DNA of 52,857 bases from Mycobacteriales bacterium (GTDB lineage: Bacteria > Actinomycetota > Actinomycetes > Mycobacteriales > CADCTP01). Positions within the stretch are counted from its first letter, which is position 1. Each line of letters begins with the position of its first letter. Both the position numbers and the translations under genes were made by a program. The stretch covers positions 1 to 52,857 of the forward strand of contig DASYKU010000113.1 in assembly GCA_035995165.1 (NCBI GenBank). Reading direction: 5' to 3'. Positions 1 through 52,857 of this stretch are shown piece after piece. Below the pieces are notes generated by a model. The model was not told where the DNA came from. It saw only the letters and a list, made by a program, of their open reading frames with translations, and searched no databases.

Positions 1-1899
1 CATCGCCGCGGACTCGTCCCGCAGCCGCTTGTAGCCCTCGTCCTCGGCCTCCATCGGGGCGCCGTCGAAGCGCAGCCCCGCATACTCCCGCAGCCGCCAG
101 ATGACGGCCCAGTAGTTGCTGGCCGGCTCGGCGCCGACCTCGCGGATCGCGCGCAGCAGCAGCGGCTCGGTGTGCGGGTTGTGGTCGATCTGGGCCGGTA
201 GCAGCATCCGGGCGATGTCGATGGCGAGGGTCTTGCGCTCGGCCCGGGCCTCGTCCATCGCCTCGTCGTACTGCTCCTGCGAGTCGAAGTGGCTCGGCTG
301 CGGCTCGGGCACCACCGCCCACGGCGACAGCGTGCCAGCCGGCGCCTTGGCCAGGTCGATGTGCTCGGAGAACTCCCGCAGTTCCGGCATCTCGCACAGC
401 GCCGCCAGCGGTCCGGACGGGTCGAGCATGACCGTACGGATCCCGCGCCGGGCGGCCTGGTAGCAGATCGTCGCTTCCAGCACCGACTTGCCCGCGCCCT
501 GCCGGCCGACGATCGGGACCAGCCCGGACGCCTTCTTCACCTCGGTCGAGTAGTGGGTGTCGAACATCACCGGCCGCCGTACGGAGCTGGCGATGATGCC
601 GATCAGCGGCCCGCGGCGGTCGCCGAGCCGGGTGCTCACCTGCGGCAGCCCGGCCGCGAAATACCGCATCGGCAGACGGCGGCGGTACGCGGTGGACGCC
701 ACCGGTTCACCCGGCACGAACTCCCGGACCAGCGACGCCTGGCCCTTCGTCAGGACCGCGTCCATGTGCCGGCGCTTGTAGAGGTCGCGCACCGCGCGGA
801 CCCGCTCCATGCACTCGTTCTCGCTCCGGCCCGCGACGGCCAGCCGATACCACCCCTCCGTACGGGTGGAGACCAGGTCGTCGCCGTGGCTCATCTCGTC
901 CTCGATGCGCCGGGCATGCTCGGCCTGCCGGGTCAGCGCGGCCGGCTCGTCCACGTCGTGGATCTGGTACTGCCGCTGCTGGTCGCGGATGCGCAGCAGC
1001 GCCTTGGTCACGCCGGTGCGGGTCGCGGTGCCGGCCAGCACGTCGACCGTCGAGCTCAGCTCGACCGGGAACGGCAGCGCGTCGGTCGCCGACAGCCACG
1101 GGCCGCGCGGGTCCGGGACGATCATCTCCGGCATCCGCCCCAGCGTCACCACCGCCACGTACGAGGTCAGCGGGTCGTGGTCGGGGCGGCGGTCGATCAT
1201 CTGCACGCACCGGCCCAGCGGGGTCGGACGGACCACCACGCCCTCGGTGAACGCGTGCAGGTCGGTGGTCTCCCAGTCCGCGGACAGCCCCGACGGGGAC
1301 ATCAGCCCGCCCGGCGCCGGCAGCCCGAGCCCGATCGAGCGGTGCAGCAGCCACTCCATCCGGCGCGGGTCGGCCGGGTGGCCGCCGATGCCGGGGGAGC
1401 CGACCGCCTCGCCGATCAGCTCGACGTCGCGGTCGAGGTGCGCCAGCTCGCGGTTGCCGGCCTTGCCCATCAGGCTTTCCATCATCGCGGTGAGTCGGCC
1501 CCGCGGCGCGATCTCGACGCCGAGGTAGACCTCCTTCTCCGCGGTGGCCGACGTCCGCAGGTAGCGCTGCTGGGCCAGCAGGTTGTCCGACCAGGTGCTG
1601 TCCTCGGACCCCGGCAGCGGGGACGGGGTGCGCGCGTGCAGGCCACGGGCCCAGGCCGCGACCGGGTACGGCCGGGAGGTGACGCGGATACGGATCCGGC
1701 GCCCGGCCAGGCCGGCGAAGCCGATGCCGGCGGCGTCGACCATGCCGCGGCGGTCGCCGTCGGCACGCCAGGCCCAGCGGGCCGGCGGCACCACGTACCA
1801 GGCGTACGCGGAGCGCTTGGTCAGGGTGATGTTCCCGGCTATCTCACGCAGGGACAGGGCGAGCGGCGCGGTGCGCGGCTCCTCGCGACGGCGGGCCAT
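1..1899 (-). CDS. VirB4/TraC-like conjugation ATPase (3' end outside window)
   Basis: An uninterrupted minus-strand frame runs from an ATG at 1899 off the left edge, giving the first 633 residues. A Walker A motif, GRQGAGKS, sits near residues 465-472 (Lys471), after a long N-terminal part. The following stretch (VMLDPSGPLAALCEMPEL) resembles the region after the P-loop in VirB4/TraC ATPases of type IV secretion and conjugation machines, which energise assembly and transport at the inner face of the membrane. The start codon overlaps the upstream gene's stop as TGATG, so the two are probably translationally coupled. The VirB3/PrgI-like and VirB2-like neighbours support the assignment. The Walker B and C-terminal parts lie outside the window, so completeness cannot be judged. 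Confidence 0.8.
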   Translation of the reverse strand, partial: MARRREEPRTAPLALSLREIAGNITLTKRSAYAWYVVPPARWAWRADGDRRGMVDAAGIGFAGLAGRRIRIRVTSRPYPVAAWARGLHARTPSPLPGSEDSTWSDNLLAQQRYLRTSATAEKEVYLGVEIAPRGRLTAMMESLMGKAGNRELAHLDRDVELIGEAVGSPGIGGHPADPRRMEWLLHRSIGLGLPAPGGLMSPSGLSADWETTDLHAFTEGVVVRPTPLGRCVQMIDRRPDHDPLTSYVAVVTLGRMPEMIVPDPRGPWLSATDALPFPVELSSTVDVLAGTATRTGVTKALLRIRDQQRQYQIHDVDEPAALTRQAEHARRIEDEMSHGDDLVSTRTEGWYRLAVAGRSENECMERVRAVRDLYKRRHMDAVLTKGQASLVREFVPGEPVASTAYRRRLPMRYFAAGLPQVSTRLGDRRGPLIGIIASSVRRPVMFDTHYSTEVKKASGLVPIVGRQGAGKSVLEATICYQAARRGIRTVMLDPSGPLAALCEMPELREFSEHIDLAKAPAGTLSPWAVVPEPQPSHFDSQEQYDEAMDEARAERKTLAIDIARMLLPAQIDHNPHTEPLLLRAIREVGAEPASNYWAVIWRLREYAGLRFDGAPMEAEDEGYKRLRDESAAM

Positions 1900-3464
1900 C
1901 AGCGGTCCTTCCTCGCGGGGAGCAGGATCCGCGCCTCGAGCGCGGCGTGCGGGTCGGTCTTCTCGTCCTTCGCCGGCTTGGCGTGCCGGCCGCCGGTCGG
2001 GCTGACGGTGAGCGGGCCCTGGTACTCAGCCTCGTGCGGGTCGGCCCGGAACGGGCTGCGAGGCGCGTCCTGCTGCTCTGCGTGCTGCGGTTCTGCGTGC
2101 TGCGGTTCTGCGTGCTGCGGATCGGCCGGGCGCGCGTGCGCCGAGTGCTGCGCGGCCGAACCCTCCTGCGCAGGGTGCTGTGCGGCGGGCCGGTCCTGGG
2201 CGGGGTGCTGCGCGGCGGGCCGGTCCTGGGCCGGGTGCTGTGCGGCCGGGCGCGACTCGGGCCGTTCCTGCGCCGGGCGTGCGTGCGCGGGGTGTTGGAC
2301 CGGGCCCTGCGCCGCCGCGCCGTCGCCGCCGGCGTGCGCCGCCGGCCGGGCTGCGGCCGGCGTGCCCTGTCCGTTGGTCTGCGCCGCCGGCCGGACCGCG
2401 GCCGGCGTCCCCTGTCCATTGGTCTGTGCCGCCGGCCCGGCCACGGCCGGCGTCCCCTGTCCATTGGTCTGTGCCGGCGGCCGGACGTGCGCCGCGCTGC
2501 CCTGCCCGTTGGACCGGGCGGGCATTGGCCGGCGGACCGGCGCTGCGTTGCCCTGCCCGTTGGACCGGGCGGGTGCGGGCGGACGGACCGGTGCCGCGCC
2601 GGCCTGTGCGGGCGGGCTGACCGGTGTCGCGTCGGCTCGGGCGGGCGTCGGCGGGCGGACCGGAGTGCCCTGCGGCGGCTGGGCGTCGGCGGACGGTCGG
2701 TGCGCCGGCTGCGGGCTGGGCGGCGGCGTCGGGTACCCGAGCGCCGAACTCGCCCGGGCCACGGCCGACGCCGGCACCGGCTGGGCGACCTCGGCGACCG
2801 GGAGATCGTGCGGCTCCGGATCGGGGGCGCGGACGAACCCGTGCACCTCGTCGTGCTCGACCTGCGCCCGACCGGCCTGGTACCGCTCGTCGCTGGCGAT
2901 GCTCCAGGCCGGCGCGGCCTCCACGTACCACTCGTCGGCGGGCACGTCCGGCGTCCAGGCCGGACCGTCGGAGTCCAGCACGTCGAGCGTGGACTCGACC
3001 GCCGGCTCGGCGACCGGCTTGTGCTTGCGACCGACGCGCGCGGCGGTCCGGGACCGCTGTCGCTCCCGCATCGCCAGCACCTTCGGCGGCGTCTCCCGGA
3101 CCCGGATCTTGCCCGGACGCACCAGCAGCGACCGCTCGCCCCGGCGACGTGCCTGCAGCGCCGCCCGCGCCTCCGCGTTGAACAGCGCGGGCAGCGACCG
3201 CAGCGGCCGCTCATGGTCGACGACCAGCATGACGGCGCGGGAGAGCACGACGGACAGCCCGAGCGACCAGATCAGCGACCCGAGCACGCCGGCGGGCCCA
3301 CCCCCGCCGAGCGGGATGAGGACCACCGCGGCGACGAGGAAGCAGGCCAGCCACGTGCCCCAGGCCACGTACCGGGCCTGGATGGGCAGCGTGTACTCGT
3401 CCGGCCCGAGCCAGACCGTGTCGAACTGGTAGACCTCGTCGTCCGGTCGTACGGTCAGCGCCAT
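1899..3464 (-). CDS. VirB3/PrgI-like membrane protein with long repeat-rich tail
   Basis: 521 residues. The first ~90 carry two adjacent membrane helices (about 34-55 and 57-82) after a short soluble start, the layout of VirB3/PrgI-type components that usually precede VirB4. A basic stretch follows (QARRRGERSLLVRPGKIRVRE region), then ~300 residues of Pro/Ala/Gln/Gly-rich sequence. That part has three copies of a 15-residue unit containing AQTNGQGTPA and several copies of AAQHPAQDRP, ending in QHAEP repeats. The C-terminal ~60 residues are less repetitive. The start has a good ribosome site (GGAGGGAGACAG before ATG), and the gene ends in a TGATG overlap with the ATPase gene. The VirB3/PrgI reading rests on topology and position, not strong sequence identity. 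The tail could be a flexible cytoplasmic or cell-wall-spanning arm. Confidence 0.6.
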   Translation of the reverse strand: MALTVRPDDEVYQFDTVWLGPDEYTLPIQARYVAWGTWLACFLVAAVVLIPLGGGGPAGVLGSLIWSLGLSVVLSRAVMLVVDHERPLRSLPALFNAEARAALQARRRGERSLLVRPGKIRVRETPPKVLAMRERQRSRTAARVGRKHKPVAEPAVESTLDVLDSDGPAWTPDVPADEWYVEAAPAWSIASDERYQAGRAQVEHDEVHGFVRAPDPEPHDLPVAEVAQPVPASAVARASSALGYPTPPPSPQPAHRPSADAQPPQGTPVRPPTPARADATPVSPPAQAGAAPVRPPAPARSNGQGNAAPVRRPMPARSNGQGSAAHVRPPAQTNGQGTPAVAGPAAQTNGQGTPAAVRPAAQTNGQGTPAAARPAAHAGGDGAAAQGPVQHPAHARPAQERPESRPAAQHPAQDRPAAQHPAQDRPAAQHPAQEGSAAQHSAHARPADPQHAEPQHAEPQHAEQQDAPRSPFRADPHEAEYQGPLTVSPTGGRHAKPAKDEKTDPHAALEARILLPARKDR

Positions 3465-3498
3465 CTGTCTCCCTCCGCCGGCCGGTGCGTGTTCGGAC

Positions 3499-3756
3499 TC
3501 AGCCGAGGATCAGGTTGACCAGCTGCTGACCGAAGGCGAAGAGGGTGCCGCCGGCAGCAATCAGGATGATGCCGAGGAAAAGGTTCACGGCCACGACCGC
3601 GTTCTCCCGCGTCCGGCCCTGGTGGGCGCGGGACATGATCACCACTGCCGCGAAGGCGAACAGCAGTGGGATGATGTATTTGACGATCCACGCCACGACA
3701 CCGGTCGTGTTGATGGTGGGCTCGGCGGCCAGGACGTGGACGGCTAGATGCTGCAC
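3499..3756 (-). CDS. small two-helix VirB2/TrbC-like membrane protein
   Basis: 85 residues starting with GTG at 3756, preceded by AGGGAG about 8 bases upstream. Two hydrophobic helices cover residues ~20-42 and ~52-84, separated by a short basic loop (SRAHQGRTREN). The small size, two helices, polar loop and position at the head of a VirB3-like/VirB4-like run match VirB2/TrbC pilin-like or channel proteins. No clear signal-peptide cleavage site is visible. It is first in the minus-strand operon, 34 bases upstream of the VirB3-like gene. An alternative reading is a small actinobacterial membrane protein unrelated to pilin; the context makes the secretion role more likely. Confidence 0.6.
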   Translation of the reverse strand: MQHLAVHVLAAEPTINTTGVVAWIVKYIIPLLFAFAAVVIMSRAHQGRTRENAVVAVNLFLGIILIAAGGTLFAFGQQLVNLILG

Positions 3757-4071
3757 GCCCAGTGCTCCCTTCGGCGGTAACGCGACGCTGCGACGACACT
3801 ACGGCACGTGCTCGAATCTCGTGAGTGCAAGTCTAATGCGACTCAATGATCACGTCGCCTCGGCCGGTCTGACCAGGAGAAATGGCAAACCGTCCCCTGC
3901 CGCCCCGTATCGGTCCACACCGTACGCGCAGATGACGCCTGCGATGCGTCTCCGGAAGTCACTCACACTCTGTTTCACTTATAGTACGTTCGGTGGTCAG
4001 TTTGTCACTGTCACATCCTTGGGGTTAAACCACTGCCTCCGGCGCCGACCATCGACGGGGAGGAGCGGGCG
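3757..4071. promoter_or_regulatory. 315-bp divergent intergenic region, AT-richer, with repeated GTCAC/TCACT motifs
   Basis: This stretch separates the secretion-like operon (minus) from the ribbon-helix-helix gene (plus) and has no convincing gene. Its right half (about 3955-4020) is much richer in A/T than the surroundings. It holds a TATAGT box at 3980-3985 that could serve as a -10 for the plus-strand gene. The same segment has GTCACTC (3958), TTCACTT (3974), GTCACTG (4004) and GTCACAT (4010). These are direct-repeat-like elements of the kind ribbon-helix-helix regulators or partition proteins bind. A minus-strand promoter is expected but not clear. Confidence 0.45.
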
Positions 4072-4407
4072 ATGGACTCCGTAATGGGGGAGCCCGGGGA
4101 TTCTGCGCCTAAGCGGCGCAATCGCACGAGCCCCGATCGGGTGCAACGTAGTTTCTATCTGCCGCGAGATCTGGTCGATCGCGCGCGAGCGGCGGTCCGG
4201 GCGACCTCCGGGGCCCCGGGCGAGGCCTACAACCTGAGCGAGCTCGTGGGACGGGTGCTTGCTGTCGAGGTACGCCGACTGGAGCAGCGTTACAACGACG
4301 GGAATCCGTTCCCGCCGGTTGATTCCGTTCCACCCGGTCCGGGTCCGGCCGGAGTGGAACGCATCCGGAACGGTGTGCTGAACCCGCGCAAGCGGCCGGC
4401 CCACTGA
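4072..4407 (+). CDS. ribbon-helix-helix DNA-binding protein
   Basis: 111 residues, ATG start with a strong ribosome site (GGGGAGGAG about 7 bases upstream). Residues ~25-75 have the pattern of a ribbon-helix-helix fold: a basic lead (RNRTSPDRVQ), a beta strand (RSFYLP), helix A (RDLVDRARAAVRATSG) and helix B (YNLSELVGRVLAVEVRRLEQRYNDG). The C-terminal 35 residues are Pro- and Arg-rich. Such proteins act as plasmid or ICE partition (centromere-binding) proteins or as autorepressors. It lies divergent from the secretion-like operon and convergent with the 903-residue protein gene. This suggests it regulates the block or is a leftover partition component. No ParA partner is visible in the window. 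Confidence 0.65.
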   Translation: MDSVMGEPGDSAPKRRNRTSPDRVQRSFYLPRDLVDRARAAVRATSGAPGEAYNLSELVGRVLAVEVRRLEQRYNDGNPFPPVDSVPPGPGPAGVERIRNGVLNPRKRPAH

Positions 4408-4425
4408 TCCTTATGTGATCAGTGG
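4401..4425. terminator. bidirectional hairpin containing both stop codons
   Basis: Perfect 9-bp arms CCACTGATC (4401-4409) and GATCAGTGG (4417-4425) around a 7-base loop. The plus gene's TGA (4405-4407) is in the left arm and the minus gene's TGA (complement of 4419-4421) in the right arm. There is no U-tract, as is common in high-GC actinomycetes. Confidence 0.7.
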
Positions 4426-7130
4426 CAGTCGCAGTTGCCGGTGCGGTGCACGGCGACCCAGTCCGCGTACTCGGCCGGGTCGTCCTCGTACGCGTCCAGG
4501 GCGTTGACGACGATGCTCGACACGACCTTGAGCACGTCCACCGACGGGCTGGTCCAGACCTCGTCCAGGACCTGCTCGTTGATGGTGAGCGCGTCGTAGA
4601 CCGCGGCCTGGCGGGGGTCCTCGGGGCGGCCGCGGCGGCTGCGCGGGCCGGCCTGCTGCGATGCGGCCCGGGGACCCGCCGGCGGACCGGCGTTCGGGGC
4701 CGGGCGTCCCGGCGGGGCGAACTGGGGCCGGTCGAACTGCGGCGGCGGCGTCGTCCCGTACGGCTGGCCGAACGGAGGCTGCGGCTCGGGCTCGGCCGGC
4801 CGGTTGAACTGGTCCGCCAGCGCGCTGAACTCCGGATCCCACTGCGGCGGACCCGACCGCGAAGCCTCCTGCCCCGCCCCACCCCGATCCCCGCCCAGCC
4901 GCTCTTCCGGCGGTCCCTGCCGCGGCCAGTCCTGAGCCCGGTCACCCTGCGACGGGCGTCCCTGCCGTGACCGATCCGCCGGCCCGGGTCCCTGCTGCGG
5001 CCAGTCCTGTGAGGGGGCGCCCTGCGGCGGGCGCGGACTCTGCGGGGGTGCCTGGGGCGACCAGTCCTGGGGCTGACCCGACCGGGGCTGACCCGACTGG
5101 GACGAGCCGCCCTGGGGGCCGGCCTGGGGCGGACCGTCTTGAGTCGGCCGGCTGTCGGATGGCCGGTCCGGAGACGGTCGGTCCTGGGACGGTCGGTCCT
5201 GGGACGGTCGGTCCTGGGACGGTCGGTCCTGGGACGGTCGGTCCTGGGACGGGTCGTCCTGCGGGCGGGGAGTCCGGGCGGGGGTCTGGGGCGGGACGCC
5301 CAGGCCGAAGCGGGTGTCCGCGGGCGGGCCGAATTGCGCCCCGGGCTGGATCTCGTGCCCGGACCGGCCGGCCTGCGGACCGCGCGGGTGTTCACGGGCC
5401 CAGTCCTCGAACGGGTCCGGCGGCGGCCCGGCAGCCGGGGCCGCGGCACCAGCCGGCGCCGGCGCCGGCAGCGGCATCTGCGGCGCGGGCAGCGGCGGGT
5501 GGCCGGTCGCGCCGCCGAGGACGGTGCCCATGGGGGTGACCGCGTCGCCACGAGGTACGGGTGGGGGCGTGGCACGAGCCGGCGGCGCCGTCTCGTCCGG
5601 GCGCGCAGCCAGGGACTGCGCGAAGCTGGACGTGGGGGCCGGCGAGCGTGGGGTCTCGGACGCGAGCGGTGGAACCCCCCACGCGGCCGCACCGGCCGGC
5701 AGGTCCAGCCCGGTCAGCGGCAGACCCGGGATCGGCGTGGTCAGCTCGGCCGCGGTCTGGTCGTCCCGCGCCGGCTCAGCACCCAGCTCCAACGCCCCGA
5801 CCGACCGCGACTCCTCCGCAGGCTCGCCGTGCGCCTCCCCGACGGGCTCCTCGGCCCCAGCCGGCAGCTCAGCGGCCTCCGATCCCTCGGCGACCGACTG
5901 GTCGACGGGCTCCTCAGCCGCTACCGGCTCCCCGGGGTCCTTCGACTCCGCAGCGACAGGCTCGGCCCCAGCCGGCAGCTCGGCGGCGTCCGACTCCGCG
6001 GGAACGGGCTCCTCACGGGCCTCCCCGGCCGCAGCCGGCAGCTCGGCGGCGTCCGACTCCGCGGGGGACTCCGCAGCCGACAGCTCGGCGGCATCCGACT
6101 CCTCGACGACAGGCTCCCCGGCCCCCCGCTCCCCGGCCCCGCGCTCATCGGTCGCCGCCTCGTCCGCTTCGGGTTCGTCGATGGCGACCGGCTGCGCAGC
6201 GGCCTCGGCCGCGGTGTCCGGCTCGTCGACCAGAGGCTCGTCGGCGGCATCAAGACCATCCGGCTCCGAGGCGTCCGGCTCGTCGTCGGCATTGAGGCCG
6301 TCCGGCTCCGAGGCGTCCGGCTCGGCGTGGTCGGCGCCGGCGATCGGCAGCCCGTCGATGTCCGGCTCGTCCTCGTGCTCACCCGGCTCGTGGATCACCA
6401 GCTCGTCCACCGGCTCGGCAGCCTCGACTACGGCGGGCTCGTCGGGCCGCGAGACCGGCGCCGCCGCGGCGGGCTCGGTCAGCGGCGCGCTCTCCTCGCC
6501 CGGCTGCGCTCCGAGCGGCTCCAAGGCGACGGGCTCCAACCCGCCCGAGTCGCTCGACCTCTCGGCGCCGGGAGCCCCGGCAACAGGCTCGGACAGCCCC
6601 CCGACCGGCTCCTCCGGAGACACCATCGGCTCCGGCCCGGACCCGATCGGCTCGGTCCCGGACCCGATCTGCTCCGGCGCGGCCCCCGTCTGCTCCCGCG
6701 CGGATCCCGACGACTCGCGCGCGGCCCGCGCGGCCTCCGACGGCTCGCGCGCGGCCTCCGACGGCTCGCCGGCCGATGCCTGCGATGAGGCCGGTTCGCG
6801 GTCGGGCGACGCGCTCGGGCGCTGCCAGCGGCTGGAATCCTCCGACGAGGAGGGGGAGGAAGGGGAGGTCGGCGCCGCCCATCGATTCCCCGCCCCGGTC
6901 CGCGCCGCCGCGGCCGGCGGGAACACCACCGGCTCCCGCGTCGTCTCCGCCGACGCCCGCGGCGAGGGCGGCGTCACCGAGGGGGACGGCGGCGGGCGCG
7001 GCGCCTTCTTCCGAGCCGCGGGCGGCGCCTGCCGCCCGAGCGACGCACGCAGGATCAACCAGGTGCCGAGAGCGAGCAGAACCACGCCGACCATGACCAC
7101 CACGATCGCGAGCGGACGCATGTCGCTCAC
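4419..7130 (-). CDS. 903-residue membrane-anchored, repeat-rich protein of unknown function
   Basis: One N-terminal membrane helix (residues ~5-28, after the start MSDMRPLAIV) is followed by a short basic, Pro-rich stretch. Then come ~450 residues very rich in Glu, Asp, Ala, Ser and Pro with decaying repeats (SDAAELPA, DASEPDGL). A Gln/Pro/Ser/Arg-rich part includes five identical copies of DRPSQ. The last ~70 residues are ordered and non-repetitive (VYDALTINEQVLDEVW ... VVSSIVVNALDAYEDD) and end in CDCH, probably the functional domain. The start is GTG at 7130, with an ATG three codons later. The GTG overlaps the stop of an 11-codon leader frame. The topology suggests an anchored protein with a long spacer and a terminal module. 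I do not recognise the family; proximity suggests, but does not prove, a role with the secretion-like genes. Confidence 0.7.
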   Translation of the reverse strand: MSDMRPLAIVVVMVGVVLLALGTWLILRASLGRQAPPAARKKAPRPPPSPSVTPPSPRASAETTREPVVFPPAAAARTGAGNRWAAPTSPSSPSSSEDSSRWQRPSASPDREPASSQASAGEPSEAAREPSEAARAARESSGSAREQTGAAPEQIGSGTEPIGSGPEPMVSPEEPVGGLSEPVAGAPGAERSSDSGGLEPVALEPLGAQPGEESAPLTEPAAAAPVSRPDEPAVVEAAEPVDELVIHEPGEHEDEPDIDGLPIAGADHAEPDASEPDGLNADDEPDASEPDGLDAADEPLVDEPDTAAEAAAQPVAIDEPEADEAATDERGAGERGAGEPVVEESDAAELSAAESPAESDAAELPAAAGEAREEPVPAESDAAELPAGAEPVAAESKDPGEPVAAEEPVDQSVAEGSEAAELPAGAEEPVGEAHGEPAEESRSVGALELGAEPARDDQTAAELTTPIPGLPLTGLDLPAGAAAWGVPPLASETPRSPAPTSSFAQSLAARPDETAPPARATPPPVPRGDAVTPMGTVLGGATGHPPLPAPQMPLPAPAPAGAAAPAAGPPPDPFEDWAREHPRGPQAGRSGHEIQPGAQFGPPADTRFGLGVPPQTPARTPRPQDDPSQDRPSQDRPSQDRPSQDRPSQDRPSPDRPSDSRPTQDGPPQAGPQGGSSQSGQPRSGQPQDWSPQAPPQSPRPPQGAPSQDWPQQGPGPADRSRQGRPSQGDRAQDWPRQGPPEERLGGDRGGAGQEASRSGPPQWDPEFSALADQFNRPAEPEPQPPFGQPYGTTPPPQFDRPQFAPPGRPAPNAGPPAGPRAASQQAGPRSRRGRPEDPRQAAVYDALTINEQVLDEVWTSPSVDVLKVVSSIVVNALDAYEDDPAEYADWVAVHRTGNCDCH
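5176..5250 (-). repeat. five perfect 15-bp tandem repeats
   Basis: GGTCGGTCCTGGGAC is repeated five times without change, with degenerate copies on each side (5161-5175 and from 5251). The unit keeps the frame and encodes DRPSQ on the minus strand inside the 903-residue protein. The perfect identity points to recent expansion by slippage. Confidence 0.95.
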
Positions 7131-7162
7131 GCCAGGCGGTCAGGGACGCCGACGTCGCTCAC
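7127..7162 (-). CDS. 11-codon leader open frame coupled to the 903-residue protein gene
   Basis: GTG at 7162 opens MSDVGVPDRLA and ends with TGA at 7129-7127. That stop overlaps the GTG start of the downstream gene as GTGA. The leader has the strong ribosome site (GGAGG, complement of 7170-7174, 7 bases upstream), whereas the downstream GTG has none. Both starts share the sequence GTGAGCGAC, so the leader may have arisen by duplication of the start region. The likely role is translational coupling; translation is inferred, not shown. Confidence 0.4.
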   Translation of the reverse strand: MSDVGVPDRLA

Positions 7163-7247
7163 CGGTCCACCTCCGATCCGCCACGATCCCGTACCAGGAA
7201 ACGTACCCACGGGAGGCAGGTGTCGATCCCGGGCGCACAACCACGAC

Positions 7248-7277
7248 GGTGCCCCGGTCTGGTCGAGACGGGGCACC
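7248..7277 (-). terminator. hairpin downstream of the metallopeptidase-like gene
   Basis: GGTGCCCCGGTCT (7248-7260) pairs with AGACGGGGCACC (7266-7277) with one bulged G and a 5-base loop. It lies 70 bases past the minus-strand stop at 7348 in a 217-base gap, a plausible Rho-independent terminator without U-tract. Confidence 0.6.
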
Positions 7278-7347
7278 GCGACATGATCAGCGTACGGGGT
7301 GGCAACCGTGCGGTGCGGAGCATCCGGGGCGTGTCCCGGCCCGATGA

Positions 7348-7848
7348 TCATTCTGTCGGCGGGTCGACCTCGTCCGGGTCGAGCCCGAGCAGGTTGGCGA
7401 CCTGTTCGACCACGACGTCATGGACGAGGTCGGCCAGCTCGGTGCGGTCCAGGGCGCGCAGTTCCAGCGGGCGCCGGTAGACCACGATCCGGGGTGGGGT
7501 GGGGCGTCCGGCCGGGTCCGACCCGGCCGGCAGCAGCCGGGCGAGCGGCACCGCGCCGTCCTCGATGACGTCGGTGCCCCAGACCAGCGCCTCGGGCGGC
7601 CCGTCCGGCACCGCCGGCACGTCCTCGACCGCGAACTCGACCGACTCCAGCTTCGTGGCCCAGCGGGCCTCGAGGTGCTCGACGGCGTCGAGCACGAGGT
7701 CGTCGAACTGCTCGGCCCGGCTGCGGGACAGCGGCACCCCGCTCGGCACGAGCAGGCCGCGCAACCCACGCCCGCGGCGGTCCCGCCGGATCCCCGGCCG
7801 GGTCCGGCGGCGGGCCGGCGCGAGCCGGTCACCAGGCGGCGGGCTCAT
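7348..7848 (-). CDS. zincin-like metallopeptidase family protein with degenerate active site
   Basis: 166 residues from the ATG at 7848. That start is supported by a TACGAT -10 box 7 bases upstream. After a basic, poorly conserved N-terminus (~40 residues) comes the small acidic domain of the minimal zincin family (FDDLVLDAVEHLEARW, VVYRRPLELRAL). In active members the last helix carries HExxH. Here the matching position reads HDVVVEQVANLLGLDPDEVD (His143 onward), so the catalytic Glu and second His are missing. I recall related actinobacterial proteins with a similar HEVVVEQ variant, so this may be a non-catalytic subfamily. It is a single-gene unit with its own terminator. Confidence 0.7.
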   Translation of the reverse strand: MSPPPGDRLAPARRRTRPGIRRDRRGRGLRGLLVPSGVPLSRSRAEQFDDLVLDAVEHLEARWATKLESVEFAVEDVPAVPDGPPEALVWGTDVIEDGAVPLARLLPAGSDPAGRPTPPRIVVYRRPLELRALDRTELADLVHDVVVEQVANLLGLDPDEVDPPTE

Positions 7849-7855
7849 AAGCGGG

Positions 7856-7861
7856 ATCGTA
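7856..7861 (-). promoter_or_regulatory. -10 box for a leaderless metallopeptidase transcript
   Basis: TACGAT on the minus strand lies 7 bases before the ATG at 7848, with no Shine-Dalgarno sequence between. This places transcription start at or next to the A of ATG. Confidence 0.55.
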
Positions 7862-7968
7862 CCCGGGTGGACGCCCCGGAGAGGAGATGCTGCGACACGC
7901 CCGGGTGAACCGTGGCACGACACGGCCGGCGGGTGTCGTAGGTGCCGCCCGGCGGGCGAATCCGGGGC

Positions 7969-7974
7969 TATGGT
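7969..7974 (+). promoter_or_regulatory. -10 box upstream of a GTG mini-frame and DUF3499
   Basis: TATGGT is followed by 6 bases and then GTG at 7981, the spacing seen at leaderless starts elsewhere in the window. Confidence 0.45.
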
Positions 7975-7980
7975 GCCGCC

Positions 7981-8016
7981 GTGGGTGGGATCGGCTCAGC
8001 GTGGGAGGCGCGGTAG
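7981..8016 (+). CDS. possible 11-codon leaderless leader peptide before DUF3499
   Basis: GTG at 7981 opens MGGIGSAWEAR and stops with TAG at 8014-8016, two bases before the ATG of the DUF3499 gene. The downstream ribosome site GGGAGG lies inside the mini-frame, so translating it would pass over and expose that site. Speculative, but the spacing to the -10 box is right. Confidence 0.3.
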   Translation: MGGIGSAWEAR

Positions 8017-8018
8017 GC

Positions 8019-8399
8019 ATGGTCAGACATGTGCGCCGCTGCTCTCGTACCGGTTGCCCGGATTCCGCCGTGGCCACTCTCACGTACGTGTACTCGGACT
8101 CGACCGCCGTCGTGGGCCCGCTCGCGACCTACGCCGAGCCCCACTCGTACGACCTGTGCGAGGAGCACGCCCGCCGGCTGACCGTGCCCAAGGGCTGGGA
8201 GGTCGTCCGGCACGAGGGCGAGTTCAGCCTGCCGATGCCGAGCAGCGACGACCTCGAGGCGCTGGCCGACGCGGTCCGCGAGGCGGCCCGTCCGGAGCGG
8301 CGCACGCTCGCGGTCGACGCGGGTGCCAGTACCGGCGCGAAGCAGGACCCCGGCACCGGCCGCCGCGGCCATCTCCGAGTTATCCCCAGCCCCCAGTAG
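8019..8399 (+). CDS. DUF3499 family protein
   Basis: 126 residues from ATG 8019, with GGGAGG about 10 bases upstream. The N-terminus MVRHVRRCSRTGCPDSAVATLTYVY and the motif LATYAEPHSYDLCEEHARR match the conserved core of DUF3499, a small actinobacterial family with Cys pairs (CSRTGC, DLCEEH) that suggest a zinc-binding knuckle. The last ~40 residues are variable. It precedes phosphomannomutase, an arrangement common in actinomycetes. The biochemical role is unknown. An in-frame upstream ATG at 7887 is less likely because it lacks a ribosome site and conservation. Confidence 0.85.
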   Translation: MVRHVRRCSRTGCPDSAVATLTYVYSDSTAVVGPLATYAEPHSYDLCEEHARRLTVPKGWEVVRHEGEFSLPMPSSDDLEALADAVREAARPERRTLAVDAGASTGAKQDPGTGRRGHLRVIPSPQ

Positions 8400-8426
8400 G
8401 TGGCACGGGCGGTCGCGCCCGGCCGA

Positions 8427-8432
8427 TAGGGT
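8427..8432 (+). promoter_or_regulatory. -10 box of leaderless phosphomannomutase promoter
   Basis: TAGGGT, 6 bases, then GTG at 8439. The ten bases TAGGGTCGTC recur upstream of manA at 12122. Confidence 0.65.
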
Positions 8433-8438
8433 CGTCGG

Positions 8439-9782
8439 GTGCGAGATCTGTCCTCCTTAGTCAAGGCGTACGACGTGCGCGGCACCGTGCCCGACCAGCT
8501 CGACGAGCAGGTCGCCCGGGCATTCGGGGCCGCCTTCGTGCGCGTGACCGGCGCACCGCGCATCGTTCTCGCGCATGACATGCGGGACTCCAGCGTGCCG
8601 TTGTCGGCCGCGTTCGCCGACGGCGCAACCAGCCAGGGCGCCGACGTGGTGGACGCCGGGCTGGGCTCGACCGACCTGCTCTACTTCGCCTCCGGCTCGC
8701 TCGACCTGCCCGGCGCGATGTTCACCGCCAGCCACAACCCGGCCCGCTACAACGGGATCAAGATGTGCCGGGCCGGGGCGAAGCCGGTCGGCCAGGACAC
8801 CGGCCTGCGGGAGATCCGCGCGCTGGCCGAGCAGGACCTGCCGCCGGTGGGCCCGCCCGGCCGGGTGGAGGAGCGGGACCTGCTCCCGGCATACGCGGCC
8901 TACCTGCGGGGACTGGTCGACCTGTCCGGGATCCGGCCGCTGACCGTGGTCGTCGACGCCGGCAACGGGATGGCCGGCTACACGGCCCCGGCCGTGCTGA
9001 CCGCGCCGCTGGCGGTCGTCCCGCTCTACTTCGAGCTCGACGGGACGTTCCCGAACCACGAGGCCAACCCGCTGGAGCCGGCCAACCTGCGCGACCTGCA
9101 GGCCAAGGTGGTCGAGGTCGGCGCCGACCTCGGGCTGGCCTTCGACGGCGACGCCGACCGCTGCTTCGTGGTCGACGAGCGGGGGGTCCCGGTCTCGCCG
9201 TCCGCGGTGACCGCCCTGGTCGCGGTGCGCGCGCTGGCCGACCACCCGGGCGGCACGATCATCCACAACCTGATCACCTCGCGGGCGGTGCCGGAGATCA
9301 TCCGCGAGCACGGCGGTGTCCCCGTGCGGACCCGGGTCGGGCACTCGTTCATCAAGCAGCAGATGGCCGAGAACGACGCGGTGTTCGGCGGCGAGCACTC
9401 GGCCCACTACTACTTCCAGGACTTCTGGCGGGCCGACACCGGCATGCTCGCGGCGCTGCACGTGCTGGCCGCGCTCGGCACCGCCGACGTCCCGCTCTCC
9501 ACCCTGGCCTCGGCGTACGAGCGGTACGTGGCCTCCGGGGAGATCAACTCGACCGTCACCGACGCGCCCGGGCGGACCGCCGCGGTCGAGGAGGCGTACG
9601 GGAAGCGGGACGGGGTATCGGTCGACCACCTCGACGGGCTGACCGTCTCGCTGCCCGACGGCAGCTGGTTCAACCTGCGTCCGTCCAACACCGAGCCGCT
9701 GCTGCGGCTGAACGTGGAAGCCCCCGACGAGAAGACCCTGGCCGAGCTGCGGGACGCCGTGCTGGCCCTGGTGCGAGCCTAA
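8439..9782 (+). CDS. manB: phosphomannomutase/phosphoglucomutase
   Basis: 447 residues, GTG start directly after a leaderless promoter. It interconverts mannose-6-phosphate and mannose-1-phosphate (or the glucose analogues) for GDP-mannose, glycan and cell-wall supply. All signatures of the alpha-D-phosphohexomutase family are present. These are the phosphoserine loop TASHNPARYNG (Ser98), the metal loop FDGDADRC (236-240), the sugar loop GEHSAHYYF (318-326) and the phosphate loop RPSNTEPLLRLN near the C-terminus. Length is normal. It is followed closely by Trm112, an SIS protein, a cation efflux protein and mannose-6-phosphate isomerase, forming a mannose-metabolism operon. Confidence 0.95.
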   Translation: MRDLSSLVKAYDVRGTVPDQLDEQVARAFGAAFVRVTGAPRIVLAHDMRDSSVPLSAAFADGATSQGADVVDAGLGSTDLLYFASGSLDLPGAMFTASHNPARYNGIKMCRAGAKPVGQDTGLREIRALAEQDLPPVGPPGRVEERDLLPAYAAYLRGLVDLSGIRPLTVVVDAGNGMAGYTAPAVLTAPLAVVPLYFELDGTFPNHEANPLEPANLRDLQAKVVEVGADLGLAFDGDADRCFVVDERGVPVSPSAVTALVAVRALADHPGGTIIHNLITSRAVPEIIREHGGVPVRTRVGHSFIKQQMAENDAVFGGEHSAHYYFQDFWRADTGMLAALHVLAALGTADVPLSTLASAYERYVASGEINSTVTDAPGRTAAVEEAYGKRDGVSVDHLDGLTVSLPDGSWFNLRPSNTEPLLRLNVEAPDEKTLAELRDAVLALVRA

Positions 9783-9792
9783 GGAGATGGCG

Positions 9793-9975
9793 ATGAACCT
9801 CGACCCGACGCTGCTGGAGATCCTGGCCTGCCCCGACGACCACGCGCCGCTGGAGGTGCACGAGGAGACCAACGAGCTCTGGTGCACCCAGTGCGACCGG
9901 GCCTACCCGGTGCAGGACGACATCCCGGTCCTGCTGCTGGATGAGGCCCGGCGCCGGGGCGTGCCCGCACCGTGA
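9793..9975 (+). CDS. Trm112 family protein
   Basis: 60 residues. The ATG at 9793 is preferred over the ATG at 9787 because AAGGAG (9781-9786) abuts the latter but is 6 bases from the former. The sequence MNLDPTLLEILACPDDHAPL ... LWCTQCDRAYPVQDDIPVLL is the classic small zinc-ribbon Trm112 fold, though the first zinc knuckle has one Cys and the second two. Eukaryotic Trm112 activates methyltransferases. In actinomycetes this gene sits between phosphomannomutase and the SIS protein, as here, with no proven role. Confidence 0.9.
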   Translation: MNLDPTLLEILACPDDHAPLEVHEETNELWCTQCDRAYPVQDDIPVLLLDEARRRGVPAP

Positions 9976-10007
9976 ACTGCCCCGCTGCGCAGGACGTCTG
10001 AGGTTTC

Positions 10008-11108
10008 ATGAGCATCGCACTGGACGAGTCGCTCCTGGACGACGAGCGCCGGCTGGCCGAGGCCGACCGCGGCGGGTTGCTGCGGTCGGTCGCGACCGCC
10101 GGCGCCCAGGTCCGGGAGAGCCTGGCGCTGGCCGCCGAGGCCGAGGTCCCGGCCGTGCTGGCCGGCCTCCGGCCGCGGGCCGTGCTGGTCACGGCCGACC
10201 CCGGCGCCGACGACGTCGCGGTCATGCTGGCGGCGCTCGCCGACCGGCCGGACTCGGTCGCGCCGATGGTGCGCCAGGACGGCCCGGTGCTGCCGGTCTG
10301 GGCCGGTCCGGTGGACGTCCTGCTCGCGGTCAGCGCCTCGGCGACCGCGGCCGCGCCGCCCTCGCTGGTCGAGGCGGCGGCCCGGCGCGGGCTGACCGTG
10401 TTCGGCACCGGCCCGGCCGACTCGCTGCTGCACGAGGCCTGCGGCCGCAACCGGGCGGCGTACGTGCCGCTCCCGGGCGGGCGGCACCCGCGGGCCGCGC
10501 TCTGGGCCCCGCTGGTCCCGCTGCTGCTGGCCGCGGGCGAGCTCGGCGTGGTCCCGAACCCCGGGCCGGACCTGCGCGGCTGCGCCGACCTGCTCGACGC
10601 GCTGGCCGAGCGCTGCCGACCCGGCTCGGAGACGTACGGGAACCCGGCCAAGTCGCTGGCCCTGGACCTGGCCGAGTCGGTGCCGGTGGTGATCGGCAGC
10701 ACCCCGCCCGGGGGCGCGGCCGCCCGCCGGCTCGCCGGTCTGCTGGCCGCGGCCGGCCGACCCGCGGTCTGGGGCGCCCTGCCGGTCGGGCCGCAGCGGC
10801 TGGCCGGCCTGGTCACCGCGCCGGCCGACGCCGGCCCGGACGACGACCTGTTCCGGGACCGGGTCGACGACCCGGGCCTGGTCCGGTCCCGGCTGGTGCT
10901 GGTTCGGGCGGGCGACGAGCCCGAGCAGGTCCGGGCCCAGGTCGACGAGCTGGTCGCGGACTGCGGCCGGCGCGGCGTCCCGGTCACCGAGGTGATGGCC
11001 GAGGACGCGGCCGGCCCTGTCGGCCGGCTCGCCTCGGTCGTGGCCCTGCTCGACTTCACCGCGGCGTACGTCGGGATCGCCTCCGGCACGACAGAGGAGA
11101 GTCCGTGA
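10008..11108 (+). CDS. SIS-domain protein of the phosphoglucose/phosphomannose isomerase family, probably degenerate
   Basis: 366 residues with GAGG before the ATG. The fold layout (two sugar-isomerase-like halves; a C-terminal part with DLFRDRVDDPGL and VSEVMAEDA-like segments) and operon position match the bifunctional phosphoglucose/phosphomannose isomerase family. However, the sugar-phosphate loop SGNTxET expected in the first half is replaced by SASATAAAPPS. Catalysis is therefore doubtful; it may be regulatory. It ends in a GTGA overlap with the cation efflux gene. The true isomerase function for the operon is covered by manA downstream. Confidence 0.7.
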   Translation: MSIALDESLLDDERRLAEADRGGLLRSVATAGAQVRESLALAAEAEVPAVLAGLRPRAVLVTADPGADDVAVMLAALADRPDSVAPMVRQDGPVLPVWAGPVDVLLAVSASATAAAPPSLVEAAARRGLTVFGTGPADSLLHEACGRNRAAYVPLPGGRHPRAALWAPLVPLLLAAGELGVVPNPGPDLRGCADLLDALAERCRPGSETYGNPAKSLALDLAESVPVVIGSTPPGGAAARRLAGLLAAAGRPAVWGALPVGPQRLAGLVTAPADAGPDDDLFRDRVDDPGLVRSRLVLVRAGDEPEQVRAQVDELVADCGRRGVPVTEVMAEDAAGPVGRLASVVALLDFTAAYVGIASGTTEESP

Positions 11109-12073
11109 GCGCTGAAGGCGGCACCAGGGCGATCATCGCGGCGCTGGGGGCGAACCTCGGCATCGCCGTCGCGAAGTTCGTGGGCTTCCTGCTCACCGGC
11201 TCGTCGTCGATGCTGGCCGAGTCGGCCCACTCGGTCGCCGACTCGGGCAACCAGGGCCTGCTGCTGATCGGCGGCAAGCGGGCCCGGCGGCAGGCGACCG
11301 AGAACCACCCGTTCGGCTTCGGCCGCGACCGATACTTCTACGCGTTCGTGGTCGCCCTGGTCCTGTTCACCCTCGGCTCGCTGTTCTCCCTGTACGAGGG
11401 CTACCACAAGCTGCGCGACCACGGCGCCGAGCTGGACCGCCCGCTGATCGCGGTGATCATCCTGCTGGTCGCGATCGGCCTGGAGGGCTTCTCGCTGCGC
11501 ACCGCGGTGCACGAGTCCAACGAGATCCGGGACACGTCGAGCTGGTTCCAGTTCATCCGCCGGGCCAAGGCGCCGGAGCTGCCGGTCGTGCTGCTGGAGG
11601 ACACCGCGGCGCTGCTCGGCCTGGTCTTCGCGCTGGCCGGCGTCGGGCTGTCCTGGGCCACCGGCGACGTCGTCTGGGACGCCTGGGGCACGATCATGAT
11701 CGGGCTGCTGCTCGGCGTCATCGCGATCATCCTCATCATCGAGACCAAGAGCCTGCTCATCGGCGAGGGCGCGTCCCCGCAGACGCTGGACGCGATCGTC
11801 GCGGCGCTGGTCGGGCCGGGTGTGGACCGGGTCATCCACCTGCGCACCCAGTACCTCGGGCCGGACGAGCTGCTCGTCGCGGCCAAGATCGCGGTGCCCC
11901 GCACGACCGTGATCGAGCGGGTCGCCACCGCCATCGACGACGCGGAGCGGCGTGTCCGCCAGGCGGTCCCGGAGGCCCGGCTGATCTACTTGGAGCCCGA
12001 CCTGGAACGCCCGGCCGGCCGCCGGGCGGTCGGCGCCGACCCCGACACGCCGGAGTTCGAGCACTCGCCGTGA
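11105..12073 (+). CDS. cation diffusion facilitator (CDF) transporter
   Basis: 322 residues from GTG at 11105, overlapping the previous stop (GTGA). Several hydrophobic segments cover residues ~7-220, including the family helix LAESAHSVADSGNQGLLLIG, whose His and Asp are typical metal ligands. A later helix carries LLEDTAALLGLVFA. The C-terminal ~90 residues are the soluble cytoplasmic domain (LDAIVAALVGPGVDRVIHLRTQYLGPDELLVAAKI). The family exports Zn, Fe, Co or Mn in exchange for protons. The substrate cannot be read from the sequence. Its place inside a sugar-phosphate operon is conserved in actinomycetes; a link through the metal need of phosphomannose isomerase is only a guess. Confidence 0.88.
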   Translation: MSAEGGTRAIIAALGANLGIAVAKFVGFLLTGSSSMLAESAHSVADSGNQGLLLIGGKRARRQATENHPFGFGRDRYFYAFVVALVLFTLGSLFSLYEGYHKLRDHGAELDRPLIAVIILLVAIGLEGFSLRTAVHESNEIRDTSSWFQFIRRAKAPELPVVLLEDTAALLGLVFALAGVGLSWATGDVVWDAWGTIMIGLLLGVIAIILIIETKSLLIGEGASPQTLDAIVAALVGPGVDRVIHLRTQYLGPDELLVAAKIAVPRTTVIERVATAIDDAERRVRQAVPEARLIYLEPDLERPAGRRAVGADPDTPEFEHSP

Positions 12074-12121
12074 ACAGCCCGGTACGGCCCGAAATGGGTA
12101 ATGTCGGTAAGGGCGGTCGGG

Positions 12122-12127
12122 TAGGGT
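12122..12127 (+). promoter_or_regulatory. -10 box of leaderless manA promoter
   Basis: TAGGGT lies 8 bases before GTG 12136, in the same TAGGGTCGTC context as at 8427. It suggests manA also has its own promoter inside or after the cation efflux gene. Confidence 0.55.
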
Positions 12128-12135
12128 CGTCCGCC

Positions 12136-13344
12136 GTGCGGACGACACCAGTCGACGCCCGGACCGCGGACCTGCTGGACAACCCGGTTCGGCCGTACGC
12201 GTGGGGTTCGACCACCGAGATCCCCCGCCTGCTCGGCGTCCCGCCGACCGGCCGGCCGCAGGCCGAGCTCTGGATGGGTGCGCACCCCGCGACGCCGTCG
12301 CTGCTGCGCTCCGGCGGCTCGCTGACCAAGCGGATCGAGGCCGACCCGACCGGGATGCTCTCGGCCCCGGTGGTGCGCCGGTTCGGCGCCCGGCTGCCGT
12401 TCCTCATGAAGATCATCGCGGCCGAGCGCCCGCTCTCGCTGCAGGCCCACCCGAACCTCGACCAGGCCAAGGCCGGGTACGCCGACGAGCAGCAGCGCCG
12501 CGTCCCGCTCGACTCCCCCGAGCGCAGCTACGTCGACCCCAACCACAAGCCGGAGCTGCTCTGCGCGCTGACGTCGTTCGAGGCGCTGTGCGGCTTCCGC
12601 GCGCTGCCGGACACGATGCGGCTGCTCTCGTCGCTGGCGCCGGCCGTGCCCGCGCTCGGCAAGTACGTCGAGGCGTTGCAGGCCCGGCCCGACCACGAGG
12701 GTCTGCGGGAGGTCGTCACCGGGCTGCTCACCGTGCCGGCGGATCGGCGCCGCCGGCTGGTCGACTCAGTCGTGGCCGCCTGCGCGGGCGGGTCGGCGGA
12801 GTTCCCGGTCGAGTTCGCGACCGCGGTCGAGCTGGGGCAGGCGTACCCGGACGATCCCGGGGTGGTGCTCGCGCTGCTGCTCAACCGGCTCACGCTGCGG
12901 CCGGGCGAGGCGATGTTCCTGGCCGCCGGCAACGTGCACTGCTACCTGCGCGGCACGGCGGTCGAGGTGATGGCCAACTCCGACAACGTGCTGCGCGGCG
13001 GGTTCACCTCCAAGCACATCGACGTGCCCGAGCTGCTGCGGGCCATGGACGTCAGCGACGGGCCCGCGCCGACGATGACGCCGAAGCCGTGCGGGCCGGG
13101 GCACGCGGCGTACCGGCCGCCCGTGCCGGACTTCCGGCTGGACGTGCTCCAGCTCGCGGCCGAGCCGGTCGAGATCGGGGTCACCGGGCCGCGGATCGTG
13201 CTGACCGTCGAGGGCAAGGCGGTCGTGCAGGCCGGGCCGCAGTTGCTCACGCTGCCGCGGGGGGCGTCGGCGTGGCTGCCGGCCGGACTGGACGCAACCG
13301 TCCACGGCACCGGCACGCTCGTCGCCGCCACCACCAACCTCTGA
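12136..13344 (+). CDS. manA: mannose-6-phosphate isomerase, class I
   Basis: 402 residues from GTG 12136. The start at 12070 would add 22 unconserved residues and overlap the previous gene; the internal GTG sits just after a TAGGGT -10 box. It converts fructose-6-phosphate to mannose-6-phosphate, a zinc-dependent cupin reaction feeding the mutase of the same operon. Visible signatures: the N-terminal NPVRPYAWGSTTEIP, the zinc-site motifs LQAHPN, DPNHKPELLCAL and GNVHCYLRGTAVEVMANSDN, and FTSKHIDVPELLR. Length is normal. It converges on the large repeat protein gene, with a hairpin between. Confidence 0.93.
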   Translation: MRTTPVDARTADLLDNPVRPYAWGSTTEIPRLLGVPPTGRPQAELWMGAHPATPSLLRSGGSLTKRIEADPTGMLSAPVVRRFGARLPFLMKIIAAERPLSLQAHPNLDQAKAGYADEQQRRVPLDSPERSYVDPNHKPELLCALTSFEALCGFRALPDTMRLLSSLAPAVPALGKYVEALQARPDHEGLREVVTGLLTVPADRRRRLVDSVVAACAGGSAEFPVEFATAVELGQAYPDDPGVVLALLLNRLTLRPGEAMFLAAGNVHCYLRGTAVEVMANSDNVLRGGFTSKHIDVPELLRAMDVSDGPAPTMTPKPCGPGHAAYRPPVPDFRLDVLQLAAEPVEIGVTGPRIVLTVEGKAVVQAGPQLLTLPRGASAWLPAGLDATVHGTGTLVAATTNL

Positions 13345-13349
13345 CTGCC

Positions 13350-13372
13350 GCTCAGTTTCGGGGCTACTGAGC
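13350..13372. terminator. bidirectional hairpin between manA and the repeat protein gene
   Basis: GCTCAGT (13350-13356) and ACTGAGC (13366-13372) form a 7-bp stem with a 9-base loop in the 27-base gap between converging genes. The right arm overlaps the minus-strand stop codon (complement of 13372-13374). Confidence 0.55.
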
Positions 13373-16300
13373 TAGACCGAGCCGACGGAGCGGCGGACGA
13401 GTTCGTCGACGCGGCGCGCGAGCTCCTCGTCCTCCAGCTCCACCGGACCGAGCGTCTCGGCCCAGGTCCGCTTCGCGCCGGTGCTGTCGGCCCACTCCAG
13501 CGCGCCGCTCCAGCGCTGTCGCCCACCGCCGGCCGGCTCGACCAGCGCGACCTGCATCGCATACCGGGCCGATCGGATCTGGACACCGGCGACGCCGCCG
13601 GCCGAGGTGATCGAGTGGGCTTCGTACCCCAGCGACCGCAGCAGCCTGGCCAGCCCGGCCGGCGACGCGACGTCGTCGCCGTACGAGTCGCGGCTGACCA
13701 GGGTCGCGCCCTCCCAGGGCGGGCTGCAGAGGAAGCGTGCCTCACCCGGGAACGTACGGTCGGCGAGGCCGGACTCGAGCAGCCCGCGCGTCTCCCGGGC
13801 CAGGTCGGTGACGGCGGTGAGCACCTGCTCGACCGCGGTGAGCAACGCGCCGAGCCGCTGCGGCGCGGACGGCCCGTTCGCGACGACCAGCGCGGCCTGC
13901 AGGTGCCGGCGGGCGGCCTCGACCTGCCGCGAGATCACCGCGGCGGCCGGCTCGTCCAGCGGCGCCTCCAGGACCGGCCGCGCGGCCTGCGCGGGCTCGG
14001 GCGCACCGATCGGATACACCGCGACGCCGTCCCCGGCAGCCGACGCCCCCGGCACCGGCTCGGCCGTCCAGACCGGAAGGTCGGGCCGCGCGAACGCGGC
14101 GGCGCCACTGAGATCGGCACCGGTGAGCGGATCGCTCCACTCGCCGGACGGTTCCGCGGCCCACGGGTCGGCGGCTGCCGGCATCCGGACCTCTCCTGTC
14201 ATCGGGGCTGACTCGTCCTCACGGACCGGCGGGACCAGGCTGAGTGAACGCGGCTCGGCCGAGACGGTGTCGCCGTGCCAGCCCGCGCCGTCCGGGTCCT
14301 CGACCGGGACCGTCAGCCGCTCGGCCGCCTGGGCCGCCGCGACCGTACGGATCGGGTGGCCGGGGTCGTCCTCGTCGTCCGGGTCGACCACGATCCAGCC
14401 GGCGAGCGCGGCGGTCTTGGCCGGCGAGGCCCAGCCGCGCAGTCCCTCGCCGTCGACATCCTCCGGCGTGTACGGGTCGGCCGGGGCGTCCTCGACCTCC
14501 GGCTCCGCCTCGTCCTGCGGCTCGTCGGCCCGCGCGTGCTCCCCGATGCTCGCGACGGGCTCTGTCGCCTCCACGGCCTCGGCACTCCCCCGCGGAGCAG
14601 CGACCTCTCCGACCTCACTGATCCCCTGCGGCGCAGGGCTGTCCTCGGATCCGCCGATCTCTCGCGGCGTCGCGGTCTCTTCGGTCTCGAGCGTTCTCCA
14701 CAGAGCAGGGGCCTCTTCGACCTCATCGATCCCTTGCGGCGCAGGCGTCTCCTCGGTCCCGTGGATTTCCTCCGGAGCAGCGGTCTCTTCGGTCTCGGAG
14801 GTTCCCCACGGAGCAGGCGTCTCTTCGAACTCACTGATCCCTTGCGGCGCAGGGATCTCTTCGGATCCGCCGACACCTCGGGGCGTAGCGGCGCCTTCGC
14901 TTTCGCGGATTCCCTGCGGAGCGGCGGTCTCTTCGGTCTCGGAGATCCCCTGCGGAGCAGCGATCTCGTCGAACCCACTGATCCCCTGCGGCGCAGTGGT
15001 TTCTTCGGTTCCAGCGATCCCCCAAGGCGCAGGCACCTCTGGGGTCCCATAGATCTCTTGCGGCGCTGCCGTTTCATGGATCGCGGAGGTCTGTCCGTGA
15101 ACTGAGGTCTCTGAAGGAGGCTCAGCGGTTTCTCGCGCCTCGCCCTCGGACTGCTCAGCCGTCCGTCCGGACGGCTCGGGCTCGGCGACCCCGGGCGCGG
15201 GCGTCTCGCCTGACCCTGCGGTCTCCGGGGCCGCTGCTGTCTCGCCCCTCCCAGCAGCCACGGGCGCCGGGATTCCGTGGCGGGCCGGTCCTGTGGAGCG
15301 CGTGTCGTCTGCCGTCGCCGGGACCGGACGGGGCCTCCGCAGGGGAGTCGCCCAGGCGCGCAGGCCCGCGCCATCGAGGGCTTCCGGGTCGGGTTCGCCC
15401 AGCGGTTCGTCCGGCGGCTGGGCGGCCGCAAGGCCAAGACCGTCGACGTCCTCCAACATCGCCGGACCCTCGTCGGCGAGACCCGCCGGATCGTCGTCGA
15501 GCTCCTCGACCGACTCCTCCGCGGCCGTCGGCGCCCCCAGCCCGAGCCCGACCTCGGCGTCCTGTCGATCGGCAGCACCCGGCACTCCCGCGCCCTGCGC
15601 CGGGATCCCGGGCGCGTCGGTGCTCGCGGCCTGGGTGGAACCGTCCAGAGTCGCGATCTCGTCAGCAGACCCGACCCATGCCACGTCCGGAGCACCCGCG
15701 GAAGCCAGCGGGCCGGCGCTCGGCGCCGGAACCCCCCGCGCGTCGGTGTCGCTCGCCGGGGACGACACGGCGCTCCGCGCCGGGACTCCGCGCGCATCCG
15801 CGTCGGAGGCGCCCATAGGCACGCTCTGCGCGCGAATCCCGTGGGCGCCCGTGTCCGCCGCGGGCTCCGGCCTAGCCCCCTGCGCCCCGTGCGCATCCGT
15901 GCCGGCGGTGAACGGAGACGCGCTCTGTGCGGGGCCGTGGGCGTCGGTATCGGCGGACGCCGGAGGCATCGCGCTCTGTGCGGGGATTCCGTGGGCGTCG
16001 GTGTCAGCCACAGGTGCCACAGCGTTCTGCGCCGGAATCCCGTGCGCATCTGTGTCGGCGGCGGCCGGAGGCGCGCTCTGGACGGGGACTCCGTGGGCGT
16101 CGGTGTCAGCCGCAGGTGCCGCCACAGCGTTCTGCGTCGGAATCCCGTGCGCATCCGTGTCGGCGGCGGCCGGAGCCGCGCTCTGCGCCGGAATCCCGTG
16201 GGGGTCGGTGTCAGCCGGGGGCGGCAATACAGCGCTCTGTGCGGGGATTCCGTGCGGGTCCGTGGCCGGCGCGGCTCCGGACAGCGGATCCGCCGCGCCG

Positions 16301-16770
16301 GTGTGCGCAGCACCCGGCCGACCCCTCGGCCGCGGCGCCACCGCCGTACCCGCCTCGTCGTCGACGGTGAACGCCCGCGGCGGCACCTCGACGAACGCGT
16401 CCGGCCACGTCGTCGCGCCCGACCGCGGTGCCGGCGGCCCGACCCGCGTCCCCCGGTCCAGCGCCCCGTACGCCGAGTGCAGCAGCCCGAGCGTGCCCCG
16501 CGCCGCCGACGCCGCCTCGTCCAGCAGCGCGGCCGTGCGCTCGGCCCGCAACCGCCCGAACCCGGCGATCATCGGGTCCTCGGGCAGGTGCCCCGGCACC
16601 GGCCGCAGCGCGTCGGCGAGGTCGGCGCAGGTGTCCGACAGCGTCCGGGCCGCGCTGATCAGCGCCTGCACCCGCTGCCGTACCTGTTCGAACGCCTCGT
16701 CGTCGGATCCGACCACCCCGGCGGGATCGTCGGCGGCCGAGCCGAGCACGTCGCTCAGGCGTTCCTGCAC
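13372..16770 (-). CDS. 1132-residue repeat-rich protein of unknown function
   Basis: The start chosen is GTG 16770 with GGGAG 4 bases upstream; an ATG at 16851 is in frame but would overlap the MerR gene. Three parts are visible. (1) Residues ~1-110 are helical and non-repetitive (FEQVRQRVQALISAARTL ... LLDEAASAARGTLGLLHSAYG). (2) About 800 residues are low-complexity, with two unrelated 13-14-residue repeat families (DTDAHGIPAQSA type and EETAAPQGISE type) and acidic linkers. (3) Residues ~930-1132 form a well-ordered domain with a helical hairpin and a beta-rich end (GVAGVQIRSARYAMQVALVEPAGG, RRWSGALEWAD-like). No membrane helix or catalytic motif is recognised. The ordered ends flanking a spacer suggest a bridging or scaffolding protein. 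The family is not recognised. Confidence 0.75.
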   Translation of the reverse strand: MQERLSDVLGSAADDPAGVVGSDDEAFEQVRQRVQALISAARTLSDTCADLADALRPVPGHLPEDPMIAGFGRLRAERTAALLDEAASAARGTLGLLHSAYGALDRGTRVGPPAPRSGATTWPDAFVEVPPRAFTVDDEAGTAVAPRPRGRPGAAHTGAADPLSGAAPATDPHGIPAQSAVLPPPADTDPHGIPAQSAAPAAADTDAHGIPTQNAVAAPAADTDAHGVPVQSAPPAAADTDAHGIPAQNAVAPVADTDAHGIPAQSAMPPASADTDAHGPAQSASPFTAGTDAHGAQGARPEPAADTGAHGIRAQSVPMGASDADARGVPARSAVSSPASDTDARGVPAPSAGPLASAGAPDVAWVGSADEIATLDGSTQAASTDAPGIPAQGAGVPGAADRQDAEVGLGLGAPTAAEESVEELDDDPAGLADEGPAMLEDVDGLGLAAAQPPDEPLGEPDPEALDGAGLRAWATPLRRPRPVPATADDTRSTGPARHGIPAPVAAGRGETAAAPETAGSGETPAPGVAEPEPSGRTAEQSEGEARETAEPPSETSVHGQTSAIHETAAPQEIYGTPEVPAPWGIAGTEETTAPQGISGFDEIAAPQGISETEETAAPQGIRESEGAATPRGVGGSEEIPAPQGISEFEETPAPWGTSETEETAAPEEIHGTEETPAPQGIDEVEEAPALWRTLETEETATPREIGGSEDSPAPQGISEVGEVAAPRGSAEAVEATEPVASIGEHARADEPQDEAEPEVEDAPADPYTPEDVDGEGLRGWASPAKTAALAGWIVVDPDDEDDPGHPIRTVAAAQAAERLTVPVEDPDGAGWHGDTVSAEPRSLSLVPPVREDESAPMTGEVRMPAAADPWAAEPSGEWSDPLTGADLSGAAAFARPDLPVWTAEPVPGASAAGDGVAVYPIGAPEPAQAARPVLEAPLDEPAAAVISRQVEAARRHLQAALVVANGPSAPQRLGALLTAVEQVLTAVTDLARETRGLLESGLADRTFPGEARFLCSPPWEGATLVSRDSYGDDVASPAGLARLLRSLGYEAHSITSAGGVAGVQIRSARYAMQVALVEPAGGGRQRWSGALEWADSTGAKRTWAETLGPVELEDEELARRVDELVRRSVGSV
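14570..15065 (-). repeat. about 12 degenerate ~40-bp repeats encoding EETAAPQGISE-like units
   Basis: Units of 13-14 codons recur with drift in the 1132-residue protein gene. The segment uses A/T at third positions (GAA, CCT, GGA, TCT) much more than neighbouring genes, so it stands out in composition as well as in repetition. Confidence 0.85.
15715..16265 (-). repeat. about 11 degenerate ~40-60-bp repeats encoding DTDAHGIPAQSA-like units
   Basis: A second, unrelated repeat family in the same gene. The core codons for TDAHGIPAQ are well kept while the spacers between cores vary in length and sequence. Confidence 0.85.
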
Positions 16771-16847
16771 GTCGCTCCCGTCGCGGTCGGGGAAGGGCCG
16801 GGAAGTCCCGGGTGTCCGGCATACTCTCGCGCCCGCCGGGCCAAGGT

Positions 16848-17204
16848 TCAAGCCCGGGGCAAGATCGAATTCCGCGACAGCAGCAGTCGCCGCGCCTTCT
16901 CCTGGTCGAAGTCGAGCGCGGCCAGCGACGACCGGCCGGGACCGGTCAGTTCGGACAGCCGGCGCACGTCGGCGTTGACCACCGGGTCGGTGATCGCCCG
17001 CAGCGCGAAGGCCAGCGCGGACGGGGTCACGTCGTACGACTGCTCGAGCGTGATCGCGTACGCCGCCGCCCGCATCGCCTCCTGGTCGTACCGGCGGTGG
17101 GTGCCGGGGGACCGGTGCGCGGGGAGCAGCCCGAGCGCCTCCCGATAGCGCAGCATGCGGGGTGTCGTCCGGAGCTGCTGTGCCGCAGCGGTGATGCTCA
17201 ACAC
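16848..17204 (-). CDS. MerR family transcriptional regulator
   Basis: 118 residues from GTG 17204; TTG at 17201 is an equally possible start, since GGAGG lies a few bases upstream. An ATG at 17228 would start inside the palindromic operator and is less likely. The N-terminal winged helix-turn-helix is clear: LSITAAAQQLRTTPRMLRYREALGLLPAHRSPGTHRRYDQEAM. A short C-terminal helix region follows without the Cys clusters of metal sensors. It is divergent from sahH and probably represses or activates around the perfect palindrome at 17219-17242, controlling itself and possibly sahH. The effector is unknown. Confidence 0.85.
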   Translation of the reverse strand: MLSITAAAQQLRTTPRMLRYREALGLLPAHRSPGTHRRYDQEAMRAAAYAITLEQSYDVTPSALAFALRAITDPVVNADVRRLSELTGPGRSSLAALDFDQEKARRLLLSRNSILPRA

Positions 17205-17218
17205 CCCTCCAATGAACC

Positions 17219-17242
17219 TTCTTGACATTGTGCTGTCAAGAA
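17219..17242. promoter_or_regulatory. perfect inverted repeat, likely MerR operator
   Basis: Arms TTCTTGACA (17219-17227) and TGTCAAGAA (17234-17242) are perfect 9-bp complements around a 6-base spacer TTGTGC. The arms contain TTGACA, a consensus -35 box on both strands. The site lies between the divergent MerR and sahH starts, where MerR proteins typically bind. Confidence 0.75.
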
Positions 17243-17259
17243 CGGGGGCACCTCGCTGA

Positions 17260-18552
<1,293 letters not shown>

Positions 18553-18553
18553 G

Positions 18554-19498
18554 CTACCGCGGCGGTTGCCTGTCGTAGAGGGAGGGCGGCACGTACGGCC
18601 CGGGTTGACCGGCGCCGTACGGAGCCGCCTGCCCCGGACCCGGCGCCCCGTACGGACCGGGGCCGCCGGCGTACCCGCCGCTCGGCATCGGCCAGCCCGG
18701 ATACCAGCCCGGCGGCAGCCCCGGACGGCCAGCCGCCCGCAGCGCCCGGTCCTCCTCGCGGCGCCGCCGCTCGGCCAGGATCGCGGTCAGGTAGGCCCAG
18801 CCGGGCGTGCCCGGCGGCGGGTCGGGCGTGGTCCGCGAGCGCACCTCGTCGACCAGTTCGGCCGCCAGCGCCTCCCGCGCCATCGGCACCAGCTCCCCGG
18901 CCCGGTCCAGGAACTGCCGCACCGACAGCGCCAGCGCGTCGTCGAACCCGGCCAGGTCCAGCGTCGGGGCCCACGCGGCCAGCGGCGGCGGCATCACCGG
19001 TGTCCACAGTGGACGCGTCGGCACCCGCTCCTGCAGCACGACGGTTCCGGCGGCCATGTCGCCGAGCCGCTTGCCGCGGCTGGAGAACATCGCGACGACC
19101 ATGCCGACCGCCGGTCCGATCGTGCCGAGGAAGATCCCGGGCCGCTCCAGCGCCAGCCCGACCAGACCGCGGACCAGCGCCTGCCGGAACGTGATCGGGC
19201 CGCCGTCGTCGCGCACGACCCGCAGCCCGAGCGCCATCTTGCCCAGCGAGCGGCCGCGGGTGAGCGTCTCCATCGCGACCGGGTAGACGAGGAAGACGAG
19301 CACGAGCAGCGAGACGGCGACGCCGCCCAGCAGGGCGTCGTCGGCGCCGGACAGGCCGGCCTGGAACATGATCACGAGGATCACCCCGTACGCGGCGGCC
19401 ATCACCGCGAGGTCCAGCACCGCGGCGGTCAACCGCGACGGCAGCTGGGCCAGGCGGAGGTCGAGCGCGACAGCTTCACCGGTCACCACGTCGGACAC
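18554..19498 (-). CDS. RDD family membrane protein
   Basis: 314 residues from GTG 19498, chosen because GGGAGG lies 8 bases upstream; the in-frame ATG at 19516 contains that site within its own codons. The RDD domain covers residues ~10-155, with three to four membrane helices (LPSRLTAAVLDLAVMAAAYGVILVI, LLGGVAVSLLVLVFLVYPVAMETL) and the signatures TRGRSLGKMALGLRVVRDDGG and GKRLGDMAAGTVV. The C-terminal half is soluble, ending in a Gly/Pro/Tyr-rich tail. RDD proteins are linked to ion or small-molecule transport, with no defined role here. It is divergent from SpoIIM and part of the conserved MoxR/DUF58 neighbourhood. One base separates its stop from that of sahH. Confidence 0.88.
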   Translation of the reverse strand: MSDVVTGEAVALDLRLAQLPSRLTAAVLDLAVMAAAYGVILVIMFQAGLSGADDALLGGVAVSLLVLVFLVYPVAMETLTRGRSLGKMALGLRVVRDDGGPITFRQALVRGLVGLALERPGIFLGTIGPAVGMVVAMFSSRGKRLGDMAAGTVVLQERVPTRPLWTPVMPPPLAAWAPTLDLAGFDDALALSVRQFLDRAGELVPMAREALAAELVDEVRSRTTPDPPPGTPGWAYLTAILAERRRREEDRALRAAGRPGLPPGWYPGWPMPSGGYAGGPGPYGAPGPGQAAPYGAGQPGPYVPPSLYDRQPPR

Positions 19499-19515
19499 GC
19501 GTACATCCTCCCGCA

Positions 19516-19521
19516 TAGTCT
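19516..19521 (+). promoter_or_regulatory. -10 box of leaderless SpoIIM-family promoter
   Basis: TAGTCT, 6 bases, then GTG 19528. No Shine-Dalgarno sequence fits in between. Confidence 0.65.
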
Positions 19522-19527
19522 TCGGCC

Positions 19528-20520
19528 GTGGACATCGACGCGTTCGTCGCCCGGCATTCGGGGGAGTGGCGCCGGCTCGAGGAGCTGGTGTCGCGGCGGC
19601 GGCTGACCGGTGCCGAGGCCGACGAGCTGGTCATGCTCTACCAGCGGACCGCGACGCACCTGTCCCTCGTCCGCACCCGCTCGCCCGACCCGGCCCTGGT
19701 CGGGCGGCTGTCCTCGCTGGTCGCCCGGGGTCGCAGCGCGGTCGCCGGCGGGTCCGCGCCGGCCTGGTCGGAGGTCCGGCGGTTCGTCGCGGTCACGTTC
19801 CCGGTCACCGTCTACCGGGCGTGGCCCTGGTGGTGCAGCGTGGCCACGGTGTTCTCGGCGATCTCGTTCGCGCTGATGGGCTGGGTCGCGTCGCACCCGG
19901 AGCTGTGGAACCGGATCGCGACACCGGACCAGATCCAGCAACTGGTGAACAGCGACTTCGCGACGTACTACTCGGAGCACCCGGCGCAGTCCTTCGCCTT
20001 CCAGGTCTGGACCAACAACGCGCTGGTCGCCGGCGGCACACTGGTGCTCGGCATCACGCTGGTCGGCTCGGTCTTCATCCTGTTGCAGAACGCGGCGAAC
20101 GTCGGGCTGACCGGCGGCCTCATGATCGGCAGCGGCCGCGCGGACGTGTTCTTCGGCCTGATCAGCCCGCACGGGATCCTGGAGCTGACCGCGGTCTTCG
20201 TCGCTGCCGGGGCGGGGCTGCGGCTGGGCTGGGCCTGGGTCGACCCCGGGCGACTGCCGCGGGCGCAGTCGCTGGCCGCGGCCGGCCGGGAGGCGATCAC
20301 GGTCGCGATCGGACTGGTCGGGGTGCTGCTGGTCAGCGGGGCGATCGAGGCGTTCGTGACGCCGTCGCCGCTGCCGACCTGGGCCCGGATCGGGATCGGG
20401 GTACTGGCCGAGGCGGCGTTCTTCACCTATGTCTTCCGCTACGGCCGGCGGGCGGCGCTGGCGGGCGAGACCGGGGACCTCGGTCTGGGCCTGCGTGAGG
20501 ACGTCGCGCCGGTCTCATGA
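19528..20520 (+). CDS. stage II sporulation protein M family membrane protein
   Basis: 330 residues, leaderless GTG start. A soluble N-terminal ~95 residues (DAFVARHSGEWRRLEELVSRRR) precedes a multi-helix membrane part. Recognisable family motifs are LGITLVGSVFILLQNAANVGLTGG and LISPHGILELTAVFVAAGAGLRLGWAWVDPG. In Bacillus the SpoIIM protein belongs to the forespore engulfment machinery. In non-endospore actinomycetes this family occurs beside RDD, MoxR and DUF58 genes, as here, and is thought to act in membrane or cell-envelope processes. Its stop overlaps the ATG of a 7-codon mini-frame in front of the next gene. Confidence 0.88.
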   Translation: MDIDAFVARHSGEWRRLEELVSRRRLTGAEADELVMLYQRTATHLSLVRTRSPDPALVGRLSSLVARGRSAVAGGSAPAWSEVRRFVAVTFPVTVYRAWPWWCSVATVFSAISFALMGWVASHPELWNRIATPDQIQQLVNSDFATYYSEHPAQSFAFQVWTNNALVAGGTLVLGITLVGSVFILLQNAANVGLTGGLMIGSGRADVFFGLISPHGILELTAVFVAAGAGLRLGWAWVDPGRLPRAQSLAAAGREAITVAIGLVGVLLVSGAIEAFVTPSPLPTWARIGIGVLAEAAFFTYVFRYGRRAALAGETGDLGLGLREDVAPVS

Positions 20521-20550
20521 TCATCGTTCCGGTCTCTTGATCATCGTCCT
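20511..20550 (+). repeat. imperfect 20-bp tandem duplication at a start site
   Basis: Two 20-base units (20511-20530, 20531-20550) match at 17 of 20 positions. The first holds ATG (20517) overlapping the SpoIIM stop. The second holds TTG (20537), the start of the kinase-like gene. A start-site duplication is the simplest reading. Confidence 0.8.
20517..20540 (+). CDS. 7-codon mini-frame linking SpoIIM and the kinase-like gene
   Basis: ATG at 20517 overlaps the previous TGA (ATGA) and encodes MIIVPVS, then TGA at 20538-20540. That stop overlaps the downstream TTG start (TTGA), so ribosomes could be handed on twice. Translation is inferred only. Confidence 0.3.
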   Translation: MIIVPVS

Positions 20551-21112
20551 GAACGGCACGTCCTCGGCCGGGAAGACCAGCCTGGCGAAGGCGTTGCAGC
20601 GACGCTGGGACGGACCGTTGCTGGCCGTCGGGATGGACACCGTGGTGTTCGCGCTGCCCGGCCGGTGGCTGAACCCGCCGGGCTGGCACGAGGTCTTCGT
20701 CTACACCGGTTCGGGTGACTCGCTGCGGATCACCGCCGGCCCGCTGGGGGACCGGCTCATCGCGGGGCTGCACCGTTCGGTCGCGGCGCTCGCGGGCCAG
20801 GGCTTCGACGTGGTCGTCGACCATGTGCTGCTGTCGCCGTCGTGGGTCTCGGACCTGGCCGTCGCATTGGACGGGTTCCCGGTGTTGTCGGTGGGGGTGC
20901 GGTGCCCGCTGGAGGAGATCGTCCGCCGGGAGGCGGCGCGCGGTGACCGGACGCTCGGCCAGGCCCGGGCCCAGTTCGAGTCGGTGCACGCCTACGCCGC
21001 GTACGACGTCGAGGTCGACACGTCGCTCGGCGACCCGGACACCTGCGCAACCGGCGTCGCCCGTGCCGCTGCCGCTCACACGCTGCCGACCGTCCTCGCC
21101 ACCCGCCTCTGA
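20537..21112 (+). CDS. chloramphenicol phosphotransferase-like P-loop kinase
   Basis: 191 residues from TTG 20537. The frame is open further upstream, but conservation begins at LIIVLNGTSSAGKTSLAKALQ. The P-loop GTSSAGKTS (about residues 7-15), DTVVFALPG, the GDSLRITAGPLGDRLIAGLHRSVAALA helix and the DVVVDHVLL segment match the CPT family, whose founder phosphorylates chloramphenicol in its producer. LSVGVRCPLEEIVRREAARGDRTLGQAR is the typical lid region. Most family members have unknown substrates, so resistance should not be assumed. It interrupts the otherwise conserved SpoIIM-DUF58 neighbourhood and may be a lineage-specific insertion. Confidence 0.8.
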   Translation: MIIVLNGTSSAGKTSLAKALQRRWDGPLLAVGMDTVVFALPGRWLNPPGWHEVFVYTGSGDSLRITAGPLGDRLIAGLHRSVAALAGQGFDVVVDHVLLSPSWVSDLAVALDGFPVLSVGVRCPLEEIVRREAARGDRTLGQARAQFESVHAYAAYDVEVDTSLGDPDTCATGVARAAAAHTLPTVLATRL

Positions 21113-21142
21113 CCCGTGACGCGTTCCTGGCTCGCCCTTGGT

Positions 21143-22429
21143 TCAGAGGCGGCCGGCCGCTTTGAGGGCCAGGTACTCGTCGGCGACGGCGGAGGCGAAC
21201 GTATCCGCCGGCGCGTCGACCAGCAGCACCCCGCGCCGCCGCAGCCGGCTGATCACCCGCCGCCGCTCGGCCAGGGTCCGTTCCGCGGCGGCCGCGTCGT
21301 ACACGGCCTCGGTGTCGCCGCGTCGCCCGGCCAGTTCCGCCACCCGCGGGTCGCCGACCGCGGCGAGCACGACCGTGTGCCGGGCGGTGAGCCCGGCGAG
21401 CACCGGCAGCAGCCCCTGCTCGATCGGCTCGGCGTCGAGAGAGGTGAACAGCACGACCAGAGCGCGCTTCCGCTCCCGCCGCAGCACCTCGGCCACGATG
21501 AGCCGGGCGTCGGACTCGACCAGCGCGGGCTCCAGCGGCGCCATCGCCTGCACCAGCCTCGGCAGCACCTCGTTGCGGGAGGCGCCTTCCACCGACGCGC
21601 GGACCACCGAGTCGGCGGCGAGCAGGTCGACCCGGTCTCCCGCCCGCGCGGCCACCGCCGCGAGCAACAAGCAGGCATCGAGCGCGGCATCAAGTCGCGG
21701 CGTGTCCCCGACCCGCGCCGCCGACGTACGCCCGGTGTCGAGCACGCAGACCAGCCGCCGGTCCCGCTCCGGTCGCCAGGTGCGTACGACGACGTCACCG
21801 CGTCGTGCTGTCGCCCGCCAGTCGATGGAGCGGACGTCGTCGCCGTCGACGTACTCCCGCAGCGAGTCGAACTCGGTCCCCTGCCCGCGGCGGTTCAGCG
21901 CGACCGCGCCGTCGAGCTCGCGGAGCTTCGCCAGCTTCTCGGGCAGGAACTTCCGGGACGCGAACGGCGGCAGCACGCGAACCGACCAGGGCACCCGGTG
22001 CCGCCGCTGCCGGCCGGCCAGCCCGAGCGGGCCGACTGACCGGACGGTGACGTGCGCGGCGGTCCGGTCTCCGCGGCGGGTCGGGGTGAGGGTGCTGACC
22101 AGCCGGCGCCGCTCGCCCGGCGGGATGTCGACCCGCTGCGTCCGTGGGGACGCTCCGGCCGACGGCAGCCAGGCGTCCCGCACCAGTCCGCGGACCCGCC
22201 GCCGGCCGCCGTTGGTGACCAGCAGCGTGACCTCGACCGGCTGGCCGAGCCGGGTGCTGGTGGCGCCGGTGCGTTCCAGCTGCAGGTCGGCGATGCGTCC
22301 GGCCAGCGCCACGTCGACCGCGATGCCGACGAGCAGCAGCGCCACGACGGCGAGCACCCACACCGTCCCGACCGGCGCGAGCAGCGCGGCCAGGGCGGCG
22401 ACGAGCGCCGTGCGTCCGGTGATGGCCAT
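21143..22429 (-). CDS. DUF58 domain protein (MoxR partner)
   Basis: 428 residues. Two membrane helices open the protein (ALVAALAALLAPVGTVWVLAVVALLLVGIAVDVAL). A beta-rich domain follows, then the DUF58 core (VDGDDVRSIDWRATARRGDVVVRTWRPERDRRLVCVLDTGRTS) leading into a von Willebrand A-like fold with RLDAALDACLLLAAVAARAGDRVDLLAAD. DUF58 proteins are near-constant partners of MoxR ATPases, as here (10-base gap), and are thought to help assemble or mature envelope or metal-containing proteins. It is the last gene of the five-gene minus-strand operon. The ATG at 22429 has a weak ribosome site, consistent with coupling. Confidence 0.9.
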   Translation of the reverse strand: MAITGRTALVAALAALLAPVGTVWVLAVVALLLVGIAVDVALAGRIADLQLERTGATSTRLGQPVEVTLLVTNGGRRRVRGLVRDAWLPSAGASPRTQRVDIPPGERRRLVSTLTPTRRGDRTAAHVTVRSVGPLGLAGRQRRHRVPWSVRVLPPFASRKFLPEKLAKLRELDGAVALNRRGQGTEFDSLREYVDGDDVRSIDWRATARRGDVVVRTWRPERDRRLVCVLDTGRTSAARVGDTPRLDAALDACLLLAAVAARAGDRVDLLAADSVVRASVEGASRNEVLPRLVQAMAPLEPALVESDARLIVAEVLRRERKRALVVLFTSLDAEPIEQGLLPVLAGLTARHTVVLAAVGDPRVAELAGRRGDTEAVYDAAAAERTLAERRRVISRLRRRGVLLVDAPADTFASAVADEYLALKAAGRL

Positions 22430-22439
22430 GACCGGTTCG

Positions 22440-24152
22440 CTACCGGGGCGCCGGCACCGAGGCGAGCACGCTGTCCAGCACGCCGTCCGCAGTGACGCCC
22501 TCGAGTTCGGCCTCGGGCCGGACCGCGACCCGGTGCCGCAGCGTCGGGCGGGCGAGCGCCTTGACGTCGTCGGGGGTCACGTAGTCCCGCCCGGACAGCC
22601 AGGCCCACGCCTTCGCGGTCGACAGCAGCCCGGTCGCGCCGCGCGGCGACGCCCCGAGCGACAGGGATGGGGACTGGCGGGTGGCCCGGCAGAGATCCAC
22701 CACGTACGCCAGCACCTCGGCCGCCGCCTGCACTCCCCGGACCGCTGCCCGGCCCGCGGCGAGGTCGGCGGCATCGGCCACCTTGGTCACACCGGCGGCC
22801 CGCAGGTCGCGCGGGTCGAACCCGCGGTGGTGGTTGTTGAGCACTCGGAACTCCTCGTCCCGGGACGGCAGCGGAACGGTCAGCTTGAGCAGGAACCGGT
22901 CCAGCTGGGCCTCGGGCAGGGGATAGGTGCCCTCGTACTCGATCGGGTTCTGGGTCGCGACCACCACGAACGGGTCCGGCAGCATCCGCGGCTCACCCTC
23001 GACCGAGACCTGCCGCTCCTCCATCGCCTCCAGGAGCGAAGCCTGGGTCTTCGGCGGCGTCCGGTTGATCTCGTCCGCCAGCAGCAGGTTGGTGAACACC
23101 GGTCCGGGCCGGAACGAGAACTCGGCCGTCCGGGCGTCGTAGATGAGCGAGCCGGTCACGTCGCCGGGCATGAGATCCGGGGTGAACTGCAGCCGCTTGG
23201 TCTCCAGCGCCAGCGACGCCGACAGCGCCCGCACCATCAGCGTCTTCGCGACCCCCGGTACGCCCTCGAGCAGCACGTGCCCGCGGCAGAGCAGCGCGAT
23301 CACCAGGCCGGTCACGGCGGCGTCCTGACCGACGACGACCTTCCCGACCTCGGCCCGCAACCGGTTCAGCGCCGCCCGCGCCCGCTCGCTGTCCGCGGCC
23401 GCAGCGCCGGAGGTGCCGCCGTACCCGCCCTGCGCTCCCGCCGGCTGTCCCGCCGTGGATCCGCTGTACGACGGGGGCTGGGTCGCGCCGCCGTACCCGT
23501 CGGCGGTCGGGGGCTGCGCGCCGCCATGCCCACCGACGCCCGAGGGCGCAGCAGCACCGCCGGTGGTCGAGGGCCGTGTGCCGCCGTACCCGCCGGGAGC
23601 CGGGGGCGCCGCAGCACCACCGGTGGTCGGGGGCTGCGCTCCGCCGTGCGCACCGCCAGCCGAGGGCGCGCCAGCACCACCGGTGGTCGGGGGCTGCGCG
23701 CCGCCGTACGGACCGGCGGCCGGTGGCGCCGCGGCACCGCCGGTCGCCGGAGGCCGGGCCGACGCGCCACCCGTGGCCGGGGGCTGCGTCGTACCTCCGT
23801 ACCCGCCCGTGCCTGCGGGCGGCGCGGCGCCGTCGCCGTACGCACCCCGTCCGTCCGCCTCCCCACCGCGGCCTGCGCTCGGGCCGGAGCCGGACGCGGC
23901 CGCCGGCACCGACCCGGTCTGGGGCGAACCGGACCCATCTCCCGGATTCGTCCCGCCGTACTGTCCGCCGTTGCTCGTCTCTCTCCCCGTCGTCGTCCCA
24001 CCCAACGGCGTCCCGCCCGTCGACCACCCCGTTCCGCCGGCCGCGGCACTGCCGTTTCCGTCCGCCGGTGTCGCGCCGGTCGCGGGCGTCGCCTGTCCGA
24101 CCCGGAACGGGTCGGGCGAGGCGTCGTGGCCTGAGGTCGGCTGCTGGCTCAC
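22440..24152 (-). CDS. MoxR family AAA+ ATPase with a long Gly/Pro/Thr-rich N-terminal extension
   Basis: 570 residues. The C-terminal ~315 form a standard MoxR ATPase: Walker A GVPGVAKT (about residues 294-301), Walker B LLADEINRTPPKTQ, sensor region VVATQNPIEYEGTYPLPEAQLDRFLL, and GASPRGATGLLSTAKAWAWLSGRDYVTPDDV. Most MoxR proteins are only this long. Here ~250 residues of low-complexity sequence precede it (TTGGAxAPxxGGxxGGAQPP-type repeats). The GTG start overlaps the DUF4350 stop as GTGA, so translation from 24152 is supported by coupling. An internal start near residue 250 would restore normal size, but no ribosome site is evident. MoxR proteins act as chaperones for the neighbouring DUF58/vWA proteins. 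Confidence 0.9.
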   Translation of the reverse strand: MSQQPTSGHDASPDPFRVGQATPATGATPADGNGSAAAGGTGWSTGGTPLGGTTTGRETSNGGQYGGTNPGDGSGSPQTGSVPAAASGSGPSAGRGGEADGRGAYGDGAAPPAGTGGYGGTTQPPATGGASARPPATGGAAAPPAAGPYGGAQPPTTGGAGAPSAGGAHGGAQPPTTGGAAAPPAPGGYGGTRPSTTGGAAAPSGVGGHGGAQPPTADGYGGATQPPSYSGSTAGQPAGAQGGYGGTSGAAAADSERARAALNRLRAEVGKVVVGQDAAVTGLVIALLCRGHVLLEGVPGVAKTLMVRALSASLALETKRLQFTPDLMPGDVTGSLIYDARTAEFSFRPGPVFTNLLLADEINRTPPKTQASLLEAMEERQVSVEGEPRMLPDPFVVVATQNPIEYEGTYPLPEAQLDRFLLKLTVPLPSRDEEFRVLNNHHRGFDPRDLRAAGVTKVADAADLAAGRAAVRGVQAAAEVLAYVVDLCRATRQSPSLSLGASPRGATGLLSTAKAWAWLSGRDYVTPDDVKALARPTLRHRVAVRPEAELEGVTADGVLDSVLASVPAPR

Positions 24153-25390
24153 TGGTGCGGTCCCTCCGGGTCGAGCGTGTCGCGAACTATCGAGTCGAGT
24201 GAGTCGGCGAGCGCCACCAGCCCGGCGTCGTCCACCGGCGGCGGTCCGAACAGGGTGGCGAAGACGGCGGCATCCGGCTGGCCCGACCGCGAAGCGACCG
24301 CGGCCACCACGGCTCCAGGCGGGGGTTCCGCACCGGTCGGGGCGTCGATGCCGAGCCGCGGCACCATCCGCGCCAGCGCGCCCGAGCGCAGCGCATCAGC
24401 GGCCCGGTCTCGTGCTTGCGCCCGGCGGTACAACCGGGATCGGCCTTCGACCGCTTCCGCGGCTCGAACCACGACCGGCAGCGGCTCGACCACCGGCGGC
24501 CCGAGCCGACGTCCGCGCCAGAGCGCGAGCAGCAACCCCGCGAACGCCAGTTCCAGCAGGGCCGGCAGGACCCAGTCCGGGAGAATCGACGACGTCGACT
24601 CCCCGTCCGACGACGCGCCCGGCGACGGGACCAGCCAACGCAGCTGGTTCGCGCTGCCGTCACCGCCGAGGAGGTTCAGCCCGAGCGCGGCGTTTCCGTC
24701 CTCGTCCAGCCGGTCGTTGGTGAGCATCTCGCCGGTCCCGAGCACGACCAGCCGCGCACCACCACGGGTCGCCGCGACGACCATCGGCGCCGCGTCCGCG
24801 TCGCCGTAGCAGCGGGTGCCGGTCTCCGACTCGTACGTACGCCCGCCGATCAGCGCGTCTCCCGCCGCCGTCGCGGCCGCGTCGTCGCATCCGGGCGACC
24901 GGACGTCCGTCGTCTCGAACGAGGACGTCCGGATCCCGCCGGCGATCGTGTCGAGCACGTCGGTGGAGGGGCTCACCAGGACGACGGTCCCCTGCGAGGC
25001 GTCACCGAGCACCCGCGCCGTGCTGTCGGTCAGCTGGCCCGGAATGCCGACGAACACGGCGTCACCAGAACCGAGATCAGTCGCGGCCGCGTCCGGATCG
25101 GTCACCCGTCGCACCTGTACGCCGCGGTCGCCGAGCAGCGTCGCCAGCGCCCGGCCGCCGTCCGGACCGGCGGCCTCCGGATCGAGGCGCCCGCCGGCGC
25201 CACGCGACTGCGCCAGGGCGACAGCGGTCGCGACGATGATGATCACGGCGGCGACCACGACCACCACCCGGTACCGCCGCCACAGCGTCCGGGTCGACGC
25301 GCCCGTGACGGTCGGCGCGGCGCCGCCCGCGGACTCTTCCTCGACGGGTCGGTCCTCGATCGCCGGTGGCGGCGCTTCCTGGATGCTCAT
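24149..25390 (-). CDS. DUF4350 domain membrane protein
   Basis: 413 residues, ATG start overlapping the DUF4129 stop (ATGA). The first membrane helix is at ~40-60 (VVVVVAAVIIIVATAVAL). The DUF4350 domain follows (EAAGPDGGRALATLLGDRGVQVRRV ... VFVGIPGQLTDSTARVLGD). A second helix at ~270-290 (LPDWVLPALLELAFAGLLLALWRGRRLGPP) precedes a cytoplasmic tail. The family lies in MoxR/DUF58/DUF4129 operons across actinomycetes. The extracytoplasmic domain resembles a class I glutamine-amidotransferase-like fold without proven activity. No function is established. Confidence 0.85.
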   Translation of the reverse strand: MSIQEAPPPAIEDRPVEEESAGGAAPTVTGASTRTLWRRYRVVVVVAAVIIIVATAVALAQSRGAGGRLDPEAAGPDGGRALATLLGDRGVQVRRVTDPDAAATDLGSGDAVFVGIPGQLTDSTARVLGDASQGTVVLVSPSTDVLDTIAGGIRTSSFETTDVRSPGCDDAAATAAGDALIGGRTYESETGTRCYGDADAAPMVVAATRGGARLVVLGTGEMLTNDRLDEDGNAALGLNLLGGDGSANQLRWLVPSPGASSDGESTSSILPDWVLPALLELAFAGLLLALWRGRRLGPPVVEPLPVVVRAAEAVEGRSRLYRRAQARDRAADALRSGALARMVPRLGIDAPTGAEPPPGAVVAAVASRSGQPDAAVFATLFGPPPVDDAGLVALADSLDSIVRDTLDPEGPHQ

Positions 25391-26073
25391 CGCGGCGCCT
25401 GGTAGCCGGCCACGGCCGGTGCGGAGCTGGTGGTGACGACCAGGTGCGCGTCCCGGATCCGGTCGTCGGCCTGCCGGACCAGCGCGTCAGCCTGCGCGGT
25501 CGCCGCGCGCCCCCCGTACCAGATCTCGTCGAAGACGGTCGTCGCCGTGCGGAGGTCGGTGGCGATGGCGGGCACCGCCGTGCCGGCCTCGCGGGCGACC
25601 TCGTCCGCCGTCCGGCCGGGTCGCGGTTCGAGGACTCCTCGCGTCTCCAGCTCGCGGACGATCGCGCGCATCCGTTCCCGGACAGCCTCGGCGAACCGGC
25701 CGGCGGCCGCGTGTTCGTCGGCCCGCCGCCGGTGCTCGGCCGCATCCAGATGCCCGGACAGCTCCACGAGAGAGGACCCCGCTCGGACGCCGCGCCGTAC
25801 GGGTCCCGTCCGCCAGATCACGATCGCCGCGACGGCGACCACGATCACCAGCAGGACGAGGAGCCCGAGGGAACCGCCCGGGGTCGCGCCGGTGATCCGA
25901 TCCAGCAGCCGCGAGATCCAGTCGATCACCGCGTTGATCGCGCGGTCGATCGGCCCGGGCTCGTTCTGGTGGTAGATGCCCTTCGACAGCTCCCGCTCGG
26001 CTGCTCGCCGGGCCTCGTCACGGCCGACCGGCGCGGCGGCGGCGACCTGCGCGGCGATCCCCGCCCAGCTCAC
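25387..26073 (-). CDS. DUF4129 domain membrane protein
   Basis: 228 residues from GTG 26073, which overlaps the upstream stop (GTGA); the frame is open far upstream, but only this start fits the operon. A short soluble part, then one membrane helix at ~70-90 (GGSLGLLVLLVIVVAVAAIVIW). The C-terminal DUF4129 domain follows (HRRRADEHAAAGRFAEAVRERMRAIVRELETRGVLEPRPGRTADEVAREAG). DUF4129 is often a cytosolic domain on transglutaminase-like or MoxR-operon membrane proteins. Here the transglutaminase part is absent, which is normal for actinomycete members. The role is unknown; probably a membrane partner of MoxR. Confidence 0.85.
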   Translation of the reverse strand: MSWAGIAAQVAAAAPVGRDEARRAAERELSKGIYHQNEPGPIDRAINAVIDWISRLLDRITGATPGGSLGLLVLLVIVVAVAAIVIWRTGPVRRGVRAGSSLVELSGHLDAAEHRRRADEHAAAGRFAEAVRERMRAIVRELETRGVLEPRPGRTADEVAREAGTAVPAIATDLRTATTVFDEIWYGGRAATAQADALVRQADDRIRDAHLVVTTSSAPAVAGYQAPR

Positions 26074-27104
26074 GGCGCACCACCCGGCGCGGGCCGGCGC
26101 GCTGCCACCATGCGCTCCTGCCGGCGCAGCACCAGGTCGAGCCCTTCCGCGCGCATCCGGCGGTCGATGTAGAGCAGCGCGAGGACACCGGCCAGGAACG
26201 GCGCGGTGATCATCCCGGCGACGATCCCGCCGATCACCGTCAGCGCGAGCACCACGACCGTCACGACGGGCTGGTCGTCGTCGTCCGCCCCGGTGGCGAA
26301 CACGACGATGGCGCCGGCGATCTCGAACGGCACCGCGATGAGGAAGTTCATCAGGAAGCCGATCAGGACCGACAGCGTCCTGACCCACCACACCCGGATG
26401 AGACTCGGCCAGGCCAGCCGCCAGGACCGGCCCAGCGCCGCGAACGGGCCGATGCCTTCGAGCACCAGGGCCGGCGTGGTGAGCGCCCACGCGGCCCAGA
26501 GGATCAAGCCAGGCACCAGGAGGACGATCAGCCCGACGTACGGCAGGATCCCGGCGATCGCGGCGGCCACGACCAGCGCGCCTACCCGCCGCCGGATCCG
26601 GCGCCAGACGTCCGCCGCGCTCACGCTCCGGCCGAGGACGTCCTCGGAGACGACGACCACCAGCATCCCGGTGAGCACCGCCCCGACGACCGCAGCCAGC
26701 AGCGTGCCGACGATCCCGCCGAACCCGCCGATCGCCTGGATGGAGAGGGCCTGGTCCTCGAAGCTGCCGAAGGTGGGCAGCCCGTTGGTCACCAGTTCGA
26801 CCACCAGCGACAGGAGTTGCTGGACGGTCACCAGCAGCGCTGCCAGCCCCACCGTCGCCCGCGGGTTGCGGCGGATCGTGGTGAAAGTCCCGTCGAGGAT
26901 GTCGCCGATACTGAGCGGCCGCAGCGGGATGGCGTCGGACTGGGCGCGATAGATCGGTTCGGGTGCCTGCACCGAACCGGGCGAAGGCCGGAATCCGCCT
27001 GGTGCTGCCCCGGGTGCGCCGCTGGTGTCGGGCGCCGACCAGGGTGCCGGCGACGCCGAATCCGGGCCGTGGACGGCACCGTCCAGGCCCTGCTCCTGGC
27101 TCAT
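26070..27104 (-). CDS. multi-helix membrane protein, first gene of the MoxR operon
   Basis: 344 residues from ATG 27104, with GGGAGGCGGAAGAG just upstream. About 90 soluble, Pro/Gly/Ala-rich residues precede the conserved phrase IPLRPLSIGDILDGTFTTIRRNPRATVGLAALLVT. Around six membrane helices follow, then a short basic tail (LALLYIDRRMRAEGLDLVLRR). The pattern resembles the glycerophosphodiester-phosphodiesterase membrane-domain-like proteins found ahead of DUF4129 and DUF4350 genes in actinomycetes. No catalytic residues of the phosphodiesterase are present. It probably forms a membrane complex with the next two gene products. Confidence 0.8.
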   Translation of the reverse strand: MSQEQGLDGAVHGPDSASPAPWSAPDTSGAPGAAPGGFRPSPGSVQAPEPIYRAQSDAIPLRPLSIGDILDGTFTTIRRNPRATVGLAALLVTVQQLLSLVVELVTNGLPTFGSFEDQALSIQAIGGFGGIVGTLLAAVVGAVLTGMLVVVVSEDVLGRSVSAADVWRRIRRRVGALVVAAAIAGILPYVGLIVLLVPGLILWAAWALTTPALVLEGIGPFAALGRSWRLAWPSLIRVWWVRTLSVLIGFLMNFLIAVPFEIAGAIVVFATGADDDDQPVVTVVVLALTVIGGIVAGMITAPFLAGVLALLYIDRRMRAEGLDLVLRRQERMVAARRPAPGGAP

Positions 27105-27255
27105 CGGCGCTCTTCCGCCTCCCGTGCCGGTCGGTGCGCCTGGGCGCCGGTCGGACCATGGTGTCACGCTGCCGCTGACCTCCGTAGGCAGCCCGTGGGC
27201 ACCCCGCTGCGGTGTAGTCCGACACACCCGGGCGGTCGGGTGACAACATGTAGGT
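27105..27255. promoter_or_regulatory. divergent promoter region of the MoxR operon and mtrA
   Basis: 151 bases. Before mtrA, CAACAT (27244-27249) stands 6 bases from the GTG, a weak leaderless-type -10. GTGTCACGCTG near 27161 resembles reported MtrA-site sequences (GTCAC core), allowing autoregulation. Neither is strong. Confidence 0.35.
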
Positions 27256-27933
27256 GTGAAGGGACGCGTTCTGGTCGTCGATGACGACCCAGCTCTCGCA
27301 GAAATGCTCGGCATCGTTCTGCGCGGTGAGGGTTTCGACCCCGCCTTCGTCGCGGACGGTGGCCGTGCCCTGAACTCGTTCCGGGACGTCAAGCCGGACG
27401 TGGTACTGCTCGACCTGATGCTGCCCGGGCTGAGCGGCATCGACGTCTGCAAGCTCATCCGGGCCGAGTCCGGTGTACCGATCATCATGCTCACCGCCAA
27501 GAGTGACACTGTCGACATCGTGCTGGGCCTGGAGTCGGGGGCGGACGACTACGTCGTCAAACCCTTCAAGCCGAAGGAACTGGTCGCCCGGATGCGGGCC
27601 CGGCTGCGCCGGACCGACGAGCCGCCAGCCGAGTCGCTCGCGATCGGGGACGTGGCGATCGACGTTCCCGGCCACTCGGTGTCCCGGGCCGGCGTCCCGA
27701 TCCCGCTGACGCCGCTCGAGTTCGATCTGCTGGTGGCGCTGGCCCGTAAGCCGCGCCAGGTCTTCACCCGCGAGGTGCTGCTCGAGCAGGTGTGGGGATA
27801 TCGGCACGCGGCCGATACCCGGCTGGTCAACGTGCACGTCCAGCGGCTGCGGTCGAAGGTCGAGCGCGACCCCGAGCACCCGGAGATCGTGCTCACCGTC
27901 CGGGGCGTCGGGTACAAAGCCGGCCCGCCATGA
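27256..27933 (+). CDS. mtrA: MtrA response regulator
   Basis: 225 residues, GTG start. It is an OmpR-family regulator that acts with MtrB on cell-wall, division, replication and osmotic genes. The receiver domain (1-115) has the acidic pair VDDD, the phospho-acceptor Asp53 in LLDLMLPG, the Thr in MLTAKSD and Lys in VVKPFKP. The winged-helix effector domain (~130-225) includes LTPLEFDLLVALARKPRQVFTREVLLEQVWGYRHAADTRLVNVHVQRLRSKVE. The sequence is very close to mycobacterial and Streptomyces MtrA by eye. It overlaps mtrB by ATGA. Confidence 0.97.
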   Translation: MKGRVLVVDDDPALAEMLGIVLRGEGFDPAFVADGGRALNSFRDVKPDVVLLDLMLPGLSGIDVCKLIRAESGVPIIMLTAKSDTVDIVLGLESGADDYVVKPFKPKELVARMRARLRRTDEPPAESLAIGDVAIDVPGHSVSRAGVPIPLTPLEFDLLVALARKPRQVFTREVLLEQVWGYRHAADTRLVNVHVQRLRSKVERDPEHPEIVLTVRGVGYKAGPP

Positions 27934-29744
27934 CCGTGGAGCCGCGGGCGGACGCCGACCCGGTGCCTCCACAACCACCTGGGGCGTCCAGGCCATCTGG
28001 CCGGACGGTTCCGCTCGAGGCCGCCCTGTCGATCGTGCGCTCCCTCTCGGCTCTCGGTGGTACGACGGCGGCCCGACCGCCGCGGATCGACGTGCTCGGC
28101 GATCCCGATGCGGACCGACCGGCATCGCGGCTCCGGCGGGCGTGGATCGCCACCCGCTACACGGTCGCCAACTGGGTTCGCTGGGCGGTCGAGCGCTGGC
28201 GCCGGTCGCTCCAGCTCCGGGTGGCCGCGACGACAGTGCTGCTGTCCGGCTTCGTGGTGGTCGTCGTCGGCATCCTCTCGGTCGGCGCCATCAGCGCCGG
28301 CGTCCTCGACGGCAAGCGGAAGGCCGCCCACGCCGAGGTCGCCAACGGCGTGCGGGTGGCGCAGGGGCAGCTGGCCGCCTCGGCGCCGCAGGACAGCCGC
28401 AGCCTCGACCGCTCCGGCGAAGCGGTCCGCAGCTCGGTCGCCAGCCGCGGTGCCGCCGCCGGCCTCTTCTCCATCGTCGTGATCTCGAAGAGCTCCCCGC
28501 CGTACGTCTCTGGCTTCGCCTCGGCCGGCGACATACCCGAGGACCTGCGTCAGCAGGTCGAGCAGGGTCGCTTCGCCGACATGTACTCGCCGGTGCAGGC
28601 CGGCGACGGCACCTTCACCAAGGGGCTCGTCGTCGGGGCGCCGGTGACCCGGCAGCCCGACTCGGTGCAGCTCTACTACCTGTTCCCGCTCGAGGCCGAG
28701 CAGCGGACGCTCACGCTGGTCCGCAACACCGTGCTGCTGACCGGGATCCTGCTGGTCGTGTTGCTCGCCGCGGTCGCGTTGATGGTGACCCGCCAGGTTG
28801 TCCGGCCGGTCCGGGTCGCCGCCGAGGTCGCCGAGCAGTTCGCTTCCGGCCGGCTGCGCGAGCGGATGCAGGTGCGTGGCGAGGACGACCTGGCGGCGTT
28901 GGCAGCGGCATTCAACGACATGGCGGACAGCCTTCAGGGCCAGATCACCAAGCTGGAGGAGATGTCGCGGCTGCAGCGCCGCTTCACCAGCGACGTGTCT
29001 CACGAGCTACGCACCCCCCTCACGACGATCCGGATGGCCACCGACCTGTTGCACGCGGCGCGGTCCGATTTCGAGCCGCACGTCGCCCGTTCGGCCGAGC
29101 TGCTGCAGGCCGAGCTCGACCGATTCGAGTCGCTGCTGGCCGACCTGTTGGAGATCAGCCGGTACGACGCGCACGTCGCCGTCCTCGAACCTGATCCGAT
29201 CGACCTGCGCGGCCTGGTCCGCAGCTCGGTCGACGCGGTGGCCGCTGTCGCCGAGCGCGCGTCGGTCCAGGTCCACGTCGACATGCCCGACGGTCCTGTG
29301 GTCGCGGACGTGGACGGCCGGCGGGTCGAGCGGATCCTGCGCAACCTCCTGGTCAACGCCGTCGAGCACGGCGAGGGCGGGTCGGTCGAAGTGGCGCTGC
29401 GTGGGGACGGACAGGCGGTGGCGGTGACCGTGCGGGACCACGGCGTGGGGCTGCGGCCGGGCGAGGCCGCGCTGGTCTTCGACCGGTTCTGGCGGGCCGA
29501 CCCGTCCCGGGACCGGCGTACCGGTGGCACCGGCCTCGGCCTCTCGATCAGCCTGGAGGACGCGCGGCTGCACGGCGGCTGGCTGCACGCCTGGGGACGT
29601 CCGGGACACGGTGCGCAGTTCCGCCTCACGCTGCCGGTGCACAGCGGCGAGAAGGTCGTCGCCTCGCCGCTGCCCATCGAGCCGGCCGACGTCACCCGCC
29701 CCACCGGCCCCGGCCGGCGGATCATCGCGCCGTGGCCGGCATGA
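27930..29744 (+). CDS. mtrB: MtrB sensor histidine kinase
   Basis: 604 residues from ATG 27930 (ATGA overlap with mtrA). A ~95-residue cytoplasmic leader is followed by TM1 (~98-122), an extracellular sensor of ~140 residues, TM2 (~260-288), a HAMP linker (RPVRVAAEVAEQFASGRLRERMQVRGEDDLAALAAAFNDMA) and a HisKA dimer helix with phospho-acceptor His358 in SDVSHELRTPLTT. The ATPase domain has N box LRNLLVNAVEHGEGG, G1 VRDHGVGL, F box LVFDRFWRADPSR and G2 TGGTGLGLSIS. It phosphorylates MtrA. The extracellular loop is of the usual MtrB size. It overlaps lpqB by ATGA. Confidence 0.97.
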   Translation: MTVEPRADADPVPPQPPGASRPSGRTVPLEAALSIVRSLSALGGTTAARPPRIDVLGDPDADRPASRLRRAWIATRYTVANWVRWAVERWRRSLQLRVAATTVLLSGFVVVVVGILSVGAISAGVLDGKRKAAHAEVANGVRVAQGQLAASAPQDSRSLDRSGEAVRSSVASRGAAAGLFSIVVISKSSPPYVSGFASAGDIPEDLRQQVEQGRFADMYSPVQAGDGTFTKGLVVGAPVTRQPDSVQLYYLFPLEAEQRTLTLVRNTVLLTGILLVVLLAAVALMVTRQVVRPVRVAAEVAEQFASGRLRERMQVRGEDDLAALAAAFNDMADSLQGQITKLEEMSRLQRRFTSDVSHELRTPLTTIRMATDLLHAARSDFEPHVARSAELLQAELDRFESLLADLLEISRYDAHVAVLEPDPIDLRGLVRSSVDAVAAVAERASVQVHVDMPDGPVVADVDGRRVERILRNLLVNAVEHGEGGSVEVALRGDGQAVAVTVRDHGVGLRPGEAALVFDRFWRADPSRDRRTGGTGLGLSISLEDARLHGGWLHAWGRPGHGAQFRLTLPVHSGEKVVASPLPIEPADVTRPTGPGRRIIAPWPA

Positions 29745-31477
29745 GCCGGCACCTCGCCGGTCGCCGCGCCGGCGCCGCGCTGCTGACCCTCGTCGCAGCG
29801 ATGCTGGTCAGCACCGGCTGCGCGAGCATCCCGAGTTCTTCCCGGCCGCAGGTCATCGCCGAGTCGGTGCCCGCGGCCTCGCCGACTGTCGATGACGATC
29901 CCCGCTACGACGAGATCGTGCCGCGGCAGGGCGAGACGCCCGAGGACATCGTCCGCGACTTCCTGCGGGCGAGCGGCAGCTTCGACCGGAACCACGCGCG
30001 AGCCCGGGCGTATCTCACTAGCGTCGCCAACGCCGGCTGGAAGGACGGGAGCGGCGCCTCGATCCTCGAGGACGCGCCGTATCTCGACACCCGCAACGGC
30101 GGCGCGGTCCTGATGACCGCCCAGCAGCAGGGGCGCCTGGACGACGCCGGCTCGTACGTCCCGGGCACCGCTCCGTACCCATACTCCTTCCGGCTGAAGA
30201 AGGTCAACGGGAACTGGCGGATCGACAACCCACCGCCCGGGCTCCTCATCGAGTCGGCGACCTTCGACGTCGCCTACCGCCCCTACGAGATCTACTTCCT
30301 CGACTCGACCCGCACCCACGTCGTCCCCGACGTCCGCTGGTACGCCGCGGCCCAGGACACCCTGCCGAGCCTGCTCGTGACCGCGATCGAGCGAGGTCCC
30401 TCGCAGTGGCTCCAGTCGGCGGTCCTGTCCGACCTGGCCGGCATCGTCCTGAAGAACAACATCGAGCAGGAGAGCGACCGGGTCAAGGTCTACCTGACGG
30501 GCCTGGACGATCAGGCCGACACGTTGACCGCCGGCGGCTTCGCGCAACTGGTCTGGACGCTCGACCAGGTAGGGGTCGGCGGTGTCGAGGTGTATTCCGA
30601 CGGCCGGCTGCTGGCCCCGCGGAATGCGCCCGGCCGGACCATGCAACAACTCAGCGACTGGCGGTCCTTCAACCCGGACGGCCTGAGCGCCGCCGCCATC
30701 GGGTACTACATCCGCGGCGGCGCAGTGTGGACCACGGCGGACAAGCCGATTTCCGGTGCGGCCGGACGCAGCACGTTCGATGCACTTTCCGTAGGTGTGT
30801 CGGTCGACCAGCGTTCGTTGGCCATCGTCCGGAAGACGTCCGGTGGCGAGGTGCTCTACGTGGGCGACGCCGGTTCCTTGCATCCGACGACCGTGATCGG
30901 CAAGTCGCTGACCAGACCGACGTGGGGTCCCGGCACACGGGAGGTCTGGACCGTCAAGGACGGCCGGGACGTGCTGCTGGTTCCGCTGAGCGGGGGGGCC
31001 GCCCGCGTCGACGTGACCAGGCTCGACCAGATCGGCAACATCCGCACGCTGGCGCTGTCCCGGGACGGCTCGCGGGTGGCGATCGTCGGCGGCGCCAAGG
31101 GCAAGGAGAGGCTCTGGATCGGTGTGGTCATCCGGGGCGGCGGACAGACCCGGATCGACCTGGCCCGGCAGATGAACGTCGGCGACGATCCTGTCATCGA
31201 CGCGAGTTGGTCGGACTCGCTCAGCGTCGTCGCGCTGACACACACCAGCGGCCAGGACAGCAGCCTCTACTCCGTCGACGTCAGTGGCGCGACGGATCCG
31301 AGGCTGATCCCCACCACCGGTCTCCCCGGTCCGCCTGATGCCATCGCCGCCGGCCCCTCGCTGCCGCTGCTGACGATCGCGGCGGACGGGCTGTGGCGCA
31401 CCCCGACCACGGACGACGCCTGGACGAGGGCGGTTGAGAAGCGCACGGGCGAGTCGGCGCCCGCGTACCCCGGCTGA
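29741..31477 (+). CDS. lpqB: lipoprotein LpqB, MtrAB partner
   Basis: 578 residues from ATG 29741 (ATGA overlap with mtrB); a GTG at 29732 is also in frame. The signal peptide ends in lipobox VSTGC (Cys27), so the mature protein is anchored in the outer face of the membrane. A GerMN-like region lies at ~190-300 (DVRWYAAAQDTLPSLLVTAIERGPSQWLQSAV), followed by a beta-propeller-like C-terminal half (LALSRDGSRVAIVGGAKGKERLWIGVV). In actinomycetes LpqB modulates MtrB signalling and cell division. Third gene of the mtrA-mtrB-lpqB operon, as in related genomes. Confidence 0.95.
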   Translation: MSRHLAGRRAGAALLTLVAAMLVSTGCASIPSSSRPQVIAESVPAASPTVDDDPRYDEIVPRQGETPEDIVRDFLRASGSFDRNHARARAYLTSVANAGWKDGSGASILEDAPYLDTRNGGAVLMTAQQQGRLDDAGSYVPGTAPYPYSFRLKKVNGNWRIDNPPPGLLIESATFDVAYRPYEIYFLDSTRTHVVPDVRWYAAAQDTLPSLLVTAIERGPSQWLQSAVLSDLAGIVLKNNIEQESDRVKVYLTGLDDQADTLTAGGFAQLVWTLDQVGVGGVEVYSDGRLLAPRNAPGRTMQQLSDWRSFNPDGLSAAAIGYYIRGGAVWTTADKPISGAAGRSTFDALSVGVSVDQRSLAIVRKTSGGEVLYVGDAGSLHPTTVIGKSLTRPTWGPGTREVWTVKDGRDVLLVPLSGGAARVDVTRLDQIGNIRTLALSRDGSRVAIVGGAKGKERLWIGVVIRGGGQTRIDLARQMNVGDDPVIDASWSDSLSVVALTHTSGQDSSLYSVDVSGATDPRLIPTTGLPGPPDAIAAGPSLPLLTIAADGLWRTPTTDDAWTRAVEKRTGESAPAYPG

Positions 31478-31568
31478 GTCGGCCCACCGCCGTATCCGAT
31501 TCATCCCGCACCTCCTCACGTCGCTCGCAGGACCAGTAGTACCAACCCCGTGTCACGGCCCCAAACCG

Positions 31569-31596
31569 TTGTCCACAGGCCGGAGCGTCATCCACA
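31569..31596 (+). promoter_or_regulatory. pair of DnaA-box-like 9-mers
   Basis: TTGTCCACA (31569-31577), the usual actinomycete DnaA box, and TCATCCACA (31588-31596), one base from TTATCCACA apart from the C, lie 19 bp apart in the same orientation between lpqB and comF. They could be DnaA binding or titration sites; two boxes do not make an origin. Confidence 0.5.
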
Positions 31597-31647
31597 GATC
31601 GCGGATCCGGCCTTCCGCGGCCGGCGCACGACGGCGACGGTCATCGC

Positions 31648-32306
31648 GTGATCTCGCTTCTGACCGAGTTGGTCCTCCCGAGCCGTTGCGCCGGATGCGT
31701 CGACGCCCGCGGGCCGTTGTGCGTCCGGTGCGAGCCGTCGTTGTGCCGGCCGCGGCGGCACCGGCCAGATCCGGCACCGGAAGGACTGCCGCCACTGGCC
31801 ATTGCCGCCGACTACGCCGGACCGGCTCGCGCCGCCCTGCTCGCCTATAAGGAGCGGGGCCGGCGGGACCTGGCCGGCGTCCTGGCTGGCGCCTTGGCCC
31901 TGTCCGTACAGGAGCTGGCCGACGGGCCGGTCTGGCTGGTGCCGGTGCCCTCGGCCGCGGTGGTCGCCCGGAAACGCGGCGGGCAGCACGTGCAGCGGCT
32001 GGCCGCGGGCGCCGCCCGGATCCTCGGCCGCACCGGGATGGTCGTCGAGGTCGCGCCGCTGCTCCGGCTCACCGCAGTCCGGCCGGACACCGCGAGCCTG
32101 AGCGCGGCGGAGCGGGAGATTGCCGCGGCCGGCAAGTTCACCGCTGACCCTCAGCGAGTCGCGGCTATCGGCGGAACTGCTCGGCTGCTGGTGATCGTTG
32201 ACGATCTGGTGACCACCGGCAGCACCATCGCGGATGCCGCCCGAGCGTTGCGGACGGCGGGACTCGCGGTGGCCGGCGGCGCTGCGGTCGCGGGCACCCA
32301 ACGTAG
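31648..32306 (+). CDS. comF: ComF-family phosphoribosyltransferase-like protein lacking a nearby in-frame stop
   Basis: GTG 31648. A zinc-finger start, PSRCAGCVDARGPLCVRCEPSL, leads to the phosphoribosyltransferase domain (AIAADYAGPARAALLAYKERGRRDLAGVLAG, VWLVPVPSAA, RKRGGQHVQRLA) and the PRPP loop LLVIVDDLVTTGSTI. This is the full ComF layout (~220 residues), linked in other bacteria to DNA uptake or repair. The domain is complete by about 32300, yet this frame has no stop until 35475. A TAG at 32304-32306 sits one frame away, exactly where ComF should end. The tail past it uses TTA and CTA codons and is not protein-like, so a one-base indel (real or sequencing error) is likely. The end given is that TAG. 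Confidence 0.75.
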
Positions 32307-32614
32307 GAACCCTGGGTATCCAAATAACCGCGAGGCGTTACTATTCGTGGCTGTCAGACCGTACACAACATCAAGTTCTCAGCATCTTCGAGGGCAGATG
32401 GCGCGTAGGAGGAGCGCGAGCCGGGTAGCGCATCTGGGCGGCCGGGGGGTGTTCTCACCCGACCCGGCTCGGCTACCGTCAAGCAGGACCTGGGTAGAGG
32501 AGGCGTCACGCCGTAACCGGCTCTGGTACCGGTGGTGTGCCGCCCGCGGCGAGCGGAACTCGTCGCGGTGCGGAGCCGAGAGCGGCGGGCGTCCATCACC
32601 GCACAGGAGGTCGC
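32307..32614. promoter_or_regulatory. 308-bp region between comF core and hpf, hpf promoter and leader
   Basis: Composition is noticeably less GC-rich in 32310-32400. No gene is supported, although the comF frame stays open through it. GGGTAT at 32314-32319 resembles the -10 of SigB/SigH-type stress promoters, but no matching -35 is clear. TACCGT near 32472 is another possible -10 box closer to hpf. Confidence 0.3.
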
Positions 32615-33214
32615 GTGGACGTCGTGGTCAGGGGCCGCAACGTGGAGGTGCCGGAGCACTTCCGGCAGCACGTCGCGGAGAAGATCGAACGAGTCGAGCG
32701 GTACGACCACCGAATAATTCGTGTCGACGTGGAGCTCTACCACGAGCGCAACCCACGTCAGTCGCCATCCTGTCAACGGGTCGAGGTCACCTGCGCGACC
32801 CGCGGGCCGGTCATACGGGCGGAGGCCTGTGCCTCCGACTTCTACCGCGCACTGGACGCCGCGGTCGCCAAGCTGGACAGCCGCATGAGGAGAGCCGCCG
32901 ACCGGCGGCGAGTGCATCGCGGTTCACGGACCCCCACCTCCGTGGCCGCCGCGACCGGCGGTCTCGGGGCGAACGGCGACGCCTCCCTGGCGACACTCGA
33001 ACGGGCGGAGGCCGAGGAGCGCGAGGAGTTCGGCGGTCTCGTCGTCCGGGAGAAGGAGCACCCGGCCGAGCCGATGTCCATCGACCGTGCCCTGTTCGAG
33101 ATGGAGCTGGTCGGGCACGACTTCTTCCTGTTCGCCGACGCCGAGAACGGGCGACCGAGCGTGGTCTACCGGCGCAAGGGCTACGACTACGGCGTGATCC
33201 GGCTCGTCGACTGA
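32615..33214 (+). CDS. hpf: long-form ribosome hibernation promoting factor
   Basis: 199 residues from GTG 32615 with AGGAGG 4 bases upstream. The N-terminal domain (~1-105, VDVVVRGRNVEVPEHFRQHVAEKIERVERYDHRIIRVDVELYHE ... FYRALDAAVAKLDSRMRRAADRRRVHRG) is the RaiA/HPF fold that blocks the ribosomal A/P sites. After a linker of ~45 residues, the C-terminal dimerisation domain (SIDRALFEMELVGHDFFLFADAENGRPSVVYRRKGYDYGVIRLVD) pairs 70S ribosomes into 100S dimers in stationary phase. Its place between comF and secA is usual in actinomycetes. Confidence 0.95.
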   Translation: MDVVVRGRNVEVPEHFRQHVAEKIERVERYDHRIIRVDVELYHERNPRQSPSCQRVEVTCATRGPVIRAEACASDFYRALDAAVAKLDSRMRRAADRRRVHRGSRTPTSVAAATGGLGANGDASLATLERAEAEEREEFGGLVVREKEHPAEPMSIDRALFEMELVGHDFFLFADAENGRPSVVYRRKGYDYGVIRLVD

Positions 33215-33325
33215 CCTGGGCGTCTCCGGCCGGCCGGCTCCAGGGTCCGGTCGAGGTCGCGATGCCCTGGTTCTGGCAGACTGCGTCTCGGGGGCGCCGG
33301 GTGACCGGCGCGACAGAGTCGCACG

Positions 33326-34039
33326 ATGCGGGGGCGATCGGTGACCGAGGACATGGAGCCGGATTCGGCTGGCCGGCCGGAGGCAATCCGGGTGCTGCTG
33401 GTGGACGACCATGCGCTGTTCCGGCGCGGTCTACGGGTGACGCTGGACCTGGAACCCGACATGGTCGTGGTGGGGGAGTCAGGGGACGGGACCGAGGCGG
33501 TCGAGCGGTCGATCGAGACGCTGCCGGACATCGTGCTGATGGACGTCCGGATGCCCCGTCGTGGCGGGATCGAGGCGTGCTCGGCGATCAAGGCGGCGGT
33601 GCCGTCGGCGAGGATCGTCATGCTCACGATGAGCGACGACGAGGGGGACCTCTACGACGCGATCCGGGCCGGAGCCAGTGGCTACCTGCTCAAGGACCTG
33701 CCGATCGACGAGGTGGCGCACTCGATCCGGCAGGTGATGACCGGGCAGTCGCTGATCAGCCCGTCCCTGGCCTCGAAGCTGCTGACCGAGTTCGCCGCGA
33801 TGGCCAAGCGCGGCGACACCGTGCAGGTACCACCGAGCCCGCGGCTGACCGCCCGGGAGATGGAGGTGCTCCGGCTCGTGGCACGCGGGATGAACAACCG
33901 CGACATCGCCCGCGAGCTGTTCATCAGCGAGAACACCGTGAAGAACCACATCCGCAACATCCTGGAGAAGCTGCAGCTGCACTCGCGGATGGAAGCGGTG
34001 GTGTACGCGGTACGCGAGAAGCTGCTCGAGATCACTTGA
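33326..34039 (+). CDS. NarL/LuxR-type response regulator
   Basis: 237 residues; GTG at 33341 is an alternative start. The receiver domain (~20-140) has VLLVDDHALFRRGL, phospho-acceptor Asp73 in LMDVRMPRRGG, and MLTMSDDE and LLKDLPIDEV in the expected places. The C-terminal LuxR helix-turn-helix reads LTAREMEVLRLVARGMNNRDIARELFISENTVKNHIRNILEKLQLHSRMEAVVYA. No histidine kinase lies beside it, so it is an orphan regulator. Its place between hpf and secA is kept in many actinomycetes. It converges with the GNAT gene, 11 bases apart. Confidence 0.92.
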   Translation: MRGRSVTEDMEPDSAGRPEAIRVLLVDDHALFRRGLRVTLDLEPDMVVVGESGDGTEAVERSIETLPDIVLMDVRMPRRGGIEACSAIKAAVPSARIVMLTMSDDEGDLYDAIRAGASGYLLKDLPIDEVAHSIRQVMTGQSLISPSLASKLLTEFAAMAKRGDTVQVPPSPRLTAREMEVLRLVARGMNNRDIARELFISENTVKNHIRNILEKLQLHSRMEAVVYAVREKLLEIT

Positions 34040-34050
34040 GCACGCGCCGG

Positions 34051-35118
34051 TCAACCCGGCGGCAGCAGGCCGTAACGGGCCTCGTCGGTCCGGCCGCCGT
34101 CCGAGGTCGGCAGCCGCATCCGGGCGGTCCCTTCCGGCCGGAAGCCGGCCCGTTCGGCGACCCGCTGCGAGGCGTGGTTGCCGACCGCGGCGCCGAGCTC
34201 CAGCCGGGCGATGCCGGCCTGGAAGAACGCCCAGTCGGTGACCAGCCGGACGGCCCGGGTGGTCAGGCCGCGCCCTCGCCATCCGGCGCGCAGTCCGTAG
34301 CCGATCTCGGCGATGCGGAATGCCGGGACGGTCATCCGCAGGCCGAGCGAGCCGGCGCAGGCACCGCTCGCGCAATCCACGATCGCGAACCGGGCCTCGT
34401 TGCCGGCCAGCCAGGCCGCTGCGGTGCCGGCCACGAACAGCCGGACGTCCTGCTGCGTCCACAGCCGGGTGGTGGTCGACCACCGCTGCGATTCCGGGTC
34501 CAGCCGCTCGTCGAGCAGGGCGTCCTCGTCGCCCGGACGCAGCGGCCGGACCGCGACGACCCCGTCCGAGATCTCACCGACGTCCGGCAGCCCCCGTCGC
34601 ACCGGAAGCGCGGGATCGCTCGCGAGCCGGCCGAAGACGATCGCGTCCGACCTGGTCCGGCCGGCCGGGAGCGCGGCGCGCAGCTGGCCCTCCCGACGGA
34701 AGCCGGCTGCCAACGCAACCCGCTGGGCCGGCTCGTTCGCGGTCGCGGCGAGCAGCTCCACCCGGACCACTCCGTGCCGGAAGGCCCAACCGCACATCCC
34801 CGAGACCACCTCGGTGCCGTGACCGCGCCGCCGGGCCCAGTCGGCGATCCAGACGTCCAGCCGCGCGGTCGTCGCCCGAGCGGGATCGAGGCAGAGGTCG
34901 GCCGCGCCGATCAGGCGGCCGGTGGTGCGTTCGGTCACCGCCGTCCGCATCCGGCCGCCGTCCCCGGCCGTTCCCCGGTCGGCCGCAGAACGGCCGTAGG
35001 ACTCCGCGCCGCGGACCAGCAGCAGCTCATCGGCATCCTGGGCGCGCAGCGGTCGCAGCAGCAGCCGTGGGGTCTCCACCTGCGCCGAAGACCAGCCCAC
35101 CCCCGCGTACCCGGTCAC
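34051..35118 (-). CDS. tandem-domain GNAT N-acetyltransferase
   Basis: 355 residues from GTG 35118 with GAGGAGGAAG upstream. Two RimJ/RimL-like GNAT domains follow each other: residues ~15-170 (ETPRLLLRPLRAQDADELL ... ARRRGHGTEVVSGMCGWAFRHGVVRVELLAATANEPAQRVALAAGFRREG) and ~185-350 (VVAVRPLRPGDEDALL ... GYGLRAGWRGRGLTTRAVRLVTDWAFFQAGIARLELGAAVGNHASQRVAERAGFRPEG). The second has the stronger acetyl-CoA loop (RGRGLTT). The first is degenerate in its loop (RRRGHGT). It lies between secA and the response regulator on the opposite strand. The substrate is unknown. Confidence 0.88.
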   Translation of the reverse strand: MTGYAGVGWSSAQVETPRLLLRPLRAQDADELLLVRGAESYGRSAADRGTAGDGGRMRTAVTERTTGRLIGAADLCLDPARATTARLDVWIADWARRRGHGTEVVSGMCGWAFRHGVVRVELLAATANEPAQRVALAAGFRREGQLRAALPAGRTRSDAIVFGRLASDPALPVRRGLPDVGEISDGVVAVRPLRPGDEDALLDERLDPESQRWSTTTRLWTQQDVRLFVAGTAAAWLAGNEARFAIVDCASGACAGSLGLRMTVPAFRIAEIGYGLRAGWRGRGLTTRAVRLVTDWAFFQAGIARLELGAAVGNHASQRVAERAGFRPEGTARMRLPTSDGGRTDEARYGLLPPG

Positions 35119-35224
35119 GCTTCCTCCTCGTCCCGCTCGCGCGGAAGCCGTGCGAGCCCTACTTCCGGCACGGAAGGGACCATCCGTCCGTTCGACACCC
35201 GGGGTGGTGTGTCATCCAGCCGCC

Positions 35225-35230
35225 TACGAT
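35225..35230 (+). promoter_or_regulatory. possible secA -10 box
   Basis: TACGAT 36 bases before the secA GTG; no matching -35 is obvious. GAGGGAG at 35247-35253 is the nearest ribosome site but is rather far (13 bases) from GTG. Confidence 0.3.
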
Positions 35231-35266
35231 GGTGTGGAGCCGTTTCGAGGGAGCTGACGTCGCACC

Positions 35267-38080
<2,814 letters not shown>

Positions 38081-38088
38081 CCGCTGCC

Positions 38089-38125
38089 ACCGCGGCCCCG
38101 GACCCGTACGGTCCGGGGCCGCGGT
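38089..38125. terminator. strong secA terminator hairpin, probably bidirectional
   Basis: ACCGCGGCCCCGGAC (38089-38103) and its exact complement GTCCGGGGCCGCGGT (38111-38125) form a 15-bp stem, one more C-G pair inside, and a 5-base loop. It lies 9 bases after the secA stop and before the convergent Rv3235-family stop. Confidence 0.85.
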
Positions 38126-38135
38126 GTCTATGGGC

Positions 38136-38675
38136 TCACCCGATTTCCAGCGCGACCGCCCGCCACCGCCCGTCGAAGCCCTCCAGCCGGGTCGCGACGG
38201 CCGAGTAGGCCGCGCCGCGCAGCACGACCGCGGACACCTCCGCGACGCCGTCAGCCGGCTCGCTGGCCCGCACCGAGCGGATGAGCGGCACCGTCCCGGG
38301 TGGCGTCTGCCACCGGCTGTCGAAGCGCATCCGCGAGACCTGCGCGCGCACCGCCTGTGACGTCCACTCCTGCAACTGCGCCGACGGCCGCGACCCGGCC
38401 AGCGTCTCGATCACCGCCTGCAGGAACCGGGTCGCCCATGCCTCCGGCTCGGGCAGGTCGCGCCGTGAGGTCGGCTGCGGGTCGAAGAAGTCGATCTCGT
38501 GCTCGAACCGGCGCGGCGCCGGCTCCTCGAACGGCAACTCCTCCCGCTGCCGGATGACGCGCAGTGGGCCCTCCGGCATCTCGTCGTCGTACGGCGGCTC
38601 GAGCCGGGGCACGCGCCGGACGGTCGGGCGGCGCGGTCGGTCGGCCGGTGCGGGATCGATCGCAGGCATGGACAC
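38136..38675 (-). CDS. Rv3235 family protein
   Basis: 179 residues from GTG 38675, chosen because GGAGGG lies 7 bases upstream; an ATG at 38777 is in frame but would add 34 basic, unconserved residues. The N-terminal half is Pro/Arg-rich and disordered. The C-terminal ~105 residues are the conserved domain (EAWATRFLQAVIETLAGSRPSAQLQEWTSQAVRAQVSRM ... ADGVAEVSAVVLRGAAYSAVATRLEGFDGRWRAVALEIG). This small actinobacterial family next to secA is represented in M. tuberculosis by Rv3235. Its function is unknown; an NTF2-like fold is plausible. Confidence 0.88.
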   Translation of the reverse strand: MSMPAIDPAPADRPRRPTVRRVPRLEPPYDDEMPEGPLRVIRQREELPFEEPAPRRFEHEIDFFDPQPTSRRDLPEPEAWATRFLQAVIETLAGSRPSAQLQEWTSQAVRAQVSRMRFDSRWQTPPGTVPLIRSVRASEPADGVAEVSAVVLRGAAYSAVATRLEGFDGRWRAVALEIG

Positions 38676-38822
38676 GGCGTAGCCCTCCACGGGTGGCGAG
38701 GTCGGCGGGCGACTGTGCCGCTTGCCCTCGTACGGATGCGTTTGCGTCTGTTTGCTTTGTAGGCTGGGCAAAGCCATTCGTCAAGGGTGATACTGCGTAA
38801 ATCCGGACGAAAGTGGAAGGCC

Positions 38823-39368
38823 ATGCGCTGGATGTACTTGTTCGCGGACCTCGAAGCCCAAGCGGCAGCGGCGGCGAAGGCGGAACGTGACGGCGAGGTT
38901 GCCGAGCGCGTTCGCATCGAGACCGGCCGGATCACCCTGCTAGCCCGGCTCACCGGGGCGGTCGGCCACGCCATCTCCCTGCGCTGCATCGGACTCGGGC
39001 ACTGCAACGGCCGCCTCGACCAGGTCGGCCGGGACTGGCTGCTCATCACCGAGCCGAGCGGCCTCGAGACGCTCGTGCCCATGTGGTCGCTGCTCGGCGT
39101 CGGCGGACTCGGACGGCACTCGACCGAGGTCGAGACGAGCCCGGTCGAGCTCGGCCTGCGCTCCGCGTTGCGCGGGGTCGTCCGGGACCGGTCGCCGGTC
39201 CGGCTGGTGCTCACCGACGGCACGCCGGTCGACGGGACGCTCGATCGCGTCGGCGCGGACTACGTCGAGATCGCCGAGCATCCCCTGGGTGAGCCGCGCC
39301 GGCCGGGCGTGATCCGGGGCGTCCGGACGGTGCCGCTGGCCGGCGTGGCGGCCCTGCGCCGATGGTGA
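38823..39368 (+). CDS. hypothetical actinobacterial protein
   Basis: 181 residues from ATG 38823; the frame opens at 38787, and an ATG at 38832 is also possible. GGAAGG lies just upstream of 38823. It begins MRWMYLFADLEAQAAAAAKAERDGEVAERVRIETGRITLLARLTG with a long acidic/Ala helix. Two repeats of a small beta-barrel-like unit follow (LRCIGLGHCNGRLDQVGRDWLLITEPSG and VRLVLTDGTPVDGTLDRVGADYVEIAEH), each with the G-x-L/LDxVGxDxxxI pattern. That pattern recalls Sm-like or SH3-like barrels. I do not know a function. The repeated motif GxLDxVGxD is conserved within the protein. Confidence 0.75.
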   Translation: MRWMYLFADLEAQAAAAAKAERDGEVAERVRIETGRITLLARLTGAVGHAISLRCIGLGHCNGRLDQVGRDWLLITEPSGLETLVPMWSLLGVGGLGRHSTEVETSPVELGLRSALRGVVRDRSPVRLVLTDGTPVDGTLDRVGADYVEIAEHPLGEPRRPGVIRGVRTVPLAGVAALRRW

Positions 39369-39376
39369 GCCGCGGG

Positions 39377-39616
39377 TCAGTCGGGCGGCAGTGGCTCGTC
39401 GCGTCCGAGCGGGTGGGCCTCGACGAAGGCGCGGGTCTCGGTGTACATGCGCTCGATGTAGCCCTCGAGCTGCTGGCGCTCGACCCGCCACTGTCCGCGG
39501 CCGCCGATCTTGATGGCGGGCAGCGCACCGCTGCGGACCAGTGCGTACGTCTGCGACGCGGAGATGTTCAACACTTCGGCGACATCACTGAGGGTGAGAA
39601 AGCGGTCGGGGGTCAT
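39377..39616 (-). CDS. BldC-like helix-turn-helix (excisionase-type) DNA-binding protein
   Basis: 79 residues, ATG 39616 with GGAAGG ~6 bases upstream. The winged helix-turn-helix reads FLTLSDVAEVLNISASQTYALVRSGALPAIKIGGRGQWRVERQQLEGYIERMY, as in BldC and other single-domain MerR-type or excisionase proteins. It has no effector domain and binds DNA probably as head-to-tail oligomers, as shown for BldC. The acidic tail (LGRDEPLPPD) is its own. It is divergent from the SAF/CpaE-like pair across a 158-bp space and could regulate it. Confidence 0.85.
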   Translation of the reverse strand: MTPDRFLTLSDVAEVLNISASQTYALVRSGALPAIKIGGRGQWRVERQQLEGYIERMYTETRAFVEAHPLGRDEPLPPD

Positions 39617-39739
39617 CGCATCCTTCCGGCGACATCTCGGGTCGACCCACGCTCAGTGTGGCATTGACGCCGCTCTGGTGACGGAGCGACGTCGCCGCGG
39701 TCCAGTCCGACGTAGTACGCAAAAGGGATCGTACCGGTG

Positions 39740-39745
39740 TATAAC
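39740..39745 (+). promoter_or_regulatory. -10 box of the SAF/CpaE-like operon
   Basis: TATAAC with a 29-base leader before the TTG start at 39775. A ribosome site GAGAGGAG follows. The -35 is not recognisable, so an activator may be needed. Confidence 0.5.
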
Positions 39746-39774
39746 ATCCCTGACTCACCGGAGAGGAGCTCTCA

Positions 39775-40446
39775 TTGGACACCCCGCCGCCTTCGCCTCC
39801 CGCCCGCCGGCTGCGCCCACCGACCTGGATCAACGCCCGGGTGATCGTCGGCGTCCTACTGGTCGCTGGCTCTGTGGTCGCGGGCTCGGCGACCGTCACC
39901 GCGGCGGACCGCTCGGTGCGGGTGTGGGCGCTGACCCGGGACGTGGCCGCCAGCACGGTGCTCTCGGCCCAGGACGTCCGGCCCGCCCGAGTGCGGCTGT
40001 TCGACACCGCGCCGCGCTACCTGAGCACCACGCGGTCCCCGGCCGGACGGACGGTCACCCGGGCCCTGTCCGCCGGTGAGCTGCTGCCGGTCACCGCGGT
40101 ACGGACCGGCGACCCGGCGCTCGTGGTCAACCTGCCGGTCCGGCCGGAGAACGCGCCCTCCCTACAGCGCGGCCAGGCCGTCGAGGTCTGGGCCGGGACC
40201 AAGGACTGCGGTCCGCGCCGGGTGCTGGCCTCGGCCGCCGTCCAGGACGTCCGCACCGACGGCTCCGGCGCGCTGGCTACCGGCACCGGGCTGCTGCAGG
40301 TCGTCCTCCGGGTCGGCCGGGCGGATGCGGACCGGCTGCTGGCGGTGCTCGGGGTCGATTCCACGATCCGGCTGGTGGTGGTCGACGGTGCACCGGCCGG
40401 CGCATCGGTCACGCCCTGCGACCGGGACGGCGGGACCCAGCCGTGA
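39775..40446 (+). CDS. SAF-domain (CpaB/FlgA-like) membrane protein
   Basis: 223 residues from TTG 39775, with GAGGAG 7 bases upstream. A membrane helix at ~21-44 (NARVIVGVLLVAGSVVAGSATVTAA) is followed by a SAF domain at ~48-115 (VWALTRDVAASTVLSAQDVRPARVRLFDTAPRYLSTTRSPAGRTVTRALSAGELLPVTAV). A second beta-rich part follows (LQRGQAVEVWAG). SAF proteins of the CpaB class sit at the outer membrane side of Flp-type pilus systems, or serve as scaffolds. It overlaps the CpaE-like gene (GTGA). No TadA, TadB or pilin genes follow, so pilus function is uncertain. Confidence 0.85.
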   Translation: MDTPPPSPPARRLRPPTWINARVIVGVLLVAGSVVAGSATVTAADRSVRVWALTRDVAASTVLSAQDVRPARVRLFDTAPRYLSTTRSPAGRTVTRALSAGELLPVTAVRTGDPALVVNLPVRPENAPSLQRGQAVEVWAGTKDCGPRRVLASAAVQDVRTDGSGALATGTGLLQVVLRVGRADADRLLAVLGVDSTIRLVVVDGAPAGASVTPCDRDGGTQP

Positions 40447-41744
40447 TGCGGATACCGGTCGTCACGGCGATGCCGGGCGCACCCTGGGAACCGGACCTGG
40501 TGGTCGCGCTGGAGAGGGGGGACCACGGTGTGACCGTCGTCGGGCGCTGTGTGGACCTGCCCGAGCTGCTGGCCTCGGCGGCCGTCGGAACGGCCCGGGC
40601 GGTGCTGTTGTCGGCGGACCTCGGCGGGCTCGACCGCGAGGCGGTGAGCCGGCTGGGCTCCTCCGGGGTGGTCGCGATCGGGCTGACCGCCGCGGGCGAC
40701 GCGGCTGCGGAGACCCGGCTGCGGCGGGCCGGCGTACCGCGGGTGCTGCCGATCGACGCGGGTGCCGCCGAGGTGGCCCGGGTGGTCATCGAGGCGGTCG
40801 CCGACGGTGTCGCCGCCGACAGCGGTTGGTTCGCGGATCCGGCGGCCGCGCTGCCCGTTCTCGGTCCGCCGGCGCGGACCCCGATGCCGGCTCGCGGGCG
40901 GGGCCGGGTGCTGGCCGTCTGGGGACCGACCGGCGCGCCCGGGCGTACGACGGTCGCGATCGGCGTCGCCGACGAAGCCGCCCGGCTCGGCGTCTCGACG
41001 TTGCTCGTGGACGCCGACCCGTACGGCGGGACGGTCGCGCAGACGCTCGGACTGCTGGACGAGTCGGCCGGGCTGGCGTTGGCCTGCCGGGATGCGGTCG
41101 CCGGCCGGCTGGATCCGACCCGGCTGGCCCAGCAGAGCCGCCAATTGCGGCCGAACCTGCGCGCGCTGACCGGGATCACCCGCGCCGACCGCTGGCCCGA
41201 GCTGCCGCCCGTGGCCGTGCAGGCCGCTCTGGCCCAGGCCCGGCACCTGTCCGCGCTCACCGTCGTCGACTGCGGGTTCTGCCTGGAACAGGACGAGGAA
41301 CTCTCGTACGACACGGCCGCGCCGCGGCGGAACGGCTCGACCCTGGCCGTGCTGGAGTCGGCCGACACGGTGGTGTGCGTGGGCGCGGCCGATCCGGTCG
41401 GGCTGCAGCGGCTCATCCGGGCGCTGGACGAACTGCGGGAGGTGCTGCCCGGAGCCGCGCCGCTGGTCGTGGTGAATCGCGTACGGGCGACGGTGCTCCC
41501 GGGCGAGCCGCAGCGCGAGATCGCCGCCGCGTTGCAGCGCTGGGCCGGGATCGACGCGGCCGCCTACCTGCCGGCCGCGCCGGCGGTGCTTGATCTGGCC
41601 ATGCGGACCGGGGCGACGCTGGCCGAGGCGGCCCCGGTGAGCCCGCTGCGTCGGGCCATGGCCGAGCTCGCCCGGCAGCTGACCGGCGCACCCGACCCGG
41701 CACCGAAACGTCGCCGGCTGCTCAGCCGAGCGCCGGCCAGATGA
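40443..41744 (+). CDS. CpaE/TadZ-like P-loop protein with atypical Walker A
   Basis: 433 residues; start GTG 40443 (GTGA overlap) or ATG 40446. The N-terminal ~140 residues look like a receiver-like/atypical response domain (VVTAMPGAPWEPDLVVALERGDHGVTVVGRC). The MinD/ParA-like ATPase begins at ~158 with VWGPTGAPGRTTVA (161-170). The signature Lys of GKT is Arg168, and the deviant KGG start is missing. LLVDADPYGGTVAQTLGLLDES is the switch I/Walker A-prime segment. TadZ/CpaE proteins localise pilus machines to the pole. Atypical P-loops are known in the TadZ family. It probably forms a complex with the SAF protein. Confidence 0.8.
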   Translation: MMRIPVVTAMPGAPWEPDLVVALERGDHGVTVVGRCVDLPELLASAAVGTARAVLLSADLGGLDREAVSRLGSSGVVAIGLTAAGDAAAETRLRRAGVPRVLPIDAGAAEVARVVIEAVADGVAADSGWFADPAAALPVLGPPARTPMPARGRGRVLAVWGPTGAPGRTTVAIGVADEAARLGVSTLLVDADPYGGTVAQTLGLLDESAGLALACRDAVAGRLDPTRLAQQSRQLRPNLRALTGITRADRWPELPPVAVQAALAQARHLSALTVVDCGFCLEQDEELSYDTAAPRRNGSTLAVLESADTVVCVGAADPVGLQRLIRALDELREVLPGAAPLVVVNRVRATVLPGEPQREIAAALQRWAGIDAAAYLPAAPAVLDLAMRTGATLAEAAPVSPLRRAMAELARQLTGAPDPAPKRRRLLSRAPAR

Positions 41745-41793
41745 GCCGACCCCGGCTGTCCACGAGGGACGGTCGTCAGGTAGTTGTGAGGGT

Positions 41794-42435
41794 GTGGCTG
41801 CTGAGCTGCGGGGCCTGCTCGTCGACTACGGCGGCGTGCTGACCAACCCGCTGTCGGAGTTCATCGGTGCGTGGACGCGGCGGGAGGGCGTCGACTCCGA
41901 CCGGTTCTCCGAGCTGATGCGACGCTGGCTCGGCCCCGACTCCACCAGCAACCCCGTCCACGACCTGGAGACCGGACGGGTCGACGCGGCCGAGTTCGAA
42001 CGGCTGCTCGCGGCCGAGCTGGCCGGGTCGTCCCCGGCCGACGCCGACCGGACGGCCGGAATGCTCACCCGCATGTTCTCCGGTATGGAGGTCGTGCCGA
42101 CCATGATCGACACGGTCCGGGCGGCCCGGGTCGCCGGCATCCGCACCGGTCTGCTGTCGAACTCCTGGGGCCTGGACTACGTCCGCGACGGCTGGGACAC
42201 GCTCTTCGACGCAGTCGTGATCTCCGGCGAGGTCGGGCTGCGCAAGCCCGACCCCGCCATCTTCGTGCTCGCCGCCGAGCGGCTCCGGCTGCCGGCGGAG
42301 CAGATCGTCTTCGTCGACGATCTGCGGCCCAACGTCCGGGCGGCGGCCGCCGCGGGCATGGTCGGCGTCCACCACGTCGACGTCGACACGACCGTCGGCG
42401 AACTGGAGATCCTGCTCGGCACGTCTCTGCGCTAG
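41794..42435 (+). CDS. HAD-IA family hydrolase
   Basis: 213 residues, GTG start. Motif I LLVDYGGVL (nucleophile Asp11; second position is Gly, as in the DFGGV branch typical of epoxide-hydrolase N-terminal-like and other HAD-IA members), motif II GLLSNSWG, motif III RKPDPAIF and motif IV FVDDLRPNV are all present. A helical cap domain sits between motifs I and II. Because the general-acid Asp is Gly, phosphatase activity is doubtful. Its TAG stop overlaps the minus-strand monooxygenase stop within CTAG (42432-42435). Confidence 0.88.
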   Translation: MAAELRGLLVDYGGVLTNPLSEFIGAWTRREGVDSDRFSELMRRWLGPDSTSNPVHDLETGRVDAAEFERLLAAELAGSSPADADRTAGMLTRMFSGMEVVPTMIDTVRAARVAGIRTGLLSNSWGLDYVRDGWDTLFDAVVISGEVGLRKPDPAIFVLAAERLRLPAEQIVFVDDLRPNVRAAAAAGMVGVHHVDVDTTVGELEILLGTSLR

Positions 42436-44207
42436 ACCTCCCGCTGCAGGACGGCGGCCAGTGCGTCGGACAGCCAGCCGTGCGCGTGCTGTGCCGACTC
42501 GGGAGCGGTCAGCGCGCGTGCCGCGATGTGCAGGTCCGGCCGGACCAGCAGCACGCCGCCGTCGTCGATCTCGCGCAGGTCGGCCCAGGTCCCGTACGGG
42601 TCCTCGTACGGCTGGCCCGGGCCGATCGAGATCGGCGTGATCGTCATACCGAGCTTGTCGGCCAGCTGGCCCGCCGCCTCCAGCCAGGCCTCGCCGCCAA
42701 TCCCGGTGACCACGCTGAACGCGCCGTGCCCGGCGAGGTCGAGCGTCGAGGTCCGCAGGCCGCCCTCCGTCACCCAGGTATGCGGCAGCTTCGCGCCCGG
42801 CCAGGTCGTCGGCTGCGCGAACAGCTCGCGGTCACGGGTGAAGTCGGGCTCGGGAGAGCCGTCGGGCACGACCGCGGCCGAGGCGTACCGGTGGTTGTGC
42901 TCCACACCGTGCGCATCGAACTCGTACGCCTTATACGCGATCGCGTCCCGCAGCGCGCCGCGAATGCGCTCGCCCTCCGGACCCGGCGCCTTACGCAGGT
43001 CGAGCTGCCGCTGCAGCTTGGCCACGTCGGTGGTGTCGGACAGCTCCAGCGCAGCCAGGATCTTGCCGGTGTCGCCGATGCTCTTGTTCGCCCGCTCGAC
43101 GATCTGCCGGGCCACCGGCGCACGCTCTACGTCGTACGTGTCGAGCAGACCGGGGGAGGCGACGCCCTTCACCACGTGTGCGAGCTTCCAGGCCAGGTTG
43201 TAGGCGTCCTGGATCGAGGTGTTGGAGCCCAGCCCGTTGGTCGGGGGGTGGCGGTGCACGGCGTCGCCGGCGCAGAACACCCGTCCGCGCCCGATGGTCT
43301 TGGCGAACTGGTGGTTGACCGTCCACGGCGACGCGGACTGCACCCGCATCTCGAAGTCCTCGGTGCCGACGAGGTTGACGGCGAGCTCGCGGATGAAGTC
43401 GTCGGTGAAGCTCGGCGGCCCGGCGGCCACCTCGTACCCCCACATGAGCATCCACTCGTTCCACGGCTTGATCATCCGCAGCACACCCAGACCGACGCCC
43501 TCACGTTCGGCGCCCGGCTGCAGCATCCAATAGAGCACCGACGGGCGGTGCGCCACGAAGCGGGAGAGGTCGGCCTCGAAGACGATGCTCATCGAGCCGC
43601 CGACCGCGCCCGGACCCTCGAAGGGCAGGTCCAGATCGGCCGCGACCTTGCTGCGCGCGCCGTCGGCGCCGACCAGGTATTGGGAACGGATCGCGTATTC
43701 GCCACCGGTGAGGCGGTCCCGCACGATCGTCGTGACACCGTCGGCGTCCTGCGTGTGGCTGAGGTATTCGGTGTCGAACCGGACCCGGGTGCCCCGTTCC
43801 TGAGCGGCCTGCATCATCACCGGCTCGGTGATCGTCTGCGGCGCGTCGAGCATGGTGCACGGACTCTGCAGCTCGTAGTTCGCGTGCCGGATGGTGTCGG
43901 TGCCCCAGGACGGGATCCGTCCGAGTTCCTCGCCGGCCAGGCTCGTGCAGAACGTCGTGTTGCCCATCAGCTCCCAGGGCGTCGCCTCACGCATCAACCG
44001 GGCCTCGACGCCCACGTCGCGCATCGTCTCCATCGTGCGTTGGTTGGTGATGTGCGCGCGGGGGCTGTCCGACAGCCGGTTGTACTTGGTGACCAGCATC
44101 GTCGAGGTCCCGTAGGTCGCCAGGAACAGCGCGGCGGCCGCGCCGGCCGGTCCGGACCCGACCACGAGGACGTCGGTCTCCACCTGGGGCTGTGCCGCTG
44201 TCGTCAT
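42432..44207 (-). CDS. FAD-dependent aromatic-ring monooxygenase (phenol hydroxylase/TfdB-like)
   Basis: 591 residues from ATG 44207 (a GTG at 44228 is in frame). It is a flavoprotein of the aromatic hydroxylase class that uses NAD(P)H and O2 to hydroxylate a phenolic ring. FAD-binding motif VLVVGSGPAGAAAALFLA opens the Rossmann fold. SDSPRAHITNQRTME and LVGADGARSKVA are the middle motifs. GRVFCAGDAVHRHPPTNGLGSNTSIQDAYNLAWKLA is the second FAD/NAD signature. The C-terminal ~200 residues form the thioredoxin-like domain of the TfdB/phenol hydroxylase group. The actual substrate is not known. It is divergent from WS/DGAT. Confidence 0.9.
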   Translation of the reverse strand: MTTAAQPQVETDVLVVGSGPAGAAAALFLATYGTSTMLVTKYNRLSDSPRAHITNQRTMETMRDVGVEARLMREATPWELMGNTTFCTSLAGEELGRIPSWGTDTIRHANYELQSPCTMLDAPQTITEPVMMQAAQERGTRVRFDTEYLSHTQDADGVTTIVRDRLTGGEYAIRSQYLVGADGARSKVAADLDLPFEGPGAVGGSMSIVFEADLSRFVAHRPSVLYWMLQPGAEREGVGLGVLRMIKPWNEWMLMWGYEVAAGPPSFTDDFIRELAVNLVGTEDFEMRVQSASPWTVNHQFAKTIGRGRVFCAGDAVHRHPPTNGLGSNTSIQDAYNLAWKLAHVVKGVASPGLLDTYDVERAPVARQIVERANKSIGDTGKILAALELSDTTDVAKLQRQLDLRKAPGPEGERIRGALRDAIAYKAYEFDAHGVEHNHRYASAAVVPDGSPEPDFTRDRELFAQPTTWPGAKLPHTWVTEGGLRTSTLDLAGHGAFSVVTGIGGEAWLEAAGQLADKLGMTITPISIGPGQPYEDPYGTWADLREIDDGGVLLVRPDLHIAARALTAPESAQHAHGWLSDALAAVLQREV

Positions 44208-44410
44208 CGCAATCCAATCTGCAAGCACGGTGAGGGCGTTCGGACGTCACGGTGCTCGACCGGTACATGCGGTTGCAAGTATCGATACGCAATCTGTGGA
44301 CAACTTCGCAGCTTGTGGACGGCCACCGACGCTCTTCCTGCCTGCATGTCACGATGGTCGTGCTTCAGCGGGCCATCCGGTCCGCGGCGGACTGCGAGGA
44401 GGGGCGTCCC
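44208..44410. promoter_or_regulatory. divergent promoter region with palindrome and DnaA-box-like pair
   Basis: 203 bases between the monooxygenase and WS/DGAT genes. GTATCGATAC (44279-44288) is a perfect 10-bp palindrome, a possible operator. TGTGGACAA (44295-44303) is the complement of the DnaA box TTGTCCACA, and TGTGGACGG (44314-44322) is a weaker copy 19 bp on. Confidence 0.45.
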
Positions 44411-45802
44411 ATGCCTGATCGCCTGAGCGCCCTCGACGTCTCCTTCCTCTACATGGAGGAGCCGACCACGCCGATGCACGTCGGCGGCCTCCTGGTCTTC
44501 GAACCACCCTCCGAGGGCTTCGACTACGACCGCCTCGTGCAGCTGATCGAGCAGCGGATCAACCTCGTCCCGCGCTATCGGCAGAAGATCCGCTGGGTGC
44601 CCGGTCACCTGGCCAACCCGGTCTGGGTGGACGACGCCGACTTCGACGTCACCTTCCACGTGCGGCGCTCGGCGCTGCCACGGCCGGGCTCGGACGCGCA
44701 GCTGCGTGAGCTGGTGAGCCGGTTGATGTCCCGCCGGCTTGACCGCAACCGCCCCCTCTGGGAGATGTACCTGGTGGAGGGGCTGGAGGGTGGCCGGATC
44801 GCGGTCATCAGCAAGACCCACCACGCGATGGTCGACGGCGTCAGCGCGGTCGACATCGGCCAGGTGATCCTGGACGTCTCCCCGACCCCGCGGGACCTGC
44901 CGGACGACCTCTGGATGCCGGCTCCGCCGCCCGGCATGGTCGGCCTGGTCACCGACGCCGTGACCGAGCTGGTCCGGCGGCCGACCGCGGTCGCCGACAC
45001 CGTCCGGATGGGCGTGCTCGACATCCGCAGCACTGCGGGGAAGCTGATCGGCGCCGTGGGCGGTCTGGCCGCCGCGGCCCGGGTCGCCGCCCGGCCGGCG
45101 CCGTCCACGCCGATGAACGTGCCCATCGGCGAGCAGCGTCGCTTCGGCGTCGCGCGAACGGATCTCGACGATTACAAGCGGGTCCGCAAGCAGCACGGCG
45201 GGACCGTGAACGACGTCGTGCTCGCGACCGTGGCCGGCGCCTTACGGGGCTGGCTGCTGTCGCGGGGCGAGGCGGTGACCGCGTCCACGACGATGCGCGC
45301 GTTGGTGCCGGTGTCGGTGCGGACCGACGAGCAGCGCGGTACGGCGGGAAACCGCGTCTCGTCCTACCTGGTGGATCTGCCAGTGGGGGAGCCGGACCCG
45401 GTGGTCCGGCTGTCCCAGGTCAGCTTCGCGATGAAGGCGCACAAGGAGTCCGGCCAGTCGGTCGGCGCAGACGCGCTGGTCGCGCTGGGCGGCTTCGCGC
45501 CCCCGACGCTGCACTCGCTCGGCGCCCGGGCCGCCAACGGGTTCACCCGCCGCCTTTTCAATCTCGTCGTCACCAACGTCCCTGGCCCGCAGTTCCCGCT
45601 GTATGCGGGAGGAGCGCAGCTGCTGGAGTTGTTCCCGGTCGTTCCACTGGCCCGGGGCCAAGGCCTGAGCATCGGGCTGACGTCCTACAACGGCCGTGTC
45701 TACTACGGGCTCAATGCCGACCGGGACTCGCTGCCGGACGTGGACGTGATCGGGTCGTTGCTGGAGGAGTCGCTGTCCGAGCTCGTGGACACGGTCGAAT
45801 GA
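44411..45802 (+). CDS. wax ester synthase/diacylglycerol acyltransferase
   Basis: 463 residues from ATG 44411 with GGAGGGG about 6 bases upstream (upstream in-frame ATG at 44252 lacks one). It esterifies acyl-CoA to diacylglycerol or long-chain alcohols, making storage lipid. Motif HHAMVDG (137-143) is the catalytic HHxxxDG. The N-terminal PMHVGGLLVFEPP and C-terminal VVTNVPGPQFPLYAGGAQLLELFPVVPLARGQGLSIGLTSYNGRVYYGLNADRD are family hallmarks. It is followed with an ATGA overlap by a patatin-like lipase, so synthesis and turnover may be linked. Confidence 0.95.
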   Translation: MPDRLSALDVSFLYMEEPTTPMHVGGLLVFEPPSEGFDYDRLVQLIEQRINLVPRYRQKIRWVPGHLANPVWVDDADFDVTFHVRRSALPRPGSDAQLRELVSRLMSRRLDRNRPLWEMYLVEGLEGGRIAVISKTHHAMVDGVSAVDIGQVILDVSPTPRDLPDDLWMPAPPPGMVGLVTDAVTELVRRPTAVADTVRMGVLDIRSTAGKLIGAVGGLAAAARVAARPAPSTPMNVPIGEQRRFGVARTDLDDYKRVRKQHGGTVNDVVLATVAGALRGWLLSRGEAVTASTTMRALVPVSVRTDEQRGTAGNRVSSYLVDLPVGEPDPVVRLSQVSFAMKAHKESGQSVGADALVALGGFAPPTLHSLGARAANGFTRRLFNLVVTNVPGPQFPLYAGGAQLLELFPVVPLARGQGLSIGLTSYNGRVYYGLNADRDSLPDVDVIGSLLEESLSELVDTVE

Positions 45803-46791
45803 CGGCGAAGGGTGACGGCGTGCGGCGCGGTCTGGTTCTCGGCGCGGGTGGGTTGCTCGGCCTCACCTGGATGACTGCGGCGCTGCACGCACTGGAGGCG
45901 GAGGAGGGCTTCGACGCCCGGGACGTCGAAGTCTGCATCGGGACGTCGGCCGGCTCGGTCATGGCGGCTCTGCTCGGTTGCGGGATCGGCGTCGACGTGG
46001 CGCTGCGCCACCAGCAGGGCACCCCGCTGCCGTCCGACCCGGACATCAGCTGGGACTACGACCGTGACAGCGGCGGCGCGGTGCCGCCTCGGCCGGGTCT
46101 CGGCGTCGGCTCACCCCGGTTGCTGCTTGAGGCCGCCCGGCACCCGCGGCGGGTGCCGCCGATGGCGGCGTTCTCGGCCGCGCTGCCGCGCGGGCGCGGC
46201 ACCCTCCAGCCGCTGCACCGGATGATCGAGCATGTCTCGGCGCCGCTCGACGCCGGTGGCTGGCCCTCGATGCCGCGGGCCTGGATCGTCGCGATGGACT
46301 ACGGCGCCGGGATCCGGACGGCGTTCGGGCGGCCGGGATCGCCGCCGGCCACGCTCGCTGACGCGGTCACCGCCTCCTGTGCGATCCCGGGGTGGTATGC
46401 ACCGGTCGTGATCAACGGGGATCCGTACGTGGACGGCGGGACGCTGTCACCGACCTCGCTCGACCTGCTGACCGGCGCCGGCCTCGACGAGGCGTACGTG
46501 CTGGCGCCGATGGCGTCCTTCGCCTACGACCGGCCGCGCTCACCGATGGCGCGGGCGGAGCGGCGCTGGCGGCGGCTGGTGACCAGGCGGGTGCTGGCGG
46601 ACGCCGAGGCGCTGCGCCGGTCGGGTACGGCGGTGACGCTGCTCGGGCCGGGGCCGGAGGATCTGGAGTCGATCGGGGCCAACCTGATGGACCCGCGGCG
46701 GCGCCAAGCCGTGCTGGCGACGGCGTTGCGCACCAGCGCGGCGGCTCTGCGCCATGGCGGGCCGGAACTGAGAACGGGGGCGGTGAGCTGA
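45799..46791 (+). CDS. patatin-like phospholipase
   Basis: 330 residues, ATG overlapping the WS/DGAT stop. The oxyanion glycine loop GLVLGAGGLLGLTW, nucleophile elbow GTSAGS (Ser50) and dyad Asp212 in YVDGGTLSPTS show a complete catalytic set. It is predicted to hydrolyse acyl glycerol or phospholipid esters in the cytosol or at lipid bodies. No signal peptide is present. Coupling with WS/DGAT and with DUF6912 (TGATG overlap) suggests one transcript. Confidence 0.92.
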   Translation: MTAKGDGVRRGLVLGAGGLLGLTWMTAALHALEAEEGFDARDVEVCIGTSAGSVMAALLGCGIGVDVALRHQQGTPLPSDPDISWDYDRDSGGAVPPRPGLGVGSPRLLLEAARHPRRVPPMAAFSAALPRGRGTLQPLHRMIEHVSAPLDAGGWPSMPRAWIVAMDYGAGIRTAFGRPGSPPATLADAVTASCAIPGWYAPVVINGDPYVDGGTLSPTSLDLLTGAGLDEAYVLAPMASFAYDRPRSPMARAERRWRRLVTRRVLADAEALRRSGTAVTLLGPGPEDLESIGANLMDPRRRQAVLATALRTSAAALRHGGPELRTGAVS

Positions 46792-47288
46792 TGCGGGTCT
46801 ACTTCCCGGCGACGACCCAGACGCTGCGCGAGCTGATCGACGCGGGCGAGCTCGGGCCGGCGCCGCTGACCGGCTTCGCGGTGACCCCGCAGCTGCGGGA
46901 GTGGTATCGGGACAGCGACCTGGACGAGCTGGAGTATGCGGCTCTTCTGGACGCCGCCCGGGGTTCGCTCCGGCTGCTCGACCAGGATCCGGGCGCGGTG
47001 CCGCGGCGGGCAGTTGTGGCCGCGGACATCCCGGAGGAGGAGGTCACGCTGCGGCCCGACCTCGACCGGGCGGTGGTCCGGGTGTCGCAGACCGTGCCGC
47101 TCAAGCTCGTCGCGGCCGTGCACATCGACGGCACCGAGGCTGAGAAGGCGGTGGCGGCGGCGGTGGCCGTGGTGCTGGAGGCCGACCTCGGCAGCGACGA
47201 CGCGAAGTTCGTGGTCGACGGAGCCGAGGGTTACGAGCTGCTCTGGTACGCCAACCAGGAAGTCGGACCGCTCCTCGATCTCCTCTGA
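46791..47288 (+). CDS. DUF6912 family protein
   Basis: 165 residues, ATG overlapping the patatin stop (TGATG). The start MRVYFPATTQTLRELIDAGELGPAPLTGFAVTPQLREWY and DLDELEYAALLDAARGSLRLLD match the actinobacterial DUF6912 family. The C-terminal part has acidic helices. The function is unknown. It is the last gene of the lipid operon and converges with peptide deformylase, 10 bases apart. Confidence 0.8.
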   Translation: MRVYFPATTQTLRELIDAGELGPAPLTGFAVTPQLREWYRDSDLDELEYAALLDAARGSLRLLDQDPGAVPRRAVVAADIPEEEVTLRPDLDRAVVRVSQTVPLKLVAAVHIDGTEAEKAVAAAVAVVLEADLGSDDAKFVVDGAEGYELLWYANQEVGPLLDLL

Positions 47289-47302
47289 CGAGAGCCCGTC
47301 AG
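47285..47302. terminator. inverted repeat carrying both convergent stop codons
   Basis: CTGACG (47285-47290) and CGTCAG (47297-47302) around a 6-base loop. The plus-strand TGA (47286-47288) and minus-strand TGA (complement 47299-47301) each sit inside one arm. The stem is short, so termination strength is doubtful. Confidence 0.4.
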
Positions 47303-47847
47303 CGGAACGGGTTGGGTGCTGCGTGCGGGCTGATCTTCACACGGGGCACGCCGTCCTGGGCCCAGGACGCCTCGCGTAGGGCGCGCAGGGCGGCGCGGCG
47401 GCGGGCGGTGTCCATCCGGTCGATGAACAGGACGCCGTCCAGATGGTCGGTCTCGTGCTGGAGACAGCGCGCCAGGTGTCCGGTCCCGACGATCTGTAGC
47501 GGGTCGCCGCGGTCGGAGAAGCCGCGGGCGACGACGTTCTGCCGGCGGATCGTGTCGAAGTAGAGCCCCGGCATCGAGAGGCAGCCCTCGGGGCCGTCCT
47601 GCTCCTCGTCGTCGGGGAAGTCGAGCTCGGGGTTGACCAGCCCGCCCTCGACGCCGTCGACGTGGAATGTGAAGACCCGCAGACCAACACCGAGTTGCGG
47701 CGCCGCCAGGCCCGAACCCTGCTCGTCGTAGAGCGTGTCGTGCAGGTCGCGGACCAGCCGCCGCAGCTCCGCATCGAACGCCACCACCGGATCCGCCGCC
47801 GTCGCCAGCACCGGGTCCCCGAACAGGCGGATCGGCAGAATGGTCAT
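47299..47847 (-). CDS. def: peptide deformylase
   Basis: 182 residues from ATG 47847 with GGAGGAG 6 bases upstream; an earlier ATG (47892) lies in the operator region and is unlikely. It removes the formyl group from nascent protein N-termini. The three metal-site motifs are complete: GSGLAAPQLG (44-53), EGCLS (Cys89) and QHETDHLDG (His131, Glu132, His135). It is a second-type, short def; whether another copy exists elsewhere cannot be told. It is divergent from the ArsR-like regulator. Confidence 0.95.
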   Translation of the reverse strand: MTILPIRLFGDPVLATAADPVVAFDAELRRLVRDLHDTLYDEQGSGLAAPQLGVGLRVFTFHVDGVEGGLVNPELDFPDDEEQDGPEGCLSMPGLYFDTIRRQNVVARGFSDRGDPLQIVGTGHLARCLQHETDHLDGVLFIDRMDTARRRAALRALREASWAQDGVPRVKISPHAAPNPFR

Positions 47848-47880
47848 CGACACTCCTCCTCGGAGCCACTTTGACGGCAG

Positions 47881-47906
47881 GTTTGCAAACAAGCATAGTT
47901 TGCAAC
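47881..47906. promoter_or_regulatory. tandem GTTTGCAA operator over the ArsR-like promoter
   Basis: GTTTGCAAAC (47881-47890, perfect palindrome) and GTTTGCAAC (47898-47906) are 17 bp apart. The second covers the -10 box TAGTTT (47896-47901) and ends one base before the GTG at 47907. This is the classic layout for autorepression, and it also lies 34 bp upstream of def. Confidence 0.75.
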
Positions 47907-48485
47907 GTGGGATCCGGGGAGCGGTGGGTGCAGCCGCGGGACCGGGCCGTGGCCGCGTTGCTGGATCACCCGGTGCGGGCCCGTCTGCTGGAGCTGCTCA
48001 CCCGCGTCGGCACGGTGACCGCGACCGAGGCGGCTCGCGAGCTCGGCGGGAACTCGGGGCTGCATTCGTTCCACCTGCGGCAGCTCGAGCGGTACGGGCT
48101 GGTCGAGGAGGTGCCCGGCCGGACCGGCCGTCGACGGCCCTGGCGCCTGGTCGACCCGAGTCGTCCCGGCCACCCCGAGCACGCGGACCCGGCCGACCAA
48201 TCGGGCCGCCGGGACCTCGACCTGCTCGCCCGCGGGCTGGAGGACGAGAGCTACCAGCGCTGGCTCGCCGCCCGCGACCGCGCACCGCGCCGGTGGCAGC
48301 ACGACGAGGCGTTCAGCCAGGTCCTCTACCTCACCCCGGCCGAGCTGCGCGATGTCGGCGCCGTGATCCGCCGGGCCGTCGCCCGGTACGGCGACCGCGA
48401 GGAGTCACCGGCCCACCGGCCACCTGGCGCCGCCCCGGTCGCGGTCGTCGCCCGCCTCTTTCCCCTCCTCGACCCCGACGAGTAG
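47907..48485 (+). CDS. ArsR-type helix-turn-helix regulator, leaderless
   Basis: 192 residues from GTG 47907, 5 bases after the -10 box TAGTTT. An in-frame TTG at 47871 lies ahead of the operator and is rejected. The winged helix (VAALLDHPVRARLLELLTRVGTVTATEAARELGGNSGLHSFHLRQLERYGLVEEV) is ArsR-like. A C-terminal ~100 residues (RDLDLLARGLEDESYQRWLAARDRAPRRWQHDEAFSQVLYLTPAELRDV) may sense a ligand or form the dimer. It probably represses itself through the GTTTGCAA sites, and perhaps def. Confidence 0.85.
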   Translation: MGSGERWVQPRDRAVAALLDHPVRARLLELLTRVGTVTATEAARELGGNSGLHSFHLRQLERYGLVEEVPGRTGRRRPWRLVDPSRPGHPEHADPADQSGRRDLDLLARGLEDESYQRWLAARDRAPRRWQHDEAFSQVLYLTPAELRDVGAVIRRAVARYGDREESPAHRPPGAAPVAVVARLFPLLDPDE

Positions 48486-48518
48486 GCAGCAGGACCTGCC
48501 GGCCGGCGGAGGCACCGC

Positions 48519-49262
48519 TCAGTCGGCGCGGAGGTGGTCGATGGTGAGGTCGGGGACGGCGTCGGCGTCGTCGCCGGCGGAGCGGTCCGGGAAGTCGAAC
48601 ACCGCGACCATCATCTGCATCGGGTAGTCCGGTGGCCGCGGGCAGCTACGGATCACCGCGCCGTCCACGGAGAAGGTCGCCGCCGTCGGTGTCCAGTCCA
48701 CGGTGTAGTCGTGGAACTCGGCCACGTCGATCGGGAGTCGTACGGCCTCGAAGTCCTCGGTGATGTTCGGATCCCGGAACGGATGCAGGCCCATGCCGAC
48801 CGCGGCCGAGCCCGGCTGCACCGCGTCTCCGAAGACCTCGAAGACGCAGATCTCGGCGCAGCGCTCCGGCTGGTCCTCCAGGCCGACCATCCACCAGGCC
48901 GCCATCGAGCGCGGCGTGATCGTCATCCGCGCCCGCATCGACAGCCGGCCGTAGCGCGGGGTGAAGCCGGCGAAGAACTCCTGCTCCTCCCGTACCACCG
49001 AGCCGCCCTCGAGTGGTTGCTGGCCGATCGTGCTGCCGACCGGGCCGGAGAAGTTGCCGGTCTGGATCCCGGACAGCCGCAGCGGCGTCGGGTGCTCGGC
49101 CGGCATCCAGGGTCCGTGCTCGGGCGGGATGAACAGCCGCAGGCACGAGTCGCGGAGCTCGTAGACGGCGGCGGTCTCGGCCCGCGAGCTCCAGGCCGGC
49201 AGGTAGTGCGGCAACCAGACGGACAGGTCGAGGTCCGGCGCGTCGAACTCGTCGGCGAACAT
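48519..49262 (-). CDS. glycoside hydrolase family 16-like protein with altered active-site motif
   Basis: 247 residues from ATG 49262. The start MFADEFDAPDLDLSVWLPHYLPAWSSR and the concanavalin-like beta-sandwich strands (RYGRLSMRARMTITPRSMAAWWMVGLED, FHDYTVDWTPTAATFSVDGAVIRS, YPMQMMVAVFDF) match GH16 (laminarinase/xyloglucanase type). The catalytic signature ExDxxE reads E137-I-C139-V-F-E142: both Glu are kept but the central Asp is Cys. No signal peptide is seen, so the protein seems cytosolic. It may be a lectin-like or altered enzyme. It is divergent from TrmH, 39 bp apart. Confidence 0.8.
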   Translation of the reverse strand: MFADEFDAPDLDLSVWLPHYLPAWSSRAETAAVYELRDSCLRLFIPPEHGPWMPAEHPTPLRLSGIQTGNFSGPVGSTIGQQPLEGGSVVREEQEFFAGFTPRYGRLSMRARMTITPRSMAAWWMVGLEDQPERCAEICVFEVFGDAVQPGSAAVGMGLHPFRDPNITEDFEAVRLPIDVAEFHDYTVDWTPTAATFSVDGAVIRSCPRPPDYPMQMMVAVFDFPDRSAGDDADAVPDLTIDHLRAD

Positions 49263-49301
49263 GCTGCGGATCCTGCCGGGCCGCACCGACAGAATGGGCC
49301 G

Positions 49302-50093
49302 GTGCGCCGGATCACCACCCGCAACGCGGCCTTCCAACAGTGGCAGGCGCTGCTGTCCAACCGGACCAAGCGGCAGCGGGCGGGTGAGTTCCTGGTTCAG
49401 GGCGTCCGTCCGATCACGCTGGCGGCCGAGCACGGGTGGGAGATCCGGACCCTGCTGCACGCCGGCGGGACGCGGTCGCGCTGGGCCGAGGACCTGCTGG
49501 CCCGGTACGAGCACGTCGCCCTCGCGCCGGAGATGTTGCAGGAGCTCGGCGGCAAGGACGAGCAGGAGCTGATCGCGGTCGTCGGCCTGCGGGCGGACCG
49601 CCTGGACCGGATCGCGCCGCGGCCGGACCTGCTCGTGGTCGTCTTCGACCGTCCCACCACGCCCGGCAACATCGGCACGCTGGTCCGCTCCGCCGACGCG
49701 TTCGGCGCGCACGGGGTGATCGTGACCGGGCACGCCGCCGATCCGTACGATCCTCGGGCGGTGCGGGCGAGTACGGGCTCGTTGTTCGCGATCCCGGTGG
49801 TGCGGGTGCCGAGCCATCGCGAAGTGCTGGAATGGAGCGACGCCCGTGTCGTCGCGACCGACGAGCATGGCGACGCAGATCTCGCCGATGTCGACCTGAC
49901 CGGGCCCACGCTTGTCCTGATCGGCAACGAGACGAACGGTCTGTCGGCAGCGTGGCGCGAGGCGGCGCAGACGACCGCGCGGATCCCGATCACCGGCGCG
50001 GCGAGCTCGCTCAACGCCGCGACCGCCGGCACGGTCGTCCTTTACGAGGCCGCCCGCCAGCGCGCGGTTCGCCCGCAGACACCCGGCCGGTGA
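49302..50093 (+). CDS. TrmH/SpoU-family RNA 2'-O-methyltransferase
   Basis: 263 residues from GTG 49302. An N-terminal substrate-binding part (RITTRNAAFQQWQALLSNRTKRQRAGEFLVQGVRPITLA) is followed by the SPOUT knot: FDRPTTPGNIGTLVRSADAFG (motif 1), LVLIGNETNGLS (motif 2) and SLNAATAGTVVLYEAARQ (motif 3), all intact. It methylates a ribose 2'-OH in rRNA or tRNA using S-adenosylmethionine; the site is unknown. The upstream CAGAAT plus 6 bases may be a weak leaderless promoter. It converges on MarR across a repeat stretch. Confidence 0.92.
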   Translation: MRRITTRNAAFQQWQALLSNRTKRQRAGEFLVQGVRPITLAAEHGWEIRTLLHAGGTRSRWAEDLLARYEHVALAPEMLQELGGKDEQELIAVVGLRADRLDRIAPRPDLLVVVFDRPTTPGNIGTLVRSADAFGAHGVIVTGHAADPYDPRAVRASTGSLFAIPVVRVPSHREVLEWSDARVVATDEHGDADLADVDLTGPTLVLIGNETNGLSAAWREAAQTTARIPITGAASSLNAATAGTVVLYEAARQRAVRPQTPGR

Positions 50094-50173
50094 GCGTCGC
50101 GCGGCGCCGGCGCGCAGACCTGACGACAGTGTTCAGCGCAGGCGGCCGAGGGCGTGAGAGGCGGCGCCGGCGG

Positions 50174-50244
50174 GCGACGGGGTCAGTGGCGGCGACGGGT
50201 GAGTGGCGGCGACGGGGTCAGTGGCGGAGACGGGGTCAGTGGCG
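50174..50244. repeat. four 17-18-bp tandem repeats between TrmH and MarR genes
   Basis: Units at 50174-50191, 50192-50208, 50209-50226 and 50227-50244 share GCGACGGGGTCAGTGGCG. The second lacks one base and the fourth begins GAG. The last copy contains the MarR stop codon (50236-50238). Slippage-prone array at the end of converging genes. Confidence 0.9.
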
Positions 50245-50730
50245 GGCGGAGTGGCGGGGGCGGGCGCCGTCGAGGTCCTCGACCATGGCGCACGCGTCGG
50301 TGACCGGGTCGAGCTCCTGGGCCCGGAGCGCCAGCGTGCGCAGCAGCGTGCGGAAGCGGTCGCGGTCCTGGCCCGTCAGCGGCGCCAGGACGTGGTCCTC
50401 GGCCCGGGCCAGCCGGGTCCGCAGTTGCTCCCAGCGCGCCCGGCCCGCCTCGGTCGCGACGATCTGCTTGTTGCGGCGGTCGTCGGGCACCGGCCGGCGG
50501 GCGACCAGGCCGGCCGCCTCCAGGTCGTCCACCAGGTATGTCATCACGGTCCGGTCGATGCCGAGGCGCTGAGCCAGCACGCCCTGCGCGACCGGCAGCT
50601 CCTGCGCCGCCGCCGCCAGCACCTGGAACCCGCGCGGGCCGCCGGGCAGCTCGCTGACCAGCGCCTCGGCGGTGCGGACGTACGTGCGGAAGACCACGCC
50701 GAGGGACCAGCCGAGGTCGTCGTCGAGCAT
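50236..50730 (-). CDS. MarR family transcriptional regulator, leaderless
   Basis: 164 residues, ATG 50730 six bases after TAGCCT on the minus strand. The winged helix covers ~30-130: LPGGPRGFQVLAAAAQELPVAQGVLAQRLGIDRTVMTYLVDDLEAAGLVARRPVPDDRRNKQIVATEAGRARWEQL, with DRR wing residues. It is divergent from the luciferase-like/hemerythrin gene (63 bp apart), so that gene is its probable target. The C-terminus (DLDGARPRHSARH) is partly encoded by a tandem repeat and may be a recent extension. Confidence 0.9.
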   Translation of the reverse strand: MLDDDLGWSLGVVFRTYVRTAEALVSELPGGPRGFQVLAAAAQELPVAQGVLAQRLGIDRTVMTYLVDDLEAAGLVARRPVPDDRRNKQIVATEAGRARWEQLRTRLARAEDHVLAPLTGQDRDRFRTLLRTLALRAQELDPVTDACAMVEDLDGARPRHSARH

Positions 50731-50736
50731 GTGATC

Positions 50737-50742
50737 AGGCTA
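50737..50742 (-). promoter_or_regulatory. -10 box of leaderless MarR promoter
   Basis: TAGCCT on the minus strand, 6 bases, then ATG at 50730. Confidence 0.55.
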
Positions 50743-50781
50743 TCAAGAAGACGTTCTGTGCGACCACTCGTCTGTCTGGCA

Positions 50782-50787
50782 TACGAT
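50782..50787 (+). promoter_or_regulatory. -10 box of leaderless luciferase-like/hemerythrin promoter
   Basis: TACGAT, 6 bases, then GTG 50794. It faces away from the MarR promoter; the two -10 boxes are 39 bp apart. Confidence 0.65.
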
Positions 50788-50793
50788 CTCGGT

Positions 50794-52611
50794 GTGGATC
50801 TCATGTTCGGCAGTTTCCTGACCCCGTCCGCCGACGACCCGGATCGGGTGGTCGCGCTGGCGCAGCTGAGCGAGCAGCTCGGGCTGGATCTGGTCAGCGT
50901 GCAGGACCATCCGTACCAGGCCCGGTTCTTGGACACCTGGACGCTGCTGTCGGTGATCGCGGCCAGCACGCAGCGGATCACCGTCGCCCCGAACGTGGCC
51001 AACCTGCCGCTGCGGCCGCCGGCGGTGCTCGCCCGCAGCGTCGCCAGCCTGGACCTGCTCACCGGCGGGCGGGTCGAGCTCGGCCTCGGCGCCGGCGGGT
51101 TCTACGACGCGATCGCGGCCGTCGGCGGCCCGCGGTTGACCGCGAAGTCCGCGGTCGACGCGCTCGACGAGGGCATCCGGATCATCCGTGCGGTCTGGGA
51201 CGTCGGCGGCGGCACGATCCGTCTCGAGGGCGAGCACTACCGGGTCTGGGGTGCGCACCCGGGGCCGGCTCCGGCGCACGATGTCGGGATCTGGATCGGC
51301 TCGTACAAGAAGCGGATGCTCGGGCTGACCGGGCGGCTCGGGGACGGCTGGCTGCCCAGCAGTCCGTACGCGGCGCCGGATGTGCTGCCGGGCATGAACC
51401 GCACGATCGACGAGGCGGCCGAGGAGGCCGGGCGCGACCCGGCCGGGATCCGGCGGCTCTACAACATCGCCGGGACGTTCGCGCCGCGCGGTACCGGGTT
51501 CCTGCAGGGGCCGGCCGAGATGTGGGCCGAGCAACTGGCCGAGCTCGCGCTGACCCAGCGGTTCACCGGCTTCATCGTGATGGGCGACGATCCCGAACTG
51601 CTCCGCCGGTACGCCGGCGAGGTCGTCCCCGCGGTCCGCGAGCTCGTCGCCGCCGAGCAAGCCGCCGAGCACGCCGCCGAGCAAGCTGCCGAGCAAGCCG
51701 CCGAGCAGGCGGCCCGGCAAGCCGACGGGCTGGCGGCCGAGCCGGCCGCCGACAGGGTCGCGGCCGAGCGAGCCGACCGGCAGGCCGCCGGGCAGCCAGC
51801 CGGGCAGTCGGCCAAGCGGTCTGCCGGGCAGCCCGCCAGGCAGTCGGCCAAGCGGTCTGCCGGGCAGTCGGCTGGGCAGTCAGCCAGGGACGCCGATGGG
51901 CGGCCAGCCGGGCAGACCGTCGGGCAGTCGGCCGAGGACGCCGACGGGCAGGCTGTCGGGCAAGCAGCCGAGTCGATCCCGGCAACAGCCGCGGCGGAGC
52001 GGCTGTATGCGGACGGTTTTCGAGTCACGCCCACCCCGGACGACGGCGTACGGCTGTCCGACCTGCGGGTGTGGGACGAGTCCGCGAGGCCGGCCGGCCC
52101 GAACCCGGACCCCGCCCGCGAGTACACCGCGCACGAGATCGCCACCGGCCGGCACCTGATCCAGGTCCACGACGGCCTGCGTGAGGAACTGACCCGCATC
52201 CGCGACCTCATCGAGCAGGTCTCCACCGGCGCGACCGACCCGGGCGTGGCTCGCGACCACATCAACCAGATGACGATCCGGCAGAACAACTGGACCGTCG
52301 GCGTCTACTGCGAGTCGTACTGCCGGGTGGTCACGACGCACCACACGATCGAGGACCAGAGCGTCTTCCCGCACCTGCGCCGGGCCGACCCGCGGCTGGT
52401 CCCGGTGATCGACCGCCTGCAGGAGGAGCACGTCGCGATCCACGGCGTGCTGGAGCAGGTCGACCGGGCGCTGGTCGCGTTCGTGGCCGGGCCGGACGGG
52501 ATCAAGGAGCTGCGCGCGGCCGCGGACCTGCTGACCGACACGCTGCTGAGCCACCTCGCGTACGAGGAGCGCGAGCTCGTGGAGCCCTTGGCGCGCCTGA
52601 GCTTCTACTAG
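50794..52611 (+). CDS. luciferase-like (F420-type) oxidoreductase fused to a hemerythrin HHE domain
   Basis: 605 residues from GTG 50794 (ATG 50803 also possible). Residues ~3-285 form a luciferase-like monooxygenase barrel typical of F420- or FMN-dependent enzymes: LMFGSFLTPSADDPDRVVALAQLSEQLGLDLVSVQDHPYQARFLDTWTLLSVIAAST, VELGLGAGGFYDAIAAVGGPRLT. Residues ~288-395 are an Ala/Gln/Gly linker made of imperfect repeats. Residues ~445-605 are a four-helix hemerythrin domain with iron ligands in IQVHDGLREE, TTHHTIEDQSVFPHL, EEHVAIHGVLEQ and SHLAYEERELVEPL. The fusion couples a flavin/F420 oxidation with a di-iron oxygen or NO sensor or carrier. It is probably under MarR control. Confidence 0.9.
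   Translation: MDLMFGSFLTPSADDPDRVVALAQLSEQLGLDLVSVQDHPYQARFLDTWTLLSVIAASTQRITVAPNVANLPLRPPAVLARSVASLDLLTGGRVELGLGAGGFYDAIAAVGGPRLTAKSAVDALDEGIRIIRAVWDVGGGTIRLEGEHYRVWGAHPGPAPAHDVGIWIGSYKKRMLGLTGRLGDGWLPSSPYAAPDVLPGMNRTIDEAAEEAGRDPAGIRRLYNIAGTFAPRGTGFLQGPAEMWAEQLAELALTQRFTGFIVMGDDPELLRRYAGEVVPAVRELVAAEQAAEHAAEQAAEQAAEQAARQADGLAAEPAADRVAAERADRQAAGQPAGQSAKRSAGQPARQSAKRSAGQSAGQSARDADGRPAGQTVGQSAEDADGQAVGQAAESIPATAAAERLYADGFRVTPTPDDGVRLSDLRVWDESARPAGPNPDPAREYTAHEIATGRHLIQVHDGLREELTRIRDLIEQVSTGATDPGVARDHINQMTIRQNNWTVGVYCESYCRVVTTHHTIEDQSVFPHLRRADPRLVPVIDRLQEEHVAIHGVLEQVDRALVAFVAGPDGIKELRAAADLLTDTLLSHLAYEERELVEPLARLSFY
51655..51975 (+). repeat. degenerate 9-15-bp repeats encoding the Ala/Gln linker
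   Basis: Units such as GCCGAGCAAGCC and GGGCAGTCGGCC recur in frame (AEQAAEQA, then GQSAKRSAGQ). They join the two domains of the luciferase-like/hemerythrin protein. The array is a likely hotspot for length variation between strains. Confidence 0.85.
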
Positions 52612-52621
52612 GTCGACCTAG
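52608..52621. terminator. 14-bp perfect palindrome carrying both convergent stop codons
   Basis: CTAGGTCGACCTAG. The plus TAG (52609-52611) and minus TAG (complement 52618-52620) are mirror images in the two arms. With no loop it is a weak terminator but may act in other ways. Confidence 0.35.
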
Positions 52622-52857
52622 ACGTCGACGTCGGAACCCATGACGACGGTGCGGCTGCGGGGGAGTCCGAAGAACTCGGCCGGGTCGCCGGCGTTGTGGG
52701 CCAGCACGATGAACAGCTGCTTGCGCCAGTGGCTCATCCCCGGCCCGTCGGTGCGGCGCAACGCCCCGCGGGACAGGAAGTACGACGCCTCCTGAGCGTC
52801 CACTTCGGACGAGACGAGCCCCTCCGCGGCGGCGCGGCCGACCGCGCCGGGGAGGTC
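52618..52857 (-). CDS. kup: Kup-type potassium transporter, C-terminal 79 residues (5' end outside window)
   Basis: The minus-strand frame enters from the right edge and ends at the TAG by 52618. Residues VDAQEASYFLSRGALRRTDGPGMSHWRKQLFIVLAHNAGDPAEFFGLPRSRTVVMGSDVDV match the conserved end of KUP/HAK potassium uptake proteins (ASYFL, RKxLFxxLAHNAxDPxEFFGLPxxRTVVMG). Only the cytosolic C-terminal domain is visible. The transporter's membrane part lies outside, so intactness cannot be judged. Confidence 0.85.
   Translation of the reverse strand, partial: DLPGAVGRAAAEGLVSSEVDAQEASYFLSRGALRRTDGPGMSHWRKQLFIVLAHNAGDPAEFFGLPRSRTVVMGSDVDV

Follow-up and report, generated by a model that had tools for sequence, protein, structure and literature searches.

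The left end of a 52,857-nucleotide stretch of DNA (the window) from an uncultured soil actinobacterium of the genus CADCTP01 carries a block of type IV secretion system (T4SS) genes. The block represents a variant form of a machine already known, not a new kind of system. It is probably a plasmid-type T4SS channel module that CADCTP01 has retained in its chromosome as a standing machine. Its VirB2, PrgI, VirB4 and ribbon-helix-helix (RHH) genes are under purifying selection. An earlier note on this DNA had proposed a standing machine rather than a mobile element. That proposal has held up on three counts: the fixed insertion site shared within the genus, the failure to find a relaxase or coupling protein, and the purifying selection.

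Gene content of the window and source of the left half

The features of the block and of its right-hand border are as follows.

1..1899, minus strand: VirB4-like ATPase, truncated by the contig start; the 633 N-terminal residues, with Walker A, are present
1899..3464, minus strand: PrgI/VirB3-like protein, with conserved first ~130 residues, two predicted membrane helices and a long low-complexity tail
1902..3044, minus strand: Pro/Ala/Gln low-complexity tail of the PrgI-like protein, of variable length, conserved end EARILLPARKDR
3499..3756, minus strand: VirB2-like pilin-type protein with two hydrophobic segments; relatives in the same position
3757..3850, minus strand: virB2 promoter/leader, nearly identical to the congener, with flanking coding DNA differing by ~10%
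4072..4407, plus strand: RHH gene, divergent from virB2 and homologous to a plasmid parA partner gene
4419..7130, minus strand: 903-residue membrane-anchored low-complexity protein with an N-terminal membrane segment
4422..4640, minus strand: its conserved C-terminal helical domain with a CDCH end, found on both contigs of this assembly only
7348..7923, minus strand: Zincin_1 metallopeptidase, an Rv3259-like core gene (profile match), the right-hand boundary
7887..8399, plus strand: DUF3499 core gene (Rv3258c-like), single copy in the assembly
8439-9782: phosphomannomutase, after DUF3499

The minus-strand run of VirB2-, VirB3/PrgI- and VirB4-like genes described earlier was found with every gene in place. 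Window position 1 is the first base of contig C113, and the left half of the block was read on another contig, C61, and not on the window's own molecule. Both belong to an assembly of 162 contigs and 5.37 Mb that is 100% complete and 3.9% contaminated. The first base of C61 falls within the repeat-protein gene, which is followed by RHH, VirB2, PrgI and VirB4, and the overlap with C113 has 83-91% DNA identity. Self-comparison of ~1.96 Mb of the assembly showed at least seven further contig pairs that overlap at their ends with 84-92% identity. The simplest reading, which these overlaps suggest, is that the assembly is a mix of two congeneric populations, and C61 is therefore treated as the congener's version of the left half. 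The comparison within the genus covered one other member, the MAG AVDCRST_MAG41 (G001).

Comparison of the C113 and C61 copies gave dN/dS values of 0.04 for VirB2, 0.11 for PrgI (first 130 residues), 0.15 for VirB4, 0.20 for RHH and 0.09 for the C-terminal 80 residues of the repeat protein.

The left flank and the insertion site

After VirB4, C61 encodes a VirB6-like membrane protein, a VirB8-like protein and a peptidase whose product carries SLT and NLPC_P60 domains. The VirB6-like and VirB8-like assignments are putative, drawn from weak similarity together with position; a PDB profile search with the VirB8 alignment returned nothing usable. Relatives of PrgI, VirB2, VirB6 and the VirB8-like protein are arranged in this order both on chromosomes and on plasmids. 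Beyond the peptidase lie an MFS transporter, a protein with repeated EHDWYR motifs, whiB2, cofD/fbiA and cofE. The earlier note had suggested that a left flank with integrase, relaxase and att repeats would make the block an ordinary ICE; the flank, as read on the congeneric contig, instead continues with genes of the VirB6, VirB8 and peptidase type before core genes begin, and core genes form both borders of the block.

Two of the flanking genes vary in their surroundings. The MFS transporter (9534-11375 of the C61 locus, L027) follows the block in C61 and is missing at the same place in G001. The EHDWYR protein downstream of the block (L027:11528-12115) has two EHDWYR-containing modules, and its relatives immediately follow the peptidase gene in one family (f15; L029, L040) and also on a Streptomyces plasmid (L067).

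Of 24 other genomes of the order, 17 have their metallopeptidase and whiB2 matches at most 360 bp apart; five of these 17 possess a closely related T4SS elsewhere. The block sits between these two genes in both CADCTP01 assemblies. One contig of G001 carries the metallopeptidase and then the beginning of the repeat protein; another has the series VirB8-peptidase-(EHDWYR)-whiB2-cofD. Identity of the flanking genes between the two assemblies is 78-84%. Because the insertion site is the same in both, the insertion is older than the split of these lineages. Other families presumably have other fixed sites for the block; examples are the hisG-infC interval in two families and the folate cluster in another.

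Absence of recognised DNA-processing genes

Profile searches of the whole assembly found neither a MobA or TrwC relaxase (PF03432, PF08751) nor a TraG/VirD4-type coupling protein (PF12696). The only FtsK genes of the genome are a housekeeping one, with what we take to be RNase J and dapA genes nearby, and one of the FHA type, presumably beside a Tad pilus operon. No integrase was seen near the block or in the C61 flank when the genes were read by eye, there is no tRNA in the window or in L027, and in a set of 13 loci from related genomes, none had a plasmid-FtsK relative near the block. These results, with the core genes on both sides, agree with the earlier statement that integrase, relaxase and att site are lacking. 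Since no recognised gene would nick or couple DNA, the cargo is likely to be protein or pilin/envelope material. The FHA-type FtsK may serve as a coupling protein in trans, or an unusual relaxase may be present in this genome.

The VirB4 ATPase and its relatives

The full-length VirB4 on C61 has 886 residues and matches Pfam AAA_10 with 53.7 bits (cut-off 27.5). The profile of its family matches the solved VirB4 structure 4AG5 in the PDB with an E value of 6e-7. Walker A and Walker B are intact, the latter as read on the congeneric contig, and the P-loop and DE motif are invariant in the alignment. The Pfam model CagE_TrbE_VirB gave no match in the genome because it is too narrow for this VirB4 family.

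A sample of 394 genomes of the class included 48 with members of the family. In one bacterial family (f31), 40 of the sampled genomes have a single more distant VirB4 of the family each, which suggests a family-wide chromosomal T4SS there. A tblastn search with the complete VirB4 sequence hit 231 plasmid records, most of them from actinomycetes. In the records that were opened, the same six genes follow one another in the same order; most of these plasmids also carry an FtsK/SpoIIIE gene, and several carry ParA. Examples of such operons (NZ_CP050694.1, NZ_CP107854.1, NZ_CP096567.1) share the order VirB2-PrgI-VirB4-VirB6-VirB8-peptidase with the block, their VirB4 proteins are 31-38% identical, and several have an RHH gene alongside. 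They differ in that FtsK/SpoIIIE is mostly present and ParA often, whereas the block is chromosomal and has neither. In a VirB4 tree of actinomycete relatives only, the window groups with chromosomal members of three families, with key nodes that are weak (0.48-0.84).

The nearest studied relative is, by analogy, the chromosomal operon cmdABCDEF (SCO4126-4131) of S. coelicolor, the subject of a knock-out study in 2009 (PMC2782261). Deletion disturbs sporulation and chromosome segregation and leaves the transfer of an SLP2-derived plasmid unaffected (PMC2782261). Compared by published description only, it is likewise a chromosomal membrane-protein operon with a VirB4-like ATPase (cmdB), but its published gene content names no pilin, PrgI or peptidase (PMC2782261). 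Patescibacteria also have standing T4SS in their chromosomes; these are of the MPF-FATA (monoderm) kind, most of them lack a relaxase, and their VirB4 forms its own clade (PMC12102498). The earlier suggestion of an undescribed system must be given up in view of the plasmid operons with the same six-gene order, the spread of the VirB4 family and the study of cmdABCDEF.

The PrgI/VirB3-like and VirB2-like proteins

Searched alone against a profile library, the PrgI/VirB3-like and VirB2-like proteins matched no real family, and a PDB profile search with the PrgI alignment gave nothing usable. The genes that precede virB4 in the same order elsewhere encode proteins that align with them, in 11 loci for the PrgI/VirB3-like and in 13 for the VirB2-like protein. 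Comparison of gene order, as the earlier note had advised, showed that VirB2 and PrgI recur in this order before virB4 in chromosomes and plasmids alike.

In the PrgI-like protein, the low-complexity tail terminates at the VirB4 start. It has ~380 residues in the window versus ~165 in the congener, and both of its ends are conserved. In other chromosomal members a low-complexity segment of ~200-1030 residues (69-82% P/A/E/D/S/T/Q/G) is carried on the VirB4 N-terminus. Judged by composition and position, these are counterparts of the PrgI tail across the same PrgI/VirB4 gene boundary. The tail had been noticed before and described as unusual, with ~300 residues; its presence stands, its length has to be corrected, and it is less unusual in view of the counterparts.

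The 903-residue low-complexity protein

As first described, this is an anchored repeat protein with a distinct C-terminal domain. Besides its membrane segment it has ~790 low-complexity residues (81% P/A/E/D/S/T/Q/G) and a conserved C-terminus. Its N-terminus was also found in G001, adjoining the metallopeptidase. The protein matched no real family in the profile library. Among 298 genomes of the order, the CDCH domain turned up in this assembly alone; no plasmid had it, and a search of solved folds gave no match (best E 2). It is predicted to be a helical bundle; single-sequence folds of this domain and of the PrgI-like protein are weak (pLDDT 68 and 59).

Further along the window, at 13372-16851 on the minus strand, a 1159-residue low-complexity protein without a family match has ordered ends and a long repetitive middle, in a style like that of the 903-residue protein.

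The RHH gene and the virB2 promoter

The RHH protein matches Pfam CB_ParB_C with 33.9 bits (cut-off 27). Its relatives are encoded directly 3' of parA on three Streptomyces plasmids, and one more is found on a Nonomuraea plasmid. The motif RYN.G.PFP.V...GPGP is common to the RHH protein and the plasmid relatives. A tblastn search of plasmids with the RHH protein alone was too insensitive, and the relatives were found by profile search of the loci. Likeness to a type I RHH-ParB partition system lies in the CB_ParB_C match and the plasmid parA partners; the difference is that here the gene has no neighbouring parA, with no ParA between RHH and its neighbours in the window, and no centromere-like repeat array was found in 3740-4090. 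The existence of an RHH gene had been noted correctly. Its label as a generic regulator had not, and an orphan ParB-type partition protein fits better.

An RHH gene divergent from VirB2-PrgI-VirB4, as in the window, occurs in six genomes of another family, four of which consist of a single contig, and no parA was detected beside it in any of them. Since the same divergent layout is seen in these six genomes, the pairing of RHH and T4SS is recurrent.

The ~90 bases before virB2 and the first codons of virB2 are almost invariant between the two populations. The candidate operator here is an imperfect palindrome at 3793-3822. A structured RNA in the virB2 leader was considered and rejected, with no Rfam match and folding no better than that of shuffled sequences.

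Proposed mechanism and alternatives

In the proposed history, an ancestor of CADCTP01 would have acquired the T4SS channel of an actinomycete plasmid, inserted between its Rv3259-like metallopeptidase gene and whiB2. VirB4 would be the motor for assembly and export, and VirB2, PrgI, VirB6 and VirB8 would form the pore. The peptidoglycan would be opened by the SLT and NlpC/P60 enzyme. The RHH protein, formerly a ParB-type centromere binder of the plasmid, would now bind the divergent promoter, perhaps at the palindrome, and control the operon. Export of protein or envelope material is the most likely function, and chromosome handling of the cmd kind is the main rival.

In that rival reading the block would be a VirB4-motor membrane complex for chromosome segregation, septation or development, and not for export. 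The precedent is cmdABCDEF: cmdB is VirB4-like, the operon is chromosomal, and its deletion affects segregation and sporulation and not plasmid transfer (PMC2782261). The block also lacks a relaxase, and its RHH protein is of the partition type. This reading is nevertheless rather unlikely, as no PrgI and NlpC set is described for cmd (PMC2782261); in addition, the organism is uncultured.

Still less probable is a block that remains in a mobile element, as an integrated plasmid or ICE using an unrecognised relaxase or an FtsK-type pump in trans. Core genes on both sides, the same site in two congeneric assemblies, the lack of an integrase, tRNA or FtsK beside the block and the lack of MobA, TrwC and TraG in the genome all speak against it. 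On its side are the close relatives on plasmids with FtsK and ParA. A missing relaxase is also compatible with mobility, since actinomycete elements of the FtsK/TraB type need none (PMC3218068).

Two paralogous copies of the block in one genome are improbable. Such a genome would explain why repeat protein, RHH, VirB2, PrgI and VirB4 are present twice in one assembly, but end overlaps of the same kind in at least seven other contig pairs are the mark of two mixed congeneric populations, and the VirB4 proteins of C113, C61 and G001 are at roughly equal distances from one another. The single-copy flank of each copy was weighed on both sides, and duplication was rejected in favour of the mixed assembly on the contig-end overlaps elsewhere and these flanks.

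A decaying remnant without present function, which the missing parA, coupling protein and any recognised relaxase might suggest, is very improbable and disfavoured by the selection test, given intact reading frames in two populations, dN/dS of 0.04-0.2 and an almost invariant promoter region.

Implications

Conjugation surveys found surprisingly few T4SS in actinobacteria (PMC3158045). The full channel set without a recognised relaxase or coupling protein is present at fixed chromosomal sites in several families, in two of them with a plasmid-partition-type RHH gene alongside. A tentative extension of the standing-machine reading is that actinomycetes may have repeatedly domesticated the plasmid T4SS channel. 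The coupling ATPase and relaxase would have been dropped, the RHH partition protein kept as a switch, and long disordered segments added (the PrgI tail, the VirB4 extension and the anchored 903-residue protein), possibly to yield a standing machine, for export or in the envelope, that has substrates of its own. The role of a standing actinomycete T4SS becomes testable by knock-out in cultivable relatives with the RHH-VirB2-PrgI-VirB4 arrangement.
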